From Dehalogenimonas formicexedens (lineage in GTDB: Bacteria; Chloroflexota; Dehalococcoidia; Dehalococcoidales; Dehalococcoidaceae), in assembly GCF_001953175.1 (NCBI RefSeq), contig NZ_CP018258.1, positions 524,210 through 588,209 of the forward strand: a DNA stretch of 64,000 nt. The letters run 5' to 3'. Under the pieces are notes generated by a model. That model saw only the letters and a list, made by a program, of their open reading frames with translations. It made no database searches and was not told the DNA's origin. This document shows, piece by piece, positions 1-64,000 of the stretch. How positions within the stretch are numbered: the stretch's first letter is position 1; the number at the start of each line of letters is the position of its first letter. Made by a program: the position numbers and the translations under genes.

Positions 1-267
1 TTCGCGAGAGAGCTCGCCGAGAATGCTGGTGCCGCCGGAGACACGCAAACAGATCGAAGCATCGATGGAGGGGCTGATGCAACTCCGTAGCATCCCGCGA
101 GTGATGAACACACAATCCGCTTCGCTGACGAGTGGCGGAATGCAAGCACCAAAATCGGAAAGGCCGGTGGTCGGACCCTGGAAATAGCCGTGATCGACTG
201 CCAGCATGACTGTACGCCCGTCTTCTTGGAAGATGCGAGAAAGACGATTGCCCATTCCAAAATCCAT
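1..267 (-). CDS. LsrF/DhnA-type class I aldolase, N-terminal part (cut by window edge)
   Basis: The reverse strand reads MDFGMGNRLSRIFQEDGR and then a VDHGYFQGPTTGL block. This matches the start of the DeoC/LsrF family of Schiff-base aldolases and thiolases (3-hydroxy-5-phosphonooxypentane-2,4-dione thiolase, class I fructose-bisphosphate aldolase). Only 89 residues are inside the window, so the catalytic lysine and the exact substrate cannot be judged. The ATG at 267 follows a GGAG ribosome site. The gene is divergent from the hydrogenase maturation protease at 320. The family assignment is firm and the reaction is not. Confidence 0.8.
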   Translation of the reverse strand, partial: MDFGMGNRLSRIFQEDGRTVMLAVDHGYFQGPTTGLSDFGACIPPLVSEADCVFITRGMLRSCISPSIDASICLRVSGGTSILGELSRE

Positions 268-319
268 TGAAGACTCCTAATTCGTGATATCGAGAGTAGT
301 ATAGGTAAACAAGGCATGG

Positions 320-952
320 GTGGCAACTGGACTCATCAACGATCCACAAGTTGCAAAGAATTTAATGATGCATTATTGTGGCGCTGAAAGGAAACCATCA
401 TTGGAAACTGATATAAAGAAAACTACTCTGATTCTTGGAGCCGGTAACATAGCAGCTGGTGACGAAGGGTTCGGCGTTCACGTAGCCCGACGCTTAGCTA
501 AAACTCAATTACCAACCGATGTTCGTATCATGGAGGGCGGGGTAGGGGGGTTTGACCTGTTAGGGCATCTAGAAGGGGTCACCCGGCTAATTATTGTCGA
601 CATAATCGCGCTTGAAAAGCCCCCAGGAGATTTGTTTCTATTCAAACCGGGGGGTACTTCGATTGAGCCCGGCAAAAAGGTAGTCTCCTTCCACCAGGTC
701 GGCGTATTAGAACTCATCCAGATAGCAGCTATTATTGGCTGTGAGCCAGAAGTATTTGTCCTGGCGACCCCGCCGGAGACGATGGACTGGAGTTTTGAAT
801 TGTCACCCGCACTATCCGAGGCTGCCGATGCCGCCGTCGAATTTCTGCGAGGGGTAATCGGGGACGAGTTTGCCAGTCTTGGGAAGTATGTGACATCTTT
901 CCCGACGATTTATTCCATTGGCTCGGTTCCCCAGGGTCCTGGAAGCAGCTAA
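320..952 (+). CDS. Hydrogenase maturation protease (peptidase M52, HyaD/HycI family)
   Basis: This protein belongs to the nickel-dependent endopeptidases that clip the C-terminal tail of NiFe-hydrogenase large subunits after metal insertion. The core starts near residue 36 with LILGAGNIAAGDEGFG. It contains the three expected nickel ligands: Glu in GDEGFG, Asp in IIVDII and His in SFHQVG. The GTG at 320 has an AAGG motif 5 bases upstream and gives 210 residues. About 35 residues precede the core, so an internal ATG near 365 is possible. The gene stands alone and its stop overlaps the convergent gene by 4 bases. The only hydrogenase large subunit in this window (35607-36878) has no tail to cut, so the substrate is probably elsewhere in the genome. 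Confidence 0.88.
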   Translation: MATGLINDPQVAKNLMMHYCGAERKPSLETDIKKTTLILGAGNIAAGDEGFGVHVARRLAKTQLPTDVRIMEGGVGGFDLLGHLEGVTRLIIVDIIALEKPPGDLFLFKPGGTSIEPGKKVVSFHQVGVLELIQIAAIIGCEPEVFVLATPPETMDWSFELSPALSEAADAAVEFLRGVIGDEFASLGKYVTSFPTIYSIGSVPQGPGSS

Positions 953-2001
953 ATCTTACTGATATTGTTGCTGCCGAAGTTCACAACCCAGATATTGGCG
1001 CCGTCAAAACATATCGATCTGGGATTGGTACCGACATTATAAGTGCCGACAGTCCCGCCATCACTGACACTGAGCTGGCTTATATTATTATTGACGTCGT
1101 TAGCAACCCAAATGTTGTAACCATCGAAGCACACCGCAGTTGGGGTGCCACTGGAGTATGTACCAACCACGGTCCCGTCACTTGCCCGGACTTTGGAAAC
1201 ATTGTTACTTCCATAGTTCCCGAGCCAGAGATTAGTCCCATCGAAGCAGATTGAACGTGGATTGGTACCCACGTTGAACGTACCGAGCGTAGTGCCATCG
1301 TTTGCCCTGAGTCTACTTACGTTATTGCTTCCATCGTTGGCAACCCATATGTTGTTCCCGTCAAAACAAATAGCTTTGGGATTGGTACCAACATTGTATG
1401 TACCCAGGACGGTTCCGGTGTTGGCTTTGATTTTGGTTACACTGTTACTTCCCGCGTTCGATACCCAGATATTGGCTCCATCGAAACAAACGCCTGAAGG
1501 ATTCGTGCCTACGGTGAAAGTGCCGAGGATGGCGCCATTGCTCGCGGCGATTTTGCTCACATTATTACTACCATGGACGACCCAGATGTTGGCTCCGTCA
1601 AAACACATTGCTACCGGTGCGGCACCGACGCCGTAATTTCCTAAGTTAAGTCCATCATTTGCTCTGAATTTAGTCAGCGTCCCTGCGACGGAATTGGCAA
1701 CCCAGACGTTCGCTCCGTCGAAACATGCCGAGGTGGGAGAAGTACCGACCGAATATGAGATGCCTGATTGATTCGCTTGCCACCAGCGTTGCAGAGCGAT
1801 ATCGGTAAGGTTCAACGAACCTCCGGCGGGTCCCTGAGGGCCGGTGGCTCCGGTATCGCCCTTTGGTCCCTGAGGACCGGCCTCTCCCGGGGCGCCAGGG
1901 GATCCTGCACACGCTACACCTGAGATACTTAGAAGAACAAACAAGCATATGCACCCAATTACTTCAACAAATGATTTCGATAGGCGGGTATGTTTAAACA
2001 T
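949..2001 (-). CDS. Exported collagen-like / seven-repeat beta-propeller protein
   Basis: The N-terminus is a signal peptide (basic start, hydrophobic stretch, then SISGVACAGS) that could be cut either as a weak lipobox at Cys or by signal peptidase I. About nine Gly-X-Y triplets follow (GSPGAPGEAGPQGPKG and onward), a collagen-like stalk. The rest is seven repeats of roughly 40 residues built on CFDGANIWVxNxGSNNVSKI, resembling YVTN/NHL beta-propeller blades, so a single seven-bladed propeller on a stalk is likely. The protein stops right after the last IWV-SKI motif. The start was placed at the ATG at 2001 because it gives a normal signal peptide; an ATG at 2031 is possible. The binding partner is unknown. 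Every blade carries the same Cys. Confidence 0.75.
   Translation of the reverse strand: MFKHTRLSKSFVEVIGCICLFVLLSISGVACAGSPGAPGEAGPQGPKGDTGATGPQGPAGGSLNLTDIALQRWWQANQSGISYSVGTSPTSACFDGANVWVANSVAGTLTKFRANDGLNLGNYGVGAAPVAMCFDGANIWVVHGSNNVSKIAASNGAILGTFTVGTNPSGVCFDGANIWVSNAGSNSVTKIKANTGTVLGTYNVGTNPKAICFDGNNIWVANDGSNNVSRLRANDGTTLGTFNVGTNPRSICFDGTNLWLGNYGSNNVSKVRASDGTVVGTYSSGTPTAVCFDGYNIWVANDVNNNISQLSVSDGGTVGTYNVGTNPRSICFDGANIWVVNFGSNNISKI
960..1760 (-). repeat. Seven tandem coding repeats of about 120 bp
   Basis: The propeller is encoded by tandem units with a period of 117 to 126 bases. The conserved CFDG codons recur near 993, 1112, 1237, 1357, 1480, 1597 and 1716. The DNA is still clearly alike between units, so the array may have expanded recently and could vary in copy number between strains. 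Confidence 0.75.
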
Positions 2002-2143
2002 AGTTATTACGGATTGCCTCCATTTGTACAATATTACATAGGTATTATTAGACTGGAGGGGTGGAAATTTGAATCACCAATAAGTCCTAATTCAGATGAA
2101 CGTAAGTACCATCAGAATCATGCGAATAGCTTGAATCTGTTTC

Positions 2144-2998
2144 TCAATCTTCCGCCAAATTCAATGTCGGGATGCCCTGAAAAGACAACCCCAGTGACTT
2201 TATAAGATCTCCGGCATTCCTGGGCGCGTAAGCCTTCCAGTGGTTATTGAAAAATACCAGGATCTTTTGAACAGATGCTGACGATGCCCTTACCCTCTCT
2301 GAAAGCTCCTCGATCTCGTTGGGAGCGTAAAGATAGCGGTAGCGCGTCTCATTATTGCCAGTCCACCAATCCTCGGCGTTACGGCCATGGAATCGGAAAT
2401 AGGCCAGGCTAGTGGAGGTGACCGGCAGTTCGCGGGAGATAGAAAAACTAAATTTCGGTTCATCGATCTGAACCCAGGCGGCATTGAAATGTGCCAGAAG
2501 AGTTGCGGTTGCGGGATCGTCGCTCCAGCTCTTGTGCCGCAATTCTATAGCGATTGGATACTCGCCAAAAGTATCCAAAACAGCTTCGAGCGTTTGACGT
2601 CCGGATTTGTCATTCTCGAAACTGGGCGGAAATTGTGCCAGTATTGCACCCAACTTGCCGGATTGCCAAAGTGGCTCGATCCCTTTTAGGTATAAATCGA
2701 CATCGTCTCTGGAGATTGCCGCTGCTTCGCCGGTTGCGGCCTCGAACATCTTCGGGTGGGTGAATTTCTGCCATAACTTTGCGGTAAAAACGAAATCGTC
2801 CGGGGTTTTTCTGACCCAGCTTTCCGCCCAGGTGGGGTTGATCGGGGAATAAAACGACGAATTGATTTCGACGCAATTAAAGAACTGGCTGTAATAGCCG
2901 AGTTCATTTTTAGTCCCGGGCGGGTAGAAGTAACCGTTCCAGGTCCCCTCGCCCCTGGGATAGCTCCAACCTGAAGTACCGATGCGGTATTCTGCCAT
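2144..2998 (-). CDS. DUF72 (YecE-like) family protein
   Basis: The protein opens with YRIGTSGWSYPRGEGTWNG and has the EINSSFY block, both hallmarks of the DUF72 TIM-barrel family. Length (284 residues) is normal. The molecular function is not established for the family, although the fold resembles sugar isomerase/endonuclease barrels. The ATG at 2998 was preferred over a TTG at 3004. It lies just upstream of the dnaE2-like gene on the same strand (22-base spacing from dnaE2 stop to its own start), but the link to translesion repair is uncertain. Confidence 0.85.
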   Translation of the reverse strand: MAEYRIGTSGWSYPRGEGTWNGYFYPPGTKNELGYYSQFFNCVEINSSFYSPINPTWAESWVRKTPDDFVFTAKLWQKFTHPKMFEAATGEAAAISRDDVDLYLKGIEPLWQSGKLGAILAQFPPSFENDKSGRQTLEAVLDTFGEYPIAIELRHKSWSDDPATATLLAHFNAAWVQIDEPKFSFSISRELPVTSTSLAYFRFHGRNAEDWWTGNNETRYRYLYAPNEIEELSERVRASSASVQKILVFFNNHWKAYAPRNAGDLIKSLGLSFQGIPTLNLAED

Positions 2999-3026
2999 GT
3001 TCAAATTCTAACACTCTAGGCAAGAA

Positions 3027-6000
3027 TTAATGCCAGTCCTTGGATGAAGGAGCCTTTTCCAAAGCTGAGAAGGGCCTGACCTCGTTTACCACCACGTTAT
3101 GGGTGCCTTCCCGGCGCGACAGCCTGCCTTTGACCACCAGGAAAGGAGATTTGAACTTGTGCTCCTGGCGGCCATAGACCTGGGGGAAGACCATGAGAGG
3201 CACGTGGCCGAATTCATCTTCAAGGGTGATGAAGACCACTTTGCCGCGAGGCCTCTGGCGGCGGATGACCATGCCGGCGGTGGTCACTTCATCGCCATCG
3301 CTAAGGTGCTCGATATCCTTGCTGGAGCTCACCCAGCGGCTGAAACGGGGCCGCAAGCTGGCCATGATATGCCCGGCTGGGAACAGCCCGAGGACGTTGT
3401 ATTCTTCCTGCATCTTTTCCCACGATGTCAAAGACGAGAGTTTGGCCATATCCTGCTTAACAGGCAGCGGCAGGAAAAGCTGCGAATTGACCGGCCGGTA
3501 GCGCAGGCCGATCTCCCACTTGACCTGGCGGCGATTTGGTTCAATAGAATCGAAGGCACCGGCTGCTGCCAGAGCTAAAGCCGTCTCTTCAAGCACGCCG
3601 CTTCTTTCCAGGAAATCGCCGATGTTGATGAAAGGCCCTGATTTCCTGCTTTCGAGGATGGCATCGGCAGAGGCACCCCCAAGCCCGCCGACGTGGAGAA
3701 AACCCAGCCGCAATGCGTTACCCTCGATGACGCTGACAGAAGAACTGCGGTTGATATCCGGGTTGAGCACGGTCACGCCGTGGCGCCGGGCATCCTCCTT
3801 GAGTGTTTCAAGGTTGTAGAAGCCCATGGGCTGCTGGTTAAATATGGCGACGAAGAATTCCAGCGGGTAATAGAGCTTCAGCCACGATGCCTGGTAGGCG
3901 GTGACGCCGAAGGCAAAGGCGTGTGACTCCGGGAACATGTACTGCCCGTTGAACTTTTCCCAGATGGCCTCTGCGGCGGCTTCACCGACACCCCGGGCGG
4001 CAGCGCCTGCCATGAATTTCTGATGATAGTTATCAAGCAAAGCCTCATTATGGTGGCGGCCGAAGGCGCGCCTTAGCTGGTCGGCGGCGAGGGGGGAGAA
4101 ACCGGCAATGTCGATGGCCAGCTGGTTGACCTGGTCCTGGAAAAGGATGATGCCGAGAGTGCGTCCCAATGCTTTAGTTTCAAGCGGATGGTCATAGACC
4201 ACCGGTTTTTTGCCGCTGCGACGTGCCAGGTAATCCTGCACGCCGCCGTTGACGCCGACGCCCGGCCGGACAGCCGCCACCTCGTGGGCCATGTCCAGAA
4301 GATTTCGAGGTCGCAATCGAGTGATCGTCTGCATCTGGGCGGCGGATTCCACCTGAAAGATGCCGATGGTATCGCCTTTGCCGAGCATGTCATAGACCTT
4401 CTGGTCTTCGAAGTCGATGCGGGACATGTCGATGCGCTGCCCGGTGCGTTTTTTGATAAGTTCGACCGCTTCCTGCATCTGGGACAGGGCGCCGAGGGCC
4501 AGGAAGTCGATCTTAACGAATCCTGCATCATCGATGCTGTCCTTGTCCCACTGGCAGACGTAGCGGCCGTCGATGGCGCCGCGCTGCACCGGCACGATAT
4601 CTGTCAGAGGGTCGGTGGAGATTATCATGCCGCCGGGGTGCTGCCCCATGTACTTCGGGAAGCCGTCCAGTTCGGCGGCCAGTTCGATGAGGTCACGCCA
4701 GACCGGAGAATCTATCTTGTCCCGGAAGTGGGGGTTCTTTTCCATCTGGGCCCCAAGCCTCCAGGCGCTGCCCCAGTCGACGTGCTTGGAAAGCTGGTCG
4801 ACCTCCTCCAGCGGCAGCCCCAAAGCCTTGCCGAGGTCGCGGACGGCTCCCTTGATCTGGTAGGTGGCAATGGTTCCGGCCAGGGCGGCATTGCGCCAGC
4901 CCCACTTGCCGTGCGTTCGCAGGATAAGGTCTTCCCGGATGGAGCGCGGGAAATCCAGGTCGATGTCCGGCACACAGCCCATGGCATCTTCAGGCAGGAA
5001 CCGTTCCAGCGACAGGTTGTATTGAAGTGGATCGATGTGCGAAAGGCCGATGAGATAGCCGATGAGAAGGGCCACAGATGAACCGCGGCCGCGGCCTGGA
5101 GGGTTCTCCTCAAGGGTTAGCGACGGGTCGGACAGCCCCTGGTCGATCATAGCCTCTCGACCGAGAGTAATGACATCGCGGTAGAGGAGGAGGAAGCCGG
5201 CTAGCTTGTGCTTCCTTATCAGGTGGAACTCCTCATCGAGGCGGGACTTAACCTTGGGGGTAATAGAGCCGTAGCGACGTACTGCTGCATCGAGGCACAG
5301 TTTTTCCAGGAAACTATCCTGGGTAAAGCCATCAGGCACCGGGTAGTCCGGGAAGGTATAGCCGGAGTCCTGCGTCAGGTCGAAGCGGCAGCGCTCAGCG
5401 ATCTTCACGGTGTTGGATACCGCATCGGGGCAAAAGTCGAAAATGGCTTCGATCTCTGAAACAGGACGCAGGTAGAACTCGGAGTTGGGCCGCCGCTCAC
5501 GGTGGCTTGCCTCCAGGCTCTGGCAGGCTTTTACGGCGGCCAGGCAGTCCTGCAGGCGGTGGCGCTCTCGGACATGGTAGTGGACGTTGCCTGTAGCGAC
5601 AAGCTGGGCGCCGCACTCGCGGGCGAGGGCAACCAGCGTCTTGTTGCGGGCGCGGTCGCCATAGACCAGGTTGCTCTGAAGCTCGACAAAGTAGTTATCG
5701 CTGCCGAACCAGCTAAGATACTGCCTGATAAGCTGCCTCGCTTCGTCGAGCTTTCCCGCTTCGACAAGTTGCGGGAGTTCACCTTTGGGGCAACCGGATA
5801 AACAAATCAGTCCTGCCGTATGCTCGCCGATGATCTCCGGCGGCAGTTCGGGATTGAGCCGGTCGGGGGCCTCATGGGCAGCGGTGATGAGGCGGCAGAG
5901 GTTGCGGTAGCCCGCGCGGTTCTCGGCGAGGAAGGTCAGGTGGTAGCCGCCCTTAATGGTGATCTCTGCGCCAATGATGCCGGGGAACTCAAGAGATTTC

Positions 6001-6161
6001 GAAAGATGGGCATAGCGCATCGCCCCGCAGAGGTTGTCGTGGTCGGTGACGGCCAGCGCGGTGTAGCCAAGTTCCTTCGACCGGGTAAGCAGTTCCTCCA
6101 GGGAGGAAGCGCCGTCGTGGAAAGAGTAGTAGCTATGACAATGAAGTTCAGCGTAGTTCAT
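3027..6161 (-). CDS. dnaE2: DnaE2/ImuC-like DNA polymerase III alpha subunit (error-prone)
   Basis: This is a C-family DNA polymerase of 1044 residues, the size of DnaE2/ImuC and shorter than a replicative DnaE. It begins with a PHP domain (HCHSYYSFHDG, VTDHDN). The catalytic carboxylates are visible in PDIDLDFP and in KIDFLALGALS. An OB-fold near the C-terminus (VTTAGMVIRRQRPRGKV) ends the protein. The upstream same-strand genes are imuB-like and DUF6504, the usual mutasome set for damage-tolerant synthesis. The DnaE2 rather than DnaE1 assignment rests on size and neighbours. Confidence 0.9.
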   Translation of the reverse strand: MNYAELHCHSYYSFHDGASSLEELLTRSKELGYTALAVTDHDNLCGAMRYAHLSKSLEFPGIIGAEITIKGGYHLTFLAENRAGYRNLCRLITAAHEAPDRLNPELPPEIIGEHTAGLICLSGCPKGELPQLVEAGKLDEARQLIRQYLSWFGSDNYFVELQSNLVYGDRARNKTLVALARECGAQLVATGNVHYHVRERHRLQDCLAAVKACQSLEASHRERRPNSEFYLRPVSEIEAIFDFCPDAVSNTVKIAERCRFDLTQDSGYTFPDYPVPDGFTQDSFLEKLCLDAAVRRYGSITPKVKSRLDEEFHLIRKHKLAGFLLLYRDVITLGREAMIDQGLSDPSLTLEENPPGRGRGSSVALLIGYLIGLSHIDPLQYNLSLERFLPEDAMGCVPDIDLDFPRSIREDLILRTHGKWGWRNAALAGTIATYQIKGAVRDLGKALGLPLEEVDQLSKHVDWGSAWRLGAQMEKNPHFRDKIDSPVWRDLIELAAELDGFPKYMGQHPGGMIISTDPLTDIVPVQRGAIDGRYVCQWDKDSIDDAGFVKIDFLALGALSQMQEAVELIKKRTGQRIDMSRIDFEDQKVYDMLGKGDTIGIFQVESAAQMQTITRLRPRNLLDMAHEVAAVRPGVGVNGGVQDYLARRSGKKPVVYDHPLETKALGRTLGIILFQDQVNQLAIDIAGFSPLAADQLRRAFGRHHNEALLDNYHQKFMAGAAARGVGEAAAEAIWEKFNGQYMFPESHAFAFGVTAYQASWLKLYYPLEFFVAIFNQQPMGFYNLETLKEDARRHGVTVLNPDINRSSSVSVIEGNALRLGFLHVGGLGGASADAILESRKSGPFINIGDFLERSGVLEETALALAAAGAFDSIEPNRRQVKWEIGLRYRPVNSQLFLPLPVKQDMAKLSSLTSWEKMQEEYNVLGLFPAGHIMASLRPRFSRWVSSSKDIEHLSDGDEVTTAGMVIRRQRPRGKVVFITLEDEFGHVPLMVFPQVYGRQEHKFKSPFLVVKGRLSRREGTHNVVVNEVRPFSALEKAPSSKDWH

Positions 6162-6167
6162 TGCCTA

Positions 6168-6292
6168 AATCCGAAGCACGAAATCCAAAACAAATTCAAA
6201 GCACAAAGCAAAAAATCCAGCTTCAATATTGAGTATTTTGGTCATTTGATATTGTTTCGTGCTTCGATATTCGAATTTCGGATTTTCAATAG
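6168..6292. repeat. Imperfect inverted-repeat intergenic element (MITE-like)
   Basis: The 124-base gap before the dnaE2-like gene starts with AAATCCGAAGCACGAAATCC and ends with the near-complement built from CGTGCTTCG, ATTCGAATTTCGGATTT. The two ends pair imperfectly over about 30 bases. It is AT-rich, carries no gene and looks like a dispersed non-autonomous palindromic element rather than a promoter. Confidence 0.5.
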
Positions 6293-6570
6293 GTTTGGTG
6301 GTACCATTTGCCATCGACGAGGTCTTTGAAGATGGTCAGCCGCCGACCATTAACGAGGATGACGGCGTAGTACATGCGTGAAAGCGCCCTTGCGCGCCAC
6401 CATTCATCGTCGATGCGCCAGACGTCATCGATGACGGCGACAGGGAGCTTACGCCCCAATGTCACCACCCTCGGCCCTCCGGCAGAGTCTTCATCGACAG
6501 CGATGGGTTCCGGCAGGTTTACCGGTTTAAGGGTATCAGCGTGAAGCGTCTTTCCGGTATCCGCGACCAT
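6286..6570 (-). CDS. DUF6504 protein, mutasome-associated
   Basis: A 94-residue protein whose second half (WRIDDEWWRARALSRMYYAV, then a TIFKDLVDGKWYHQ block) is the DUF6504 signature found beside or fused to ImuB-type Y-family polymerases. Its ATG at 6570 lies inside the end of the imuB-like gene, a 52-base overlap in another frame, which implies coupled translation. The role is unknown; by context it is an accessory part of the ImuB/DnaE2 mutasome. Its end touches the inverted-repeat element. Confidence 0.75.
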   Translation of the reverse strand: MVADTGKTLHADTLKPVNLPEPIAVDEDSAGGPRVVTLGRKLPVAVIDDVWRIDDEWWRARALSRMYYAVILVNGRRLTIFKDLVDGKWYHQTY

Positions 6571-7697
6571 GGTTCGACCTCTTTGATCTTGAATAATTGC
6601 GGCGCGCCCAGTTTGAGTTCCAGTTGCTTGATATCGCCGGCCAGTTTCTCACCAGACCTGACCTCGGTGAAGATGCTGCTCTGGCGGCCGTCCGGGCGGC
6701 CGATGCGGGTGATCTTCATGCCAAGCTCTTCCACCGGGCCGGGCTGGGGACAGTATTCCATGACCTGGCGAATGCGCGTCAGGGCTGTTTTGATATTCAT
6801 CGCCGGTTCTTTGAAGTGGACCGCCTTCTGCCAATGCTCGGACAGGCTGGTGTGGCTCCATAGCTCGACGCAGCGGATGCCGGCGCCGCGGTGGCCGAAG
6901 CGGGCGAAAGCGCGGGAAAGCAGCGATTCGATGGCCATGAGCATGATGTCCAGCGACTCGGTGGCCGAGGGCAGAGATGTGCTTTCCTCGATGAGTTCCT
7001 CAGACAACCTCGGGTAGAGTAGGGTGTCATCGGAGCCGGCGGCGAGCTCGCCGATGCGCCGGCCCTCGGGGCCGAACTGTGCCTCCAGCTTGTGGATAGG
7101 CAGTTCGGCGACCTTGCCGAGGGTGTGCAGACCGAAGTCATGGAGCCGCATCTTGCTTTTGAGCGATACCGGCAGCAGATCGCAGGAAAGGTCTTTGAAG
7201 TAGGCGGCGGCATCGCCTTGAATTGTCTTGTAGCCATCCGATTTGCTGTCGAGGGCAGCAAGATAAGAGGGGAACTTGCCCCCGGCGATGCCCAGGCGGG
7301 CCTCGAAGCCGTCGGGCAGAACCTTGCGCACGGCGGCGACAAGGTCATTGTCGGTGGGGTAGAGCATCTCGAGGCCGTCGCAGCCGATGTAGATATCGCC
7401 GAGGGTACTGCCCTCGACGAGAGGGCTGACCTTCTCCAGGGCGTCCAGCACACCGTTGAAGACGCTCCAGTAGTGCGCCATGTCGGCGTGGAGGAGTTCC
7501 ATTTCGCCGTGGCGGGAGAGGGCTTGCTGGAGGGGCATGTCACGCTCGAGGCCGTTAAGATCGGAGGAGAAGTCCAGCAGCAGTTTCTGAGAGCCGACGG
7601 AGTAGGTGACCGCGGCGGGGCGGCCGGCCAGTTCCGGTTTTTTAATTATCTCGCACTTCAGGGGAAAATGGGGCAGGAGAACGCACAGCAGCTTCAT
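6519..7697 (-). CDS. imuB: ImuB-like Y-family DNA polymerase homologue
   Basis: The protein has the Y-family length (392 residues) and ends in a little-finger-like region (IKEVEPWSRIPERRF). The places where active Y-polymerases carry catalytic Asp/Glu read instead LLCVLLPHFPLKCEI near the start and DIYIGCDGLEML near residue 105. The usual DxD and SIDE motifs are therefore missing, as in ImuB, which bridges DnaE2 and the sliding clamp rather than synthesising DNA. Start: the ATG at 7697 has AAGG 6 bases upstream; ATG 7700 and TTG 7703 are adjacent alternatives. A RecA-like ImuA is not in this window. The promoter lies about 265 bases upstream. Confidence 0.8.
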   Translation of the reverse strand: MKLLCVLLPHFPLKCEIIKKPELAGRPAAVTYSVGSQKLLLDFSSDLNGLERDMPLQQALSRHGEMELLHADMAHYWSVFNGVLDALEKVSPLVEGSTLGDIYIGCDGLEMLYPTDNDLVAAVRKVLPDGFEARLGIAGGKFPSYLAALDSKSDGYKTIQGDAAAYFKDLSCDLLPVSLKSKMRLHDFGLHTLGKVAELPIHKLEAQFGPEGRRIGELAAGSDDTLLYPRLSEELIEESTSLPSATESLDIMLMAIESLLSRAFARFGHRGAGIRCVELWSHTSLSEHWQKAVHFKEPAMNIKTALTRIRQVMEYCPQPGPVEELGMKITRIGRPDGRQSSIFTEVRSGEKLAGDIKQLELKLGAPQLFKIKEVEPWSRIPERRFTLIPLNR

Positions 7698-7878
7698 CAT
7701 CAACCTTCAATATTTGTTAGATGCTTTTATAGATGCAAAAACGACTGGAACGACTCATTTCTGCGTTCAAATTTTGACCTTTGCGGAAAACGATCCAAAA
7801 ATATTTCCTTTTCATTTTCAACCTGGCCATCATTTTTTCCAGCCCTCACCACATTCGCTTCGCTCAGTGCAGGCTTTA

Positions 7879-7932
7879 GTCCTCTCCTCCTTCGACAAGC
7901 TCAGGCCAGGCTTCGTGGCGGGCGAGGAGATT
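7879..7932. repeat. Dispersed repeat, copy 1 (CTTCGACAAGCTCAGG type)
   Basis: The stretch beginning TAGTCCTCTCCTCCTTCGAC and ending in GGGCGAGGAGATT recurs with few changes at 11659-11714. It forms a CCTCTCC...GGAGAGG-like hairpin. It sits in the long leader between the imuB promoter and gene. Confidence 0.7.
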
Positions 7933-7954
7933 CAAAAAGTGTTCTAACTCAGGT

Positions 7955-7992
7955 GTTCTAATATTATAATAGAACCATTGTTCATTTGTCAA
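7955..7992 (-). promoter_or_regulatory. Strong sigma-70 promoter with overlapping palindromic operator, upstream of imuB-like gene
   Basis: Read leftward, the -35 TTGACA (7987-7992) and the -10 TATAAT (7963-7968) are perfect and 18 bases apart. A 21-bp palindrome GTTCTA-N9-TAGAAC (7955-7975) covers the -10, and a third GTTCTA half-site is at 7941-7946. A repressor bound here would block the promoter. Given the damage-tolerance genes downstream, a LexA-type SOS operator is the natural reading, but the half-site orientation differs from the B. subtilis SOS box, so the factor is inferred. The promoter is 260 bases from the start codon. Confidence 0.65.
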
Positions 7993-8042
7993 GGGCGGGG
8001 GTAGTAATGTTGTGGGATGGGGAGAAACCGTCGCATAATTAA

Positions 8043-8262
8043 TTGGTCAGTGGTGAGGCGGCATTGAGATTCTTCGCTGCGCTCAGAATGACAGAGATTG
8101 GTGTACTATTCGGGGACGATTGCCACGACCCCGATAAAATCACGGGTCTCGCAAAGACAGATGGGGTGGCAAACTCGGATATGGAGGCTTTTCACCCTCT
8201 CCTTCACTTCCTCTCCCATCAGGGAGAGGAAAGGGGAATATAGGCAGTCCTCGCAAAGACGA
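8043..8262. other. Repeat-rich intergenic region before the HAD phosphatase
   Basis: No gene is supported here. It contains GATTCTTCGCTGCGCTCAGA (repeated near 11472), a 60-base block starting TGTACTATTCGGGGACGATT (8101-8162, repeated at 11719-11780), and a CCTCTCCC-ATCA-GGGAGAGG hairpin (about 8210-8232, repeated near 9163-9186). These are short dispersed intergenic repeats, not genes. Confidence 0.6.
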
Positions 8263-8274
8263 ATGGAAGTCAGA

Positions 8275-9117
8275 ATGACTGGGGATGTTGAGTTTGAAAA
8301 ATTTTATGAACTTCTCGTCATCGATATGGACGGGACCATCATCGACAGCCGGGGCAATATCTCGAACGCCGATAAAATAGCCATCGCCGAAGCCCGGGGC
8401 AGGGGCATCAAAGTCGCTCTTTCGACCGGGAGGGTTGTCGACGCCTGCCGCAGATACATCGCCGAGCTTGGGCTGGACGGAGTCCACATTTTTTTCGACG
8501 GGGCTCTAGTCTACGATCTGAGTAACAAGGATACGATTTTCTCGCAACCTGTCAACCCTGAAACGCTGCGGGAAGCGGTCGACTTCGCCCGGCAGAACAG
8601 TATTTACCTCGAGTTGTATGCCATCGATCGATATTTCGTCGAAGAGATCACCTGGGCGGACAAGATACACCGCGAGTTTTTCGGCCTGCACAGCACGCTG
8701 GCCAATTTCGATGACGTCGCGGGCAAGGAAACCATCATCAAGTGCGAGTTGATGGTGCATAACAATGAAGAGGAAGCCAAGCACCGGCTTTTTATGGAGC
8801 ACTTCCAGGGTAATTTGCGGGGCTCGATCGCCCGAACGCCGGCTTACCCGGATGTCCGTTTCGTAAACGTGGTCGATCCGAGAGTTTCCAAAGGTTCAGC
8901 CCTCGAAAAACTGGCGGGGCATTTCAATATCAGCCTGGATAAAGTGATGGCGATCGGGGACGGCACCAATGATATTCCGCTCCTCGAAAAAGCCGGATTG
9001 AAGATCGCCATGGGTAACTGGCGGGACGAACTTAAAGCAATCGCCGACCATGTCACCCTCCCGGTGGAGGAGTCGGGGGTGGCGGCGGCGATAGATAAAT
9101 TAATCCTGGGCAGGTGA
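8275..9117 (+). CDS. HAD-superfamily hydrolase, Cof/type IIB
   Basis: A 280-residue Cof-type phosphatase. HAD motif I is DMDGTIIDS near residue 20, motif II is the Ser/Thr in ALSTGR, and motif IV is GDGTNDIPLL. A C2-type cap lies between, so small phosphorylated metabolites such as sugar phosphates or flavin-type compounds are likely substrates. The exact one cannot be read. ATG 8275 has GGAAG 5 to 6 bases upstream and was preferred over ATG 8263. Stand-alone gene between repeat clusters. Confidence 0.88.
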   Translation: MTGDVEFEKFYELLVIDMDGTIIDSRGNISNADKIAIAEARGRGIKVALSTGRVVDACRRYIAELGLDGVHIFFDGALVYDLSNKDTIFSQPVNPETLREAVDFARQNSIYLELYAIDRYFVEEITWADKIHREFFGLHSTLANFDDVAGKETIIKCELMVHNNEEEAKHRLFMEHFQGNLRGSIARTPAYPDVRFVNVVDPRVSKGSALEKLAGHFNISLDKVMAIGDGTNDIPLLEKAGLKIAMGNWRDELKAIADHVTLPVEESGVAAAIDKLILGR

Positions 9118-9162
9118 CATCATTAAAGATTTGGCGACGATGCTGATCCCCTCTCCTTTAGT

Positions 9163-9186
9163 TCCTCTCCCACTCGGGGGAGAGGA
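9163..9186. repeat. Short palindromic repeat CCTCTCCC/GGGGAGAGG
   Basis: A small hairpin-forming sequence matches the one at about 8210-8232 and lies between the HAD gene and hicB. It has no strong U-run, so it is a dispersed repeat more than a terminator. Confidence 0.5.
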
Positions 9187-9210
9187 AAATGGAACGAAAT
9201 GGAGGTCACA

Positions 9211-9420
9211 ATGAAATTTCGGATAATCGTCGAGAAAGACCCTCAGACAAGTGATTACTCCGCTTATTGCCCGGAATTGCCGGGCTGCAACAGCTTCGGG
9301 CTGACCGAAGAGGAAGCGATCTCCAATGCCACCGAGGCGATCAAGCTATATCTCGAGCCATCGGAAATCAGCAATGAGTGCACGGGTAAAGTATGCGAGG
9401 TGGAGGTAAATTTGGATTGA
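9211..9420 (+). CDS. hicB: HicB-family antitoxin
   Basis: The 69-residue protein MKFRIIVEKDPQTSDYSAYC followed by PELPGCNSFGLTEEEAISNA is the degenerate RNase-H-like HicB fold. It would neutralise the HicA toxin encoded immediately downstream. ATG 9211 was chosen because GGAGGT lies 5 bases before it; the upstream ATG at 9199 contains that site within its own codons. There is no clear C-terminal DNA-binding helix-turn-helix, so autoregulation may need the complex. Confidence 0.82.
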   Translation: MKFRIIVEKDPQTSDYSAYCPELPGCNSFGLTEEEAISNATEAIKLYLEPSEISNECTGKVCEVEVNLD

Positions 9421-9653
9421 CCTCCCATGTTCCCCACCGGACGGCTGAAAACGTGGTCCGGATTCTTGAGCACCACGGATTTCTGCTGATCGGTCAGCGA
9501 GGCAGCCACCAGAAGTGGCGTTCCTGCGTTATCTTCAAGGAGTGCAGGCAAGTTATCGTGCCGTATCACATGGGGCGTGACCTGCCTACAGGGACAATGA
9601 AAAGCATCATCGACGGCAGCGGGTTGGCGTTTGAGGATTTCACGGCGACCTGA
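9417..9653 (+). CDS. hicA: HicA-family mRNA interferase toxin, TTG start
   Basis: The 78-residue protein has the HicA dsRBD-like signature: VVRILEHHGFLLIGQRGSHQ with the catalytic His in GSHxK, then VIVPYHMGRDLPTGTMKSII. It would cleave mRNA when HicB is lost. A GGAGGT at 9402-9407 points to the TTG at 9417, which overlaps the hicB stop as TTGA, so the two are translationally coupled. The order antitoxin then toxin is the reverse of the classical hicA-hicB order but is common. Confidence 0.8.
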   Translation: MTSHVPHRTAENVVRILEHHGFLLIGQRGSHQKWRSCVIFKECRQVIVPYHMGRDLPTGTMKSIIDGSGLAFEDFTAT

Positions 9654-9667
9654 GCTAAAATATAGCT

Positions 9668-10573
9668 ATGCTTACCGGAATACATTTCCTATTAACCTAT
9701 CGCTGCAGCTCCGCATGCGAGCACTGCTTTTTGTTCGGCAGTCCCGATGCCGAGGGAACATTTACCGTTGCCCAACTGCGGGCGGCCTTTGCCCAGATCG
9801 CCGGGGTTAAATCCATCGACAACGTTTATTTCGAGGGTGGCGAGCCGTTCCTTTATTATCCGTTGCTGCTCGAAGGGTTGAGGCTGGCCAAAGAAAACCG
9901 GCTTAAGTCCGGGATCGTGTCGAACGCCTATTGGGCGACGGACCCGGAGTCGGCGGAACTGTGGCTGAAACCGCTGATCGACCTCGGTCTTGGCGAACTG
10001 GCGCTTTCCCATGATTCTTTTCACACGCCGGTAGGCAAACAGAGCCCGGCGGAGGCGGCGATGGCCGTGGCGGACAAGCTGGGACTTTCGGCTTACACCA
10101 TGTGCATCGAAAAGCCTTCGGTAACCGTCGAAACGAAGGGCAGGAAGAAGGGCGAGCCAATAATCGGGGGCGGGGTGAGGTTTAGGGGGAGGGCGGCAGA
10201 GTGCGTGATAGGGGATTTGCCGAGAACGGATTCGAAGAAATTCAGGGAATGCCCTGATGAGGATCTGGCCAACCCGTCGAGGGTGCACCTCGATTCCTTC
10301 GGCAACGTCCACCTGTGCCAGGGGTTGCTCATGGGCAATATCTGGAAGACACCGCTGGCGGAACTGGTCAAGAATTACAAAGGCAAGGCTCACCCGGTCG
10401 CAGGACCGCTTATCGAAGGCGGACCGGCGGAGTTGGCGGCTCGGTACGGGCTGGAGTTAGCGGCGGGGCATGTCGATGCTTGCCACATGTGTTATGAGGC
10501 GAGGAAGAATTTGAGGGGCAAGTTGCCGGAATACCTGGGGCCGGCGGGGGTGTATGGAGAAAGTCCCGCTTAA
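9668..10573 (+). CDS. Radical SAM protein of unknown substrate
   Basis: A 301-residue radical SAM enzyme. The cluster motif CSSACEHC starts near residue 13, followed by the GGEPF glycine motif. C-terminal cysteines (HLCQG; CHMCYEARK) suggest a SPASM-like auxiliary cluster. No peptide substrate or partner is visible nearby. The gene follows hicA by 14 bases on the same strand, which may be chance. The reaction cannot be predicted. Confidence 0.85.
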   Translation: MLTGIHFLLTYRCSSACEHCFLFGSPDAEGTFTVAQLRAAFAQIAGVKSIDNVYFEGGEPFLYYPLLLEGLRLAKENRLKSGIVSNAYWATDPESAELWLKPLIDLGLGELALSHDSFHTPVGKQSPAEAAMAVADKLGLSAYTMCIEKPSVTVETKGRKKGEPIIGGGVRFRGRAAECVIGDLPRTDSKKFRECPDEDLANPSRVHLDSFGNVHLCQGLLMGNIWKTPLAELVKNYKGKAHPVAGPLIEGGPAELAARYGLELAAGHVDACHMCYEARKNLRGKLPEYLGPAGVYGESPA

Positions 10574-10616
10574 GCCCTCGCGATAATGGCAGGATGCGGA
10601 ATTTGGCAGAAGACAG

Positions 10617-11441
10617 TTACTTGTACTCTGCCGTTTCGACTTTCAGCCTGATGTATTCAAAATCACCCTCCGGGGCGTTCCAGACGGCGTTGCCTTCGGT
10701 GGGGATGCGGAAGCCGTTGAATTCGCGATAGTTCGACCACGTTCCTGACCAGGGGGTCATCTTACCGGTGTCGTTGCGGAACCTGCCGGAAGAGATGAAG
10801 GCGACGACCTCGTCATCGTCGTTGAAGTGAAAGATTCCGGAGGCGGTTACGCCGTTATCGGTGAAAGTAGCCGCGGCATTTCGATCGTCGATTTCCTTCC
10901 AGGTGATATTGCCGGAGAGAAAGGCGGTCGGCAGCCAGGGCAGTTCCGAAAGGTATCGCAGGAGAGAGGCATTATCTATTTCCGGCCCGCGTACATCGAA
11001 GAGTGGGAAGGTGGATAGGATGCTGATCAGCATATTGCCTTTGCCGTTGGAGTAACGATCGCGGGCGGCAATCCAGGCGGGACCGAGTTTCATACGGGCG
11101 AGCCAGTTAAAAGCTGGGGGACTGACCGAATAATACTGGTCGCCTTCGATTTTGATCCAGCGCTGGTTGAAGCGCATCTGTCCGGTCTGTTTCAGGTGAA
11201 GTTTAATTACGAAAGGCGTGCCTGGTTTGATCGATTTCGTGAGGTAGCGGCGGACGGGGGCGGGGAGGTTGGTGATGGCTGAGGCATCGAAGATTTTATC
11301 AATGGGTTGGGCATCGGCGTTCAGTTTCTCGATCTCAATTCGGCGGGATTCGTTCCACGTTTTGGAACCTCGGCCTATCAATAATGCCATAAGGATAGCG
11401 ATGGTGAGGTCGAAGACGAGGAAGATCATTAACCAAATCAT
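10617..11441 (-). CDS. DUF6544-like membrane-anchored protein
   Basis: A hydrophobic N-terminal helix (MIWLMIFLVFDLTIAILMAL) anchors a 240-residue soluble domain. LPAPVRRYL, FNWLARMKLGPAW and RYLSELPWLPTAFL match the DUF6544 (DUF6920) family, whose function is unknown. The gene is convergent with the radical SAM gene and lies upstream of repeats. Family call is moderately sure. Confidence 0.7.
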   Translation of the reverse strand: MIWLMIFLVFDLTIAILMALLIGRGSKTWNESRRIEIEKLNADAQPIDKIFDASAITNLPAPVRRYLTKSIKPGTPFVIKLHLKQTGQMRFNQRWIKIEGDQYYSVSPPAFNWLARMKLGPAWIAARDRYSNGKGNMLISILSTFPLFDVRGPEIDNASLLRYLSELPWLPTAFLSGNITWKEIDDRNAAATFTDNGVTASGIFHFNDDDEVVAFISSGRFRNDTGKMTPWSGTWSNYREFNGFRIPTEGNAVWNAPEGDFEYIRLKVETAEYK

Positions 11442-11455
11442 AGTGTTCGGTAGGT

Positions 11456-11780
11456 CATCCTTTGTATGTGATTGAGATTCTTCGCTAAGCTCAGAATGAC
11501 AAGGAGATTATAGGCTGTCTTGAAGGAAGCGGACAAGGTGGAGGGGATAGTCCACCATAATACACCAACCGCAGATTGCTTCGTCGCCAGGCTCCTCGCA
11601 ACGACGATGGGGTAATAAGCTTGGTTTTTTATGGGAGCTTGGGTGCCTCCCTCACCTTAGTCCTCTCCTCCTTCGACAGGCTCAGGACAGGCTGTGTCAG
11701 CGGGCGAGGAGATTGGGTTGATGTACTATTCGGGGACGATTGCCACGAACTGCCGTCAGGCAGTTCTCGCAAAGACAGTT
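11456..11780. other. Intergenic region of dispersed repeats
   Basis: No gene is supported. It holds second copies of three elements: GATTCTTCGCTAAGCTCAGA (about 11472), the TAGTCCTCTCCTCCTTCGAC block (11659-11714) and the TGTACTATTCGGGGACGATT block (11719-11780). In the last block the inserted segment AACTGCCGTCAGGCAGTT is itself a palindrome that the 8.1-kb copy lacks. Confidence 0.6.
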
Positions 11781-13598
11781 TTACAAGCTTTCTTTGATGA
11801 GGCGGGCGAGTTGGGGGGTGATGCCTTTGACTTCGGCGATTTCTTCGACGGAGGCGGCGCGGACTCCCGGAACCGAGGCAAAACGTTTTATTAAAGCTCG
11901 CCTCTTCGCCGGTCCGATGCCGGGGATCGCGTCGAGTTTGGAGCCGACCGACTTTTTCTCCCTGATGTTGGTGTGGTAGCCCAGGGCGAACCGGTGGGCC
12001 TCGTCGCGCACTCTTTGGAGAAGGCGGCGCGCGGGTGAGCGCTCCTCGAGGACGATCGGTTGGGATTTGCCGGGGAGGAAGATCTCCTCGCGCTCCTTGG
12101 CCAGTCCGAGGATGGGAGTGTTTGAAGCATCCTTTTCCTTCAGGGCTTCGACCGCGGCTGAAAGCTGGCCTTTGCCGCCGTCTATGAGCACCAGGTCTGG
12201 TAGGCTGGCCCACTTTTCCTCGGATTCACCCTTAGCACGGGCGAAACGGCGGCCGACGACCTCTTTCATCATGGCAAAATCATCGGCGCCTTCAACGGTC
12301 TTGATGCGGAAACGGCGGTATTTTTTAGAGTCCGGCCTGCCGCCGGTGAACACCACCATTGAACCCACCGCCATTTTGCCCTGGATATTGGAGATATCGT
12401 AGCCCTCGATGCGGTGGGGAGCCTCTTTCAGGTCGAGGACTCTGGCCAAATCCTCAAGGGCGGCTTTCGAGTCCTCGGCGCCAGTGAGCATACGCTTCAG
12501 TTTGTACTGGTCGAGGCCTTTTTTGGCGTTGTCGGCCACCGTCGCCATGAGTTCCACCCGCGGCCCGCGGCGGGGGACGGAAATCTCGACCTTGGTGCCT
12601 CGCTTCGACGACAGCCAGCCTTCAAGCACGTCTTTATCGTCGGGTTCATGCTGCAAAAGGATCAGCGGCGGCAGGTGAGCCGCGCCGCTGTAGAACTGGC
12701 CGACGAAGCTGGCGAGCACCTGCGAAGGCGGCTGATCCTGGGTGCCTTTGAGAATGAAATGCTCCCGGCCGATGAGCTTGCCGCCCCGGACGAAGAAGAC
12801 CATGACGAAACTCTCGTCGCCGGCCTGGACGTAGGCCACCGCATCCAGCTCACCCTTGACCCGGGTGGCGATGCGCTGGGCGCCGATAACAGTGTCGATG
12901 TCCCTGATCCGGTCGCGCAGGGCGGCGGCAAGCTCGAAGTCCATCTTGCCGGCGGCGGCGGTCATGTCCGCCTTGAGCTGGCGGGAGACCCGGTCGAGCT
13001 TGCCTTCAAGCAAGAGGACAGCCTGGTCGATGTTTTTCTGGTATTCCGCCGCCAGGATCTTGCCAGTGCAGGGGGAGGGGCACCGGTGCATGTCGTATTC
13101 CAGGCAGGGGCGCTTGACCTTTTTCAAGTCCTGGGTGCAGGAACGGAAGGGGAAGATGCGCCGGAGCAGGTCGAGGACGCCGTGAACGCTGCGGGCGTCG
13201 GTAAAGGGACCGAAATAGCGGCCGTTGCCCTCGACGTAGCGCCGGGTGACTTCCAGCTTGGGCCAATCGCCGGGGGTGATGTGGAGGTAGGGCAGGCCCT
13301 TGTCGTCCTTGAGCATGATGTTGTAGTGGGGGCGATGCCGCTTGATGAGGTTCAGCTCCAGGATGAGGGCGTCCTGCTCCGAAGGAACGACAAAATATTC
13401 CAGGTCGCGGATGTCGGCGACTAGGAGGCGGGTCTTCTCGTCGAGTTTTTCAGAGTTGCGGAAGTAGCTGCGAACGCGATTTTTGAGGTTGACCGCCTTG
13501 CCGACATAGATGATTCGGCCTTTTTCATCCTTGTAGATGTACACGCCGGGAGCATCCGGCAACTGCCGCACCTGCTCTTCAACGAATGGGGTGGTCAT
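11781..13598 (-). CDS. uvrC: UvrABC excinuclease subunit C
   Basis: UvrC makes both incisions around DNA lesions with UvrA and UvrB. A GIY-YIG nuclease domain opens the protein (PGVYIYKDEKGRIIYVGKA), a UVR motif lies near residue 205 (MDFELAAALRDRIRDI), the RNase-H-like nuclease domain follows (YDISNIQGKMAVGSMVVF), and two helix-hairpin-helix motifs end it (IPGIGPAKRRALIKRF). The ATG at 13598 was chosen since the family begins just before VRQLPDAPGVY; an in-frame start at 13667 would add 23 unlikely residues. 605 residues is the usual length. Confidence 0.95.
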   Translation of the reverse strand: MTTPFVEEQVRQLPDAPGVYIYKDEKGRIIYVGKAVNLKNRVRSYFRNSEKLDEKTRLLVADIRDLEYFVVPSEQDALILELNLIKRHRPHYNIMLKDDKGLPYLHITPGDWPKLEVTRRYVEGNGRYFGPFTDARSVHGVLDLLRRIFPFRSCTQDLKKVKRPCLEYDMHRCPSPCTGKILAAEYQKNIDQAVLLLEGKLDRVSRQLKADMTAAAGKMDFELAAALRDRIRDIDTVIGAQRIATRVKGELDAVAYVQAGDESFVMVFFVRGGKLIGREHFILKGTQDQPPSQVLASFVGQFYSGAAHLPPLILLQHEPDDKDVLEGWLSSKRGTKVEISVPRRGPRVELMATVADNAKKGLDQYKLKRMLTGAEDSKAALEDLARVLDLKEAPHRIEGYDISNIQGKMAVGSMVVFTGGRPDSKKYRRFRIKTVEGADDFAMMKEVVGRRFARAKGESEEKWASLPDLVLIDGGKGQLSAAVEALKEKDASNTPILGLAKEREEIFLPGKSQPIVLEERSPARRLLQRVRDEAHRFALGYHTNIREKKSVGSKLDAIPGIGPAKRRALIKRFASVPGVRAASVEEIAEVKGITPQLARLIKESL

Positions 13599-13716
13599 TG
13601 GGACTATTTTAACATAGCGTGGGGAGGCAGCGGGGTGAAGCAGGGCGTTGGTGCTATTCAGTGCCATCGAAGTATTTTAACATGGAGGTGGGAGGGGTGA
13701 GGGATAGAAGATCGTG

Positions 13717-14247
13717 TTACGTTCCCGCTGAAAGAATGTAGTTATACTGGTCGGCGGGAAAATCGTCCTGGTCCTGAAAAGGGCCACAATATCCCTGTTC
13801 CACTTCTTCGTCCAGTTTACTGAATTCGACTGAAAACGCCCGGTACTCATTAAAGATAGGAACGGGACTCGGACCTACGTTAACCAGATTCATCATCAAT
13901 CTGCCGCGAAATCCCGGATCGAGCTGAAGTCCGCCAAAGGCATTGAAACCTTTCCTCGCGAGTGAAGACCTGATGCCGAATCTGCCTACAATATTCAACG
14001 GCAGGTTGATTCTTTCCAAAGAAAGAACAGCTATCATTTGACCGGGAAGAACTTTGTAACCATCGGGAAAATCGCGAAGATCGACAACTTTACCCGTTTG
14101 AGTCTCTCCCACCGGGCTGGCGAGGACTTTGTGAAACAACCTTAAGTCGCAGGTAGCCGGTTCGACAAGGCAGTCATCGAAGGGATCAATAAGAGTTTGG
14201 CCGGAGAATACCAGTTCCCTGATCTGACGCCCGGTTAAAACACTCAT
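13717..14247 (-). CDS. dCTP deaminase/dUTPase-family protein lacking the catalytic Glu
   Basis: A 176-residue trimeric-dUTPase-fold protein of the Dcd family. The block GRFGIRSSLARKGFNAFG followed by QLDPGFRGRLMMNLVN aligns with the Dcd core RSSLGR...IDPGF.G.ITLEL.N. In active deaminases the Glu of that LE motif activates water; here the position is Asn (MMNL). The Asp of LDPGF, used by dUTPases, is kept. It may therefore be a dUTPase-like or non-catalytic member. Preceded by unrelated genes. Confidence 0.75.
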   Translation of the reverse strand: MSVLTGRQIRELVFSGQTLIDPFDDCLVEPATCDLRLFHKVLASPVGETQTGKVVDLRDFPDGYKVLPGQMIAVLSLERINLPLNIVGRFGIRSSLARKGFNAFGGLQLDPGFRGRLMMNLVNVGPSPVPIFNEYRAFSVEFSKLDEEVEQGYCGPFQDQDDFPADQYNYILSAGT

Positions 14248-14376
14248 TATGCCTCCGCAGGTGATAACTATGGAGGGTCAAAGCTTGTTGACAATTGTAT
14301 CCCGAGAAACCGCTGAAAACAACGATTTTTTTGCTACCCGATTGGCACTGATAATGGAAGTATCGTCAGGCGATTT

Positions 14377-14862
14377 TTAATATCGATTTGCGAGCTCGGC
14401 AACAGGCAGGTGAAAGTCTTTCCACGCCTTCCAAACCGACCACGCCCAATCGCGAATGCGCTTTCGATAATTCTCGCCATTGATGCCAGTCAAAACATCC
14501 AAAACGGTCATCGTTCCGGTCATGGGCGGGGGGTTGAAGCGGGGCCATTGTTTTGATTGCTTGGCGAGCGCCATGTGGGCAAGCTGGACCTGCCGGCCGG
14601 TGTAGCCGCGTTCACAAACCAGGTAAAGTCCGATAAGTGAGAAAGCAATCGAAATGGGTTTAACGTTCGGACCCGCGTGCTGGGCGCAATAGGCGTCCAC
14701 AGTCAGTTGGTGAGTAAATTCGGCGTCCGCTTGATTCAACGTGAAGCAGGAAAGCTCATCGCAAAGGTGGCGACAGGCGTACGAGGCGTTGAACCGTTCG
14801 TCGAGTCCCGTTTCGGGGGATTCGAGTTCAAGACCGCAGCCAGGGCAGGTGGTTCGAGCCAT
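14377..14862 (-). CDS. DUF5946 family protein
   Basis: A 161-residue protein with an N-terminal zinc-like pair (CPGCGLEL), conserved HLCDEL, and LTVDAYCAQHAG, typical of the DUF5946 family of unknown function. The start at 14862 gives MARTTCPGCG; upstream in-frame codons run into a dispersed repeat and are rejected. No operon partner. Confidence 0.7.
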   Translation of the reverse strand: MARTTCPGCGLELESPETGLDERFNASYACRHLCDELSCFTLNQADAEFTHQLTVDAYCAQHAGPNVKPISIAFSLIGLYLVCERGYTGRQVQLAHMALAKQSKQWPRFNPPPMTGTMTVLDVLTGINGENYRKRIRDWAWSVWKAWKDFHLPVAELANRY

Positions 14863-14888
14863 GGTTGAATTATATCCCAAAAATATAA

Positions 14889-15000
14889 GTCCGTTCGTGG
14901 TGAGCTTAAGCCTGTCCTGAGCTAAGCCGAAGGAAATCCATGAACGGACTGTGCCCGGCCAGAAATCGCTCACCCTTCGACAGGCTCAGGGCGAACGGGT
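14889..15000. repeat. Composite dispersed repeat, copy A
   Basis: This roughly 112-base unit starts GTCCGTTCGTGGTGAGC, passes through CCTGTCCTGAG and GAAGGAAATC, and ends ACCCTTCGACAGGCTCAGGG. It recurs in the same orientation at 16361-16471, so the two copies flank the acyl-CoA dehydrogenase gene. The outer GTCCGTTC...GAACGGAC parts can pair. Confidence 0.75.
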
Positions 15001-15030
15001 ACTTAACAAATTATTCACGTCGAACCATGT

Positions 15031-15062
15031 TCACCCTTCGACAGGCTCAGGGCGAACGGGGG
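15031..15062. repeat. Partial extra copy of the CTTCGACAGGCTCAGG repeat
   Basis: TTCACCCTTCGACAGGCTCA plus GGGCGAACGGG repeats the right end of the composite unit at 14889-15000. Confidence 0.65.
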
Positions 15063-15090
15063 TTTTGGGTATTCAGATTACAAAAAAACT

Positions 15091-16239
15091 TTAGTAGCGT
15101 TTCTTGAGTTCATTGGCGATGATGTTACGCAGGATCTGGTTGGTGCCTTCGTAGAGCTGGGTGATCTTGGCGTCGCGCATGAATTTCTCAACCGGGTAGT
15201 CCCGCATATAGCCGACACCGCCCATGATCTGCACGGCGTCAGTGGTGACCCGCATGGCGACGTCAGAGGCGTAAACCTTGCTCATGGCGGATTCCATGTT
15301 GGCGCTCTTCTGGAGGCCGGAATCAACAGTGCGGGCGGCGTTGTAGACCATGCAGCGGGCGGCCTCGATATCCATGGCCATGTTTGCCAGCATGTGCTGG
15401 ACGGCCTGGAAGGTGATGATGGCTTCGCCGAATTGTACGCGGTTCTCAGCGTGCTCCATGGCGGCTTCAAAGGCTCCCTGAGCGATACCGACCGCCTGAG
15501 CGCCGATGCCGGGGCGGGATTTCTCGAAAAGTTTCATGGCATAAAAGAAGCCCATGCCTTCCTTGCCGATGAGGTTTTCTTTGGGGATCAGGCAGTCGTC
15601 GAAGAGAAGTTCTCGGGTCGAAGACGCCCGGATGCCCATCTTCTTTTCCTTGCGGCCGAAGGTGAATCCGGGGGTGTCCTTCTCCACGATGAAGGCGGAC
15701 AGGCCGCGGGCGCCTTTGCCGGGTTCGGTGCGGGCGATGATGGTGTAGATGGTGGCGTCGCCGCCGTTGGTGATGAAGCGCTTGCTGCCGTTGATGAGGT
15801 AGCCGTCGTCAGTCCTGACAGCGGTGGTTTTGAGGGCGGCGGCGTCGGAACCGGCGGTTTCTTCGGTGATGGCGAAGGCGCAAAGCTTTTCACCGGAGGC
15901 GATGTCCGGCAGGAAGCGGACTTTTTGCTCGGGCGACCCGTTATCGATGAGGATGTCGGAGCCCAGGAAGTTGGCCGCATAGGTCACGGCGACGCCGCCG
16001 CATACGCGGGCGAACTGCTCGGCGGCTAATACTAACTCGAACGAGCCGCCGCCGATGCCGCCGTATTCCTCGGGGATGGCGATGCCGTAAAGGCCGGAGG
16101 CGGCGATCTCCTTGACGATCTCCCATGGGAACTGCTCTTTTTCATCAAGTTCGGCGCGGACCGGCAGGACCTTTTCCTCGGCGATGCCCCGGGCCAGATC
16201 GCGGACGGTCGTTTGAAGCTCATTCAAGAAGTATTCCAC
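15091..16239 (-). CDS. Acyl-CoA dehydrogenase
   Basis: A 382-residue FAD-dependent acyl-CoA dehydrogenase. PEEYGGIGGG, the FAITEETAGSD flavin-binding motif, KRFITNGG and the C-terminal YEGTNQILRNII with the catalytic Glu are all present, as in short-chain (butyryl-CoA type) enzymes. GTG at 16239 has GGAG 5 bases upstream. No electron-transfer flavoprotein or other fatty-acid gene is adjacent, and copies of a dispersed repeat lie on both sides, so this may be a separately acquired cassette. Confidence 0.92.
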   Translation of the reverse strand: MEYFLNELQTTVRDLARGIAEEKVLPVRAELDEKEQFPWEIVKEIAASGLYGIAIPEEYGGIGGGSFELVLAAEQFARVCGGVAVTYAANFLGSDILIDNGSPEQKVRFLPDIASGEKLCAFAITEETAGSDAAALKTTAVRTDDGYLINGSKRFITNGGDATIYTIIARTEPGKGARGLSAFIVEKDTPGFTFGRKEKKMGIRASSTRELLFDDCLIPKENLIGKEGMGFFYAMKLFEKSRPGIGAQAVGIAQGAFEAAMEHAENRVQFGEAIITFQAVQHMLANMAMDIEAARCMVYNAARTVDSGLQKSANMESAMSKVYASDVAMRVTTDAVQIMGGVGYMRDYPVEKFMRDAKITQLYEGTNQILRNIIANELKKRY

Positions 16240-16360
16240 GGTGACTCCTCATTAAGAAGATTATTGAGCGATAGTTCAACGAACGGCGCTATTATAGGGG
16301 GAGGGGAGGGGTTGTTCAAGTGGTCGAGGGGTGTAGCGTAGCGAAACCGCCAATCCTTCA

Positions 16361-16471
16361 GAGTCCGTTCGTGGTGAGCCTAGCCTGTCCTGAGCGAAGC
16401 CGAAGGAAATCATGAATGGACGGTGCCTGGCAGAAATCGCTTTACCCTTCGACAAGCTCAGGGCGAACGGA
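16361..16471. repeat. Composite dispersed repeat, copy B
   Basis: Second copy of the unit at 14889-15000, same orientation, with minor changes (CTTCGACAAGCTCAGG instead of CTTCGACAGGCTCAGG). The rest of the region 16240-16543 shows no gene. Confidence 0.75.
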
Positions 16472-16543
16472 TCTTTTTATTTTTAGAGATATCGAGTTGG
16501 CACAAATATATTTCCCAAACCCACCAAAAACGTCACGAAACGC

Positions 16544-16574
16544 TTGACACCCGAAGGAACACTAGTGCTATAAT
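16544..16574 (+). promoter_or_regulatory. Promoter-like TTGACA / TATAAT pair facing right
   Basis: A perfect TTGACA (16544-16549) and TATAAT (16569-16574) are separated by 19 bases. The likely start point at about 16581 coincides with a GTG codon. The only gene-sized object downstream on this strand is a doubtful short reading frame. Confidence 0.5.
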
Positions 16575-16580
16575 ACCACC

Positions 16581-16835
16581 GTGAAGAAAATAGTACACAT
16601 GTCCTTAGGTCGCGATTCCATCTTCGTCAAGAGGAATCGTTTCGCCGCCTCCGACAATCGTTTCTTTGATTTTGAACGTTTCGTTTCGGAAAAACGTTTT
16701 TCCCCGAAAATTCAAAAAACGAATCGAACCGGACTCAACAGGTTCGCCGCCGCACAGGGGAATTGTTTCAATTGTTTTCGCACAACCCCGACCACGAAGA
16801 AGCCTACATGCACTCCGGGGCGGACATGCCCATGA
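16581..16835 (+). CDS. Possible 84-residue leaderless ORF (doubtful)
   Basis: A GTG lies exactly where transcription from the upstream promoter should begin, which would make a leaderless mRNA. The product is basic and Phe/Arg/Asn-rich (many KRNRF-like pieces) with no recognised family. It overlaps the end of convergent argS by 32 bases. The DNA holds a perfect palindrome GGAAAAACGTTTTTCC, so a small RNA is an alternative to a protein. Confidence 0.25.
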
Positions 16836-18477
16836 GGTGCAGGGTACGGGCGAGGACGGTGCGGGCGGCCACAGCCAGCTTTAAGCGGGCCTTGGACAGG
16901 CAAAGATCGGCCGAGACGACACGGCAGTCTTTGTAGAACAGGTGGAAGGCGTTGGCCAGCACCTGGGCGTAATAGGCGAGGTGGTGGGGCTCGAAAGTGT
17001 CTGCCACCTGGGCGATGACTTCAGGCAGGAGCAGCATCTTGCGGAGCAGTTCCAGTTCAGCGGGTTCGACCAGCTTGGTGACGTCGCCGTCAGTGTAATC
17101 GATCTCTCTGTCCCGGGCAAGACCGATGATGGAACAGATCCGGGCATGGGCGTACTGGACATAATAAACCGGGTTTTCGGAAGACTGTTTCTTAGCTAAC
17201 TCAAGGTCGAAATCCATCTGCGAGTCGGCACTGCGGCCGAGGAAATTGAAGCGGCAGGCGTCCGAACCGACCTCGTCGAGGACCTCGGAGAGGGTGATGA
17301 TCTCGCCGGTGCGCTTGGAAAGCCTGACAAGCTCCTCGCCGCGGCGCAAGGTCACCAGTTGGGAGATGATGACGTGGAGGCGGGCGGGATCGATGCCCAG
17401 AGCCTGGAGCACAGCCTTCATACGGGAGACGTGCCCCTGGTGGTCGGCGCCCCAGATATTGATGCCGAGGTCGAAGCCGCGCCGGACGAATTTATCATAA
17501 TGGTAAGCAATATCCGAGGCGAAATAGGTGGGAGTGCCGTCAGTCCGGATGATGACGTTGTCCTTGCTCTCGCCGAGGGCGGTAGAGGTGAACCAGACGG
17601 CGCCCTCTTTTTCGGCGACGTAGCCGGCCTTCTTGAGCATTTCGAGGACTCCGGCAAATTCTCCGCTGTCATAGAGACTTTGTTCCGAGAACCAGCGGTC
17701 GAAGGTGACGCCGAGCCGGTTGAGATCCGTGCGGATCAGATCAAGCATTTTCCTGAGTCCGACGATGCCCAGTTGCTCGATGGCGTCGTCGGCGGGCATT
17801 TCGTGGAAGCGGTCACCTTCTTCCTGCAAGATATCCCGCGCCAGGTCGATCATGTAGTGCCCGAAATAACCTTCAGCGGGCATTTCGGCGTCGATGCCCA
17901 ACTGCTGAAGGTAACGGGTATAAAGCGAACGTTTGAAGGACATGACCTGGTTGCCGGCGTCGTTTACATAATATTCCTGCTGGACGTCGAACCCGGCGGC
18001 TTTAAGCTCCAGCGCAAGGCTGCTGCCCAGTACGGCGCCTCGCCCATGACCGACATGGATGGGGCCGGTGGGGTTGGCCGAAACGTACTCGATCTGGACC
18101 TTTTTGCCCTTGCCATGGTCGATGTTGCCATAGCATTCACCGGAGGCGATGACCGCTTCAACCTGTTCGGTAATCCAGGCGTCGGAAAGGGTGAAGTTGA
18201 GGAAACCGGGGGGGGCGACAGTGACCGATTTGATCTCGGGGATAGCAGGGATAAAACCGGCGATAATCCCGGCGATATCTATGGGTCTCATACCCGTGGC
18301 GCGTGCCATTTTTAAGGGCAGGCCGGATGCGTAGTCGCCGTGCTGCTGGTTCTGGGGGTGTTCTATAAGGATGGCAGGAACCGAAACAGCAGGTAATTTA
18401 CCCGTTTGCTGGGCTTGGGCGACCGCTTCAGATATGAGAGAAATAATCGAATTCTTAACCGCTAATATTCCGTTCAA
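16804..18477 (-). CDS. argS: Arginyl-tRNA synthetase
   Basis: A class I aminoacyl-tRNA synthetase of 557 residues that charges tRNA-Arg. The HIGH-type motif is HVGHGRGAV after [10 protein letters not shown], the YYVNDAGNQ block follows, and the KMSKS-type site is LSKRTGEI. The C-terminal DALR anticodon domain ends with a normal MGMSAPECM. The start is a TTG at 18477 with GGAG 8 bases upstream. Confidence 0.95.
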
Positions 18478-18565
18478 TTGGCTAACTCCAGGTTTTCGTT
18501 TTGAATAGGAAACGATTATAACACAGCTCGCTCAAGACAATGTCAACTGCTAAATACCGGAAATG

Positions 18566-19648
18566 TCAGGTTGATTCAACCAGACCGGTACGATCGATCC
18601 TGATAACCCGGTCATCACCGGTCAGGGGAATACCCCGGCCATCTCGATTGTTGGTCAGGATATATAGCAGGTCATCGGGTCCCGCCACGACGTCTCTTAG
18701 CCTGCCGAAGCTTCCGTTCAGATATCTGGTGAGCTTGCCTGTTGAGATATCGTACTTAAACAGGCTTTGGCTCTCCAGTCCGGCAAAATATATTGATCCG
18801 GCTACGATCGTCAGCCCAGAAGGAGCCCAGGTTACATTACCGCTGGCAAGAACCGGGCTGGTCATGCCGGGGGCGGTCTGGTCTCCCCTGATCACCGGCC
18901 AACCGTAATTCTTTCCGGGCTCGATGAGATTAATCTCATCCTGCGCGCTGGCGCCGTGTTCGGTCTCCCAAAGCCGTCCCTGGTCATCCCAAACCAGCCC
19001 TTCCGGATTCCGGTGGCCGTAAGAGTAGATGGCCGAATCGGGGAACGGATTGGATGCCGGGATGGTGCCGTCGTCAGTGAGACGAAGGATTTTCCCGGCA
19101 AGGGAATTGAGATCCTGGGCTAAATTTTCATTGCCGGTTTCACCTACACAGATATAGAGCAGACCATCAGGTCCGAATTTAATACGCCCGCCGTCGTGGA
19201 TGTTGCCGCCCGGGATGCCCTCGATAATAACGGTTCGATCACTGAAGGTCGTCCCGTGGAGGGTATAACGCACAACCCTGTTAGCCAGCCCGGTGCCCGA
19301 TTGGTAGGTGTAATAGAAATAGACCCAGCCGTTGATCGCAAATTGGGGGTGCAACGTCGCGCCGAGCAGGCCGCCTTCGCCTATCGCGGCGACGTCGGTT
19401 ATGGTGAAAATTGGCTGATTCTGGAGATTGCGGTTCGAGTCAATGAACCTTACCGTGCCGGGACGTTCCGTTAGCAATATGCTTTTATCGGGTAAAAAGA
19501 CCATTTCCCAGGGAATGTCCAGGTTCTCGGCTATTGAGGCTGAAGGTGGGGGAACGGTACGGCGTCCAATGTAATTCCACCAGAGAAAGCCGCTGAAGAC
19601 GAGCGCGGCGACAATCAACAGCGCGATGATAATGCGGTTTCTAGACAA
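18566..19648 (-). CDS. PQQ-type aldose sugar dehydrogenase, membrane-anchored
   Basis: A single N-terminal transmembrane helix (IIIALLIVAALVFSGFLWW) precedes a six-bladed propeller of the glucose/sorbosone dehydrogenase family (YliI-like). Matching blocks are LDIPWEMVFLPDKSILLTER, HDGGRIKFGPDGLLY, and YGHRNPEGLVW followed by TEHGASAQDEINLI. Such enzymes oxidise aldoses with PQQ, unexpected in a strict anaerobe, so it may use another cofactor or have lost catalysis. Start is a TTG at 19648 with GAGGAG 12 bases upstream. Confidence 0.85.
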   Translation of the reverse strand: MSRNRIIIALLIVAALVFSGFLWWNYIGRRTVPPPSASIAENLDIPWEMVFLPDKSILLTERPGTVRFIDSNRNLQNQPIFTITDVAAIGEGGLLGATLHPQFAINGWVYFYYTYQSGTGLANRVVRYTLHGTTFSDRTVIIEGIPGGNIHDGGRIKFGPDGLLYICVGETGNENLAQDLNSLAGKILRLTDDGTIPASNPFPDSAIYSYGHRNPEGLVWDDQGRLWETEHGASAQDEINLIEPGKNYGWPVIRGDQTAPGMTSPVLASGNVTWAPSGLTIVAGSIYFAGLESQSLFKYDISTGKLTRYLNGSFGRLRDVVAGPDDLLYILTNNRDGRGIPLTGDDRVIRIDRTGLVEST

Positions 19649-19723
19649 GATAATTAGATGCTCCTCGGTTTATTATAGGGCGTAGGGATGGCAGATGGAA
19701 CTGCGAGGATGATTTGCTCTCGT

Positions 19724-22210
19724 TCAGCTCCATTCCCCGGTTTGGGGCCATATGTGGATCAATTCATCGTACAAGGCTCGGTGTTCGGGTTTTTTCAACC
19801 CCGGATCTTGCTGGAAGAGCTTCGTTGCCTCTTCCCGAGCCATTTCGAGGATAGGGACGTCCGAGAGTTTGGCCATTTTAAGGTCGGGAAGACCCGATTG
19901 GCGCGTGCCGAAGAACTCTCCGGGACCGCGGAGTTTGAGATCTTCTTCAGCCAGGACAAATCCATCCTGGGTCTTTTCGATGACGGCTAACCGGGCGTTG
20001 GCAACCTCAGACGGGTTTTCAGCCAGGAGCATGCAGTAGCTCTGTTCTGTACCCCGGCCGACGCGCCCGCGGAACTGGTGCAATTGGGAAAGACCGAAAC
20101 GGTCGGCGGACTCGATGAGCATCACGGTGGCATTGGGTACGTCGATGCCGACCTCGATAACAGGCGTCGAAACCAGGATATCCAGTTTGCCAGTGCCGAA
20201 AGCCCCCATAACGGAGTCCTTTTCGGTAGCTGACATACGTCCGTGCAAAAGGCCTAGCCGGAATTCTGGAAAAACGTCTTGTTTCAGGTTTTCGTACTCG
20301 GCAGTCGCCGCCCTCGCCTGTACGGCTTCGGATTCCTCGACGAGCGGGCAGATGATGAAAGCCTGCTGTTTCAGGTCTACCTGTTTTCTGATGAAGGCAT
20401 AAGCGCTGGAGCGCTGTTCCGGTTTCAGCCACCGGGTTTTTATGGTTTGGCGGCCGGGCGGCAATTCATTGATAACCGAGAGATCGAGGTCGCCGTATAG
20501 AGTCAGGGCGAGGGTGCGGGGTATCGGCGTCGCAGTCATGACGAGGATGTGTGGATTGGTACCTTTCTGCCGGAGGCTCAGGCGCTGCTCGACGCCGAAC
20601 CGATGCTGCTCGTCGATCACCGCTAGCCCTAATTTCTTGAATTTTACGTCCTTCTGGATCAGAGCGTGAGTGCCTATTACCAGGTCGACCTCACCTGTTT
20701 TTATTCTGCCTCGAATCGCGGTTTTTCCCGATTCCTTGGCATCACCGATGAGGAGAGCCACGGAAAAGGGGCGGTCAGGCAATATTCCGAGATAGCTTGT
20801 GATGCCATCTACTGCCTGCTTTTCGGTCGCCAGGAGATCGAGCATTCGGGTTAATGACCGGAAGTGCTGCTCTGCCAGTATCTCGGTTGGGGCCATGATT
20901 GCCGCCTGGAATCCGGCGGAAATGGCCATCAGGATAGCGCCGGCAGCCACTACCGTCTTACCGGAACCGACTTCACCCTGAAGAAGGCGGCTCATGGCCT
21001 CTGTGCGTTTAAGGTCTGACAGGATCTCATTGAGCGACTTCTGCTGAGCGCCGGTGAGGGTAAAAGCCAGCGATTTAAGAAACCGGTTTAGCAATGTATT
21101 ATCGGTGGGTATGGCTAAAGCCGGCTGTGAATGCTGCCAGGCGCGTTTCCGGGCTAATACGCCCAATTGCAGAAAGAAGAGTTCATCGAAGGCGAGGCGC
21201 ACCCGCGCGGCATTTTTTGAGAGTTCGTCATCCGGGAAATGCGCCTGAGAGACAGCAGAAGAAAGACCGATCAGGCCTCGATGTTGTCTAATGTCGGAAG
21301 GGAGATAATCCGACAAAGATCCTGAAAACCCATCTACCACCTCTTTCATCAGTTTCCGGACAGCGCGAGGGAACAAGCCAGCCGTCAGAGGGTAGACCGG
21401 TACTAACCGCCCGGTATGGACCAACTCCTTTTCCTCGAGTTTTTCCCATTCTGGCGACTCGAAGACCAGCCTGCCCTTCCAATCACTGACCCGGCCGCTG
21501 ATGACCACTCGGTCGCCGTTGCGGAGTTGCTTCACAAGGTAGGGATTATTGAACCACAACGCCCGGATATTACCCGTTTCGTCACCGAGGATGGCCTCCG
21601 TGGAGCGCCTGCCGCCGGGCGTGGTCAGCCGCACCTCCCAGATATTGGCTACGATAGTCTGATCGGGTCCCGGCAACAGAGAGGATATTTTCGCCGTCTG
21701 GGAATAATCGACATGCCTGGCGGGAAAATGATAAAGGAGGTCATTGACAGTGGCGATGCCGAGCTTTTTGAATTTGACGGCAGTAGCTTCGCTTATGCCT
21801 TTCAGGGCAGTCACGGGTAGGGACAGGGAAGCGGGAGAGGCTGCCGGAGCCTTCGACTGCGTCACTTTTTTCCGGTAGGCGGCGGGCGGCTCCGCTACTA
21901 CAGGGGCTTCCGATTGGTTTTGGTTTTTATTTAACGCAATGTTGTTTGGTGTGCCCTCGACAGCTTCCGCCAGGGCAGTCAACCCGTCGAGCGCAGCAGA
22001 CCGTTTTTCGACCGGCATTGCGGCATATTCAAATCTGGAAAGAAGTTTCCTAAAACGTTCAAGGACTGACCTGTCGTTGATGGTTGAAGCTGCTTCAACC
22101 GCCCATTTGGCCAGAAACTTGTCCAAACCTCCGATAACTGCGGTGTTCTGGCAGCCTTTTTTCTTTTCCAATGCAATTACAGAACGAAGTCTTTCTGTTG
22201 GTAAGGACAT
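19724..22210 (-). CDS. recG: ATP-dependent DNA helicase RecG
   Basis: RecG remodels stalled forks and Holliday junctions. Visible are an N-terminal extension of about 150 residues, the wedge OB domain (IVANIWEVRLTTPGGRRSTE), and helicase motifs: Walker A LLQGEVGSGKT, DEQHRFG, MTATPIPRTLALT, and QFRGRVGRG. The ATG at 22210 (MSLPTERL) was chosen; the longer in-frame form would overlap the upstream degV gene. A TATAAT lies 10 bases before the start. It may share transcripts with the fakA-degV pair. Confidence 0.94.
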   Translation of the reverse strand: MSLPTERLRSVIALEKKKGCQNTAVIGGLDKFLAKWAVEAASTINDRSVLERFRKLLSRFEYAAMPVEKRSAALDGLTALAEAVEGTPNNIALNKNQNQSEAPVVAEPPAAYRKKVTQSKAPAASPASLSLPVTALKGISEATAVKFKKLGIATVNDLLYHFPARHVDYSQTAKISSLLPGPDQTIVANIWEVRLTTPGGRRSTEAILGDETGNIRALWFNNPYLVKQLRNGDRVVISGRVSDWKGRLVFESPEWEKLEEKELVHTGRLVPVYPLTAGLFPRAVRKLMKEVVDGFSGSLSDYLPSDIRQHRGLIGLSSAVSQAHFPDDELSKNAARVRLAFDELFFLQLGVLARKRAWQHSQPALAIPTDNTLLNRFLKSLAFTLTGAQQKSLNEILSDLKRTEAMSRLLQGEVGSGKTVVAAGAILMAISAGFQAAIMAPTEILAEQHFRSLTRMLDLLATEKQAVDGITSYLGILPDRPFSVALLIGDAKESGKTAIRGRIKTGEVDLVIGTHALIQKDVKFKKLGLAVIDEQHRFGVEQRLSLRQKGTNPHILVMTATPIPRTLALTLYGDLDLSVINELPPGRQTIKTRWLKPEQRSSAYAFIRKQVDLKQQAFIICPLVEESEAVQARAATAEYENLKQDVFPEFRLGLLHGRMSATEKDSVMGAFGTGKLDILVSTPVIEVGIDVPNATVMLIESADRFGLSQLHQFRGRVGRGTEQSYCMLLAENPSEVANARLAVIEKTQDGFVLAEEDLKLRGPGEFFGTRQSGLPDLKMAKLSDVPILEMAREEATKLFQQDPGLKKPEHRALYDELIHIWPQTGEWS

Positions 22211-22302
22211 TTGACCTACATTATAGCGGAAAAAACACGGCAAAGCACGAACGGCCGATAAATGGCCTGGTGACACCGAGGACGGATCTGATTTGGCGAC
22301 GG

Positions 22303-23142
22303 TTAAGTTTTGCCGATTACCGAAACGCAAATAACACTTGGGCCGGTATAGGCGCCCAGCACCGGGCTGACGGTAGTACGGTAGATTTTTTCTTTCGGAT
22401 AGAGACTGTCAAGCCTATCGATGAGGGCATCGGCGATGTCCGGAGTAGTGGCGTATTCGACGGCCATTTCATCGATCTGCTTGTGAGAGGCCGCGAAATT
22501 ATAGAGCACGTCCATCCCCGCTTTCATGGTGCGAACCTGGGTCAACGGGGAAACTTCCCCATCTTTGAGCGTGAGTACCGGCTTCACCGACAGCAGCACA
22601 CCAAGCAGTCCCTTTGCTTTGCCGATGCGGCCCCCGCGAGCCAGATACTTGAGGGTATCGAAAGCCATGACAGGCTTTGTCTCGCCGATCCTGCCTTCAA
22701 CTGCCTTTTTGAGGTCTGGGAGCGACATCCCTGAGGCTGCCTGCTTGGATGCCCAAATTGCCAGCAAACCAAGGGCTCCGGCCGCCGATTCCGAATTAAC
22801 GACCTCTATTTTACAATCCCCTTTGACCATCTGAACGGCAGAAAGCGCGGAATCATAGGTTCCAGAGAGCTTCTTGGAAATGGTAAGGACCAGGATTTCT
22901 TTGGTATTGGCACAGAGTTTCTTATAGACACTGGCAAACGCGTTGGGTGAGGGTTGGGTTGTTTGAGGAAAAGCCTCTTCGGTGGTAAGCCGCCGGTAGA
23001 ACTCATCGGTGGATATTTCGACCCTATCGAGGAAGGATTCGCGTCCGAAGGATACGGTAAGAGGGACCACACTTATATCGAATTGCCGGGCCAGCGCGGG
23101 CGTGAGGTCGGAAGTGGAATCGGTGACGATTTTGACTGTCAT
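22303..23142 (-). CDS. DegV family fatty-acid-binding protein (FakB-like)
   Basis: A 279-residue DegV protein starting VKIVTDSTSDL with the SPSPNAF-like TQPSPNAF motif and YLARGGRIG. Family members such as FakB hold a fatty acid while FakA phosphorylates it. The adjacent upstream gene is a FakA homologue, 25 bases away, supporting a fatty acid kinase pair. GGAGG lies 8 bases before the ATG. Confidence 0.9.
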   Translation of the reverse strand: MTVKIVTDSTSDLTPALARQFDISVVPLTVSFGRESFLDRVEISTDEFYRRLTTEEAFPQTTQPSPNAFASVYKKLCANTKEILVLTISKKLSGTYDSALSAVQMVKGDCKIEVVNSESAAGALGLLAIWASKQAASGMSLPDLKKAVEGRIGETKPVMAFDTLKYLARGGRIGKAKGLLGVLLSVKPVLTLKDGEVSPLTQVRTMKAGMDVLYNFAASHKQIDEMAVEYATTPDIADALIDRLDSLYPKEKIYRTTVSPVLGAYTGPSVICVSVIGKT

Positions 23143-23167
23143 ACGGCTAGCCTCCGAACAGGAATTG

Positions 23168-24802
23168 TTATTCTAGTGACACAACATAGTCATAATGAGG
23201 TTGCCCGCCACTAACCACTTCCACCTGCTTGCTGGGATATTTCGTCATCAGGCTTTCAGCCATCGCCCTCGCGCTCGTTTCGGCGGTACCGGCACCGAAA
23301 TAAAGGGTCATGACCTCGATTTTGGAAAGATCGGTCTTCGCCAAAAGGTCAGCCAGCACCTTGTCGGAAGCCTCGTCCACTGCAGCCAGGTGACCATCCA
23401 AAAGGCCAATGGCCTGACCTTTCTTGATCACAAGCCCGTTGATCTTGGTGTCGCGCACGGCGTGGGTAATCTCAACGGTGCGGACACTCGCTTTGGCTTC
23501 GTTCATCCTCTGGACATTGGAATCAAAATCCGCTTCGTAATCGAAGGCTAGCAGGGAAGCCACTCCCTGAGGCAGAGTTTCCGTCGGGATGACGGCAATA
23601 GTTTTATGGGTCAACTGTTTGACCTGCTCTGCGGCGGGGACAATATTCTTGTTGTTGGGCAGGATGATCACCTTTTCGGAGGCCGCGGCTTCGACGGCCT
23701 GCAAGATGTCTTTGGTGGATGGGTTCATCGTCTGCCCGCCGGCTACGATACCGGAAGCGCCTAGGGAGGCGAAAACGTCGGCGAATCCGTCGCCGGCGAC
23801 GATCGCGACGATGGCGATTTCCACCGTCGGCTGCCGGTCTTTCTGCAGCGCCAGGAAATCTTCGTGCTGTTCATCCATGTTACGAATGCTGACTTTGTGT
23901 ACCGTGCCCATTTTAGTGACGTAATTCAGCACCCGGCCGGGGGCCAGGGCATGGATGTGGACCCTGATGGTGCTGGGATCGCCGACGACGATCAGAGACT
24001 GACCCTTGCGTTTCAGCTGGGTCCGTATCTTATTCAGGTCCAGGTTTTCACCCTTCAACAGAAACTCGGTACAGTAACCGAATGGATCTTCATCGGTGGG
24101 CGAAAGCCGGGACACCGGTTTGGCCGCCAAAGGCAATGAACTGGCGATGACGCGAGACTTTTTGAACTGCATCTGCTCAGTTTCGCCGCGAAGATAATGG
24201 AGCATGCCCTCGAGTTCGGTATACAGACCCTGACCACCGGCGTCCACCACCCCGGCATCGCGCAGGGCAGGCAGCAGTTTGGGTGTCCGGGCGACTGATT
24301 CGGATGCAGCGTTCATCGCCGATTCAATCAGTTTAACGATGGAATCGTCGTTTTCGGCTGATGACCTTGCGGCGCCAGCCACGTCGGTCAGAACTGTCAG
24401 GATAGTCCCTTCAACCGGATTGGACAAACCTTTGTAGGCGGTTTCAACCGCTTTGGTAAGGGCTTCCGCCCAGTCGGCCGCTGTGACCGTTTCCTTGCCC
24501 TCAAATACAGTAGCGACCCCGCGCCATATCTGCGAGGAAATGACCCCCGAATTGCCCCTGGCGCCCATGAGGGCGCCCTTGGCGACAGCAGCCGAAACTT
24601 CTCCGACGTTATCCGCCGTGACCCGGGAAGTCTCGTCGACCGCCGAGCGGAGGGTGAGCAACATATTGGTGCCGCAATCGCCATCGGGCACGGGGAAAAC
24701 ATTTAAAGCGTCGATATCGGATGCGCTTTTTTCAAGCCAGGCAGCAGCGGCGGCCAGCATATCGCGCATTTCCTGTCCGGTCATGATCGCTTGGGCTGAC
24801 AT
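23168..24802 (-). CDS. Dihydroxyacetone-kinase-like fatty acid kinase subunit (FakA/YloV)
   Basis: A 544-residue DAK2-domain protein. The ATP site includes NVFPVPDGDCGTNM and GARGNSGVISSQIW, and a DegV-like C-terminal half contains ILPNNKNIVPAAEQV. With the FakB-like partner next to it, it probably makes acyl-phosphate from exogenous or recycled fatty acids. It is divergent from rpmB and is the first gene of a leftward unit with degV and possibly recG. Confidence 0.9.
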   Translation of the reverse strand: MSAQAIMTGQEMRDMLAAAAAWLEKSASDIDALNVFPVPDGDCGTNMLLTLRSAVDETSRVTADNVGEVSAAVAKGALMGARGNSGVISSQIWRGVATVFEGKETVTAADWAEALTKAVETAYKGLSNPVEGTILTVLTDVAGAARSSAENDDSIVKLIESAMNAASESVARTPKLLPALRDAGVVDAGGQGLYTELEGMLHYLRGETEQMQFKKSRVIASSLPLAAKPVSRLSPTDEDPFGYCTEFLLKGENLDLNKIRTQLKRKGQSLIVVGDPSTIRVHIHALAPGRVLNYVTKMGTVHKVSIRNMDEQHEDFLALQKDRQPTVEIAIVAIVAGDGFADVFASLGASGIVAGGQTMNPSTKDILQAVEAAASEKVIILPNNKNIVPAAEQVKQLTHKTIAVIPTETLPQGVASLLAFDYEADFDSNVQRMNEAKASVRTVEITHAVRDTKINGLVIKKGQAIGLLDGHLAAVDEASDKVLADLLAKTDLSKIEVMTLYFGAGTAETSARAMAESLMTKYPSKQVEVVSGGQPHYDYVVSLE

Positions 24803-24854
24803 ACCTTACACCTCTAGAGGCGCCGTTGATGGCGCTGAACGTTTGACAAGTTGT

Positions 24855-24871
24855 CACCCGCATTGCGGGTG
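24855..24871. promoter_or_regulatory. Inverted repeat CACCCGC-ATT-GCGGGTG in the fakA leader
   Basis: A perfect 7-bp inverted repeat with a 3-base spacer, next to a second one, TGACA-AGT-TGTCA (24844-24856). Both lie between the predicted fakA transcription start and its ATG. They may be a repressor site or a short leader hairpin. Confidence 0.4.
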
Positions 24872-24891
24872 TGATATATTTATCGGACGGC

Positions 24892-24921
24892 ATTGTATAT
24901 TATCGCCAAATGAATAGTCAA
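24892..24921 (-). promoter_or_regulatory. Promoter for fakA-degV
   Basis: Leftward -35 TTGACT (24916-24921) and -10 TACAAT (24892-24897), spacer 18. It would start transcription near 24885, giving a leader of about 80 bases that contains the inverted repeat. Confidence 0.5.
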
Positions 24922-24941
24922 AGGAGTCCATAACCCCGGAT

Positions 24942-25127
24942 ATGAAATGCGATTATTGCGGCAAGACACCGATGTTCGGTCATAACGTTTCCCATTCAAA
25001 ACGGCGCACCAACCGGCGTTCCGAACCCAACTGCCATCCGGCCCGCGTCCTTTTGAACGGTAAGTCCACCCGGTTGTCACTGTGCACCCGCTGCCTGCGC
25101 ACCCTGTCCAAGATGGCGGCAGCCTAG
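24942..25127 (+). CDS. rpmB: 50S ribosomal protein L28 (zinc-binding form)
   Basis: A 61-residue protein with MKCDYCGKTPMFGHNVSHSK, and the two CxxC pairs (CDYC, CTRC) of the C-plus type of L28. AGGAG lies upstream and a strong terminator follows. Monocistronic and divergent from fakA. Confidence 0.95.
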   Translation: MKCDYCGKTPMFGHNVSHSKRRTNRRSEPNCHPARVLLNGKSTRLSLCTRCLRTLSKMAAA

Positions 25128-25164
25128 TCCCCGGGTACACAACTCAAAACTCAATCGAAAAATT

Positions 25165-25201
25165 AAAGAACCACCGCCTGAATTGGCGGTGGTTCTTTTT
25201 G
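25165..25201 (+). terminator. Rho-independent terminator of rpmB
   Basis: A perfect 14-bp stem AAAGAACCACCGCC / GGCGGTGGTTCTTT with a 6-base loop, running into a T tract. Confidence 0.9.
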
Positions 25202-25225
25202 TTCGGTGGCCGAATCGACGCGGAC

Positions 25226-26599
25226 TTACGACCCTGCCAACAGGGTTTTGGCTTCCGCCAGCGCCTCTTCTACCCGGGTTCGCGCCGTTCCGCCCGGATT
25301 GTTCCTGGAATCGATCGAGGTCATTGCACTGATCTTGAACACATCCTGGTCGAACAACGGGGAAAAGCGAAGGTATTCATCCAGCGGTAATTCGGAGAAG
25401 GTCTTGCCTTCCTTGATAGAATGGCTCACCAAACGCCCGACGATGCCGTGGGCGTTTCTGAAGGTCTCACCTTTCTTCACGAGGTAATCTGCTAGGTCGG
25501 TGGCCAGCAGGTAGCTCCGGTCAACCGAGCTCAGCATTCTCTCAGGCCTGATTTTGATGGTCTCGACCATGCCGCCGACCACCTTCAGAGACATCAACAA
25601 GGTATCCGTAGCGTCGAAGATGGCTTCCTTGTCTTCCTGAAGGTCCCTGTTGTAAGCCAGGGGCAATCCCTTGAGGGTAGTCAGAAGCCCAATAAGGTGG
25701 CCATAAACGCGGCCGGTCTTGCCGCGGCACAGTTCAGCGACATCAGGATTTTTCTTTTGGGGCATTATCGATGAACCGGTAGCGTACGCGTCATCGATTT
25801 CGATGAAACCAAATTCTGCCCCGCTCCAGATGACCATTTCCTCGGATAGTCTCGAAAGGTGCATCATTGTTACGGAGGCGGTGGAGAGGTATTCGACAAC
25901 GAAGTCTCGATCAGACACAGCGTCCAGGCTGTTCCGGCTCACCGACGAGAAACCAAGCTCTCTGGCTACGAAGGCGCGATCAATGTTATAGGCGACTCCC
26001 GCCAAAGCCCCGCTGCCCAGGGGTAACACGTCGGTGCGATTCAGGCAGTCGGAGAAACGTTCCTTATCCCTCTGCAGCATCTCGAAATAGGCCAAAAAAT
26101 GATGCGCCAGCAGAACAGGTTGCGCGGGTTGGAGATGTGTATATCCGGGCACGATGACATCGAGATTCTTTTCAGCCAGTCCAAGGAAGGCAGCCTGTAA
26201 AGACCTGACAGATTCAAGCGTCCAAATGATGACATCTTTCATGTAGAGCCGTAAGTCGGTGGCAACCTGGTCGTTGCGGCTCCGGGCCGTGTGCAGTCGT
26301 CCCGCTGCCTCTCCTATCTTTTCCTTAAGCCTTGCCTCAATGGCCATGTGGATGTCTTCCATCTCAGGTTTGAACTCAAATTTGCCATCATTGATGTCAA
26401 TTTCAATTTCAAGCAGCCCTCTCATGATTTCGAGGGCATCCGAGGGTGGAATTATTCCCTGTTTGGCGAGCATCCGGGCGTGGGCAATCGAACCCCGAAC
26501 GTCCTCATGATAAAGGCGCTTGTCAAACGGGAGGGATGTGGTGTACTTGATCACCATTTCATCGGCGGGTTTATCGAATCGGCTTCTAACGTGGCTCAT
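25226..26599 (-). CDS. argH: Argininosuccinate lyase
   Basis: It cleaves argininosuccinate to arginine and fumarate, the last step of arginine synthesis. The fumarase-superfamily signature GSSIMPQKKNPD is present, with HTARSRNDQVATDLRLY and SDRDFVVEYL. 457 residues is normal. The ATG at 26599 has GGGGGA 4 bases upstream and is preferred to a TTG at 26611. It follows argG by about 100 bases on the same strand. Confidence 0.96.
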   Translation of the reverse strand: MSHVRSRFDKPADEMVIKYTTSLPFDKRLYHEDVRGSIAHARMLAKQGIIPPSDALEIMRGLLEIEIDINDGKFEFKPEMEDIHMAIEARLKEKIGEAAGRLHTARSRNDQVATDLRLYMKDVIIWTLESVRSLQAAFLGLAEKNLDVIVPGYTHLQPAQPVLLAHHFLAYFEMLQRDKERFSDCLNRTDVLPLGSGALAGVAYNIDRAFVARELGFSSVSRNSLDAVSDRDFVVEYLSTASVTMMHLSRLSEEMVIWSGAEFGFIEIDDAYATGSSIMPQKKNPDVAELCRGKTGRVYGHLIGLLTTLKGLPLAYNRDLQEDKEAIFDATDTLLMSLKVVGGMVETIKIRPERMLSSVDRSYLLATDLADYLVKKGETFRNAHGIVGRLVSHSIKEGKTFSELPLDEYLRFSPLFDQDVFKISAMTSIDSRNNPGGTARTRVEEALAEAKTLLAGS

Positions 26600-26700
26600 G
26601 ATTTCCCCCAATAACTATACCCAAGAAACAAGTGCCCAAGACAATGATTTTCAACCGGAGGCAATCGTCCTAAAATCGTTGAATTCCGTTTTATCCTTTA

Positions 26701-27900
26701 CTATTTTTTCAACGTCTGCGCCCTGGCCTGGGTACGCACCGGCAGGCCCCAGAGCTTTATGAAACCTACGGCGGCTGTGGCATCGAAGGTGTCACCGGTC
26801 TCGTAGGTTGCCAGACCATGGCTGTAAAGGGAATAGGGAGATTTGCGGCCGACGACGCGGAAGCAACCTCTCTCCAGTTTCAAACGAACGGTGCCGGTGA
26901 CGTATTTCTGGGTGTTCTGAATATAGGCATCGAGATCTGACTTGTGAGCAGAGAACCACAAGCCGTTGTAAACAAGGTCGGCGTATTCCTGGGCAACTTT
27001 AGCTTTGAAGCGCGCCTGGTCTTTGGCCAGGGTCATCGTTTCAAGAGCGTCATGCGCCTTGAGCAGGACAACCGCGGCCGGGGCTTCGTACGTCTCGCGG
27101 GACTTGATGCCAACGAGACGGTTTTCAATGTGATCGATACGGCCGATGCCATGGGCTCCGGCGATCTCATTCAGTGTCGAGACCAGTGTTACGCCGTCCA
27201 TGCGCCGATTGTTTAAGGTTACCGGAATACCCTGTTTGAAACCGATAGTCACGTAAGCCGGCTTCTCAGGAGTATCTTTTACCTCTCGAGTCCAGGCGAA
27301 GGCATCAACCGGGGGTTCCACCCATGGATCCTCAAGAATGCCGCATTCGCAAGATCTGCCCCAGAGGTTCTCATCGACCGAGTAGGGATTTTTGGCGGTA
27401 ACCGGCAGGGGAATGTTGAACTTTTTGGCGTATTCGATGGTCTGGAGCCGGGTCATGCCCCACTCGCGGGCCGGGGCGATGACCTTGAGGTGGGGGGCTA
27501 GGGCGGCGGTGGCTACGTCGAATCGAACCTGGTCGTTACCTTTGCCGGTACAGCCATGGGCGATGGCGGTGGCGCCCTCAGCCAACGCGACATCGACGAG
27601 TAATTTGGCGATCAGCGGCCGGCCGATGGCGGTGGCCAAGGGATATTCGTTTTCATAAATAGCCCCTGCGGCCAGTGTTTTCCAGACATAATCCTCGATA
27701 AACTCCTTGCGGGCGTCTATGACCACAGCCTTGACAGCGCCGACTCTAAGCGCTTTGTCACGGATTTGGGTGAAGTCACGCTCGTTACCGACGTCGATGG
27801 TCAATGCGATGACGTCCATACCATAGTGCTCTTTGAGCCACGGTATAGCCGCCGAGGTGTCCAAGCCGCCGGAATATGCCAGAACTACTTTTTCAGTCAT
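26701..27900 (-). CDS. argG: Argininosuccinate synthase
   Basis: It joins citrulline and aspartate using ATP. The PP-loop is AYSGGLDTS at the start, and GCTGKGNDQVRF is the second conserved block. The ATG at 27900 is preceded by AAAGG. Three hundred bases separate it from the upstream arginine genes, so it may have its own promoter; a weak TTGGCA/CATAAT pair with a 19-base spacer lies at 27934-27964. Confidence 0.96.
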   Translation of the reverse strand: MTEKVVLAYSGGLDTSAAIPWLKEHYGMDVIALTIDVGNERDFTQIRDKALRVGAVKAVVIDARKEFIEDYVWKTLAAGAIYENEYPLATAIGRPLIAKLLVDVALAEGATAIAHGCTGKGNDQVRFDVATAALAPHLKVIAPAREWGMTRLQTIEYAKKFNIPLPVTAKNPYSVDENLWGRSCECGILEDPWVEPPVDAFAWTREVKDTPEKPAYVTIGFKQGIPVTLNNRRMDGVTLVSTLNEIAGAHGIGRIDHIENRLVGIKSRETYEAPAAVVLLKAHDALETMTLAKDQARFKAKVAQEYADLVYNGLWFSAHKSDLDAYIQNTQKYVTGTVRLKLERGCFRVVGRKSPYSLYSHGLATYETGDTFDATAAVGFIKLWGLPVRTQARAQTLKK

Positions 27901-28133
27901 AGACGACCTTTCTAACAATCGAGAGTAACGCTTATTATGCTACAAAGCGGGGACTTGATGCCAATGACCGAATCGTGGTCAGCGACGTAAAAACGGTTTC
28001 AGAAAAATCTAAGATAAAAACCTTATTAAAAATTCATAGTATCAGCAATATTCCGGATTACCATAACAGCAAGTACGAAATTCCTATTTAAGACTGGTCG
28101 ATTGTCTGTCAAAATTTATAAGACTGGAAAGAG

Positions 28134-28211
28134 ATGATCGCATTACTGCTGATAGGCTTGATAATCGCCTGTTCGCTGGCAGGAGCCGCCCAACTGGAAC
28201 GAGGACGCTAG
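28134..28211 (+). CDS. Possible 25-residue hydrophobic peptide
   Basis: An ATG after GGAAAGAG starts MIALLLIGLIIACSLAGAAQ plus LERGR, a single membrane helix with a positive tail, close to a minimal lipoprotein-like signal. It lies in the 318-base gap between argG and the hypothetical gene, on the opposite strand, and the phrase AAGACTGG occurs twice just before it. Nothing else is visible in that gap. Could be chance. Confidence 0.25.
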   Translation: MIALLLIGLIIACSLAGAAQLERGR

Positions 28212-28218
28212 AATCGGA

Positions 28219-29094
28219 TTAGCAACGGCCGAAGTGCCGGTTTAAAAATGCCAGCACGTTTTCCCGAATTAGGGGATAGTCCTGCCAGTTGTAGTCATGA
28301 CCAGGCGCACCGATGTAAAGAAGGACATTGCCCGGCGAGGCGGGACTTTTACCGCGAAGGGCATCCCAGTTGGCTTTGAACGCCCGGCCCCAATGTCCAT
28401 AACTGAAAGCATCGGGCACAACACCGTTTGAGCGCATATTGAGTACCCGATCACTGACCTGATCGTGGTACCAGAACGGCGGACCGAACTCGATAGAAAA
28501 GAGCCGCTCTTCCCCAGGTAGCATCTTCATCACCTGGTTGGACATCACCGTCCCATTGCTTTCGGCGCACATCAATACTTTGAGATTGGGCAGATGGTGC
28601 CACAAGAATTTGAGCCTCAACGCTAATTCTTTGGGCTTGGAAACCGACTTGGCGCCGGCATTAAGAATCTCGCTGATGTAGCCGCGTAAGCTGCGATAAG
28701 CTCGCTGGTAATTGAGCACCAAAACCCTACAATGTCTGGTGATAAATTCATCCTCGATGGCGTTGACAATCGTGGCATACCCGGATGCTTTATCCAGCGC
28801 GGTCCAGCCGTAACCTCCTGAATTGAACAAAACGAAGATGTCGGTATTTTTGAGCGCTTCGTATGTTGCCAGCAAGTCGGCGGCAAGCTTGATCCTCTTT
28901 GTCTTATCCCTGGGGTGAAGGGACTTCGCCATTTCCAAAGCGTCGTCCCGGACGGCACCCGGTACCTGAGAAATAATGGCAGGAGGAAGGGGAACGGCGG
29001 TATAGGCATGGCGCATCTTGCCGGGATCCGGCATTTGCCAACTGAAAACTACGATCAGCCCCAGTGCGAAGAAAACGATGATGGCAATGATCAT
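28219..29094 (-). CDS. Membrane-anchored hypothetical protein in the arginine cluster
   Basis: Not recognised. One N-terminal transmembrane helix (MIIAIIVFFALGLIVVFSW) is followed by a 270-residue outer or inner domain with alternating beta and helix segments (VLVLNYQRAYRSLRGYISEI; LKVLMCAESNGTVMSNQV; NVLLYIGAPGHDYNW). The CAESNGT stretch recalls the nucleophile elbow of alpha/beta hydrolases, but G-x-S-x-G is not met (E-S-N-G). It follows argD by 12 bases, so it is co-transcribed with argJBD. Confidence 0.6.
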   Translation of the reverse strand: MIIAIIVFFALGLIVVFSWQMPDPGKMRHAYTAVPLPPAIISQVPGAVRDDALEMAKSLHPRDKTKRIKLAADLLATYEALKNTDIFVLFNSGGYGWTALDKASGYATIVNAIEDEFITRHCRVLVLNYQRAYRSLRGYISEILNAGAKSVSKPKELALRLKFLWHHLPNLKVLMCAESNGTVMSNQVMKMLPGEERLFSIEFGPPFWYHDQVSDRVLNMRSNGVVPDAFSYGHWGRAFKANWDALRGKSPASPGNVLLYIGAPGHDYNWQDYPLIRENVLAFLNRHFGRC

Positions 29095-29106
29095 GCAGTC
29101 ACTATC

Positions 29107-30303
29107 TTAACGGTTGGCATCCAAACTGGTGATTGCCTGGTCAAGAAGCTCGACAGCCTCGTCGATTTCATCGGCGGTGATATTAAGAGCAGGCATCAAC
29201 CGCAGGGCATTGGGTTTCACGTCGTTTACGAGGAGGCCTGCTTCGAGGCACTTCTGGGCAAGAGTCTTGGCAAAATCTCCTGAAAATTGGACCGCCATCA
29301 GCAAACCTTTGCCGCGGATATCGGTGATAAGCCCGGTGTGCTTCGATGAAAGCCGTTCGAGGCGCTGGATGAGCCGAATGCCCATATCGAAGGCATTCCT
29401 GGGGATATCGTTTTCGATGATGAATTTCATGGTCGCGAAAGCCGCCGCGCAAGTGACGGGATTGCCGCCGAAGGTGGAACCATGTTCGCCGTAGGTGAAA
29501 ACCGAGAATTTATCCTTGGCCATGATAGCCCCGATGGGTAAACCACCGCCGAGCCCCTTGGCAAGGGACATGATGTCAGGCTCGATACCGAATGATTGGT
29601 GGGCGAAGAGTTCCCCGGTCCGTCCGATGCCTGTTTGGATTTCATCCAAAATGAGAATGATGCCTTTTTCATCGCACCAGCGGCGAACTTCCTTCAGGTA
29701 GTCAGGCGACGGTACATTGACACCGCCCTCGCCCTGAACGGGTTCCAGCATGACGGCGCAAACCGTGCTTGTCGTAGCTTTTTTTATTGCCTCGATGTTG
29801 TTGTATTCTACATTTATAAATCCAGAGGGCAGAGGGGTGTAGGGTGTTTGATACTTGAGCTGCCCCGAGGCCGAGACCATCGCCAGCGTCCGGCCGTGGA
29901 ACGAACCCGTGGCCGTGATCACCTCATAGGCGCCGTTCAAATGCAGCTTCCCATATCTTCTGGCTAGCTTGACCGCGCCTTCGGTGGCCTCAGCGCCGGA
30001 GTTGCAGAGGAAGATTTTATCTAGAGAGCTATTTTTAACGAGAAGTTCAGCCAATTGAAGCTGGGGGATGGTGTAGTAGTGGTTGGAGGTCTGTATGAGT
30101 TCACCGGCTTGATGACGAACCGCCTCGACCACAGCAGGATGACAGTGGCCGAGTGAATTGACTGCCCAACCAGCCACGAAATCAAGGTACCTTTTACCGG
30201 ATTCATCCCAGACGTAACTGCCCTGGCCCTTAACGATCGTCAGCGGGGCGCGTTCCACCGTCCGCATGAAATATTCCTTCTCGAGTTCCATCCAGTCAGC
30301 CAT
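29107..30303 (-). CDS. argD: Acetylornithine aminotransferase
   Basis: A PLP enzyme of class III (398 residues) that makes N-acetylornithine. NSGAEATEGAVKLARRY, SFHGRTLAMV and the PLP-lysine region SLAKGLGGGLPIGA are in place. GAGAGGA lies upstream of the ATG. It sits 14 bases after argB. Confidence 0.94.
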   Translation of the reverse strand: MADWMELEKEYFMRTVERAPLTIVKGQGSYVWDESGKRYLDFVAGWAVNSLGHCHPAVVEAVRHQAGELIQTSNHYYTIPQLQLAELLVKNSSLDKIFLCNSGAEATEGAVKLARRYGKLHLNGAYEVITATGSFHGRTLAMVSASGQLKYQTPYTPLPSGFINVEYNNIEAIKKATTSTVCAVMLEPVQGEGGVNVPSPDYLKEVRRWCDEKGIILILDEIQTGIGRTGELFAHQSFGIEPDIMSLAKGLGGGLPIGAIMAKDKFSVFTYGEHGSTFGGNPVTCAAAFATMKFIIENDIPRNAFDMGIRLIQRLERLSSKHTGLITDIRGKGLLMAVQFSGDFAKTLAQKCLEAGLLVNDVKPNALRLMPALNITADEIDEAVELLDQAITSLDANR

Positions 30304-30317
30304 AAGATTCCTCTCGC

Positions 30318-31091
30318 CTACGCGCCGATCGAGGTGCCAAATCCACCTCGGGTGACTTCATTATATATGATGTGAGGCTCTCTACCATCGATGATGCTGG
30401 TCAGGGTCCCAACGGACGCCGCGCGTACCGCAGCCCGGATCTTGGGGACCATTCCGCCGGTGGCGACTCCCGAAGCGATGAACTCCTCGGCGTCTCGAAC
30501 GTTCGCGGATTTAATGAAGTTGCCTGTTGCACCCTTGACGCCGGAGACGTCGGTGAGGAATATCAACCGGTCAGCCTTGAGAGAAGCCGCCAGTTCCCCG
30601 GCCACAGGGTCGCCATTGATATTGAGCAAGCGAACCGGATCCCCTGAGCCATTTAGAGAAACCGGGGAAACCACCGGAACAAGTCCGTTTTCCAGTAATG
30701 TTGTCAGGATCGAGGGATCCACTTTTTTGACGTCACCCATGAAGCCCCATTCAGCTCCGCGAGGAGAGCCGGTGATGAGTCCTGCGTCAATGCCGGATAA
30801 ACCGATGGCTTTGACCCCCAAGTCCGACAGCATCGCCGTAGTTTCCTTGTTTACCAGACCGGCAAGGACAGCGGCGACTACCTCAAGGGTCTCTTTATCG
30901 GTCACCCGCTCACCCTGGACTACGCAGGGCGCGATGTTCAGCCGTTTGAGCCAGGCATTGACCGTGGCAGCCCCGCCATGAACGACAACCGGAAAATAGC
31001 CCTCGTTTTTAAGTCGGGCAACGTCCTCAAGGGAGGTATCTCGGCTGCCTAAAACCGATCCACCAAGTTTGATGACGATGATCTTGTTCAT
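30318..31091 (-). CDS. argB: Acetylglutamate kinase
   Basis: The second step of the acetylated arginine route. The amino-acid-kinase fold shows KLGGSVLG at the start, VVHGGAATVNAWL, and LTDVSGVKGATG near the nucleotide site. 257 residues is short for argB, near the LysZ/short ArgB size, but the argJ and argD neighbours support arginine. It is 10 bases after argJ. Confidence 0.93.
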   Translation of the reverse strand: MNKIIVIKLGGSVLGSRDTSLEDVARLKNEGYFPVVVHGGAATVNAWLKRLNIAPCVVQGERVTDKETLEVVAAVLAGLVNKETTAMLSDLGVKAIGLSGIDAGLITGSPRGAEWGFMGDVKKVDPSILTTLLENGLVPVVSPVSLNGSGDPVRLLNINGDPVAGELAASLKADRLIFLTDVSGVKGATGNFIKSANVRDAEEFIASGVATGGMVPKIRAAVRAASVGTLTSIIDGREPHIIYNEVTRGGFGTSIGA

Positions 31092-31101
31092 AAATTATCC
31101 G

Positions 31102-32310
31102 TTAGGTAGTGTAGTCGGCGTTAATGTGGACATACTCGGCGCTCATGTCACAGCCCCAGCCGGTGATCCGGGATTTGCCCAACCCGAGATCGAGATGTAT
31201 AAATACTTCTTTCTCTTTGAATTGGTCTGACGCACGTATCTTGTCAATCTCCAGTGGCGTGCCTTGTTTCAAAACCTCGACATCGCCGATCCAAAGATCT
31301 GCTTTATCAAGATCGAATTTGGCTCCGCTCCGCCCGGCAGCCGCAACAATCCGGCCCCAGTTGGGGTCGGCGCCATGGACGGCGGTCTTAACTAGTGGTG
31401 AAGACAAGATTGTTCTGGCAACTTTTCGAGCATCCGAGGGGGTCGCCGCGCCGGTAACTGTCAGTTCAATCAGCTTGGTGGCGCCTTCGCCATCGCGAGC
31501 AACCGATTTGGCAAGATGGATGCAAACGTATTCCAGCGCTTCGGCTAAAGCCCGGAAGGAGGCGGTGCCTTCTATGATCTGTTGAGTCGCCGCGCCATTG
31601 GCCAGGACGAAGACAGAATCGTTTGTCGAAGTATCGCCGTCAACCGAGATCACGTTGAAGGATTTGTTCACGACACGTTTCAGTAGTCTGGCGAGAAGGG
31701 CGGAGTCAATTCTGGCATCGGTGGTGATGAAAGCCAGCAGGGTGGCCATGTCCGGATGAATCATACCTGCGCCTTTGGCGCAGCCGCCGACAGTGAATCC
31801 GTGTTCCAATGACCTGACCGCGATTTCTTTGGGCACGGTGTCCGTGGTCATGATGGCGCGGGCAAAATCATGCCCATAAGCGGCGTCTAGCTTGAGGTGG
31901 TTCAAACCGGGCCCGATTTTACCAAGAGGTAATCGAACCCCGATGACGCCGGTGCTGGCAACAAGCACACTCTTTGATTCAATGCCTAACCTTGAGCCCG
32001 CCAACTCGGTCATGGCTCGCGCATTTTCAAGGCCTGTCTTCCCCGTGCCGGCATTGGCGCAGCCGGCGTTTACGATTATCGCCTGAATTTTATCGGTATC
32101 GGCAAGATGCATCTGTGAGACTAACACCGGCGCGGCTTTGAAACGGTTCTGAGTGAAGACAGCAGCGGCCGAACATGGCTTGCCAGACACAATCACCGCA
32201 AGGTCAAGCGCCCCGGCGGCCTTTTTGATGCCGGCTGCCACTGCCCCGGCGGAAAATCCAGCGGCCGAGGTGATGCTTCCGTGGGGAATGATTTCAGGTT
32301 TGGAGATCAT
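31102..32310 (-). CDS. argJ: Bifunctional glutamate N-acetyltransferase / ornithine acetyltransferase
   Basis: It recycles the acetyl group from acetylornithine to glutamate. The autoproteolytic site is KGAGMIHPDMATLLAF, where the chain splits before Thr. IIVNAGCANAGTG and SVDGDTSTNDS are further family blocks. The ATG at 32310 begins MISKPEIIPHGS; a longer in-frame start at 32517 adds 69 unlike residues and would run through the hydrogenase promoter. First gene of the argJBD unit. Confidence 0.95.
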   Translation of the reverse strand: MISKPEIIPHGSITSAAGFSAGAVAAGIKKAAGALDLAVIVSGKPCSAAAVFTQNRFKAAPVLVSQMHLADTDKIQAIIVNAGCANAGTGKTGLENARAMTELAGSRLGIESKSVLVASTGVIGVRLPLGKIGPGLNHLKLDAAYGHDFARAIMTTDTVPKEIAVRSLEHGFTVGGCAKGAGMIHPDMATLLAFITTDARIDSALLARLLKRVVNKSFNVISVDGDTSTNDSVFVLANGAATQQIIEGTASFRALAEALEYVCIHLAKSVARDGEGATKLIELTVTGAATPSDARKVARTILSSPLVKTAVHGADPNWGRIVAAAGRSGAKFDLDKADLWIGDVEVLKQGTPLEIDKIRASDQFKEKEVFIHLDLGLGKSRITGWGCDMSAEYVHINADYTT

Positions 32311-32441
32311 AAAATGATGATAGAATATAGCACAGCGTTTGTGGTGGGGCAAAGAACAGGCAACTCTGCCGTTCAAGTCACCTCCAATGACCGCTCCGTT
32401 CGAAAATATATCAGTTAACCCCAATAAATAAAGCCGAGCCG

Positions 32442-32474
32442 GTACTAGCCAAGTACTAATACTTATGATATACT
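32442..32474 (+). promoter_or_regulatory. Promoter with inverted repeat for the hydrogenase operon
   Basis: A -10 TATACT (32469-32474) and a -35-like TAGCCA (32446-32451) are 17 bases apart. An inverted repeat GTACT-AGCCA-AGTAC (32442-32456) covers the -35 and could be an operator. Transcription would reach the ATG at 32551 after about 70 bases, with GGGGGT before the start. Confidence 0.5.
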
Positions 32475-32550
32475 CAACCAGTTTGTCGATTTTTAACGGG
32501 CGACCCATCCGGTTCAACTCAAATTGGATAGGCGAAATAGGGGGTAGTTC

Positions 32551-34869
32551 ATGGCGGAAAACTCAGTACTTATCGTCGACAGCGACCCCAAATCCCGGGA
32601 CACAGCGGCCTGGCTTAAGGGCGCCGGTTTCCGTGTCACTACGGCGACTACAGGCGAAGAAGCCCTGAATCTCATCGATAACCAGGACTTCAGCATCATG
32701 CTCCTGGACATGAGGCTGCCCGGCAAACACGGGCTTGGCGTGCTGAAAGAGGTCAAGGTCAAGCGGCCCTGGATGCAGGCCATTGTCACCACCGACCATC
32801 CGTCGGTCGAATCAGCAACCGAAGCTTTGAAACAGGGAGCCGCCGACTACCTGGTAAAGCCTTTTTCCCCGGAGGAACTGGAAAAACTGGTCAAGGACAC
32901 CATCAAGTCCGGTTCAAAGCAAAAGACGGTGTCGGTTCAGATAAAGGCAAAAACGACGCCGGCGAAGATCACCTCACAAGCGACTTTTGTGATCTCCACC
33001 GAAAGTCTGAAAAACCTGGTCAACAACTTGATCAGGGAGCGCGAGACTATCGGCGTCAAGGCCAAACAGGGCAAGTTTTCCTTTGACAAGATCAAGAACT
33101 TCGATGAGCTTGCCCTTGATTACGATGTTACGGTAAATCCACCGACGGCGTTTTTCATCCCAGCCTGCGAAACCATCCTGCGCTACAAACGCGGCGACAA
33201 CCCGGAGATCACCCCGGTGACCGATAGCACACCCCGTGTCCTGATCGGCGTTCACCCAGATGATATCAACGCTATCAATCTACTCGACGAAGTTTTCATG
33301 GGCAATAACCCCGATCCCAATTACACCGCCCGCCGACAGAACACCCTTATTATCGGTGTTGACGTGCTCACACCGCTGACGACGTCCTTCGCCCCCAGCA
33401 TGGGCACTTACACGGCTGACTCAGGCTTTGATCTGCTGCTGACCGATATCGGCAATTCATCCTATATGATCACCGTAGGTTCCGAAGCCGGAGCACAAAT
33501 CCTGGCCCGATATGCCCAGGTCCGGGAACCGACAGTTGCCGAGACCGCCCGGCAAAAACAAGTCCGCGAGGAAGCCTTATCAAAGTACCGTCTATTCCTG
33601 GACATGCCGCGGGAAAAGATCCCGCATCTTCTGGATACCAATTACGACAATCCTTACTGGAAGTCGCGGAGCGAGGCCTGTCTCAACTGCGGTTCCTGCA
33701 TCATGGTCTGCCCCACCTGCTTTTGCTTTGACGTACAGGACGACGTCAGCCTGAACATGGTCGACGGCGAGCGCGTCAGGAAGCCCGACGGCTGCATGCT
33801 GGTGGACTTCAGCAAGGTGGCTGCCGGCGCCAACTTCCGCGGCGATAAACTGTCGCGGTTCCGTCACCGGATGTACCACAAGGGCAAGTACATGCTCGAC
33901 CGCTACGGCAAGTTCGGCTGTGTCGGCTGCGGCCGCTGCACCGTCACCTGCCTGGCTGAGATCGCTTCGCCCCTCGAAGCTTATAACGCTATTGCCGCCT
34001 CGGAAAAAGCCAAAGATAAGGCCCGGCGTACCATAACCAACACCCGGCCTCAGCCTGAACTGTATCTGCCTCATATGGCCAGCATTACCAGGATTACCCA
34101 GCTCGGCGCACGTGAGAAACTCTTCGAGTTCAAGCTCAAAGACGGTCACAAACTTGGCCACCGACCTGGCCAATTCGTCGAGGTCTATGTTTTCGGCATT
34201 GGCGAATCGCCAATCTCTCTCACCTCATCGCCGACCCGCGACCACACCTTTGAAGTCGCTGTCAGGAATGTCGGTAATGTCACCGGCGCCCTGCATAATC
34301 TTGAGGTAGGATCTCCGGTAGGTATCCGCGGTCCGTTCGGCAACGGTTTCCCGCTGGAGCAGATGGAAGGAAAAGACCTGCTGCTCATTGCCGGCGGTAT
34401 CGGCGTCTTCCCGCTTAGGTCGCTTATCGAGTATGTTCTGGACCGCCGCGAATCATACGGCCACATCAACCTTCTGTTCGGTTCCCGCTCTCCTTCCGAG
34501 CGAGTCTTCTCGGAGGAGATGGCTCAATGGGCGAAAGCCCCTGATGTCACCTTCATGGAGACGGTAGATAAGGGCGACGATACCTGGACGGGTAACGTCG
34601 GCGTCATCACCACCCTGATCCCGAAGGTACAGTTCGATCCCCGGAAGACGGTAGCCGTGGTGGTCGGCCCGCCGATCATGTACCGCTTCGTCACCAACGA
34701 ACTTAAGAAGCGCGACCTGGCCGATGACAACATCATCCTGTCGCTTGAGCGCAAGATGAAGTGCGGCGTCGGCAAGTGCGGCAACTGCCAGATCAATGGA
34801 GTCTACGTCTGCCAGGAAGGGCCGGTATTCAGCCTGACCCGGTTACGCACGCTAAGGGAGGCCATCTAG
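32551..34869 (+). CDS. Receiver domain fused to NiFe-hydrogenase Fe-S (beta) and flavin (gamma) subunits
   Basis: Three parts in 772 residues. Residues 1-115 form a response-regulator receiver domain with its full active set: D10, phospho-acceptor D53 in LLDMRLPG, T81 and K103 in LVKPF. Residues about 140-480 resemble the hydrogenase/sulfite-reductase beta subunit, with two 4Fe-4S motifs CLNCGSCIMVCPTC and CVGCGRCTVTC. Residues about 500-772 are the FAD/NAD(P) reductase gamma subunit, with a flavin motif SPISLTSS, LLIAGGIGVFPL, and a final 2Fe-2S site CGVGKCGNC. It would pass electrons between NAD(P)H and the NiFe core encoded next. Beta and gamma are normally separate, and a fused receiver is highly unusual. 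The stop abuts the next ATG. Confidence 0.9.
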   Translation: MAENSVLIVDSDPKSRDTAAWLKGAGFRVTTATTGEEALNLIDNQDFSIMLLDMRLPGKHGLGVLKEVKVKRPWMQAIVTTDHPSVESATEALKQGAADYLVKPFSPEELEKLVKDTIKSGSKQKTVSVQIKAKTTPAKITSQATFVISTESLKNLVNNLIRERETIGVKAKQGKFSFDKIKNFDELALDYDVTVNPPTAFFIPACETILRYKRGDNPEITPVTDSTPRVLIGVHPDDINAINLLDEVFMGNNPDPNYTARRQNTLIIGVDVLTPLTTSFAPSMGTYTADSGFDLLLTDIGNSSYMITVGSEAGAQILARYAQVREPTVAETARQKQVREEALSKYRLFLDMPREKIPHLLDTNYDNPYWKSRSEACLNCGSCIMVCPTCFCFDVQDDVSLNMVDGERVRKPDGCMLVDFSKVAAGANFRGDKLSRFRHRMYHKGKYMLDRYGKFGCVGCGRCTVTCLAEIASPLEAYNAIAASEKAKDKARRTITNTRPQPELYLPHMASITRITQLGAREKLFEFKLKDGHKLGHRPGQFVEVYVFGIGESPISLTSSPTRDHTFEVAVRNVGNVTGALHNLEVGSPVGIRGPFGNGFPLEQMEGKDLLLIAGGIGVFPLRSLIEYVLDRRESYGHINLLFGSRSPSERVFSEEMAQWAKAPDVTFMETVDKGDDTWTGNVGVITTLIPKVQFDPRKTVAVVVGPPIMYRFVTNELKKRDLADDNIILSLERKMKCGVGKCGNCQINGVYVCQEGPVFSLTRLRTLREAI

Positions 34870-35619
34870 ATGAAACCAAAAGTGGCATTTTTCGACTTCA
34901 CCTCCTGCGAGGGCTGCCAGCTGGACGCCCTGAACCTGGATGTCGGCGAGGTTTTGGGCCTGCTCGGCGCCGTCGACATCGTCAATTTCCGCGAGGTCAA
35001 GACCGACCGCTCCGATGATTACGACATCGCCTTCATCGAAGGATCGATCACAAAAGAGTCCGAGATACCCCGCCTCCAGGCTATCCGCAACCAGGCCAAG
35101 GTGCTTGTCGCCCTGGGCGCCTGCGCCTGCACCGGCGGCGTCAACTGCCTCAAGAACGCTTATTCCTCCGATGAACTGCTAAAGGGCGTTTACGGCGAGT
35201 GCGCCTCTTTCTATAACACGATCCCGGCCCGGCCGGTAAATGCTGTTGTGCCAGTAGACTACTACATCAGGGGTTGCCCACCAACAACTGCCGAGTTCGT
35301 CAAGGTGGTCAAAGCTCTCCTCCTGGGCAAGCGGCCGGACCTGCCCAACTACCCTGTCTGCACCGAATGCCGCGTCTCCGGCAATGTCTGCGTTTTTCAG
35401 CGCGGCGGCACATGCATCGGCCCGGTGACCAGAGGCGGCTGCGACGCCATGTGTGTCGGCGCCGGACGTTTCTGCTGGGGCTGCCGGGGCCTGGTGGAGA
35501 ATCCCAACACCGATTCGGCTAAGGACGTCCTGGCTCGTTACGGCCTGACGCTGGACCAGATTTTGGAACGGTTCAAGATTTACAACTCCTATTCGGAGGT
35601 ATCACAGTGCCAGAAGTAA
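34870..35619 (+). CDS. Group 3b-like NiFe hydrogenase small (delta) subunit
   Basis: A 249-residue small subunit. The proximal cluster ligands are in FTSCEGCQLDAL and GACACTGGVNC; further clusters use RGCPPTTAE and the Cys-rich C-terminal part (CTECRVSGNVCVFQ; CDAMCVGAGRFCWGC). There is no Tat signal, so the enzyme is cytoplasmic. GGGAGG lies 8 bases before the ATG, which directly follows the previous stop. Confidence 0.93.
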   Translation: MKPKVAFFDFTSCEGCQLDALNLDVGEVLGLLGAVDIVNFREVKTDRSDDYDIAFIEGSITKESEIPRLQAIRNQAKVLVALGACACTGGVNCLKNAYSSDELLKGVYGECASFYNTIPARPVNAVVPVDYYIRGCPPTTAEFVKVVKALLLGKRPDLPNYPVCTECRVSGNVCVFQRGGTCIGPVTRGGCDAMCVGAGRFCWGCRGLVENPNTDSAKDVLARYGLTLDQILERFKIYNSYSEVSQCQK

Positions 35620-36878
35620 AGATCAAGGTCAACCAGCTCACCCGCGTCGAGGGCCATGGTAACATCCATCTGGAGGCTACCGACGGCAAGCTCGACAGGG
35701 TCCTGTGGGAGGTCACCGAATCGCCCCGGTTCTTCGAGTGGATGCTCAAAGGGCGCAATTTTGACGATGTTTCCACCATTTCCTCCCGCATCTGCGGTAT
35801 CTGTTCCATAGCTCACACCACAGCGTCCCTACAGGCGACCGAGGCCGCCTTCGGCATCAAGTTGACCGAACAAGCCTGGCTCCTCCGCAAGCTGCTCTAT
35901 GACGCGGAACTGCTGGAAAGCCATGTACTTCACGTGCTTTTCCTGATCGCCCCGGATTTTCTGGGCGCCGATTCGGTTATTCCGCTGGTAGCCACTCACG
36001 GCGATGTCATTGTGATGGCCGTCCGGATGAAGAAGCTGGCATACAATCTGGCTGAAATACTCGCCGGCCGCAAGACCCATCCCATTACCCCCATCGTCGG
36101 CGGGTGGAGCAAGCTGCCAGACGTCGACGCCTTGAAAGCTGTCCGTGAGCGCCTGGTTTCGGCTCTCGACGACGCCGAGACCATGGTGGCGGTGGTCAAA
36201 TCCCTGGCGCCGATGATCCCCAATTTTAACCGTCCCACCGAATATATCGCTCTCAAGGACTCCAAGGAATACGCTTTCATCACCGGCAAGATCGCTTCTT
36301 CCGACGGCGGGGTGTACCCGCTCGAAGATTACCAGAAAATTACCAATGAATTCTGCGTGCCGCAGTCTTCAGCCAAGTACACCAAGCACGCCCGCGATTC
36401 CTACATGGTTGGCGCGCTGTCCCGATTCAACCTGAACTCGGAGCAGCTACTGCCACGGGCGAAAAAGGCCGCCGCCTCGCTGGGCATGAAAGCGCCGATC
36501 CACAATCCCTTTTTCATTTCCGTCGCCCAGACGGTCGAGACGGTACACTGCATCGAGGATGCCATCAACATTATCGATAAACTGCTGGCTCGCGGTCTCC
36601 ACCAGGAGGAGGTCAAGGTCAAACCCCGGGCGGGGCGGGGAGTGGGCATTGTGGAGGCGCCGCGCGGCATGCTGATCCACGACTACACCTACAACGACGC
36701 CGGGGAGATCGTCTCCGCCAACTGCATCATCCCCACCGGCCAGAACCACCTGTCCATCCAGAAGGACTTCGACGAACTGGCGCCGACCATCCTCGACAAG
36801 CCGGTGGACGAGATCCGGCACACCCTGGAGATGCTGGTCCGCGCCTACGACCCCTGCATCTCCTGCTCTGTACACTAG
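35607..36878 (+). CDS. Group 3b-like NiFe hydrogenase large (alpha) subunit without C-terminal extension
   Basis: The catalytic subunit, 423 residues. The nickel ligands are in the L1 motif RICGICS (C63, C66) and the L2 motif DPCISC (C417, C420). The end LVRAYDPCISCSVH is nearly the same as in Pyrococcus-type sulfhydrogenase alpha subunits, but those continue with a short tail that a protease removes, whereas here the stop codon falls right after the final His. GTG start at 35607 with GGAGGT 6 bases upstream, overlapping the small-subunit gene by 13 bases. A terminator follows. Confidence 0.94.
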   Translation: MPEVKIKVNQLTRVEGHGNIHLEATDGKLDRVLWEVTESPRFFEWMLKGRNFDDVSTISSRICGICSIAHTTASLQATEAAFGIKLTEQAWLLRKLLYDAELLESHVLHVLFLIAPDFLGADSVIPLVATHGDVIVMAVRMKKLAYNLAEILAGRKTHPITPIVGGWSKLPDVDALKAVRERLVSALDDAETMVAVVKSLAPMIPNFNRPTEYIALKDSKEYAFITGKIASSDGGVYPLEDYQKITNEFCVPQSSAKYTKHARDSYMVGALSRFNLNSEQLLPRAKKAAASLGMKAPIHNPFFISVAQTVETVHCIEDAINIIDKLLARGLHQEEVKVKPRAGRGVGIVEAPRGMLIHDYTYNDAGEIVSANCIIPTGQNHLSIQKDFDELAPTILDKPVDEIRHTLEMLVRAYDPCISCSVH

Positions 36879-36897
36879 TTCCAACGTCCGGCGAACG

Positions 36898-36934
36898 AGG
36901 GCGTCCCGATAAACCGGGACGCCCTTTCCTTTTG
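36898..36934 (+). terminator. Terminator of the hydrogenase operon
   Basis: An 11-bp perfect stem AGGGCGTCCCG / CGGGACGCCCT with a 6-base loop and then TTTCCTTTT. Confidence 0.85.
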
Positions 36935-37005
36935 GGCGCCAAAATCGTGAAGGCGTCTAAGTGGCGGGAGACCCATGTGGCCGCCTCTACCGATGTGCAT
37001 TACGC

Positions 37006-38490
37006 CTATGAGATCCTGGGTTTGGGAGAGATGCCGACAGGCAGGTGAGAGTCCTTAGATCCGGCAAATCCCAGGAGTTTCTGTTGAACGGTCTTGTAAA
37101 ACTTGTTGACTTGACCGTGGAATTTGATCAGCTCACCCACCTCCCGCGCGAATTTGACGGGGTTTTTAAAGGCAGTGAGGAAATACGCGGGGTTATGTTT
37201 TAATGTGAACTTCACGCGTTGGGCGGCGTAAGTAGCCCGCCAGTTAGCAGCGGCCTCGGTCATCATTTCCGTCGGAACGCTGGAAAGGTTGATCTTGTTG
37301 GCATACTCGATGAGGTACTCCGGCCAATCTTCCAACCTCTCTGGAGGGGTAATGAGACCTTCCCTGACACAATAGTCATAGAGGGCGCTGCCGGGGAACG
37401 GTACAAAACGGTTGTACATGTAATAGGGATTGTCCAGCCTTTTCAGCATTTCGTGGGTGGCTTGGAAATCATCGACGGTCTCGGTGGGATAGCCGTAGAT
37501 GATATAGACCGAGGTGCGGATATGGTGCTTGACCAGGCTCCAGAAAGTGCGTTCCATCTCTGGCACGGTGATGTCTTTTTGCATGAAGTCAAGACCCCTC
37601 TGGCTGCCGCTTTCAAGTCCCAAACCGATTGCGACGCAACCTGCTTTAGCCATTAAGGCCACGTCGGCTTCGGATAGATCAGCCCTTGAGTCGCAGTTCC
37701 ATGAAATCTTGATCTTCCGCTCTATGAGGAGATTGCAGAAATCCCGAAGGCGCTTGCGATTAAAGGTGAAATTATCCTCGTCGAAGCGGATATATTTCGC
37801 ATCGTAAGTCTTCCTGAGGAATTCGATCTGGGAGACAATACGCTCAGCTGAAAGAAAAGCGTAATAGCCTTTGTTGTAAGACTTGTTGTAGCAGAAGGCA
37901 CAGTGGTGGGCGCAGCCGCGGGAAGTGTTGATACCGATCAGGGAGTATTTTTTAACCGGCACCAAATGCCAGGCCGGGTCAGGCATGGCTTCCAGGTCAT
38001 GAACGAAAGGACGCGGCTCGTTGATGATCATCTCACCGTTCCGTTTAAAGGCAAGGCCTTTGATGTCCTCGAGACGGCGTTCACCTTTTTCAAGGTGATT
38101 GGCAAGCTCCAGCATAGTATGCTCACCAGCGCCTATGACCGCGTAGTCGACATAGGGCTCAGAGAGGGTCTGTTTCGGCAGGACGCTGACGTGCACGTTA
38201 CCCCACGCGATGGGAACCTCCGGTAGAAGTTCGCGGAAGCGCTTGGATTGCAGGATGGCTCCTTCGAGATTGGGGCCGGTGATCACGGAAAAGCCGACAA
38301 GCTGAGGTTTCCAATCTATGAAATCCTCGGGCTTCCGATCGTCCACGAAACCGTCGTAGATCTTGACCTCATGGCCGTTCTGCTCCAGATATGAAGCGAT
38401 ATATAGAAGCCCTTTGGGCAAGTTGGTATAAGCCTTGGCGTAGTAAGCCGAATAATTGGGGTTGGGGGCAGTCACCAGCAAGATTCTCAT
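37006..38490 (-). CDS. B12-binding-domain radical SAM enzyme
   Basis: 494 residues. An N-terminal cobalamin-binding Rossmann domain (TAPNPNYSAYYAKAYTNLPK through VGFSVITGPN) precedes a radical SAM core with CAHHCAFC (C193, C197, C200). The family (class B methyltransferases, HpnR/BchE-like) performs methylations or ring chemistry. A DUF4080-like tail follows. The ATG overlaps the previous stop as TAATG, so it is translationally coupled and is the last gene of the dehalogenase-linked operon. Substrate unknown. Confidence 0.88.
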   Translation of the reverse strand: MRILLVTAPNPNYSAYYAKAYTNLPKGLLYIASYLEQNGHEVKIYDGFVDDRKPEDFIDWKPQLVGFSVITGPNLEGAILQSKRFRELLPEVPIAWGNVHVSVLPKQTLSEPYVDYAVIGAGEHTMLELANHLEKGERRLEDIKGLAFKRNGEMIINEPRPFVHDLEAMPDPAWHLVPVKKYSLIGINTSRGCAHHCAFCYNKSYNKGYYAFLSAERIVSQIEFLRKTYDAKYIRFDEDNFTFNRKRLRDFCNLLIERKIKISWNCDSRADLSEADVALMAKAGCVAIGLGLESGSQRGLDFMQKDITVPEMERTFWSLVKHHIRTSVYIIYGYPTETVDDFQATHEMLKRLDNPYYMYNRFVPFPGSALYDYCVREGLITPPERLEDWPEYLIEYANKINLSSVPTEMMTEAAANWRATYAAQRVKFTLKHNPAYFLTAFKNPVKFAREVGELIKFHGQVNKFYKTVQQKLLGFAGSKDSHLPVGISPKPRIS

Positions 38491-39374
38491 TAGACCAAAA
38501 CCTCCTGAGAAAAAATTTCATCGAGAACGGAATCCGGGCGACGGTTCAAACCGGAAACCCGGGTAAGCCATTTAACGGCATCAATGCCGTTTCCGGGGCA
38601 GGCTTCCGTAGGGAACACGTTATAGATGGGGTACTTGAGGGTCTCATCTCCACGGAAATGGAAAACCCGGGAGAGGCTGATTTTCGCTATCGAGGCTGCC
38701 TCATCCATTTCCTCCGGGGCAGGCCTGTGCCATGGATTGTCGCCAGAGGGGAAGTAGGGTAGGAGAATGAAGGGGATGTTGTGGTCATGGCTAGCGACAT
38801 AGCTGGCGATGCGCCCGATCTCGGCGGCGCCGATGTACCCGGGGATAAGAACCGAGTCGACCACCAGTCTTTTCCCTGAAGCTACCAGAAGCTCGAAATT
38901 TCTAAGCGTCTCTGTGTTCGATACGCCCGTGTAATCGAGATGAAGTTTTTCATCGAGCGCTTTGAGCCCGACCTCAAGGGTATCGGTGAAAGACAGGTCG
39001 GGCAAAACGCGGGCATTGGTAACCAGAGTCACCCGGGCGCCATACTTGTTATGACATAACCGCGTAAATTCGGGGTAGGCAGGATCGAGCCCTGCTTCCT
39101 GGCCTTCGATCACAACGGAATGGAAATCGAGCTCATCCAACACCTTCTCAACTTCTTCAAGGGTCAGAAAACGTGTCGGCGGTTTTGCGAAAGAGGCGGG
39201 AGCGGTGGAGAGTATTTTACTGAAATCCAACATGGGGCTGAATACCTGGCGGGTACAATAGCAGCCTTTGCATTTGAAGTTGCAGCCCCAGAAGTGGACA
39301 CAGACGTCTTTCTGCTCCGGTGTGTAGGTGATATGGTAAATATTGGTCTTCATTTGAGTCACTGGTTCAGACAT
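38490..39374 (-). CDS. Radical SAM enzyme 2 of the rdh operon
   Basis: A 294-residue protein with a PFL-activase-like radical SAM start, HFWGCNFKCKGCYC (C31, C35, C38). VVIEGQEAGLDP, LDYTGVSNTETL, LLPYFPSGDNPWHRP and HFRGDETLKYP are shared nearly word for word with enzyme 1 upstream, so the two arose by duplication. The ATG at 39374 overlaps the stop of the 55-residue membrane protein as ATGTCTGA. No known family function can be assigned. Confidence 0.85.
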   Translation of the reverse strand: MSEPVTQMKTNIYHITYTPEQKDVCVHFWGCNFKCKGCYCTRQVFSPMLDFSKILSTAPASFAKPPTRFLTLEEVEKVLDELDFHSVVIEGQEAGLDPAYPEFTRLCHNKYGARVTLVTNARVLPDLSFTDTLEVGLKALDEKLHLDYTGVSNTETLRNFELLVASGKRLVVDSVLIPGYIGAAEIGRIASYVASHDHNIPFILLPYFPSGDNPWHRPAPEEMDEAASIAKISLSRVFHFRGDETLKYPIYNVFPTEACPGNGIDAVKWLTRVSGLNRRPDSVLDEIFSQEVLV

Positions 39375-39534
39375 TCCGAAGTGAACCACCCTCGAACCGG
39401 GGTTCAGTATTCGAGATGGCATCCGTCCATGGGGGCACAGCTACTGACCACCTTTCGGCTGCCCGGTCGATAACCAAGAATAAAACGGCACCTATCAAGG
39501 AAGCGATCGAAAGAATCAATGCGATAACAAACAT
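39367..39534 (-). CDS. Small single-span membrane protein (55 residues)
   Basis: MFVIALILSIASLIGAVLFL then VIDRAAERWS and a hydrophilic tail ending GGSLRNV. One membrane helix at residues 2-23. A GGAG sits 10 bases before the ATG, 16 bases after the stop of radical SAM enzyme 1, and its stop overlaps the start of enzyme 2 by 8 bases. That tight fit between two conserved genes is the main reason to believe it. No family recognised. Confidence 0.65.
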   Translation of the reverse strand: MFVIALILSIASLIGAVLFLVIDRAAERWSVAVPPWTDAISNTEPRFEGGSLRNV

Positions 39535-39550
39535 CTCAGAATTTCTCCAT

Positions 39551-40693
39551 CTAGGCAGCGATTTTATCCGGTTCCTTTGCGGCCAGGACAGGTGGGGAGA
39601 CATTCCCCTGGATCTCGCCAAGACCGACGGGGAAGGCACTCGTGACTTTGTATTTGAGTTCCTCGTCTCCCCTGAAGAAGAAGACCCTGCTGAGGTGTTT
39701 CCTGGCGGCTTCAGCGGCGCATTCCATTTCGGCGGTAGTAGGACGCCGCCACGGGTTATCACCAGCCTTAAAGTAAGGCAGGATGACGAAGAGCATGTCA
39801 TTTTTGACAGAAGCGACATGTTCGGCGATCCGCTCGATTTCGTCGATATCGATGTAGCCGGGAATATAGACCGATTCGACGAAGGTGTCTTTGCCAGCGG
39901 CCACGAGTTTATCCAGGTTCTCAAGGATGAGGGTGTTGGAAACCCCGGTGTAATCGATGTTCAAATGATCGGAAACAGCCTTGATGCCGATCTCCACCCG
40001 GTCCACATGGCTCAGGTCAGGCAGCTGCAGTCCGTTAGAGAGAAGTAAATTCTTGGAATGATACCGTTCGTGGAGCAAACGGGTGATGGTGGCAAATTCA
40101 GGATCGAGGCCTGCTTCCTGCCCTTCCAAGACGACCGAGGTGAATTCGTATTTATCGAGGATTGCCATGAGTTCATCGATAGTCAGGAATTTCTCAGGTA
40201 CCGGAGCGATACCGGTAGGATCTTCCCGGTGAGCGCCTAAAAAGTCGGGAAGCATCGGGGAGTAGATGCGGCGCTTGCAGTAACAGCCGCGGCATTCGAT
40301 GTTGCAGCCCCAGAAGAAGAGGCAAATCTCCTTGAGTTCCGGGGTGTAGGCGATGTGGTAAACACGGGTCAGGGCCGATCCGTCATGGTAAACCCCGAGC
40401 TTTTTGAACTCACCGATGATGAGTTCCGCGTTATCTTCGAAGGTGACCAGGGGTTCTACCTTGAACTCGGAGAGGCAGTACATCGGGAAATCGATCAGGT
40501 TTTTAATGAGTTCTTCGTGGGATGACACGTTGAAGATCAAGAAACCGCCGCCGGCAGCGAAGCTGTAGGCGCTTTCCAGGATGCCTTCGGATTGCTTCTG
40601 CCTGATCCATTCCTCGCTTTTGCGCAGGAACATGACCTTGGTATTGTAGTCCTCGGGATATACTATCTGTTTGCCGGTGGCGTAGTATTTCAT
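39551..40693 (-). CDS. Radical SAM enzyme 1 of the rdh operon with N-terminal ferredoxin-like (MIase/ABM-like) domain
   Basis: 380 residues. The first 90 (MKYYATGKQIVYPEDYNTKV, then AGGGFLIFNVSSHEELIKNL) resemble muconolactone-isomerase/dimeric alpha-beta barrel domains that bind small ring compounds or help dimerise. The radical SAM motif WGCNIECRGC follows (C130, C134, C137). The C-terminal two thirds are a paralogue of enzyme 2. ATG at 40693 with GAGGA 5 bases upstream. Located 81 bases after rdhB behind a hairpin. Confidence 0.85.
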   Translation of the reverse strand: MKYYATGKQIVYPEDYNTKVMFLRKSEEWIRQKQSEGILESAYSFAAGGGFLIFNVSSHEELIKNLIDFPMYCLSEFKVEPLVTFEDNAELIIGEFKKLGVYHDGSALTRVYHIAYTPELKEICLFFWGCNIECRGCYCKRRIYSPMLPDFLGAHREDPTGIAPVPEKFLTIDELMAILDKYEFTSVVLEGQEAGLDPEFATITRLLHERYHSKNLLLSNGLQLPDLSHVDRVEIGIKAVSDHLNIDYTGVSNTLILENLDKLVAAGKDTFVESVYIPGYIDIDEIERIAEHVASVKNDMLFVILPYFKAGDNPWRRPTTAEMECAAEAARKHLSRVFFFRGDEELKYKVTSAFPVGLGEIQGNVSPPVLAAKEPDKIAA

Positions 40694-40733
40694 TTTATTC
40701 CTCGACATTTGCGACTGGTGCCGTGAACCTGGG

Positions 40734-40765
40734 TTGAGGTGGAGGGATTGTTCCCTCCACCTCAA
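40734..40765. other. Perfect 14-bp hairpin between rdhB and radical SAM enzyme 1
   Basis: TTGAGGTGGAGGGA pairs fully with TCCCTCCACCTCAA across a 4-base loop. In the mRNA direction (leftward) no T tract follows, so it is more like a processing, stability or attenuation element than a simple terminator. Confidence 0.7.
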
Positions 40766-40774
40766 CCATTTAAA

Positions 40775-41074
40775 CTAAACCGCAGCTTTTGCCTTGCGGC
40801 GCATGATCAGCGCGCCCGCAATAGCCAGAATAATAAGAGCCGGGATGCCCATGAAGGTGAGGAACATGGTGGCAGCCTGATTCTCAAATTCCGAGATCGA
40901 TCCGAAGTAGTTCTGAAGGGCGAACATGCCCATCAGCAAGCCGACGCTGATGATCGCCCAGTCATACCACTTGGTGACCATACCTTTGGAGCGCAGGAAA
41001 ATCCCAAGGACAGCCATCAATCCGACAAGGATGGCAGCGATTAGAAACCAGTAAGGAGCCTGATAGATTGTCAT
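40775..41074 (-). CDS. rdhB: Reductive dehalogenase membrane anchor
   Basis: A 99-residue integral membrane protein with three helices (FLIAAILVGLMAVLGIFL; AIISVGLLMGMFAL; FLTFMGIPALIILAIAGALI) and a basic end. It anchors RdhA on the outer face of the membrane. AGGAG precedes the ATG; 27 bases after rdhA. Confidence 0.93.
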   Translation of the reverse strand: MTIYQAPYWFLIAAILVGLMAVLGIFLRSKGMVTKWYDWAIISVGLLMGMFALQNYFGSISEFENQAATMFLTFMGIPALIILAIAGALIMRRKAKAAV

Positions 41075-41101
41075 TTATATTTCTCCTGTTTTTTGTGTTG
41101 A

Positions 41102-42646
41102 TTACCGGCCTTTTGTCGCCGTACCGGCGGTGTCGATACCCATGACCGGGAGGTTCATATCCCACCAGTCTTCCGGGTTGTCCATGGCGCCGTAACCAAA
41201 TTTCTCGCCCATGGTGGCAAAGAAACTGTTGAAAAGAGAGGTCTGCGATATGGTCTGCTTGACCAGAGCGTGGACCATGGCGGCGCTATCGATGGAGAAG
41301 GTGCAATAACCCCAGCACTGGCTGCAGCCGGAAGCCTCGGAGCGATACTCCTGGCAGCGGACATAGTTGTTCCACAGCATCTTGGGTCCGAGGTTGTGGA
41401 AGGTGCGGGCTTTGCCCTCGAAGTTTGGCGGTTCGTATGTCGCGACGTTGCTGCCCTTGGCCGTTTCGATACAGCCGGCGGGGCAATTGATGGCGCAGAA
41501 GCCGCAGGTCTGGCAGAATTTCCACATGCCAGCGTCGATCGGATTGGTTGGCGCCAACTCCAGATCAGTAACAAAGGTGGTCGGATACTGAGCTGGGCCG
41601 AATTCCGGGGTCAGGCCGTAGTTCTGCTGGCGGGATGATTCTTCACCGCCAACCATGACGCCGGCGCCGTTCACATTGAAGATTTCGGTCTGATGACCGG
41701 TGTTGGAGCAGCTCTGGTAGCCCAGGCTGCGTACGAAACGGTGCAGGCCGCCGTAGATGAAGTCGGAGAGGGTGCCACCTGTGCCGTTGGGACCCGGGAA
41801 GCTGGTAGTGTAGTAGCCCTTGGATGCATTAGGGGTCTTCAGGAACTGGCGGGCAACGGGCGGGCTGGCCCAGATGACCGACCTGAAGCTGGAGGGAATA
41901 ACCATCTTGCCTTCGGTGGATTCCAGATCCACGGGAGCGGGCACATTCTCAACGGTGTACTTCAGGGAATTCTTCTCCGTGGGAAGGTTGCTCTCATAGG
42001 TACCGCCCTTGTACTCGGCAGTAGCACCCTTGGTGGTGTAGGCAGTCAACATCTTGCCCTGCCAGAAGTCATCGAATTCGGCGTAACCGGTATGGGAGGC
42101 GCCGTAATACCGAAGAGCCGCGTTCATCATCTTGGAGGCTTCTTCCGGGGTGCCGGTCCACTTGGTGGTGCCGAGGTCAGAGGGAGTTTTGGAGGGTGAA
42201 TAGGTTCCTGTGGTTGTAGCTTTGGGACCAGTCCAGCTCTTCGCCCAGTCGAGGCGCATCAGAGCTGCGCTGGACATGACTCTCGACCGCAGGGTGTAGC
42301 CCGGGGTCTCGAAGGTACGAGCGTCGGAGATAGCCTTGCCTTTGGCGGCAGCCGCGTCCCTGCGGGCCCAGGTTTCGGTATAGTATGATTTGCAGAGGGT
42401 GGTCTGGGACTGGTAACGCCGGTCATACCGCTTGAGGAGCGACTGGTCGATCTCTGTAGTCGGGTTCAGCAACGGGCGTTCCTTAACATACCAGGGACGT
42501 TTGGGGGCGGCACCGCTGGAAGCAGCAAGTTCGTCGAGGTCATGGAAGGTGGGCGCGACTAAAGCGGCGGCGCCGATTCCAGCCCCGGCCAGGCCGAGAT
42601 TTTTCATGAAATCACGGCGGGATACGGTTCCGTGGAATATAGACAT
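41102..42646 (-). CDS. rdhA: Reductive dehalogenase catalytic subunit
   Basis: A corrinoid/Fe-S respiratory enzyme that replaces halogen by hydrogen on an organohalide. The Tat signal is SRRDFMKNLGLAGAGIGAAA at residues 9-28, so it is exported folded. The two iron-sulfur motifs are CQTCGFCAINCPAGC and C-x9-C-x2-C-x3-C in CQEYRSEASGCSQCWGYC; in the second the last Cys is followed by Thr instead of the usual Pro. 514 residues is typical. AGGAG lies 7 bases before the ATG. The halogenated substrate cannot be inferred from sequence alone. The nearest two-component system is the soluble PAS kinase at 48.1-51.3 kb. Confidence 0.96.
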   Translation of the reverse strand: MSIFHGTVSRRDFMKNLGLAGAGIGAAALVAPTFHDLDELAASSGAAPKRPWYVKERPLLNPTTEIDQSLLKRYDRRYQSQTTLCKSYYTETWARRDAAAAKGKAISDARTFETPGYTLRSRVMSSAALMRLDWAKSWTGPKATTTGTYSPSKTPSDLGTTKWTGTPEEASKMMNAALRYYGASHTGYAEFDDFWQGKMLTAYTTKGATAEYKGGTYESNLPTEKNSLKYTVENVPAPVDLESTEGKMVIPSSFRSVIWASPPVARQFLKTPNASKGYYTTSFPGPNGTGGTLSDFIYGGLHRFVRSLGYQSCSNTGHQTEIFNVNGAGVMVGGEESSRQQNYGLTPEFGPAQYPTTFVTDLELAPTNPIDAGMWKFCQTCGFCAINCPAGCIETAKGSNVATYEPPNFEGKARTFHNLGPKMLWNNYVRCQEYRSEASGCSQCWGYCTFSIDSAAMVHALVKQTISQTSLFNSFFATMGEKFGYGAMDNPEDWWDMNLPVMGIDTAGTATKGR

Positions 42647-42671
42647 GTGATTCTCCTGTTCTAATTATTTA

Positions 42672-42726
42672 CCGGTCTATCCCGATTGCCTTTCCGGTCT
42701 TTCCCGGTGCCGCCCGGTCTCTCCCG
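42672..42726 (-). promoter_or_regulatory. Triple direct repeat CGGGANAGACCGG in the rdhA leader
   Basis: Three copies (42672-42684, 42694-42706, 42714-42726) spaced 22 and 20 bases, that is about two helix turns. In the RNA the upstream-most copy can fold as GCCCGG-GAGAGA-CCGGGC. A TTGACA -35-like site is at 42760-42765 upstream. Candidate binding site for an rdhA regulator, or an RNA-level control site. Confidence 0.6.
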
Positions 42727-42785
42727 GGCGTCAGACTCATCCTGCCTCCAAAATCCTCATGTCAAGAACCCGATATCAGCACTCA

Positions 42786-44561
42786 TTACCCAACGAACAT
42801 TCGGTCGACGAGTTGCATGCCTTCTTCACTGGTGCATAGTGGTTGAAGGTCCCGGCTCTGGTCCCGGTAAACGGTAATGCCCTTTAAACCCTGCTCGAAA
42901 GCCATCATAAAAACGCGGGCGATGTCCTCCCGGGTGGCACTTTTGGGGAAATTGACCGTCTTACTGACAGCATTATCGATGTGCCTTTGGAACGCCGCCT
43001 GGATGCGGACGTGCCAGTCGGGCGAAACCCGATGGGCGGTGACGAAGACTTTTCGTACGTCCTCGGGGACCTCTTTCCGAATGTGGAGGTGGTTTGAGGT
43101 CACCAATTGCTCGATAAGTTCCCGGGTGTAGAAGCCGCGCTCGCGGGCCACTCTCTCAAAATACGGGTTGATCTCCAGCAGGTTTTCACCGTCGAGAATG
43201 TTCCGGACGAAGACTGCCGCAAAGATCGGCTCGATGCCGGAAGACACTCCGGCAATAATGGAGATGGTGCCGGTCGGGGCGATAGTGGTACAGGCGGCAT
43301 TCCTCATGGGGAGGCCGCGTTTTTCATAGATGCTGCCGGACCAGGCAGGGAAGACGCCGCGCTCCTGGGCTAACTGGTGTGAAGCTTCCCGGGCTCGCCG
43401 GGAAATGAACTCCATGAGTTCTTCAGCGATCCCGATAGCTTTGGTGGAGTTGTACGGAACACCCAACCTGATAAGCATATCGGCAAAACCCATGACTCCA
43501 AGCCCAATCTTCCTGGTCTTCCTGGTGATCTGTTCGACCAGGGGAATCGGGAACCTGTTGACATCGATGACGTCATCAAGGAAACGGACGGCCACCGGCA
43601 CCAATTGCCCAAGGCGTTCGTAATCAATGCAGAGCGAGCCATTTTCTATCTTCAGCATGGCGGCAAGGTTAATGGAGCCGAGGTTGCATGATTCGTAAGG
43701 CAACAAGGCCTGTTCGCCGCAGCCTGTGATTGTTTCCAACCTTCCGAGCTCCGGGGTGGGGTTGTCGCGGTTGATGCGATCGATGAAGACAAGACCGGGA
43801 TCGCCGGTAAACCAGGCCTGGTCGACGATGCGATTGAAGACTTCAGCCGCGTTCAGTTTCCCGACTGGTTCGCCGGTATTAGGGGCAACCAGCGTATAAT
43901 CCTCGCCTGACCTAACCCTGGCCATAAACTCATCGGTGACCGAAACTGAGTTATAGAAATTGGTCAAGGTGTTGGGGTTGCTCTTGGCGCTAATGAAATG
44001 GAGGATGTCAGGATGAGTGACACTCATCACAACTGAATTGCAGCCGCGCCTTACTCCACCCTGCCGGATATAGTCTGCCGCCCCGGCGAATACATGGATA
44101 AGCGCGACCGGTCCACCGGCAGCATCCAGATGTTCACCCACGGCGCTGCCTGTCGGCCTGATATGAGACACGTTGAAGCCGATGCCGCCGCCGCTTTTGT
44201 GGATCATGGCGGTGTATTTCACGGCATCGAAGGTTTCTTCCAGCGAATCTGGTACCGGCAGAACAAAACACGATGCAAGCTGACCGGCTTCGGTTCCGGC
44301 GTTCAGAAGGGTGGGGGAATTGGGCAGGAATTCAAGAGAGGCCATGACCCGGTAAAATTCATCCGCAACGCCATCGACATCCGCTTTAGGGTTATAACCG
44401 CGCTCAGCCGATGCCACAAAACCGGCGACCCGGCGGAACATCTGCGCCGGCGACTCGATGATGCTACCTGTCCGGTCGCGGCGCAAATAACGCTTCTCCA
44501 GTACCCGCAGGGCATTGGGTTCGAGCGTCGGCGTGATATCTTTTTGTGTTGCCAGGACCAT
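42786..44561 (-). CDS. nrdJ: Adenosylcobalamin-dependent ribonucleotide reductase (class II)
   Basis: It reduces ribonucleotides for DNA synthesis without oxygen. Class II blocks are present: FLPNSPTLLNAGTEAGQLAS, HKSGGGIGFNVSHIRP, GGVRRGCNSVVMSV, LPYESCNLGSINLA and IAPTGTISIIAG. AAGGAG precedes the ATG. 591 residues, a compact form. It shares the cobalamin demand of RdhA and sits directly upstream of it, although a separate rdhA promoter is likely. Confidence 0.95.
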   Translation of the reverse strand: MVLATQKDITPTLEPNALRVLEKRYLRRDRTGSIIESPAQMFRRVAGFVASAERGYNPKADVDGVADEFYRVMASLEFLPNSPTLLNAGTEAGQLASCFVLPVPDSLEETFDAVKYTAMIHKSGGGIGFNVSHIRPTGSAVGEHLDAAGGPVALIHVFAGAADYIRQGGVRRGCNSVVMSVTHPDILHFISAKSNPNTLTNFYNSVSVTDEFMARVRSGEDYTLVAPNTGEPVGKLNAAEVFNRIVDQAWFTGDPGLVFIDRINRDNPTPELGRLETITGCGEQALLPYESCNLGSINLAAMLKIENGSLCIDYERLGQLVPVAVRFLDDVIDVNRFPIPLVEQITRKTRKIGLGVMGFADMLIRLGVPYNSTKAIGIAEELMEFISRRAREASHQLAQERGVFPAWSGSIYEKRGLPMRNAACTTIAPTGTISIIAGVSSGIEPIFAAVFVRNILDGENLLEINPYFERVARERGFYTRELIEQLVTSNHLHIRKEVPEDVRKVFVTAHRVSPDWHVRIQAAFQRHIDNAVSKTVNFPKSATREDIARVFMMAFEQGLKGITVYRDQSRDLQPLCTSEEGMQLVDRMFVG

Positions 44562-44595
44562 TTATTCTCCTTAAAAGGGAGCACTCATTAAATCC

Positions 44596-44720
44596 GGCAA
44601 GCCTCGCGGTGAACCCCGATTACACCCAGGGAGGCCCACGGGAGGGGTTTCACAGCACTATTAAGCCGGACTGGTCGCAACAGCCCGGCGGCCCTGGTTT
44701 CCCCCACCGAGAGGCTTGCC
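44596..44720 (-). ncRNA. Structured 5' leader upstream of nrdJ (candidate riboswitch)
   Basis: A 16-base closing stem (15 of 16 pairs) joins 44705-44720 with 44596-44611, GGCAAGCCTCTCGGTG in the RNA pairing with CACCGCGAGGCTTGCC. Ninety-three bases inside form further stems. It ends 35 bases before the nrdJ ATG. A fragment reading GTGAAACCCC and later GGGTGTAATCGGGG is loosely like the cobalamin riboswitch core, but I cannot match the full consensus. An nrdJ-type motif is the other option. Confidence 0.55.
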
Positions 44721-44750
44721 TTCAAGGAATATTCCTTTGTTAAAAAAGCT

Positions 44751-45041
44751 TCAATCCTGTCCAAAAAAGTACGAACTGGTAAACACGGTGAAACTCACAT
44801 CTCCGACAGATCGGAAATTACGGAGGGGCAAACGGTTATTGAAAAAGGCCATAACATTATCCGGCGCGGCATTTTTCTCGGCGTTGGCCAGGACCTCCGG
44901 CTTAGTAGCCGGAAAAGTCAAACCATTGAGGAAAAGCGCGATGGCGTCCGAATTCACCACCGTTTTTCCGGCAGGAGTGGAAACGGGTTTGGCGTTGACC
45001 CAAGAAATCGGTCTTTGCAGCCTAACCATTCTTGAAACCAT
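44751..45041 (-). CDS. DUF2795 family protein
   Basis: The last 50 residues (NSDAIALFLNGLTFPATKPE and MAFFNNRLPLRNFRSVGDV) match DUF2795, a small helical domain of unknown function. The N-terminus is uncertain: ATG 45041 or 45029, no clear ribosome site. It lies between the 28-residue peptide and the structured nrdJ leader on the same strand. Confidence 0.65.
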   Translation of the reverse strand: MVSRMVRLQRPISWVNAKPVSTPAGKTVVNSDAIALFLNGLTFPATKPEVLANAEKNAAPDNVMAFFNNRLPLRNFRSVGDVSFTVFTSSYFFGQD

Positions 45042-45059
45042 AAATATTTTCTACGCCCT

Positions 45060-45146
45060 TCAGCCGGAAGACTCGTTCCTGATCTTGGCGGCAGCGATAA
45101 TTGACACGGCCAGGATGAACGCGGTTAACGCAAGCATGACTATCAT
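45060..45146 (-). CDS. Possible 28-residue membrane peptide
   Basis: MIVMLALTAFILAVSIIAAA followed by KIRNESSG: one helix with a charged tail. It starts 16 bases after the stop of the lone receiver protein and ends 18 bases before the DUF2795 start, so it fits a compact cluster. Ribosome site is weak (AGAGAAG). No family known. Confidence 0.4.
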   Translation of the reverse strand: MIVMLALTAFILAVSIIAAAKIRNESSG

Positions 45147-45162
45147 AGAATGTCTTCTCTGG

Positions 45163-45537
45163 TCATTTGGCCAGCCTTATCTGGGCGGCGGCTTCCATGT
45201 GAAAAATCATGTCGATTATCTCGACAGGCTTAAATAAATAATCCTCTGCCCCGCTCGCCAGCGCCCTAGCGGTAAGTGTTTGATCACTTTTAGGGTCGGA
45301 CAAAACAAGAATTGGTATATTGGTATCGTTCTTTACCGATTGAATGAGACAGCACGGGTCGATACTTGCTATGCTGGTATCGACGACAGCCAGATCGCAA
45401 TCCCGGGCGCCGGTCCATGATTCCCGGGTAAACGAACTGGGGACGATCAATCGCCCGGAACTGGGCCAACGCATTCTTACGGCGGTGTTAAGAAGATCAA
45501 GGACCGCTGAATCACAGGTTGCCGCCCATACTTTCAT
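45163..45537 (-). CDS. Stand-alone, partly degenerate receiver-domain protein
   Basis: 124 residues with the receiver fold: LAVVDTSI carries the would-be phospho-acceptor Asp, ILVLSDPKS and DYLFKPVE carry the Thr/Ser and Lys positions. The acidic pair normally near residue 10 is reduced to CD (KVWAATCDSAVL), so phosphorylation may be impaired. No output domain. It may act by protein contact. Upstream DNA has repeated GTTAC sites. Confidence 0.65.
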   Translation of the reverse strand: MKVWAATCDSAVLDLLNTAVRMRWPSSGRLIVPSSFTRESWTGARDCDLAVVDTSIASIDPCCLIQSVKNDTNIPILVLSDPKSDQTLTARALASGAEDYLFKPVEIIDMIFHMEAAAQIRLAK

Positions 45538-45583
45538 TAGCTATAAGTTTAGTTGAGCTAAGTGAATTTTGGCCGAAAAAATA

Positions 45584-45653
45584 GTTACTGAAAGTTACGG
45601 CCGATCTCCCATAACGGTTACAGTATTGTGGTAAGATGGTGAAAAAAAGTTAC
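45584..45653. promoter_or_regulatory. Four phased GTTAC repeats
   Basis: GTTAC occurs at 45584, 45594, 45617 and 45649, spacings 10, 23 and 32, near whole helix turns. The rest of the 45538-45810 gap shows no gene. Such repeats suit an OmpR-family regulator; one is encoded at 48.1 kb. Confidence 0.35.
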
Positions 45654-45810
45654 AAAAATTAAATAAAATAATGGCAGAAACCGGACATGCCCGTCAGCCT
45701 AATGGGAAACTCCGAATGACTATTTTCTCAGTTCGCTTCCTTTGAGCTAGGAGCACTCAGGAATTTATCGATATTTGTTGGGGAACAATACAGCGTTAAT
45801 GAATATTAAC

Positions 45811-46461
45811 TTATCTCATTCCCGGTGATCTGACATCGCCCGATCTACGCATCGAGATCTGCTTTGGCGATAATATTCCCCAGGAAATGGTCATTTCGAT
45901 CGCTTTAAGAAACGATACGTCAGTATCGAGGATCTGATCCCTGGAGGCAAGAATCCACATTCCGGTGTGGGGTAAAGGGGTGGTGGGCAGGAATACGGTC
46001 ACGAACGGGCTACCGTCAAGATCCTTGACCTTATTGGTGATGAACCCCAGGGTGAAAACCCCTTTCCGGGGATATTCAAGAATAATGACCTTCCGGAAGC
46101 CGCCTCTGAAGGCCCCGGGGACTGAGATGGCCTGAACCGCCTGTTTGGCTCCGGAATAAATCTGTCCCAGCACCGGAAGCCGTTGAACCAGATATTCACC
46201 GAACCTGACAATGCTGTCCCCGATGGTATTTGATGTTACAACCCCCACAATGAGGATCAGTATTAGCGTCAGCAAAATGCCGAGGCCGGGGAAGCTACGA
46301 CCGAAAATGAGGTTAACCAGGGGCCGGAGGATACCGTCGGCAATATCGAATAGCCAGACAATTCCGAGGAAAATCAGCGCGCCAGGCAAAATGACTACCA
46401 GGCCGGCAAGGAAGGTTCGCCCGATGTTTTGAAGCCAGGCAGTGCCGTTATGTGTCGTCAT
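45811..46461 (-). CDS. DUF502 membrane protein
   Basis: 216 residues. Two transmembrane helices (FLAGLVVILPGALIFLGIVW; GILLTLILILIVGVVTSNTI) followed by the DUF502 soluble part (LPVLGQIYSGAKQAVQAI; VFLPTTPLPHTGMWI). Function unknown in the family. The ATG at 46461 is chosen because a TATAAT abuts the longer start at 46512 and would place transcription start after it. Confidence 0.85.
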   Translation of the reverse strand: MTTHNGTAWLQNIGRTFLAGLVVILPGALIFLGIVWLFDIADGILRPLVNLIFGRSFPGLGILLTLILILIVGVVTSNTIGDSIVRFGEYLVQRLPVLGQIYSGAKQAVQAISVPGAFRGGFRKVIILEYPRKGVFTLGFITNKVKDLDGSPFVTVFLPTTPLPHTGMWILASRDQILDTDVSFLKAIEMTISWGILSPKQISMRRSGDVRSPGMR

Positions 46462-46723
46462 TTCCGGTTCAGCCAATATCGCGCTCCATTGACTCCTAGG
46501 TTGCCGCATCATTATAAACGCTTTAGCAATTAAGGTGCATACTTCGGTATAAAATTCAAAATTCGCCGGGCGCGGTTGATTTGTCCAGCAAAAAGGCTAA
46601 GCGCAGACTCATGACTCACAGGTTTCACCTTCACCGACCAGAATCAGGGCGCCGGAAATACACCCGGGGTAGCATGATATATATCTGAAGTACAAAATAA
46701 ACTGGCTTTCCGGGCGTTGCTAA

Positions 46724-48067
46724 ATGCGTTTGCTGGGAGTACACTGGGTAGCATTTTTCGATACAAAAGAAATACTTGGAACTAATCAATTGACGGATTC
46801 TCCATACCCTCAATATAAATTACCCCAAAAAGGGCTGTTTTCAAACCCGATATTCAGGCGTTTTCCGCCGGGCGTGTGGATGGTTACGATCATCGGCGTG
46901 CTGAACTCGGCCAGTTTTTCTCTTTCACTCCCGTTCCTGTCGCTCTACCTCAATACTCAACGCGGCGTGTCGATGGTGATGGTGGGATTGATCATCCTCG
47001 GGAGTGGCTTGATAGCCTCGGCAGCCCAGATGGCGGCCGGTATGATGTCGGACAGAATCGGCAGGAGACCGATCATCCTGGTGAGTATGGCACTGGCGGG
47101 GTCGCTGTTCGTGGTCATGGCGATTCTGATCAACGCGGTCGCCCCGGTATGGGCTATCGTTGCCGTCTATTTCCTGGTGCGCTGCGGGCTTATGGCGGCA
47201 CGGCCGGCTACGCAAGCACTAATTGTTGATCTGATGCCGAAAGCCCGGTTAGCCGAAGGTTACGGCATCCTTCGCATGGGGCAAAACCTGGGCTTCGGAT
47301 TCGGCCCGGCGATCGGGGGATATTTCTGGGCGATTACATCTTACGCCTGGCTGTTCGTCGGCGCCGCGGTTATCAGCGGCATCTGCCTTTTTGTCACCGT
47401 TACCCATCTCAAAGAAAGTCACGTTGGCGGCGGGACCGAACAGGTTAGTTTTGCTGCCGCCCTGTCCACGGCCAAGGACAGGACGTTTTTGGTCTTCACC
47501 ATCATCAGTGTCATCGCTTTCATGGGTCTCGGCCAGTTCATTAGTACGATGTCCGTTTATACGGTGGAACGAGTCGGTTTTTCTACCGTCCAGTACGGCT
47601 CTCTTTTGACTTTGAACGCGATAATGGTGGTGCTGCTGCAGTATCCCGCCACCAGATGGATAGGCAAACTGGACAAAGCGACGGCGCTGCTTCTGGGTAT
47701 GTCCGTGTACACCCTGGGATATCTTTCAATGGGTTTCGTCGGCCCCTACGGAATGGCCCTGGGTGCGATGGCTATCATCACCGTGGGCGAGGTTTTGTTT
47801 TCTCCGATGTCGATGGCGGTGGTAGGTGAGTTGTCGCCGAAGAGCTGGCGGGGACGCTACCAGGGTTTTTACGGGTTATCGGAGACCCTGGGGGTATCTC
47901 TGGGACCGACGCTCGGCGGGTTCTTGCTCGATTCAACGGCGCCAGACGGGCGGTTGTCGGTCTGGCTGCCTATCGCTTCGGTTATCATGTTCGCCGGCCT
48001 GGCTTTTTACGCCTGGGGTAAGAAATTGAGGCCTTCGGCTGCCGGCGCAATGGCAACTCAGGACTAG
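46724..48067 (+). CDS. Major facilitator superfamily transporter
   Basis: About twelve hydrophobic segments and the MFS loop motif MMSDRIGRRPIIL between helices 2 and 3, repeated weakly in the second half. Probably a drug or metabolite exporter of the DHA1 type. The true start is uncertain; about 50 residues precede the first helix and a TTG near 46790 is an alternative. Monocistronic and convergent with the two-component genes. Confidence 0.85.
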   Translation: MRLLGVHWVAFFDTKEILGTNQLTDSPYPQYKLPQKGLFSNPIFRRFPPGVWMVTIIGVLNSASFSLSLPFLSLYLNTQRGVSMVMVGLIILGSGLIASAAQMAAGMMSDRIGRRPIILVSMALAGSLFVVMAILINAVAPVWAIVAVYFLVRCGLMAARPATQALIVDLMPKARLAEGYGILRMGQNLGFGFGPAIGGYFWAITSYAWLFVGAAVISGICLFVTVTHLKESHVGGGTEQVSFAAALSTAKDRTFLVFTIISVIAFMGLGQFISTMSVYTVERVGFSTVQYGSLLTLNAIMVVLLQYPATRWIGKLDKATALLLGMSVYTLGYLSMGFVGPYGMALGAMAIITVGEVLFSPMSMAVVGELSPKSWRGRYQGFYGLSETLGVSLGPTLGGFLLDSTAPDGRLSVWLPIASVIMFAGLAFYAWGKKLRPSAAGAMATQD

Positions 48068-48074
48068 TTCGAAA

Positions 48075-48117
48075 ATCGAAAACGAGTTGGGATTCAAAGT
48101 CCCAACTCGTTTTCGAT
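48075..48117. terminator. Bidirectional terminator-like 18-bp hairpin
   Basis: ATCGAAAACGAGTTGGGA pairs perfectly with its complement across a 7-base loop, between convergent MFS and response-regulator genes. Short T runs occur within both arms. Confidence 0.75.
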
Positions 48118-48134
48118 AGGCACCAACCATCAGA

Positions 48135-48809
48135 TCATTTTTTTATCAGGTAACCGGTACCGGATTTGGTCATGATGGAGCCCTGCATACCGATAGCTCC
48201 GAGTTTCTGCCGAAGATTGCGCATGTGTACCCGGATGGAATTGGCGGCATCCGCCGGAATCTCACCCCAGATAGACATCGAAAGGTCGTTATGGGAAACG
48301 GGTTTGCCCATGTTCTGGGCCAGGCAATACAGCATTTTGCCTTCGGTGGTGGTCAGCTTAACGCTCTGCTCGCCACAGGTGATCTGCCGGCGTGAGGCAG
48401 AAAAATGGAACTGTCCCAGAGAAATCGGTGAGCCGCTGTCACCTGCCCGCTGGCGGCGCAGCAGAGCCTTGGCGCGGGAGACAAATTCCATCTGGCGGAA
48501 CGGTTTGGTGATGTAATCGTCGGCTCCCAGCTCCAATCCCCGAACCACATCCGACTCTTCGTCACGTACGGTAAGGATTATTACCGGAACACTCGAATGG
48601 GCGCGGACCTCTTTCAACATCTCCAGGCCGCTTTTATCAGGCAGACCGAGGTCAAGAATGATCAGGTCGGGGTTTTCCTTGTCGGCAAGTTCGATGCCCT
48701 CCTGGGCGAGCCCGGTAAACACAATCCGGGAATCAGGCCAACTCACCCGCAGGCACAGACTCACCAGTTCGACGATGGCGCCGTCATCTTCCACGATCAA
48801 GATTTTCAT
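48135..48809 (-). CDS. OmpR/PhoB-family response regulator
   Basis: 224 residues: receiver domain (IVEDDG, phospho-Asp in IILDLGLPDKSG, TKPF Lys) and a winged-helix DNA-binding domain (LTTTEGKMLYCLAQNMGK; SIRVHMRNLRQKLGA). It follows the histidine kinase by 13 bases. A rdh regulator is plausible given the soluble PAS kinase partner and distance of 5.5 kb from rdhA. Confidence 0.94.
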   Translation of the reverse strand: MKILIVEDDGAIVELVSLCLRVSWPDSRIVFTGLAQEGIELADKENPDLIILDLGLPDKSGLEMLKEVRAHSSVPVIILTVRDEESDVVRGLELGADDYITKPFRQMEFVSRAKALLRRQRAGDSGSPISLGQFHFSASRRQITCGEQSVKLTTTEGKMLYCLAQNMGKPVSHNDLSMSIWGEIPADAANSIRVHMRNLRQKLGAIGMQGSIMTKSGTGYLIKK

Positions 48810-48822
48810 GCCATTCTCTCCT

Positions 48823-51312
48823 TTACGATTTACTACAGGGTACCTTGAAATAAAAAGTGCTGCCTTTACCTATGGCGCTTTTCAGCCAGATCTGACCGCC
48901 GTGCAATTCCACGAACATTTTCGCCAGGGCAAGGCCCAACCCAAGACCGCCGAGGCGTTTTTTATCGGTATTCTGTCCGCGATGATACGCCTCGAAAATA
49001 TGGGGAAGGTCAGCGGTCGATATACCGGTGCCGTCATCGGCTACCGCGATTAAGGGTCCGTCAGCCTCTGGGCGGACCGATATTTTGACATGGCCGCCTT
49101 TGCGGCAGAACTTGAACGCGTTAGACAGGAGATTAGATACCACCTGGCGCAAACGGTCGGGATCGGCGCTGATCTGGATCGGCGTCTGGGGTAAGTCCAG
49201 TTCAAGATGGATCCCGCGGTGAGCGGCTTCAGGCTGGACGTATTCCGCGATCTTTGCCAGGAGGCCTACAAGATCGAAAGAACGATAGGTGAGACGAAGC
49301 GTGCCGACTTCACCTCGCGCGAGGTCCAGCAGTTCGTTGATCCGTTTTTCCATATTCCGGGCGCCGGCTTTGATGTTGTGGGCAAAGCGGCGGGCTGTTT
49401 CATCAGTCAGGCTGGCCTCAAGATAATCGGAAGCGGTCAAGAGCGGAGTTAAGGGGGTTTTGAGCTCATGCACCAGCGCCCGGGTGTAGAGCGAACGCTC
49501 TTCAATCTGCTGCCTGAGGGCGCTTGAGAGGGTTTGTTCCCTGTCGAAGAGCAGGCGTAAATCATTCTCGGCTTTCTGCCGCTGGATTATCTCCGAACCT
49601 AATGCCTGTGTCCTAACCGCAACCATATCCTCAAGCCGGTGCTGGTAGCGCTCTATCTCTGCCTGGGAGTTTCTTTGCTCCGTGGTGTCACGGACGATGT
49701 TAATGGTTGAGAGCGAACCGTCGGGGTGACTTTGAAAGGTTTGGATCAATTCGCAAGGGAAAACCTCTCCACTCTCTCGGCGCTGAAACGTCTCAGTGCG
49801 AAGTCCTTCGGCAGCTTTTCCACCGCGAATCGCCACAGAAAGGCGGCGCGATTGAGCCAGGTACGAAGCACGATCTGGAAACAGGAAGCCGGGAGTCCGT
49901 CCGAGGCACTGCTCGGCGGCATAACCATACATTTCTATCACCCGGCGATTGACGTATTCAATGCGATTCCCCGGCCGCCGGACGACAAAAATAGCATCGG
50001 GCAAGGAATTGTTCAATTTTTCCAGCCGGTCCAGGCTCTCCTTAAGTTGCCGCTCAACCGTTTTTCGGCTGGTGATGTCAAGACCGTAGAGGTTCAGGAA
50101 ACCGTTTTCTTTGTCCGGAAACAGAGTCAGGGCGTAGGCCGTACCGCCGATCTCAATCTCCGTTTCGAATTCTTCTCCGGTTTTCCAATTGTTTGAGGCC
50201 CGTTCAGGCCACGGAGAAGGAAGGACATCGCCAATACTGACTCGCCACTCCCGGAGAAGCGGTACCGCGGCAGGATTCGCAAAAAGGATCACTCCTTTAT
50301 TTGAAAGCCGAAGGATCGGGCTTGGGTTGGACAGCGCAAAAGCGGCTAAACTGCGGATCTCGGCTTCCTGTTCCAATCTTTTTCTGATGTCGCGAATTAC
50401 AGATAATATTACCGGTTTGCCGTTCAGTTCGAACCTATGGGCGGCCACCTCCGACGGTATGGGTTGTCCCGATTTGGTGCGGTGAACGAGTTGGACGGTC
50501 AAATGCCCGGTCCTCTGGAACGTCTCGGAGCTGACGTTGGTCTTTGCATAACTTTCAGGCGTGTTGAGGTCGCGAGCCGTCAACCGAAGCATCTCATCGC
50601 GGGTGTAACCGTATCTATCGCAGGCGACCTGGTTTGACTCGATAACCCGGGTTTCACCGCCGGAATCAGGAACCTCCCAGAGGATGATGGCATCGCCAGT
50701 GTTATCGAAGAGGGCACGGAAGCGCTGTTCGCTATCGCGGAGCGACTGGGTAAGACGCACCCTCTGGATGGCATTGCCCAGCACGAGGCCGATCTTTTCA
50801 AGCTCGCCGACCAGACTGGCCGGGACCATGTTTTCACGCATGTCTGCCACGTGGATCAGGCCAAATATCGATGTCCCCGATCTTATCGGAATCAGAGCGA
50901 CAGATTCATAGCCGTGAGCATTGCAGTCATTGCGGGGCTGACCCTTTTCATCATCCGAAACCGTGGCCCGAAAATCGCTCCTCCGGTTTATGAAGAAAGA
51001 GCCTATTTCGGTATAAAACGGTTTCGAAGGATCAGTAGTGCCGGCGATAACATCGGTGCATATGCGCCGGTCAATACCAGTCACCGGAAAGTTTTCGAGT
51101 TTGAAGGAATCCTGGCAGAATCCTTCGAAAACGGCGCATTCGGTGTTCTGCTCTCCATCCAGCACCAAGATTCCAACCGCAGAGCAACCGGTCAGTCCTT
51201 TGAACTCTGCAAGGAATTCAACCAGCAGTGGTCTGATCTCGACATGCCGGTTAGCGATCGCAAGAAACTTGTAGGCGGTTTCCAGTGTCTGTCCTGAATG
51301 GAGCATCGCCAT
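48823..51312 (-). CDS. Soluble GAF/PAS histidine kinase
   Basis: 829 residues with no membrane helix, so it senses a cytoplasmic cue. Domain order: GAF (about 15-190), three PAS domains (about 205-320, 335-420, 440-560), HisKA with the phospho-His in ALVHELKTPLTPLL near 610, and HATPase (DDGTGISTADLPHIF; RLGGLGLGLAL). Cytoplasmic PAS kinases of this form often pair with rdhA genes in Dehalococcoidia. ATG 51312 and 51306 are both possible starts. Confidence 0.93.
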   Translation of the reverse strand: MAMLHSGQTLETAYKFLAIANRHVEIRPLLVEFLAEFKGLTGCSAVGILVLDGEQNTECAVFEGFCQDSFKLENFPVTGIDRRICTDVIAGTTDPSKPFYTEIGSFFINRRSDFRATVSDDEKGQPRNDCNAHGYESVALIPIRSGTSIFGLIHVADMRENMVPASLVGELEKIGLVLGNAIQRVRLTQSLRDSEQRFRALFDNTGDAIILWEVPDSGGETRVIESNQVACDRYGYTRDEMLRLTARDLNTPESYAKTNVSSETFQRTGHLTVQLVHRTKSGQPIPSEVAAHRFELNGKPVILSVIRDIRKRLEQEAEIRSLAAFALSNPSPILRLSNKGVILFANPAAVPLLREWRVSIGDVLPSPWPERASNNWKTGEEFETEIEIGGTAYALTLFPDKENGFLNLYGLDITSRKTVERQLKESLDRLEKLNNSLPDAIFVVRRPGNRIEYVNRRVIEMYGYAAEQCLGRTPGFLFPDRASYLAQSRRLSVAIRGGKAAEGLRTETFQRRESGEVFPCELIQTFQSHPDGSLSTINIVRDTTEQRNSQAEIERYQHRLEDMVAVRTQALGSEIIQRQKAENDLRLLFDREQTLSSALRQQIEERSLYTRALVHELKTPLTPLLTASDYLEASLTDETARRFAHNIKAGARNMEKRINELLDLARGEVGTLRLTYRSFDLVGLLAKIAEYVQPEAAHRGIHLELDLPQTPIQISADPDRLRQVVSNLLSNAFKFCRKGGHVKISVRPEADGPLIAVADDGTGISTADLPHIFEAYHRGQNTDKKRLGGLGLGLALAKMFVELHGGQIWLKSAIGKGSTFYFKVPCSKS

Positions 51313-51350
51313 CGCCAAGGGTGTGCCTTTTTTCTTAATGATTTGAAGCT

Positions 51351-51379
51351 ATTGTAACGTTTTAGGCGCAGGTTGACAA
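51351..51379 (-). promoter_or_regulatory. Promoter of the histidine kinase operon
   Basis: Leftward -35 TTGTCA (51374-51379) and -10 TACAAT (51351-51356), spacer 17, start point about 30 bases before the kinase ATG. Confidence 0.6.
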
Positions 51380-51537
51380 TAGTTTCATGGTAAAAATCCA
51401 TGGTATATTTGAAAAAAATAATTAGGCCAAGGTTATGAAAAGCATACTTCGGCCACGCATGGCTGCCGGCGCTTCAATTGGATTTCCGTTAAACGAAGCT
51501 CCCGGCGATCCAACCCCGATTTTTTATGGGCATCGAT

Positions 51538-52527
51538 TCAAACTGCCGGCACGGGCAGTGGATTTTCGCCCGCTCAACCACTGCCTGCCCCTGCAATACA
51601 GCCATAGCAATGCTCCCCAAATCTGATATCGCGGGCCAATAGCCGATCGAGGTCGAAGGCGAAAATGTCTCCTACGGGTAATCCGAGCGCGAAGTTGAAA
51701 TCACAGTCATAAAGCCGGCCATCGATCCCGACGCTCAAGCGCGACCGGCACAGGGCGCGTTCAATTGACAATTCAATGGCTGACCGGCGCAGGCTATTTT
51801 CAGTATTACGTAGTCTGCCCCGGCGCCGAAGGGAGACGGCATGCCGCCCGATAATCAGGTTGGTCACGGTCAAGATTCCATCAATCATGATGCCAAATTC
51901 GCCCAGCCTACTTTTGAAAAGCTGTTCGAGCTCAATTCTGCCGGAGAGGGTCAGCGGCTGGTCCGAGTTCACAACCAAGATCAGAGCCAATCCACGAGTT
52001 CCGTAGCCGGCCGCGTTCAGCAGCCGCAGGGACTCGATGCTTTTTCGGAAAACCCCGCGCCCCCTGACGGCATCGGTCGGTCCCGCCTCCAAATACGGCA
52101 GGGACGCTAAAATCTCCACCTGGTTGTCAGCGAAAAACTGCGGCAGCGCCAGCTTTGATTCGCCCGTAACCGGATTGCCATCGAGGGTAACAGTCAGATT
52201 ATGACGGACAACCACCTTTTTACCCATCTCCGTGAGCGCACCGACAATCCGTTCGAATCCGGGATGAAGTTCCGGGGCGCCGCCGGTGAGATCCACGGTT
52301 CTGATCTGTTGGAATTTTTCGAGAACCCTAAGGCACTGCTGAATGATGTCATCTGTCATGTGGATTCCGGAGTCTGGCGAAGCCCGGACATGGCAGTGGG
52401 CGCAGCGTTGATTGCAGAGGCTAGTGATATTCAGCCACAGGGAATCGACCGTCTTCGGTGACGGATTTAAGTGCCGTGAGTTCAGCCAATGGACGAACGC
52501 CGTATCCGGTGTATCAAGCCGCAGCAT
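51538..52527 (-). CDS. arsS: Arsenosugar-type radical SAM protein ArsS, probable selenoprotein (in-frame UGA)
   Basis: The radical SAM motif CNQRCAHCHV, DLTGGAPELHPGF and the C-terminal DUF3641-like part fit ArsS, proposed to transfer adenosyl to dimethylarsenate in arsenosugar synthesis. The frame reaches HCYGCIAGAGSG and then TGA (51574-51576). In cysteine forms of the family the text is GCTAGxGSSCGG, so this TGA sits at the Cys site. Reading through gives AGENPLPVPAV before the stop at 51538, making 329 residues with Sec318. A hairpin follows the UGA. Reading it as a plain stop would cut off the last conserved residues. ATG 52527 overlaps the upstream gene by 14 bases. Confidence 0.8.
51542..51559 (-). 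promoter_or_regulatory. Candidate bacterial SECIS hairpin
   Basis: After the UGA and a 14-base spacer the mRNA folds ACTGCC-CGTGCC-GGCAGT. The loop begins 20 bases after the UGA and has G at its second position, fitting the loose bacterial SECIS rules (G among the first two loop bases, 16 to 37 base distance). Confidence 0.55.
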
Positions 52528-53863
52528 AGTCGTGCCCAAAGGTATCTCCGATTTCCGGTTGACGGTTATTCCCGTCCCGGCCAGCCTTCCACATGATCCA
52601 GTCTTCTAAAGTATCTATATCTAGCAGCTCTGGCAGAATTTCGACCGAAAGCCCCGCTGCCCTTATATTACCCTGCATCTGGGCCAAAACCGAGGATGAA
52701 CTCCAGGCGATGTTCTTGAACAAAAAAGGTGAAGACCGTTTCAGGCCAATCAAGTAGAAGCCGCCATCCGGAGACGGGCCAAGCACAACATCTTTTTCCT
52801 CTAAAGCAGCGAACGCGGTCTTTATGTGGCGTGGTCTGAGGTCCGGGATATCGCTGGCGATGATCACTACCATGGCCGCACTTTTGGCAAAAGCCATGTC
52901 GAATCCAGCGGTAAGCCGGACCGCAAGGTCCCCCTCTGGTTGGGCAAGGCTTTCGAATCTGCCGCCCGCCCAAGATGAAATGCGGCCGCAATCGGAGGCT
53001 TCGGCACAATAAAGGTACCTGGCGATAGCATCGGGCAGCGCGGCGGCAGCGCCAAAAAGAGACTCCGCGCAAAAGCGGTAGATTTTTGCCGCGGACTTCT
53101 CACCCACACCTGAAGCTAGTCTGGATTTGACCTTCCCGGGTTCCGGATAACGCACCATCATCATCAGAAAACACTTACTGGCGCGATCGGAGGTACGCTC
53201 GTAGGCGAGGGACAAACCTTTGGGCGCGGCACCGGCCAGATAGTGCAGCGTTAACAGGATGTTTCGAAACGTTTGGCGGCAGATTCCGGTATGCGTGAAC
53301 CGGCGCGCCGATGTGGTCACATATAACGGGAAGAGTATTACCCGGGTCTTACGGTTAGCTTTACGCAAGAATTCAAGGTCCTCAAAAAGAGGCTGATCGG
53401 GAAAACCGCCCAGCTCCATGAAAACGGTGCGGCGGACGGTAATCGATGAATCCCCGAACCGGAACCAGTACGGCCTCACCCCGGAAAGCCGTTCCAATAA
53501 CTTTAGCAGCCAGTGGCGGGAATCGAACTTAAGATGGAACACGCCGATTTCTGTTTGGGGGTCCCGGAAAAAGGCTGCCAACCGGGCAAAGGCGCCTTCG
53601 GGCAAGAAGGTATCGGCATGCAAAAAGACGAGGATATCACCCCCGGCTACCGCTGCGCCGGCATTCATCTGACCGCCGCGGCCAGGCGAAGAGGAAATAA
53701 CTTTAGCGCCCCTGCCGCGGGCAATCTCGGTCGTAGAATCGGTGGAGCCGCTGTCGGCAACGATGATTTCAACGTCCGGACCGAGTTTGCGGACACCATC
53801 TATACACTGACCGATAATGCTTTGTTCGTTCAAAGTTGGGATGATTACGGAGAAAAGGGTCAT
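52514..53863 (-). CDS. Fused arsenosugar-type glycosyltransferases (GT2 family TIGR04283 + TIGR04282/DUF2064)
   Basis: Residues 1-230 are a GT-A family 2 transferase (SVIIPTLNEQSIIGQCI; VADSGSTDST; DILVFLHADTFLP). Residues 235-449 resemble the TIGR04282 family (MVRYPEPGKVKSRLA; IIASDIPDLRP; VVLGPSPDGGFYLIGL). These two families usually occur as separate genes beside ArsS; here they are one polypeptide. ATG 53863 has GGAG 6 bases upstream. Overlap with arsS implies coupling. Confidence 0.85.
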   Translation of the reverse strand: MTLFSVIIPTLNEQSIIGQCIDGVRKLGPDVEIIVADSGSTDSTTEIARGRGAKVISSSPGRGGQMNAGAAVAGGDILVFLHADTFLPEGAFARLAAFFRDPQTEIGVFHLKFDSRHWLLKLLERLSGVRPYWFRFGDSSITVRRTVFMELGGFPDQPLFEDLEFLRKANRKTRVILFPLYVTTSARRFTHTGICRQTFRNILLTLHYLAGAAPKGLSLAYERTSDRASKCFLMMMVRYPEPGKVKSRLASGVGEKSAAKIYRFCAESLFGAAAALPDAIARYLYCAEASDCGRISSWAGGRFESLAQPEGDLAVRLTAGFDMAFAKSAAMVVIIASDIPDLRPRHIKTAFAALEEKDVVLGPSPDGGFYLIGLKRSSPFLFKNIAWSSSSVLAQMQGNIRAAGLSVEILPELLDIDTLEDWIMWKAGRDGNNRQPEIGDTFGHDYAAA

Positions 53864-53994
53864 CCTGCGCTCCATGACTGTATGGAATCCAATGGACCGT
53901 TGCGATTATACCAGCGTCTTAAATTTTGCCCAACTGTTCAGCCTGAATTACAATCGGAACTGTGATACCTGATAAGATTGCATGCGGTGATCAG

Positions 53995-56139
53995 ATGAAT
54001 GAAAAAAGGCGTTCGCTGGAATCTCTCCTCAAACCCAGGTCCGTTGCCGTAATCGGGGCGTCACGGCATGATGGGAGTCTTGGAAAAAAAATCTTCGATA
54101 ATTTACTGGAAAGCTCATTTAAAGGTCCGGTATTTCCAATCAACCCTAATGCCAAAGAAATAGCGTCGATCAAGGCGTATCCGTCGATTTTCGATGTTCC
54201 AGAACCGGTCGAACTGGCGGTAATCGCCGTGCCGGCTGAATTCGTTCTTGAAGCGGCTGAGCAATGCGGCTTGAAAGGGGTTAAGTCCCTGGTGGTGATA
54301 TCTGCCGGATTCGCCGAAAACGGCAAGGAAGGCGTCAACCGGCAGCGGGACCTGGCATCCATCTGTCGCCACCACGGGATGAGGCTGGTCGGACCAAACT
54401 GTATGGGGGTTTTGAATACCGACCCCGACGTTTCCCTCAATGCCACCTTCAGCCACGTCTTTCCACCTCGGGGAGACATAGCCATGGCAACCCAGAGCGG
54501 GGCACTGGGACTGGTGATACTGGAGTATGCTAAAAACCTCAATATCGGGCTCTCGACCTTTGCCAGCGTGGGCAACCGGGCGGACGTATCCTCAAACGAC
54601 CTTATGGAGTACTGGCGGGATGATCCTGACACCTCGGTCATCATGCTTTACCTGGAATCGTTCGGCAATCCCAGGAAATTTGCCCGGCTGGCCAGATCGA
54701 TTTCACCCCACAAACCGATAGTCGCCGTCAAGAGCGGGAGAACGGCGCAGGGATCCAAGGCGGCAGCCTCTCACACCGGGGCGCTGGCAACGGTCGACGT
54801 AGCGGTTGACGCTTTATTTGCCCAGACCGGGATAATCAGGGTGGACGATCTGGAACAGCTTTTCGACGTTTCGGACGTCCTTTCGAGGCAGCCCCTTCCC
54901 AAAGGTAACCGGATAGCTATTTTGACCAACGGCGGCGGCCCGGGTGCGCTGGCCGCCGATGCCTGTTCGGCGGCGGGGCTTGAGTTGACTCACCTTTCGG
55001 CCGAAACAGTGGCTGGGCTCAGGGCATTATTGCCGGTACGGGCATCACTGGGAAACCCGATAGACATCACCGATGTCGGGGCGGCGGAGTATCGGGGTGC
55101 GCTATCTTTGTTGGCGGGTGATAACAATATAGATTCGGTCATCGTTATCTTCATCCCCCCGGTTTTCGCCTGCCCTGAAGAAGTGGCGACGGTGATCAGG
55201 GATCTGGCTCCGGAATTCCGCCGGCGCGGCAAACCCCTGATCGCTTCGTTCATGGGGCAGCGAGGGTGCGTGCCAGGCACAACCTTACCGGCGGGGACGG
55301 CCGGGGTACCGTCGTTCGCGTTTCCTGAAGCTGCTGTCCATGCTCTGGCGAAGGCACTGGAGTATAGCCGACAAAGGCAGAAACCGAAGGGAACAGCGCC
55401 TGAGTTTCTCGATATCGACCGGGAACGGGCTAAGAAGATCATTGATTCCGCTCTAGACGGATGGCTTGAACCTGATACCGCATTTTCGCTGCTCCAGGCC
55501 TATGGCATAATGACCCAGGAAATCCGTGCCGCAGAAAACCTTGAGCGGGCTATCGATGCGGCGCAAGAGATCGGCTTTCCTGTTGCCCTTAAAATCGATT
55601 CCACTGCTATCTTGCACAAAACGGAAGCAGGCGGCGTCTCTTTGGAGATCGGGTCACCCGAAGAGCTTAAGCAAGCGTATGACGACATGATGGAGAAAAT
55701 GCGAATTGCCGGGCTTATAAAAGGCATCAGGGGGGTCTATGTTCAAAAGATGGCGGAGACAGGCACCGAAGTTATCGCCGGAATCAACCACGACGCAATA
55801 TTCGGGCCGCTGATACTTTTCGGGTTGGGCGGTATTTACACAGAATTGTTTCAGGATTCGACAGTCAGGATTACCCCTTTGACGGATGCGGATGCAAAGG
55901 AAATGGTCCGTTCGGTCAAGGCCTACAGGCTTCTGGAGGGATTTCGCGGGGCGCCTCCCGCGGATGTACCTGCAATCGAGGAATTATTACTCAGGTTATC
56001 GGCGCTGGTGGAGGATGTGCCACGGATAAAAGAAATGGACTTGAACCCCGTCAGGGTTTTTGGAGAGGGACGCGGCTATGCGGTGCTCGACGCTAGAATT
56101 CGATTAGGCTCGACGGAAAGGCTCGCCCTGCCTAAATGA
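53995..56139 (+). CDS. ADP-forming acyl-CoA (acetate-CoA) synthetase, alpha-beta fusion
   Basis: 714 residues. The CoA-binding domain (SVAVIGASRHDGSLGKKIF), succinyl-CoA-ligase-like domain with the phospho-His region (KSGRTAQGSKAAASHTGAL) and C-terminal ATP-grasp (GFPVALKIDSTAILHKTEAG; MDLNPVRVF) are all present. It would make ATP from acyl-CoA or form acyl-CoA. The ATG at 53995 has GGTGATC before it. A palindromic terminator follows. Confidence 0.93.
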   Translation: MNEKRRSLESLLKPRSVAVIGASRHDGSLGKKIFDNLLESSFKGPVFPINPNAKEIASIKAYPSIFDVPEPVELAVIAVPAEFVLEAAEQCGLKGVKSLVVISAGFAENGKEGVNRQRDLASICRHHGMRLVGPNCMGVLNTDPDVSLNATFSHVFPPRGDIAMATQSGALGLVILEYAKNLNIGLSTFASVGNRADVSSNDLMEYWRDDPDTSVIMLYLESFGNPRKFARLARSISPHKPIVAVKSGRTAQGSKAAASHTGALATVDVAVDALFAQTGIIRVDDLEQLFDVSDVLSRQPLPKGNRIAILTNGGGPGALAADACSAAGLELTHLSAETVAGLRALLPVRASLGNPIDITDVGAAEYRGALSLLAGDNNIDSVIVIFIPPVFACPEEVATVIRDLAPEFRRRGKPLIASFMGQRGCVPGTTLPAGTAGVPSFAFPEAAVHALAKALEYSRQRQKPKGTAPEFLDIDRERAKKIIDSALDGWLEPDTAFSLLQAYGIMTQEIRAAENLERAIDAAQEIGFPVALKIDSTAILHKTEAGGVSLEIGSPEELKQAYDDMMEKMRIAGLIKGIRGVYVQKMAETGTEVIAGINHDAIFGPLILFGLGGIYTELFQDSTVRITPLTDADAKEMVRSVKAYRLLEGFRGAPPADVPAIEELLLRLSALVEDVPRIKEMDLNPVRVFGEGRGYAVLDARIRLGSTERLALPK

Positions 56140-56254
56140 AAAAGAAAGCTGTACAGATCGGCGACCTGATTTAACAAAGGCAAATTTGGCTTAATCTGGC
56201 AGACTTAATACTTCAATCGAGTGAACCAGGATGCTGGCCTGTATACTGAAACAA

Positions 56255-56282
56255 AAAAGCCTGGAATTTATTCCAGGCTTTT
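56255..56282. terminator. Bidirectional terminator
   Basis: AAAAGCCTGGAA-TTTA-TTCCAGGCTTTT, between convergent acyl-CoA synthetase and the AT-hook-like gene; T runs exist on both strands. Confidence 0.88.
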
Positions 56283-56302
56283 GACAGATTTGTTGAAATT
56301 TA

Positions 56303-56713
56303 TTAGATGGCGGCAGGCTCAGCGTATTTCATACCGCGCCCGGCGCCGCTAGAGGCGAGTTTACCGGCGGCGATGGCATTCTTGAGCGCTTTGCGGATCT
56401 TGTTATCTGAGCAACCCGGGTCTATGGCGGTCATTTCGGATTTGATGGCTCCGAAGCCGCGTTCCTGACCGAAAAAACCTGCTGCGGTTAAATCAGCCAC
56501 GATCTTGTCACAGGAAACCTTTTTCTTCCGGACTGGTTTTCCAGCCTTGGGGGGCCGGCCGGGGCCCCGCCTGGCGGCGGGTTTTTCAACGGCGGTCTGA
56601 ACCGCGGCACCTCCCGGGGCGTATTTGGCGATGTATTTTTCAACAAATTCGATAGGACCCTCGAGTTCAATCACGCCTTCTTTCAAGTCAATGAACACTC
56701 TGGCTTCAGTCAT
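56303..56713 (-). CDS. AT-hook-like hypothetical protein
   Basis: 136 residues, no assigned family. An N-terminal beta segment (RVFIDLKEGVIELEGPIEFV) leads to a basic linker with an AT-hook core RRGPGRPPKAGKPVRKKK at about residues 48-65, then a helical, winged-helix-like end (CDKIVADLTAAGFFGQERGF; CSDNKIRKALKNAI). Likely a DNA-binding protein. It has its own strong promoter. Confidence 0.65.
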   Translation of the reverse strand: MTEARVFIDLKEGVIELEGPIEFVEKYIAKYAPGGAAVQTAVEKPAARRGPGRPPKAGKPVRKKKVSCDKIVADLTAAGFFGQERGFGAIKSEMTAIDPGCSDNKIRKALKNAIAAGKLASSGAGRGMKYAEPAAI

Positions 56714-56748
56714 ATTTACTCCTTAAACAATTACTAACTTCAGAATAT

Positions 56749-56778
56749 ATTATAACCAATTATTTAAATAAATGTAAA
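56749..56778 (-). promoter_or_regulatory. Promoter of the AT-hook-like gene
   Basis: Leftward TTTACA (56773-56778) and perfect TATAAT (56749-56754), spacer 18, in very AT-rich DNA. The remaining gap to 57018 is AT-rich with no gene seen. Confidence 0.6.
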
Positions 56779-57018
56779 GAGGAATATATAAGATAAGATC
56801 AAAAATGGTAAAGCCGAAATTATCTTTTCGCAAAACAAGCTCAAACGTATCTCATTCGAATATTTTGTGGCCGCGACAATAAACCCGGAAACCCTCCCGG
56901 AACAATGATAATTATTTCTGAAAGTGTAGATTTGTTTTGATTATATTACTGAATAATGGCGTAATAAAACGATACAAATTATTGCCGAATAACAAGGCGA
57001 ACATTGTTAAACCTTCTT

Positions 57019-57047
57019 TTGACTTAAGCCTGCCGGCAATATATCCT
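57019..57047 (+). promoter_or_regulatory. Possible promoter of rubredoxin-kor unit
   Basis: TTGACT (57019-57024) and TATCCT (57042-57047), spacer 17; AGGAGG follows near 57057 with the rubredoxin ATG at 57070. Confidence 0.4.
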
Positions 57048-57069
57048 GAGAAAAAGGAGGGTTGCCAAG

Positions 57070-57228
57070 ATGACCAAATATCGATGCACAATCTGCGGAT
57101 ATACGTATGATCCCGCCGCCGGTGATCCCGATGGCGGCATAAAGCCGGGTACGCCCTTTGAGGATATACCGGATAGCTGGGCTTGTCCGGTGTGTGGCGC
57201 TACCAAGGACCTGTTCGTCAAGGCGTAA
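57070..57228 (+). CDS. Rubredoxin
   Basis: A 52-residue one-electron iron carrier. [20 protein letters not shown] and [15 protein letters not shown] carry the two CxxC-G knuckles that hold one iron. AGGAGG lies upstream. It is followed 30 bases later by korA, so it may serve as carrier in the same redox route or in oxygen defence. Confidence 0.95.
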
Positions 57229-57258
57229 TCGGAGTTTCATCTTGCGACTGGAGGCGAA

Positions 57259-58989
57259 ATGGTTGTTGATCTGAATATATTGATCGGCGGGGAGGCGGGA
57301 CAGGGGGTTCAATCAATAGGATCTGTTGTCGCCCGAACCATGTTGCGCGGCGGCTACGAAATATTTGCCGATCAGGATTTTGAATCCAGGATTCGCGGCG
57401 GACATTCCTTTACCAGGGTTAGGGTAAGCGGGCACCCTGTAGCTTCGGCAATTGACCCTATCGATATCCTGGTGGCTCTGAATGCCGAGACGGTAGAAAT
57501 TCATCGGAAAGATCTGCAGCCGGGAGGAGTTATTATTTATGACGGCGCAAAGACGGGCTTAAAACCACAGAACTCCATCATCGCCCTCGACATTCCTCTC
57601 GAAACAATCGCTGCCGACACTTCCGGCAACGTCCTGATGAGCAATACGGTTGCAGCAGCGGCAACGCTCGGTTTGCTGGGGTACAGTTTCGATGTCTTGG
57701 CCGATGTCCTCCGCCAGGAATACGGACGCCATGGTGTCAAGATGGTGGATGACAATATCAAAGCCGGACAAGCCGGGTATGACTTCGGGACTGTCAACCG
57801 GCCTGCCGGCTTCCAACTTCGCCTCAAAGAAGGCAAGCCTTCAGGCAAGATGCTGGTTACCGGGCATGAGGCGTTGGCTTTGGGCGTTCTGGCCGCGGGA
57901 TGTAAATTTGTAGCCGGTTACCCCATGACGCCGACGACTCCGATACTTGAATTTCTGGCCTCCAGGGGTCGCGAATTTGGCCTCCACGTCATCCAGGCGG
58001 AAGACGAGATATCAGCTGCCAACATGGTTGTGGGGGCGGCATATGCGGGGGTTCGGGCGATGACGGGGACCTCCGGAGGCGGTTTTTGCTTGATGGTAGA
58101 AGCCCTCTCATTGGCAGGAATGACCGAAACGCCGATGGTGGTCGTTTTGGGACAGCGTTCAGGCCCGTCTACAGGACTGCCGACGAGAACCGAGCAGGGA
58201 GATCTACTATTTGCCCTTCATGCCGGGCAGGGTGAGTTTCCCAGGGCTATCCTGGCTCCCGTCGATGCCGAAGGGGCGTTTTGGGCCGCCGTTAAAGCGT
58301 TTAACCTGGCTGAAAAGTACCAGACTCCCGTGTTGATTATGACCGATCATGATTTGGGCAATTCCTCATACCTGATGACAAAACCGGATTTATCGAAAGT
58401 CGTTATCGACAGAGGTGATATCCTTTCTGATGAAGAAGCGGAGAAAGCTGAAGACTACCGGCGGTATGCCTTCACCAAAGCCGGTATTTCGCCGAGGGCG
58501 TTCCCGGGACAAGGTAAAGCCCTGGTTGTCGCCGACTCCGATGAACATAACGAACGGGGTCACATCGTCGAGGCCGGAGAAGAGCGGGTCAAGATGATGG
58601 ACAAACGCATGCGCAAAAACACAGGTCTTGCGAAAGAGATCGAAGGGCCGACTATCCGGCGCCGGGAAAATGCCAAGTTGAATCTTATTGGCTGGGGAAG
58701 CACGGCGGGCGCTATCGCCGAGGCGGGCGGAATTCTCGAAACCATGGGGGTCAATGCATCCGTGGTTCAGTTCAATGAGCTTTGGCCATTCCCGGCTGAA
58801 GCAGTGACCAAGGTTCTCGGGGGAGCAAATAAGAACATCGTTATCGAGAACAACTATACCGGACAATTGGAAAAACTGATTCGGTCAGAGACCGGTATTG
58901 CGGCTGACGCACGGATTCACAAATACGATGGCCGGGCTTTCACCGCAGAGTATATCGTTAACGCCCTGAAAGAGGAGGGCTTGCTGTGA
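57259..58989 (+). CDS. korA: 2-oxoacid:ferredoxin oxidoreductase, gamma-alpha fusion subunit
   Basis: 576 residues. The gamma domain (LIGGEAGQGVQSIGSVVART; SRIRGGHSF) is fused ahead of the alpha domain (KFVAGYPMTPTTPILEFLAS; MTGTSGGGFCLMVEAL). With KorB it cleaves a 2-oxoacid, most likely 2-oxoglutarate or its reverse carboxylation, using TPP and ferredoxin. Substrate is inferred from fusion type. It overlaps korB by 4 bases. Confidence 0.92.
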   Translation: MVVDLNILIGGEAGQGVQSIGSVVARTMLRGGYEIFADQDFESRIRGGHSFTRVRVSGHPVASAIDPIDILVALNAETVEIHRKDLQPGGVIIYDGAKTGLKPQNSIIALDIPLETIAADTSGNVLMSNTVAAAATLGLLGYSFDVLADVLRQEYGRHGVKMVDDNIKAGQAGYDFGTVNRPAGFQLRLKEGKPSGKMLVTGHEALALGVLAAGCKFVAGYPMTPTTPILEFLASRGREFGLHVIQAEDEISAANMVVGAAYAGVRAMTGTSGGGFCLMVEALSLAGMTETPMVVVLGQRSGPSTGLPTRTEQGDLLFALHAGQGEFPRAILAPVDAEGAFWAAVKAFNLAEKYQTPVLIMTDHDLGNSSYLMTKPDLSKVVIDRGDILSDEEAEKAEDYRRYAFTKAGISPRAFPGQGKALVVADSDEHNERGHIVEAGEERVKMMDKRMRKNTGLAKEIEGPTIRRRENAKLNLIGWGSTAGAIAEAGGILETMGVNASVVQFNELWPFPAEAVTKVLGGANKNIVIENNYTGQLEKLIRSETGIAADARIHKYDGRAFTAEYIVNALKEEGLL

Positions 58990-59855
58990 ATACCCGGGTG
59001 AAAGTTGACATAAAGGAATATGCTCCTGGTTCGGAAAGCGCCTGGTGCCCGGGTTGCGGGAATTTTGGAATTTTACGCTCAGTGAACAAAGCTCTGGTCG
59101 GTTTGGGTCTGCACCCGCATCAGGTGTTGCTCGTATCGGGGATCGGGCAGTCGGGCAAGATGCCGCATTATACGACGGCTAACGTGTTCAACGGGCTTCA
59201 TGGCAGGCCGATGCCCGCCGCGATCGGGGCAAAAATGGCTAATCGTGAACTCAACGTCCTTGTCATCTCCGGCGATGGCGATGGCTACGGCGAGGGCGGC
59301 AACCATTTTATGCATGCTATGAACCGCAATCCCGATCTGACTTATCTGGTGCACAATAACCAGGTTTACGGTTTGACCAAGGGCCAGGTATCGCCAACCA
59401 CCGACGCGGGAGTCACCAGCAAACTTAACCCCGAGGGCGCCTTTCACGCGCTTAGACCGTTGGCGGTAGCGGTGGCGTGTGATTGCTCGTTCGTGGCGCG
59501 CGGGTTTGCCGGCGAAATTGATCACCTGGCGCAGTTGATCGAACAAGGAGTGAGGCATAAGGGCTTCGCCCTCATCGAGGTGCTCCAACCATGCGTGAGC
59601 TTCAATAAAAAGAACACCTATGAGTGGTACCAGGACAGGGTTTACAAGCTAGGGGAAACCAAATACGACCCCACTGATTCGGCTGCCGCGTTTCAGAAAG
59701 CGCTCGAATGGGGTGACCGAATACCGATAGGGGTCATTTATAAACACGAGCGTGAGATATTTGAAGATTATGTAGGTGTCAGCCAGCAGACTCCGTTGGT
59801 TAGACAATCTATCGATCCTCTGGCTGTCGAGAAGTTGTTCGAAGCTTTTACCTGA
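58986..59855 (+). CDS. korB: 2-oxoacid:ferredoxin oxidoreductase beta subunit
   Basis: 289 residues, TPP-binding. WCPGCGNFGIL, VSGIGQSGKMPHY, VISGDGDGYGEGGNHF and NNQVYGLTKGQVSPTT are the beta-subunit hallmarks. GTG start overlapping the korA stop as GTGA. No delta ferredoxin subunit is nearby. Confidence 0.94.
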   Translation: MNTRVKVDIKEYAPGSESAWCPGCGNFGILRSVNKALVGLGLHPHQVLLVSGIGQSGKMPHYTTANVFNGLHGRPMPAAIGAKMANRELNVLVISGDGDGYGEGGNHFMHAMNRNPDLTYLVHNNQVYGLTKGQVSPTTDAGVTSKLNPEGAFHALRPLAVAVACDCSFVARGFAGEIDHLAQLIEQGVRHKGFALIEVLQPCVSFNKKNTYEWYQDRVYKLGETKYDPTDSAAAFQKALEWGDRIPIGVIYKHEREIFEDYVGVSQQTPLVRQSIDPLAVEKLFEAFT

Positions 59856-59916
59856 TTCTCCAAAGATTGACAATAGGTATTGAATATTCGAAAATGCCGC
59901 ATCAAGGAGTAATTTG

Positions 59917-60330
59917 ATGCGGGTAACCAAGACCGAGAAAGAAATTCTCTCCAAATATAAGACGGTCGCCGTTGTCGGGGCATCGCCTGATCCAGAGCGC
60001 CATTCCAACGCGGTCATGGCCTATTTGATCGCCTCGGGATACAAGGTTATTCCGATCAATCCGACGGTTGAATCCGTCCTGGGGAGAAAAACCTATCCGG
60101 ATTTGCCCTCGGTACCAGAGAAGATAGAGGTGGTGGATGTATTCCGGGCGTCAGACAAGGTGATGCCTACAGTTGATGAAGCGATAGGCATCGGAGCCAA
60201 AGTCGTTTGGTTTCAAGAAGGCGTGATCAATGAGGAAGCGGCGGAAAAAGCCAGGCAGGCCGGCTTGATCGTCATCATGGACAAATGCATCGCCAAGGCT
60301 CATGCCGCTTTCACCGGCGCCACCCACTAA
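59917..60330 (+). CDS. CoA-binding domain protein (YccU-like)
   Basis: 137-residue Rossmann protein: VAVVGASPDPERHSNAVMAY and VIPINPTVESVLGRKTYPDL, then VVWFQEGVINEEAAEKARQA. The family binds CoA and has no proven reaction. ATG 59917 has GGAG 8 bases upstream. It lies 60 bases after korB. Confidence 0.88.
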   Translation: MRVTKTEKEILSKYKTVAVVGASPDPERHSNAVMAYLIASGYKVIPINPTVESVLGRKTYPDLPSVPEKIEVVDVFRASDKVMPTVDEAIGIGAKVVWFQEGVINEEAAEKARQAGLIVIMDKCIAKAHAAFTGATH

Positions 60331-60363
60331 GCGATCTTTTTTATCCTTTCAACGATTAAAGAA

Positions 60364-60395
60364 AAAGGTCGATGGCTTTTAAGCCATCGACCTTT
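60364..60395. terminator. Bidirectional terminator
   Basis: Fifteen-base arms AAAGGTCGATGGCTT / AAGCCATCGACCTTT almost without a loop, between the convergent CoA-binding and ccsA genes. On the leftward strand a T-rich run follows. Confidence 0.85.
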
Positions 60396-60415
60396 GATAT
60401 TTTGGACGGGGAGGA

Positions 60416-61264
60416 CTAGCCGCCGGTTTCAAAAGCGTGAAGACCGGAGAAGAAATAGTTTCCAAAGAAAGTGAAAACCACCGCCAGAAACGCGACCACC
60501 AGGAGTGCGGCAGACCTGGCGCCCTGCCAGCCGACGACGACTCTGGTGTGCAAATAGGCAGCATAGAAGAACCAGGTGACAAGTGCGGCGGTTTCCTTGG
60601 GATCCCAAGACCAGTATCGACCCCAGGCTACGTGTGCCCACAAGGCACCGAGAATGATCACCAGTGTAAGTAATGGAAAACCAACGATGACGGTATTGTA
60701 GCTGATCCGATCGAGCTTATCGGGAGGTGGCATCCATGGGATGATTCTCTTACGCTGCATCAGGAACATTATCGAGGTGACAAACCCAATGGCAAATGCT
60801 CCATACGACAATGCCGCCGCGGCGACATGGGTGGAAAGAAGGAAGTTTTGCTGGAGCGCCGGGACCAACTCCGAGGATTGAGTGGGATTGAATCCGGTGC
60901 TGAAGGCGGCGAACACAATGAGAGCCAGCGCCAGGATGGATGAAGCTCCGGAAACAAGTAGCGTTTTGTAGCGCATCCAGTACAGGATGCCCAAGCCAAC
61001 GATGCCCCAAGCAAAGGCCAAGGCGAATTCGAACATACTTGAGAATGGGCCGTGACCCGTGGCGACCCAGCGGGCAGCGATAGCGCCCGACAAAAGGGCG
61101 AATGCCAGCCACATCATGAAAACCAGGATCTGGCGGACGGTTTTACCGGCGTCCTGATTTTTGCGGGCTGCCGCCAGATTAGCTATATAAACGATGAGGC
61201 CGATAGTTATCAGGCCGAGCGACAGCAAAGAAGCCCAAAAGAAAATTGCCTGCATTGCATCCAT
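60416..61264 (-). CDS. ccsA: Cytochrome c biogenesis protein CcsA/ResC
   Basis: 282 residues with about eight membrane helices and the WWD-type haem-handling motif GRYWSWDPKETAALVTW. Conserved His residues (GHGPFSSMFE; STHVAAAALSYG) flank it. With ResB it delivers haem to apocytochrome c outside the membrane (system II). Starts directly after the resB stop. Confidence 0.9.
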   Translation of the reverse strand: MDAMQAIFFWASLLSLGLITIGLIVYIANLAAARKNQDAGKTVRQILVFMMWLAFALLSGAIAARWVATGHGPFSSMFEFALAFAWGIVGLGILYWMRYKTLLVSGASSILALALIVFAAFSTGFNPTQSSELVPALQQNFLLSTHVAAAALSYGAFAIGFVTSIMFLMQRKRIIPWMPPPDKLDRISYNTVIVGFPLLTLVIILGALWAHVAWGRYWSWDPKETAALVTWFFYAAYLHTRVVVGWQGARSAALLVVAFLAVVFTFFGNYFFSGLHAFETGG

Positions 61265-62686
61265 CTATTTTTTTCTCTCCGTATTTTTGGGTTGGATCTG
61301 GCCGGTGGCTCCGATCACTTTAGCAAAAGTCTCCATCTCGTCGACGGCTGCCTGGTTTTTCTTACCGAGGATGTGATACGCGGTACGGCTCCCTTTGGGA
61401 TCGCTATAGATACCCACGACCATCTGGCGATGGGGGAAGTAGAAAACCAGTCCCAACCCCAGCATGAACAAGATAAAAGATGCCCAGATGAGATTCAATC
61501 CGGGATCCTCGCGTAATTGGAAACCGGAGAATTCGATCAAGGCGCTCGGGGAGAATTCCAGTCCCTGAAATTCGGTGGTGCTGCCGATCTGAATGTCCAT
61601 GGAGTCAAGGAACTCGCCCCCGGTATCCGGCGAGGCGGTGTAAAATTCGAGGCGCACGCTTCCATCGGGGACGATCGGGTCTCCGGGTCCAGCCGAGCTG
61701 ATGACAAAAACGAAAACACCATTGGCTGTGAGATCGATGGTCCCGGAGTTACGGGTGATGCCTTCAACGGTGAATGGGTCAGACAGATCGATAAACCCAT
61801 TGAAAATCTGGTTACCGTTTGAGTCTGATACCCCCAGGGTTATGGCGGGTCCATAAAAAGATTGGTAGATATTCAGATTGCCGTAACTCAAAGGGTAGTT
61901 AACGCGTATCGTGCCTTCTTTGACTATTTGGCCGGCGACTATGATTTGAACATCGCTCCGATAGTCTTTAGGGCTGCCGTCTTCGTAAAAATCAGCCTGG
62001 AAGTCGACAAGTTTGATAGACGCGTCATAGGGCGACCCGATTGCCCTGGTCTCCCCTTCGGTAACGATAAAGGCGTCATTGGAATATCCTTTGGCGCTTC
62101 CGACGAGGTACCCTGCGGTTAAAAGGATCAAGCTAAGATGGATGGCGTAGGTGCCCCATGGGGCAAAACGGTTTTTATCGGCGACAAATACTTTGCCTTC
62201 CGGTGTTTCCTGGGTTCTTATACGGTAGCCACGTTTCGTCAGGAACCCGCGGACGTTGGCGACATTCTCCGGGGCGGGAATTTTGCTGGAAGAACGGGTT
62301 GCGCTGCCTTTTTCAAGGAGGCGGGTCGCGCTCTCCAAATCAACGCCCCGGCTGGTCTTGATGAGGCTGGGCATCCGTTTTAGAGAGCAAACAGCGATGG
62401 CGATGATAAGAAGGCTTCCGAGAATCAGGAATATGGCTGAATGGAACACGTCGAATAAACCCAAACCGTTAAATACGGCAGACCAGAAAGAGCCGTAATG
62501 CGGTTGGGCAACTTGTTCCATCCACGCTTGCTTTAACGCCGGGTCGCCGAGCAATTGGGCGGGGATCTGCCTGAGGAGGGTACCGGCAAGGCTGACGATG
62601 GCGAGAAGCAAGATAATCCAGAGGGCAAACCTGACGGAACTGAATAATCGCACGAACCAGTTAAACGCCGACTTGATATAGTTCAA
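61265..62686 (-). CDS. resB: Cytochrome c biogenesis protein ResB
   Basis: 473 residues: three N-terminal helices (FALWIILLLAIVSLAGTLLR and others), a large extracytoplasmic domain and a final helix (IWASFILFMLGLGLVFYFPH). LRQIPAQL and PWGTYAIHLSLILLTAGYLV are family blocks. Start is a TTG at 62686 with AAAGG 10 bases upstream. No c-type cytochrome with CxxCH was found in the window. Confidence 0.9.
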   Translation of the reverse strand: MNYIKSAFNWFVRLFSSVRFALWIILLLAIVSLAGTLLRQIPAQLLGDPALKQAWMEQVAQPHYGSFWSAVFNGLGLFDVFHSAIFLILGSLLIIAIAVCSLKRMPSLIKTSRGVDLESATRLLEKGSATRSSSKIPAPENVANVRGFLTKRGYRIRTQETPEGKVFVADKNRFAPWGTYAIHLSLILLTAGYLVGSAKGYSNDAFIVTEGETRAIGSPYDASIKLVDFQADFYEDGSPKDYRSDVQIIVAGQIVKEGTIRVNYPLSYGNLNIYQSFYGPAITLGVSDSNGNQIFNGFIDLSDPFTVEGITRNSGTIDLTANGVFVFVISSAGPGDPIVPDGSVRLEFYTASPDTGGEFLDSMDIQIGSTTEFQGLEFSPSALIEFSGFQLREDPGLNLIWASFILFMLGLGLVFYFPHRQMVVGIYSDPKGSRTAYHILGKKNQAAVDEMETFAKVIGATGQIQPKNTERKK

Positions 62687-62810
62687 TGCAAAGGATGCCT
62701 TTCATGATGATAAATAAAACCACAACGCACCGATCGATACCACCGGCTCATAATATAGTGACTTATTTTTTAATGGAGGTCAAATAGGGAATCTAATAAT
62801 CGAATAGAAC

Positions 62811-62837
62811 GAGAGCCCGCATAGATTGCCGGCTCTC
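62811..62837 (-). terminator. Terminator of the DUF4389 gene
   Basis: Leftward GAGAGCCGGC ... GCGGGCTCTC stem with a short loop, followed by GTTCTATT. The rest of 62687-62853 shows no gene. Confidence 0.6.
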
Positions 62838-62853
62838 ATTCGTCGATCGGGGC

Positions 62854-63435
62854 TTATGGTTCCAAGCTAAACGGAGGGTATTTATCGGTTATCAGAAGGA
62901 AAGCGTAGGCGCTGACCCTGAGCGCCCAGCGCATAACACCGAGAATAAAATCAAATAGAGATCTGGGCATTTTACCGGTAAACAGGATGGCGAACCAGGA
63001 GATGATGGCGCAAACAACAGCGGCAAGGCCGAGGAACACCAGAATAAAATAGTGGGGTATGGCGAGGAACCATTTGACCAGAGGCATTCCTTGACCCAGG
63101 TCCTGTTTGGCGTCCGGATATACAAGATCAAGGTGAACCGACTGCTCTTCATCTGTCGACGGATACTCATCCCTGAGCAAGGCGACGAACGACATTACCC
63201 GGGTATTGAACCTGGTTAGGTTGAGGTTCCAGTCAAACCACCACCGGGGATATTTTTGCCTGAAAAGAATCATGAGTAACGCAGCAATAAACAGCGTGCT
63301 TCCTCTCAGTATCGAAACAATGATCGCGATGGGAATCATCAATAACAACCTGAAAGCAACGCTGACCCGATCTCTAGCCTTTTCCGGGTAGTCGATGGAG
63401 AGGGTTGCGGGGTAGGGGGTTGCGGTTTGGATCAT
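62854..63435 (-). CDS. DUF4389 membrane protein
   Basis: 193 residues with about four membrane helices. YPATLSIDYPEKARDRVSVA, RQKYPRWWFDWNLNLTRF and LLRDEYPSTDEEQ are the DUF4389 signature. Function unknown. Monocistronic, divergent from rpsU. Confidence 0.85.
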   Translation of the reverse strand: MIQTATPYPATLSIDYPEKARDRVSVAFRLLLMIPIAIIVSILRGSTLFIAALLMILFRQKYPRWWFDWNLNLTRFNTRVMSFVALLRDEYPSTDEEQSVHLDLVYPDAKQDLGQGMPLVKWFLAIPHYFILVFLGLAAVVCAIISWFAILFTGKMPRSLFDFILGVMRWALRVSAYAFLLITDKYPPFSLEP

Positions 63436-63503
63436 TTCTTTTCTCCTAATTTACTTCGATTCAAGTCTATATCACAAAGTTACGTTATTCAACCATTTCT
63501 GAC

Positions 63504-63532
63504 TTGACACCAAAAGTGAGATAGGCCAGAAT
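63504..63532 (+). promoter_or_regulatory. Promoter of rpsU
   Basis: TTGACA (63504-63509) and CAGAAT (63527-63532), spacer 17, with start about 35 bases before the TTG start codon. Confidence 0.55.
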
Positions 63533-63576
63533 ATATATTCGCGCATGGTTAATCCAGACGGGAAGGGGTGATTTTT

Positions 63577-63786
63577 TTGACTGAAGTTAGACCCGAATAT
63601 AACGAGAGCTTCGAGGGCATGCTCAAGCGGTTCAACCGCAAGGTACAACTCGATGGCGTCATCCGTGAAGCCCGCCGCCGCGCTCGTTTCGAAAAACCCC
63701 TGACCCGACGCAAACGCAAAGAGACAGCTACCCGCCGCGCCGCTATTAAAGCCGCCCGCCGCACGGCTACCCGCCGACCGGCGTAG
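63577..63786 (+). CDS. rpsU: 30S ribosomal protein S21, TTG start
   Basis: 69 residues: MTEVRPEYNESFEGMLKRFN then a long basic tail. GGAAGGGG (63561-63568) stands 8 bases before the TTG at 63577 and overlaps the earlier GTG at 63568, so the TTG is the better start. The C-terminal Arg/Ala/Thr-rich extension is longer than usual. Confidence 0.92.
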   Translation: MTEVRPEYNESFEGMLKRFNRKVQLDGVIREARRRARFEKPLTRRKRKETATRRAAIKAARRTATRRPA

Positions 63787-63805
63787 GCAAATCCTTGATC
63801 AATCA

Positions 63806-63846
63806 AACGCCTCCCGAGGATGCCATCCTCCGGAGGCGTTTTTTAT
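63806..63846 (+). terminator. Terminator of rpsU
   Basis: Stem AACGCCTCC / GGAGGCGTT enclosing GAGGATG-C-CATCCTC, followed by TTTTTTAT. Confidence 0.9.
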
Positions 63847-63919
63847 AAGTTGTGGGCTTTTTCCGTGTCGCGCGAATATCTTGAAGTCATAACCTGGAAC
63901 GTGAGGAGACCCGGTAACG

Positions 63920-64000
63920 ATGATCGTCGAAATGAAAAAAGGGGCCGCTAAAATATCGGTCGATGCTGTGGTGGCCAGAGCGAAATCGCTCGGTCTGGGC
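63920..64000 (+). CDS. DAHP synthase, N-terminal part (cut by window edge)
   Basis: MIVEMKKGAAKISVDAVVAR plus AKSLGLG is the start of the ferredoxin-like regulatory domain of AroF/AroA(beta)-type 3-deoxy-7-phosphoheptulonate synthase, first enzyme of the shikimate path. GAGGAG lies about 10 bases upstream. Only 27 residues are visible. Confidence 0.72.
   Translation, partial: MIVEMKKGAAKISVDAVVARAKSLGLG

Follow-up and report, generated by a model that had tools for sequence, protein, structure and literature searches.

The closest described relatives of the gene analyzed here belong to family TIGR04167 (rSAM_SeCys), which is named "arsenosugar biosynthesis radical SAM (seleno)protein ArsS." Cys-type ArsS proteins are of the same fold family and carry the same motifs, with approximately 38–49% identity to the protein described below, and an ArsS was reportedly characterized by Cheng et al. 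in 2021 (cited in PMC12159101). TIGR04167 is catalogued as a predicted selenoprotein family with the motif GxxU (PMC13188914), which documents a point made in an earlier note on this DNA, that the family includes selenoproteins, and AAR34688.1 is listed as a member containing selenocysteine (Sec) (PMC13188914, PMC9312934). For Dehalogenimonas, all genomes analyzed have selCDAB and an FdnG with Sec according to the available part of one account (PMC13390414), and in that of another, the selD and fdh genes of D. alkenigignens are described as containing UGA (PMC4918011); arsS is not named among the Sec genes of the genus in these parts of either account.

Here, we describe arsS in a 64,000-nucleotide stretch of the Dehalogenimonas formicexedens genome (contig NZ_CP018258.1), referred to as the window. 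Judged from comparative sequence data, the gene very probably encodes a selenoprotein form of ArsS, in which UGA 51576–51574 is read as Sec and decoded via a hairpin at 51559–51542. Four lines of sequence support were obtained: the Sec machinery, the correspondence between UGA and Cys, a conserved, covarying hairpin and the operon context.

Identification of an ArsS family protein and its arsenic context

Positions are those of the window.

51538..52527, minus strand: arsS, predicted selenoprotein form, 329 residues with Sec at position 318 (U318), assigned from TIGR04167, Pfam and selection
52514..53875, minus strand: fusion of two arsenosugar biosynthesis glycosyltransferases, TIGR04283 (222 bits, cut-off 182) and TIGR04282 (180 bits, cut-off 134)

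The arsS start was placed at ATG 52527, and TTG 52539 is also possible. With C substituted for U, the product scored 293.4 bits against TIGR04167, for which the curated cut-off of 300 bits is an automatic-naming threshold rather than a biochemical definition; the runner-up NCBIfam model scored 35 bits. The three congener ArsS proteins reached 323.6, 330.9 and 355.8 bits, and the window ArsS is the most diverged protein among the genus copies. DUF3641 (PF12345; 93.4 bits, Pfam cut-off 24.9) and Radical_SAM (PF04055; 39.4 bits, above the Pfam gathering score) were both detected. The cysteines of the CxxxCxxC motif (C38, C42 and C45) are invariant across 41 sequences, and the HCxxC...[C/U] C-terminal end is present. 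The window protein resembles TIGR04167 in CxxxCxxC, DUF3641, an HCxxC-x-AGxGSx-[C/U] end with predicted Sec in GxxU, and linked TIGR04282/TIGR04283 glycosyltransferases, whereas it differs in its score relative to the cut-off, in having GSG-U instead of GSS-C/U, in an 11-residue tail with LPV and in the fusion of the two glycosyltransferases in one gene. Among the four genus arsS copies, dN/dS was approximately 0.1–0.26 with saturated dS, which is consistent with purifying selection within the genus and with a working protein.

The structure model (pLDDT 88.8, pTM 0.88) is confident to approximately residue 310, and pLDDT drops below 50 at residues 320–329; because the last ten residues are modeled poorly, Sec318 probably forms the base of a mobile tail. 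YydG/EpeE was the only hit in a sequence search of the PDB, matching across the radical SAM core. Foldseek matches to the model were RiPP maturases, e.g., SkfB (TM approximately 0.5–0.57), which point to a radical SAM fold and say no more.

The glycosyltransferase fusion is located directly upstream and overlaps the arsS start, an arrangement that all four congeners share, and arsM (arsenite methyltransferase; 356 bits, cut-off 263) is located elsewhere in the genome. Given the family and this context, the reaction is likely to be transfer of 5'-deoxyadenosyl to methylated arsenite; we infer the arsenic role from the family, the neighboring genes and arsM only. It is conceivable that the protein, although a selenoprotein, is a divergent ArsS relative acting on a different substrate, as its score just below the TIGR04167 cut-off, its long branch and GSG-U in place of GSS-C would allow. 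The congener scores of 324–356 bits, the linkage to the glycosyltransferase fusion in all four, the presence of arsM and the 35 bits of the next best NCBIfam model argue against this, and we give it a small but real chance.

In a more distant Chloroflexota genome (G281; L138:1450-3450), a Cys ArsS and an ArsM-type methyltransferase form one 666-residue protein, which links the two steps physically; its ArsS part scored 347 bits and its ArsM part 168 bits, the latter below the curated cut-off of 263. Just downstream of arsS in the window (48135–51318, minus strand) are a sensor kinase-like ORF of 831 amino acids, with a PAS/histidine-kinase look by eye, and then a response regulator-like ORF.

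An in-frame UGA aligns with a conserved cysteine

51574..51576, minus strand: predicted Sec codon UGA, at the aligned position that is Cys in 80 homologues and UGA in 12 other Chloroflexota arsS genes
51541..51573, minus strand: predicted read-through product, C-terminal tail AGENPLPVPAV, the LPV codons within the hairpin
51538..51540, minus strand: terminating UGA (predicted stop), with no bSECIS-type hairpin after it; congeners have UAA, UAG and UAA nearby

The ORF (52539/52527–51574, minus strand) ends with HCYGCIAGAGSG, followed by UGA 51576–51574, AGENPLPVPAV and a second UGA. The earlier note had proposed that the frame ends exactly where family members have Cys, and had suggested a homologue alignment at this site. 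Cys was found at the aligned position in 80/80 fetched homologues from a dozen or more phyla, mostly as AG.GSSCGG, in a sample that may favor Cys because the query used for confirmation carried Cys. The 11 residues that read-through was said to add are likewise as described, running to the stop at 51540–51538. Seven congeners were searched, and the three with arsS all have UGA at the identical codon, with the following ends:

CAAGAGSG-U-AGDNRLPVSATE
CITGAGSG-U-NGDHKLPV
CSAGAGSG-U-TGRHVLPVPAD

Across 400 Chloroflexota genomes, arsS was found in 18, with UGA in 13 and Cys in five. The UGA-containing genes are those of four Dehalogenimonas and nine members of one other family, in which the site reads AA.GST-U.

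Selenocysteine machinery and other UGA-containing genes

The genome is a single contig of 2,092,789 bases in which tRNA-Sec (selC), selD, selA and selB form one cluster within 5 kb (2056145–2061139), so the machinery that the earlier note had said to look for is all present. The tRNA-Sec is complete (70 bits, Rfam gathering 47), and selD, selA and selB all score above curated cut-offs. Two findings had been named as grounds for giving up the Sec reading, namely, a genome without Sec machinery and homologues ending at the same point without Cys; we obtained neither. tRNA-Sec was present in 13/13 genomes with UGA-arsS. It was missing from three of the five Chloroflexota genomes with Cys ArsS, one of which is 89% complete, and from all three sister-genus genomes searched.

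In-frame UGAs followed by hairpins of the arsS type also occur in selD (SAYSG-U-AAKIGPG) and fdnG (formate dehydrogenase) of the same genome, and fdnG has an in-frame UGA in all seven congeners where the gene was found. The three genes share the in-frame UGA, the downstream hairpin and a G in the apical loop, whereas the selD loop is CGGGU, the fdnG loop is AGUU-type and both stems differ from that of arsS. The selD hairpin with the CGGGU loop follows the UGA in 7/8 congeners. In the remaining one (G002, L145) the sequence is GGGCCGGGGGACC, which departs from the AGGUC[CGGGU]GACCU of the other seven; the selD SECIS may therefore have shifted in this genome.

A conserved hairpin follows the arsS UGA

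51542..51559, minus strand: candidate bSECIS hairpin ACUGCC-[CGUGCC]-GGCAGU, 6-bp stem and 6-nt loop with GU at loop positions 2–3

Published constraints for a bSECIS are a loop of 3–9 nt, a stem of 4–16 bp, a location 16–37 nt from the UGA and a minimum free energy of at most −7.5 kcal/mol, with a G at loop position 1 or 2 and G or U directly after it (PMC13188914). The window hairpin fits all of them (loop 6, stem 6, spacing 20, −8.3 kcal/mol, CGU in the loop), and its loop begins 20 nt past the UGA, in agreement with the suitable distance claimed for it previously. It is the sole bSECIS-type candidate with a perfect stem after the Sec UGA, and the 45-nt stretch containing it folds with −10.6 kcal/mol. 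After the second UGA (51540–51538) no acceptable bSECIS hairpin was found, the best having +1.5 kcal/mol, and the congeners end with UAA or UAG instead. The two UGAs thus differ in meaning, and the second, 12 codons on, is by these comparisons a real stop.

Taken from a single sequence, the hairpin is only suggestive because 50 of 2183 UGA triplets in the window (approximately 2.3%) are followed by structures within the published constraints, and folding energy alone does not set the stretch apart (z 0.03); it is conservation that carries weight. Under a criterion chosen after the sequences were seen, an N-GUG loop on a stem of at least 5 bp at this distance was found in 13/13 UGA-arsS genes, in 0/79 Cys homologues and after 2/2184 window UGAs. 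Cys-type ArsS genes thus differ from the window gene both in Cys for Sec and in lacking the SECIS-like hairpin. All 13 UGA-arsS genes have a 5- to 8-bp hairpin with a C-GUG loop 19–20 nt past the UGA, and changes in the stem are mostly compensated. The genus hairpins have a 6-nt loop at exactly 20 nt: ACUGCC[CGUGCC]GGCAGU (window), GUUGCC[CGUGUC]GGCAAC, ACUGCC[CGUGUA]GGCAGU and CUGCC[CGUGCC]GGCAG. In one congener, both bases of the pair are changed at two stem positions, and 23/24 cells pair overall, with covariation that is not significant against shuffles for these four sequences (64/500). In the other family's nine genes, the CGUGA loop is closed by stems such as GCACGC/GCGUGC, GCGCGC/GCGCGC and CUCGC/GCGAG; three pairs show compensatory change, and the covariation score was reached by 1/500 shuffles, a figure that does not control for relatedness. 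The SECIS check suggested in the earlier note therefore gave a hairpin within the published constraints and a covarying stem, and its central claim, that the in-frame UGA of arsS stands for Sec, is borne out by the agreement of Cys alignment, machinery and conserved hairpin.

If the UGA were instead an ordinary stop, ArsS would end with GAGSG, and the hairpin would be a terminator or a chance structure. GC-rich hairpins do follow many window UGAs, at the 2.3% rate given above, and the tail is short with a variable end. However, four species would then have truncated the protein exactly at the Cys codon, always with UGA and never with UAA or UAG, and in each case a hairpin with a CGUG loop would have to follow at a fixed distance; the same would have to hold for nine genomes of another family. 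In addition, no T run follows the hairpin. We consider an ordinary stop very unlikely and retain the selenoprotein reading.

The genes of the other family (L127–L130, L132–L136) share the UGA codon, the CGUG hairpin and tRNA-Sec with the window gene, whereas they differ in the 5-nt CGUGA loop, in AA.GST-U and in forming a separate clade in a quick tree. Their terminating UGA lies inside the apical loop of their own SECIS-like hairpin, so that one UGA serves as both loop and stop.

In the window, the most stable fold once upstream sequence is included is a different hairpin, GGCAGUGG/CCACUGCC (approximately 51585–51554), which encloses the UGA and is a possible competitor of the SECIS hairpin. 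It was rejected as a conserved element: 84% of its cells pair across the genus versus 96% for the SECIS hairpin, and its single compensated change does not exceed what shuffles give.

Gain or loss of the arsS gene pair

The closest relative, G004, has neither arsS nor the glycosyltransferase gene. In this genome, 124 unrelated bases (G004:C1:579748-579871; L157) replace approximately 2.46 kb of the window (51445–53900), and the flanks match at 74–85%, which indicates that the pair was gained or lost as a unit. Such a gap in the closest relative, together with the long branch of the window copy as the fastest evolving in the genus, might also suit a TGC-to-TGA change through a sequencing error or pseudogene decay, but the same UGA in three independently sequenced congeners, a frame that is otherwise open with dN far below dS, and intact radical SAM cysteines and HCxxC motif leave this idea scarcely credible.

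The two groups of UGA-arsS are separate in the quick tree, with at least two changes. As only a quick tree was used, in which genus branches are long and Sec ArsS of other phyla is missing, we put forward only tentatively that Sec in the genus ArsS may be independent of the other Chloroflexota Sec-ArsS clade, with convergence on the CGUG loop. The route to such an origin, in which Cys was converted to Sec and a SECIS arose within the end of the gene, is similarly a possibility on the doubtful side.

Discussion

We propose that the conserved C-terminal Cys of the radical SAM enzyme ArsS has been replaced by Sec. SelB with Sec-tRNA(Sec) would recognize the hairpin downstream of the UGA and Sec would be inserted at 51576–51574, after which translation would run for 11 more residues and stop at the hairpin-free second UGA. 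By analogy with the named family, a [4Fe-4S] cluster held by the CxxxCxxC cysteines would cleave S-adenosylmethionine, and the 5'-deoxyadenosyl group would be joined to methylated As(III) from ArsM as a step in arsenosugar synthesis. More speculatively, the selenol, on a flexible tail beside the conserved HCxxC, may act in or close to the active site, either by binding the arsenical or by performing a thiol-type redox step; a role in arsenic binding or reduction is plausible.

A Sec-containing ArsS is not new in kind because the name of TIGR04167 already refers to Sec and the family is listed among predicted selenoprotein families. What is added, with high confidence, is a well-supported new group of members together with their SECIS. 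For Dehalogenimonas, probably organohalide respirers, in which Sec was reported earlier for SelD and formate dehydrogenase in the available parts of the accounts cited above, this adds a well-supported predicted selenoprotein that is likely to be arsenic linked. The gene is also a clean example of a standard-code ORF caller dropping a conserved residue; that automatic annotation would truncate the gene is a prediction of the earlier note. The 13 SECIS hairpins share a loop type but vary in their stems and could be used to test how SelB reads its targets in Chloroflexota, and if the selenol does touch arsenic, Sec-dependent organoarsenic chemistry would become testable against the Cys form of ArsS.
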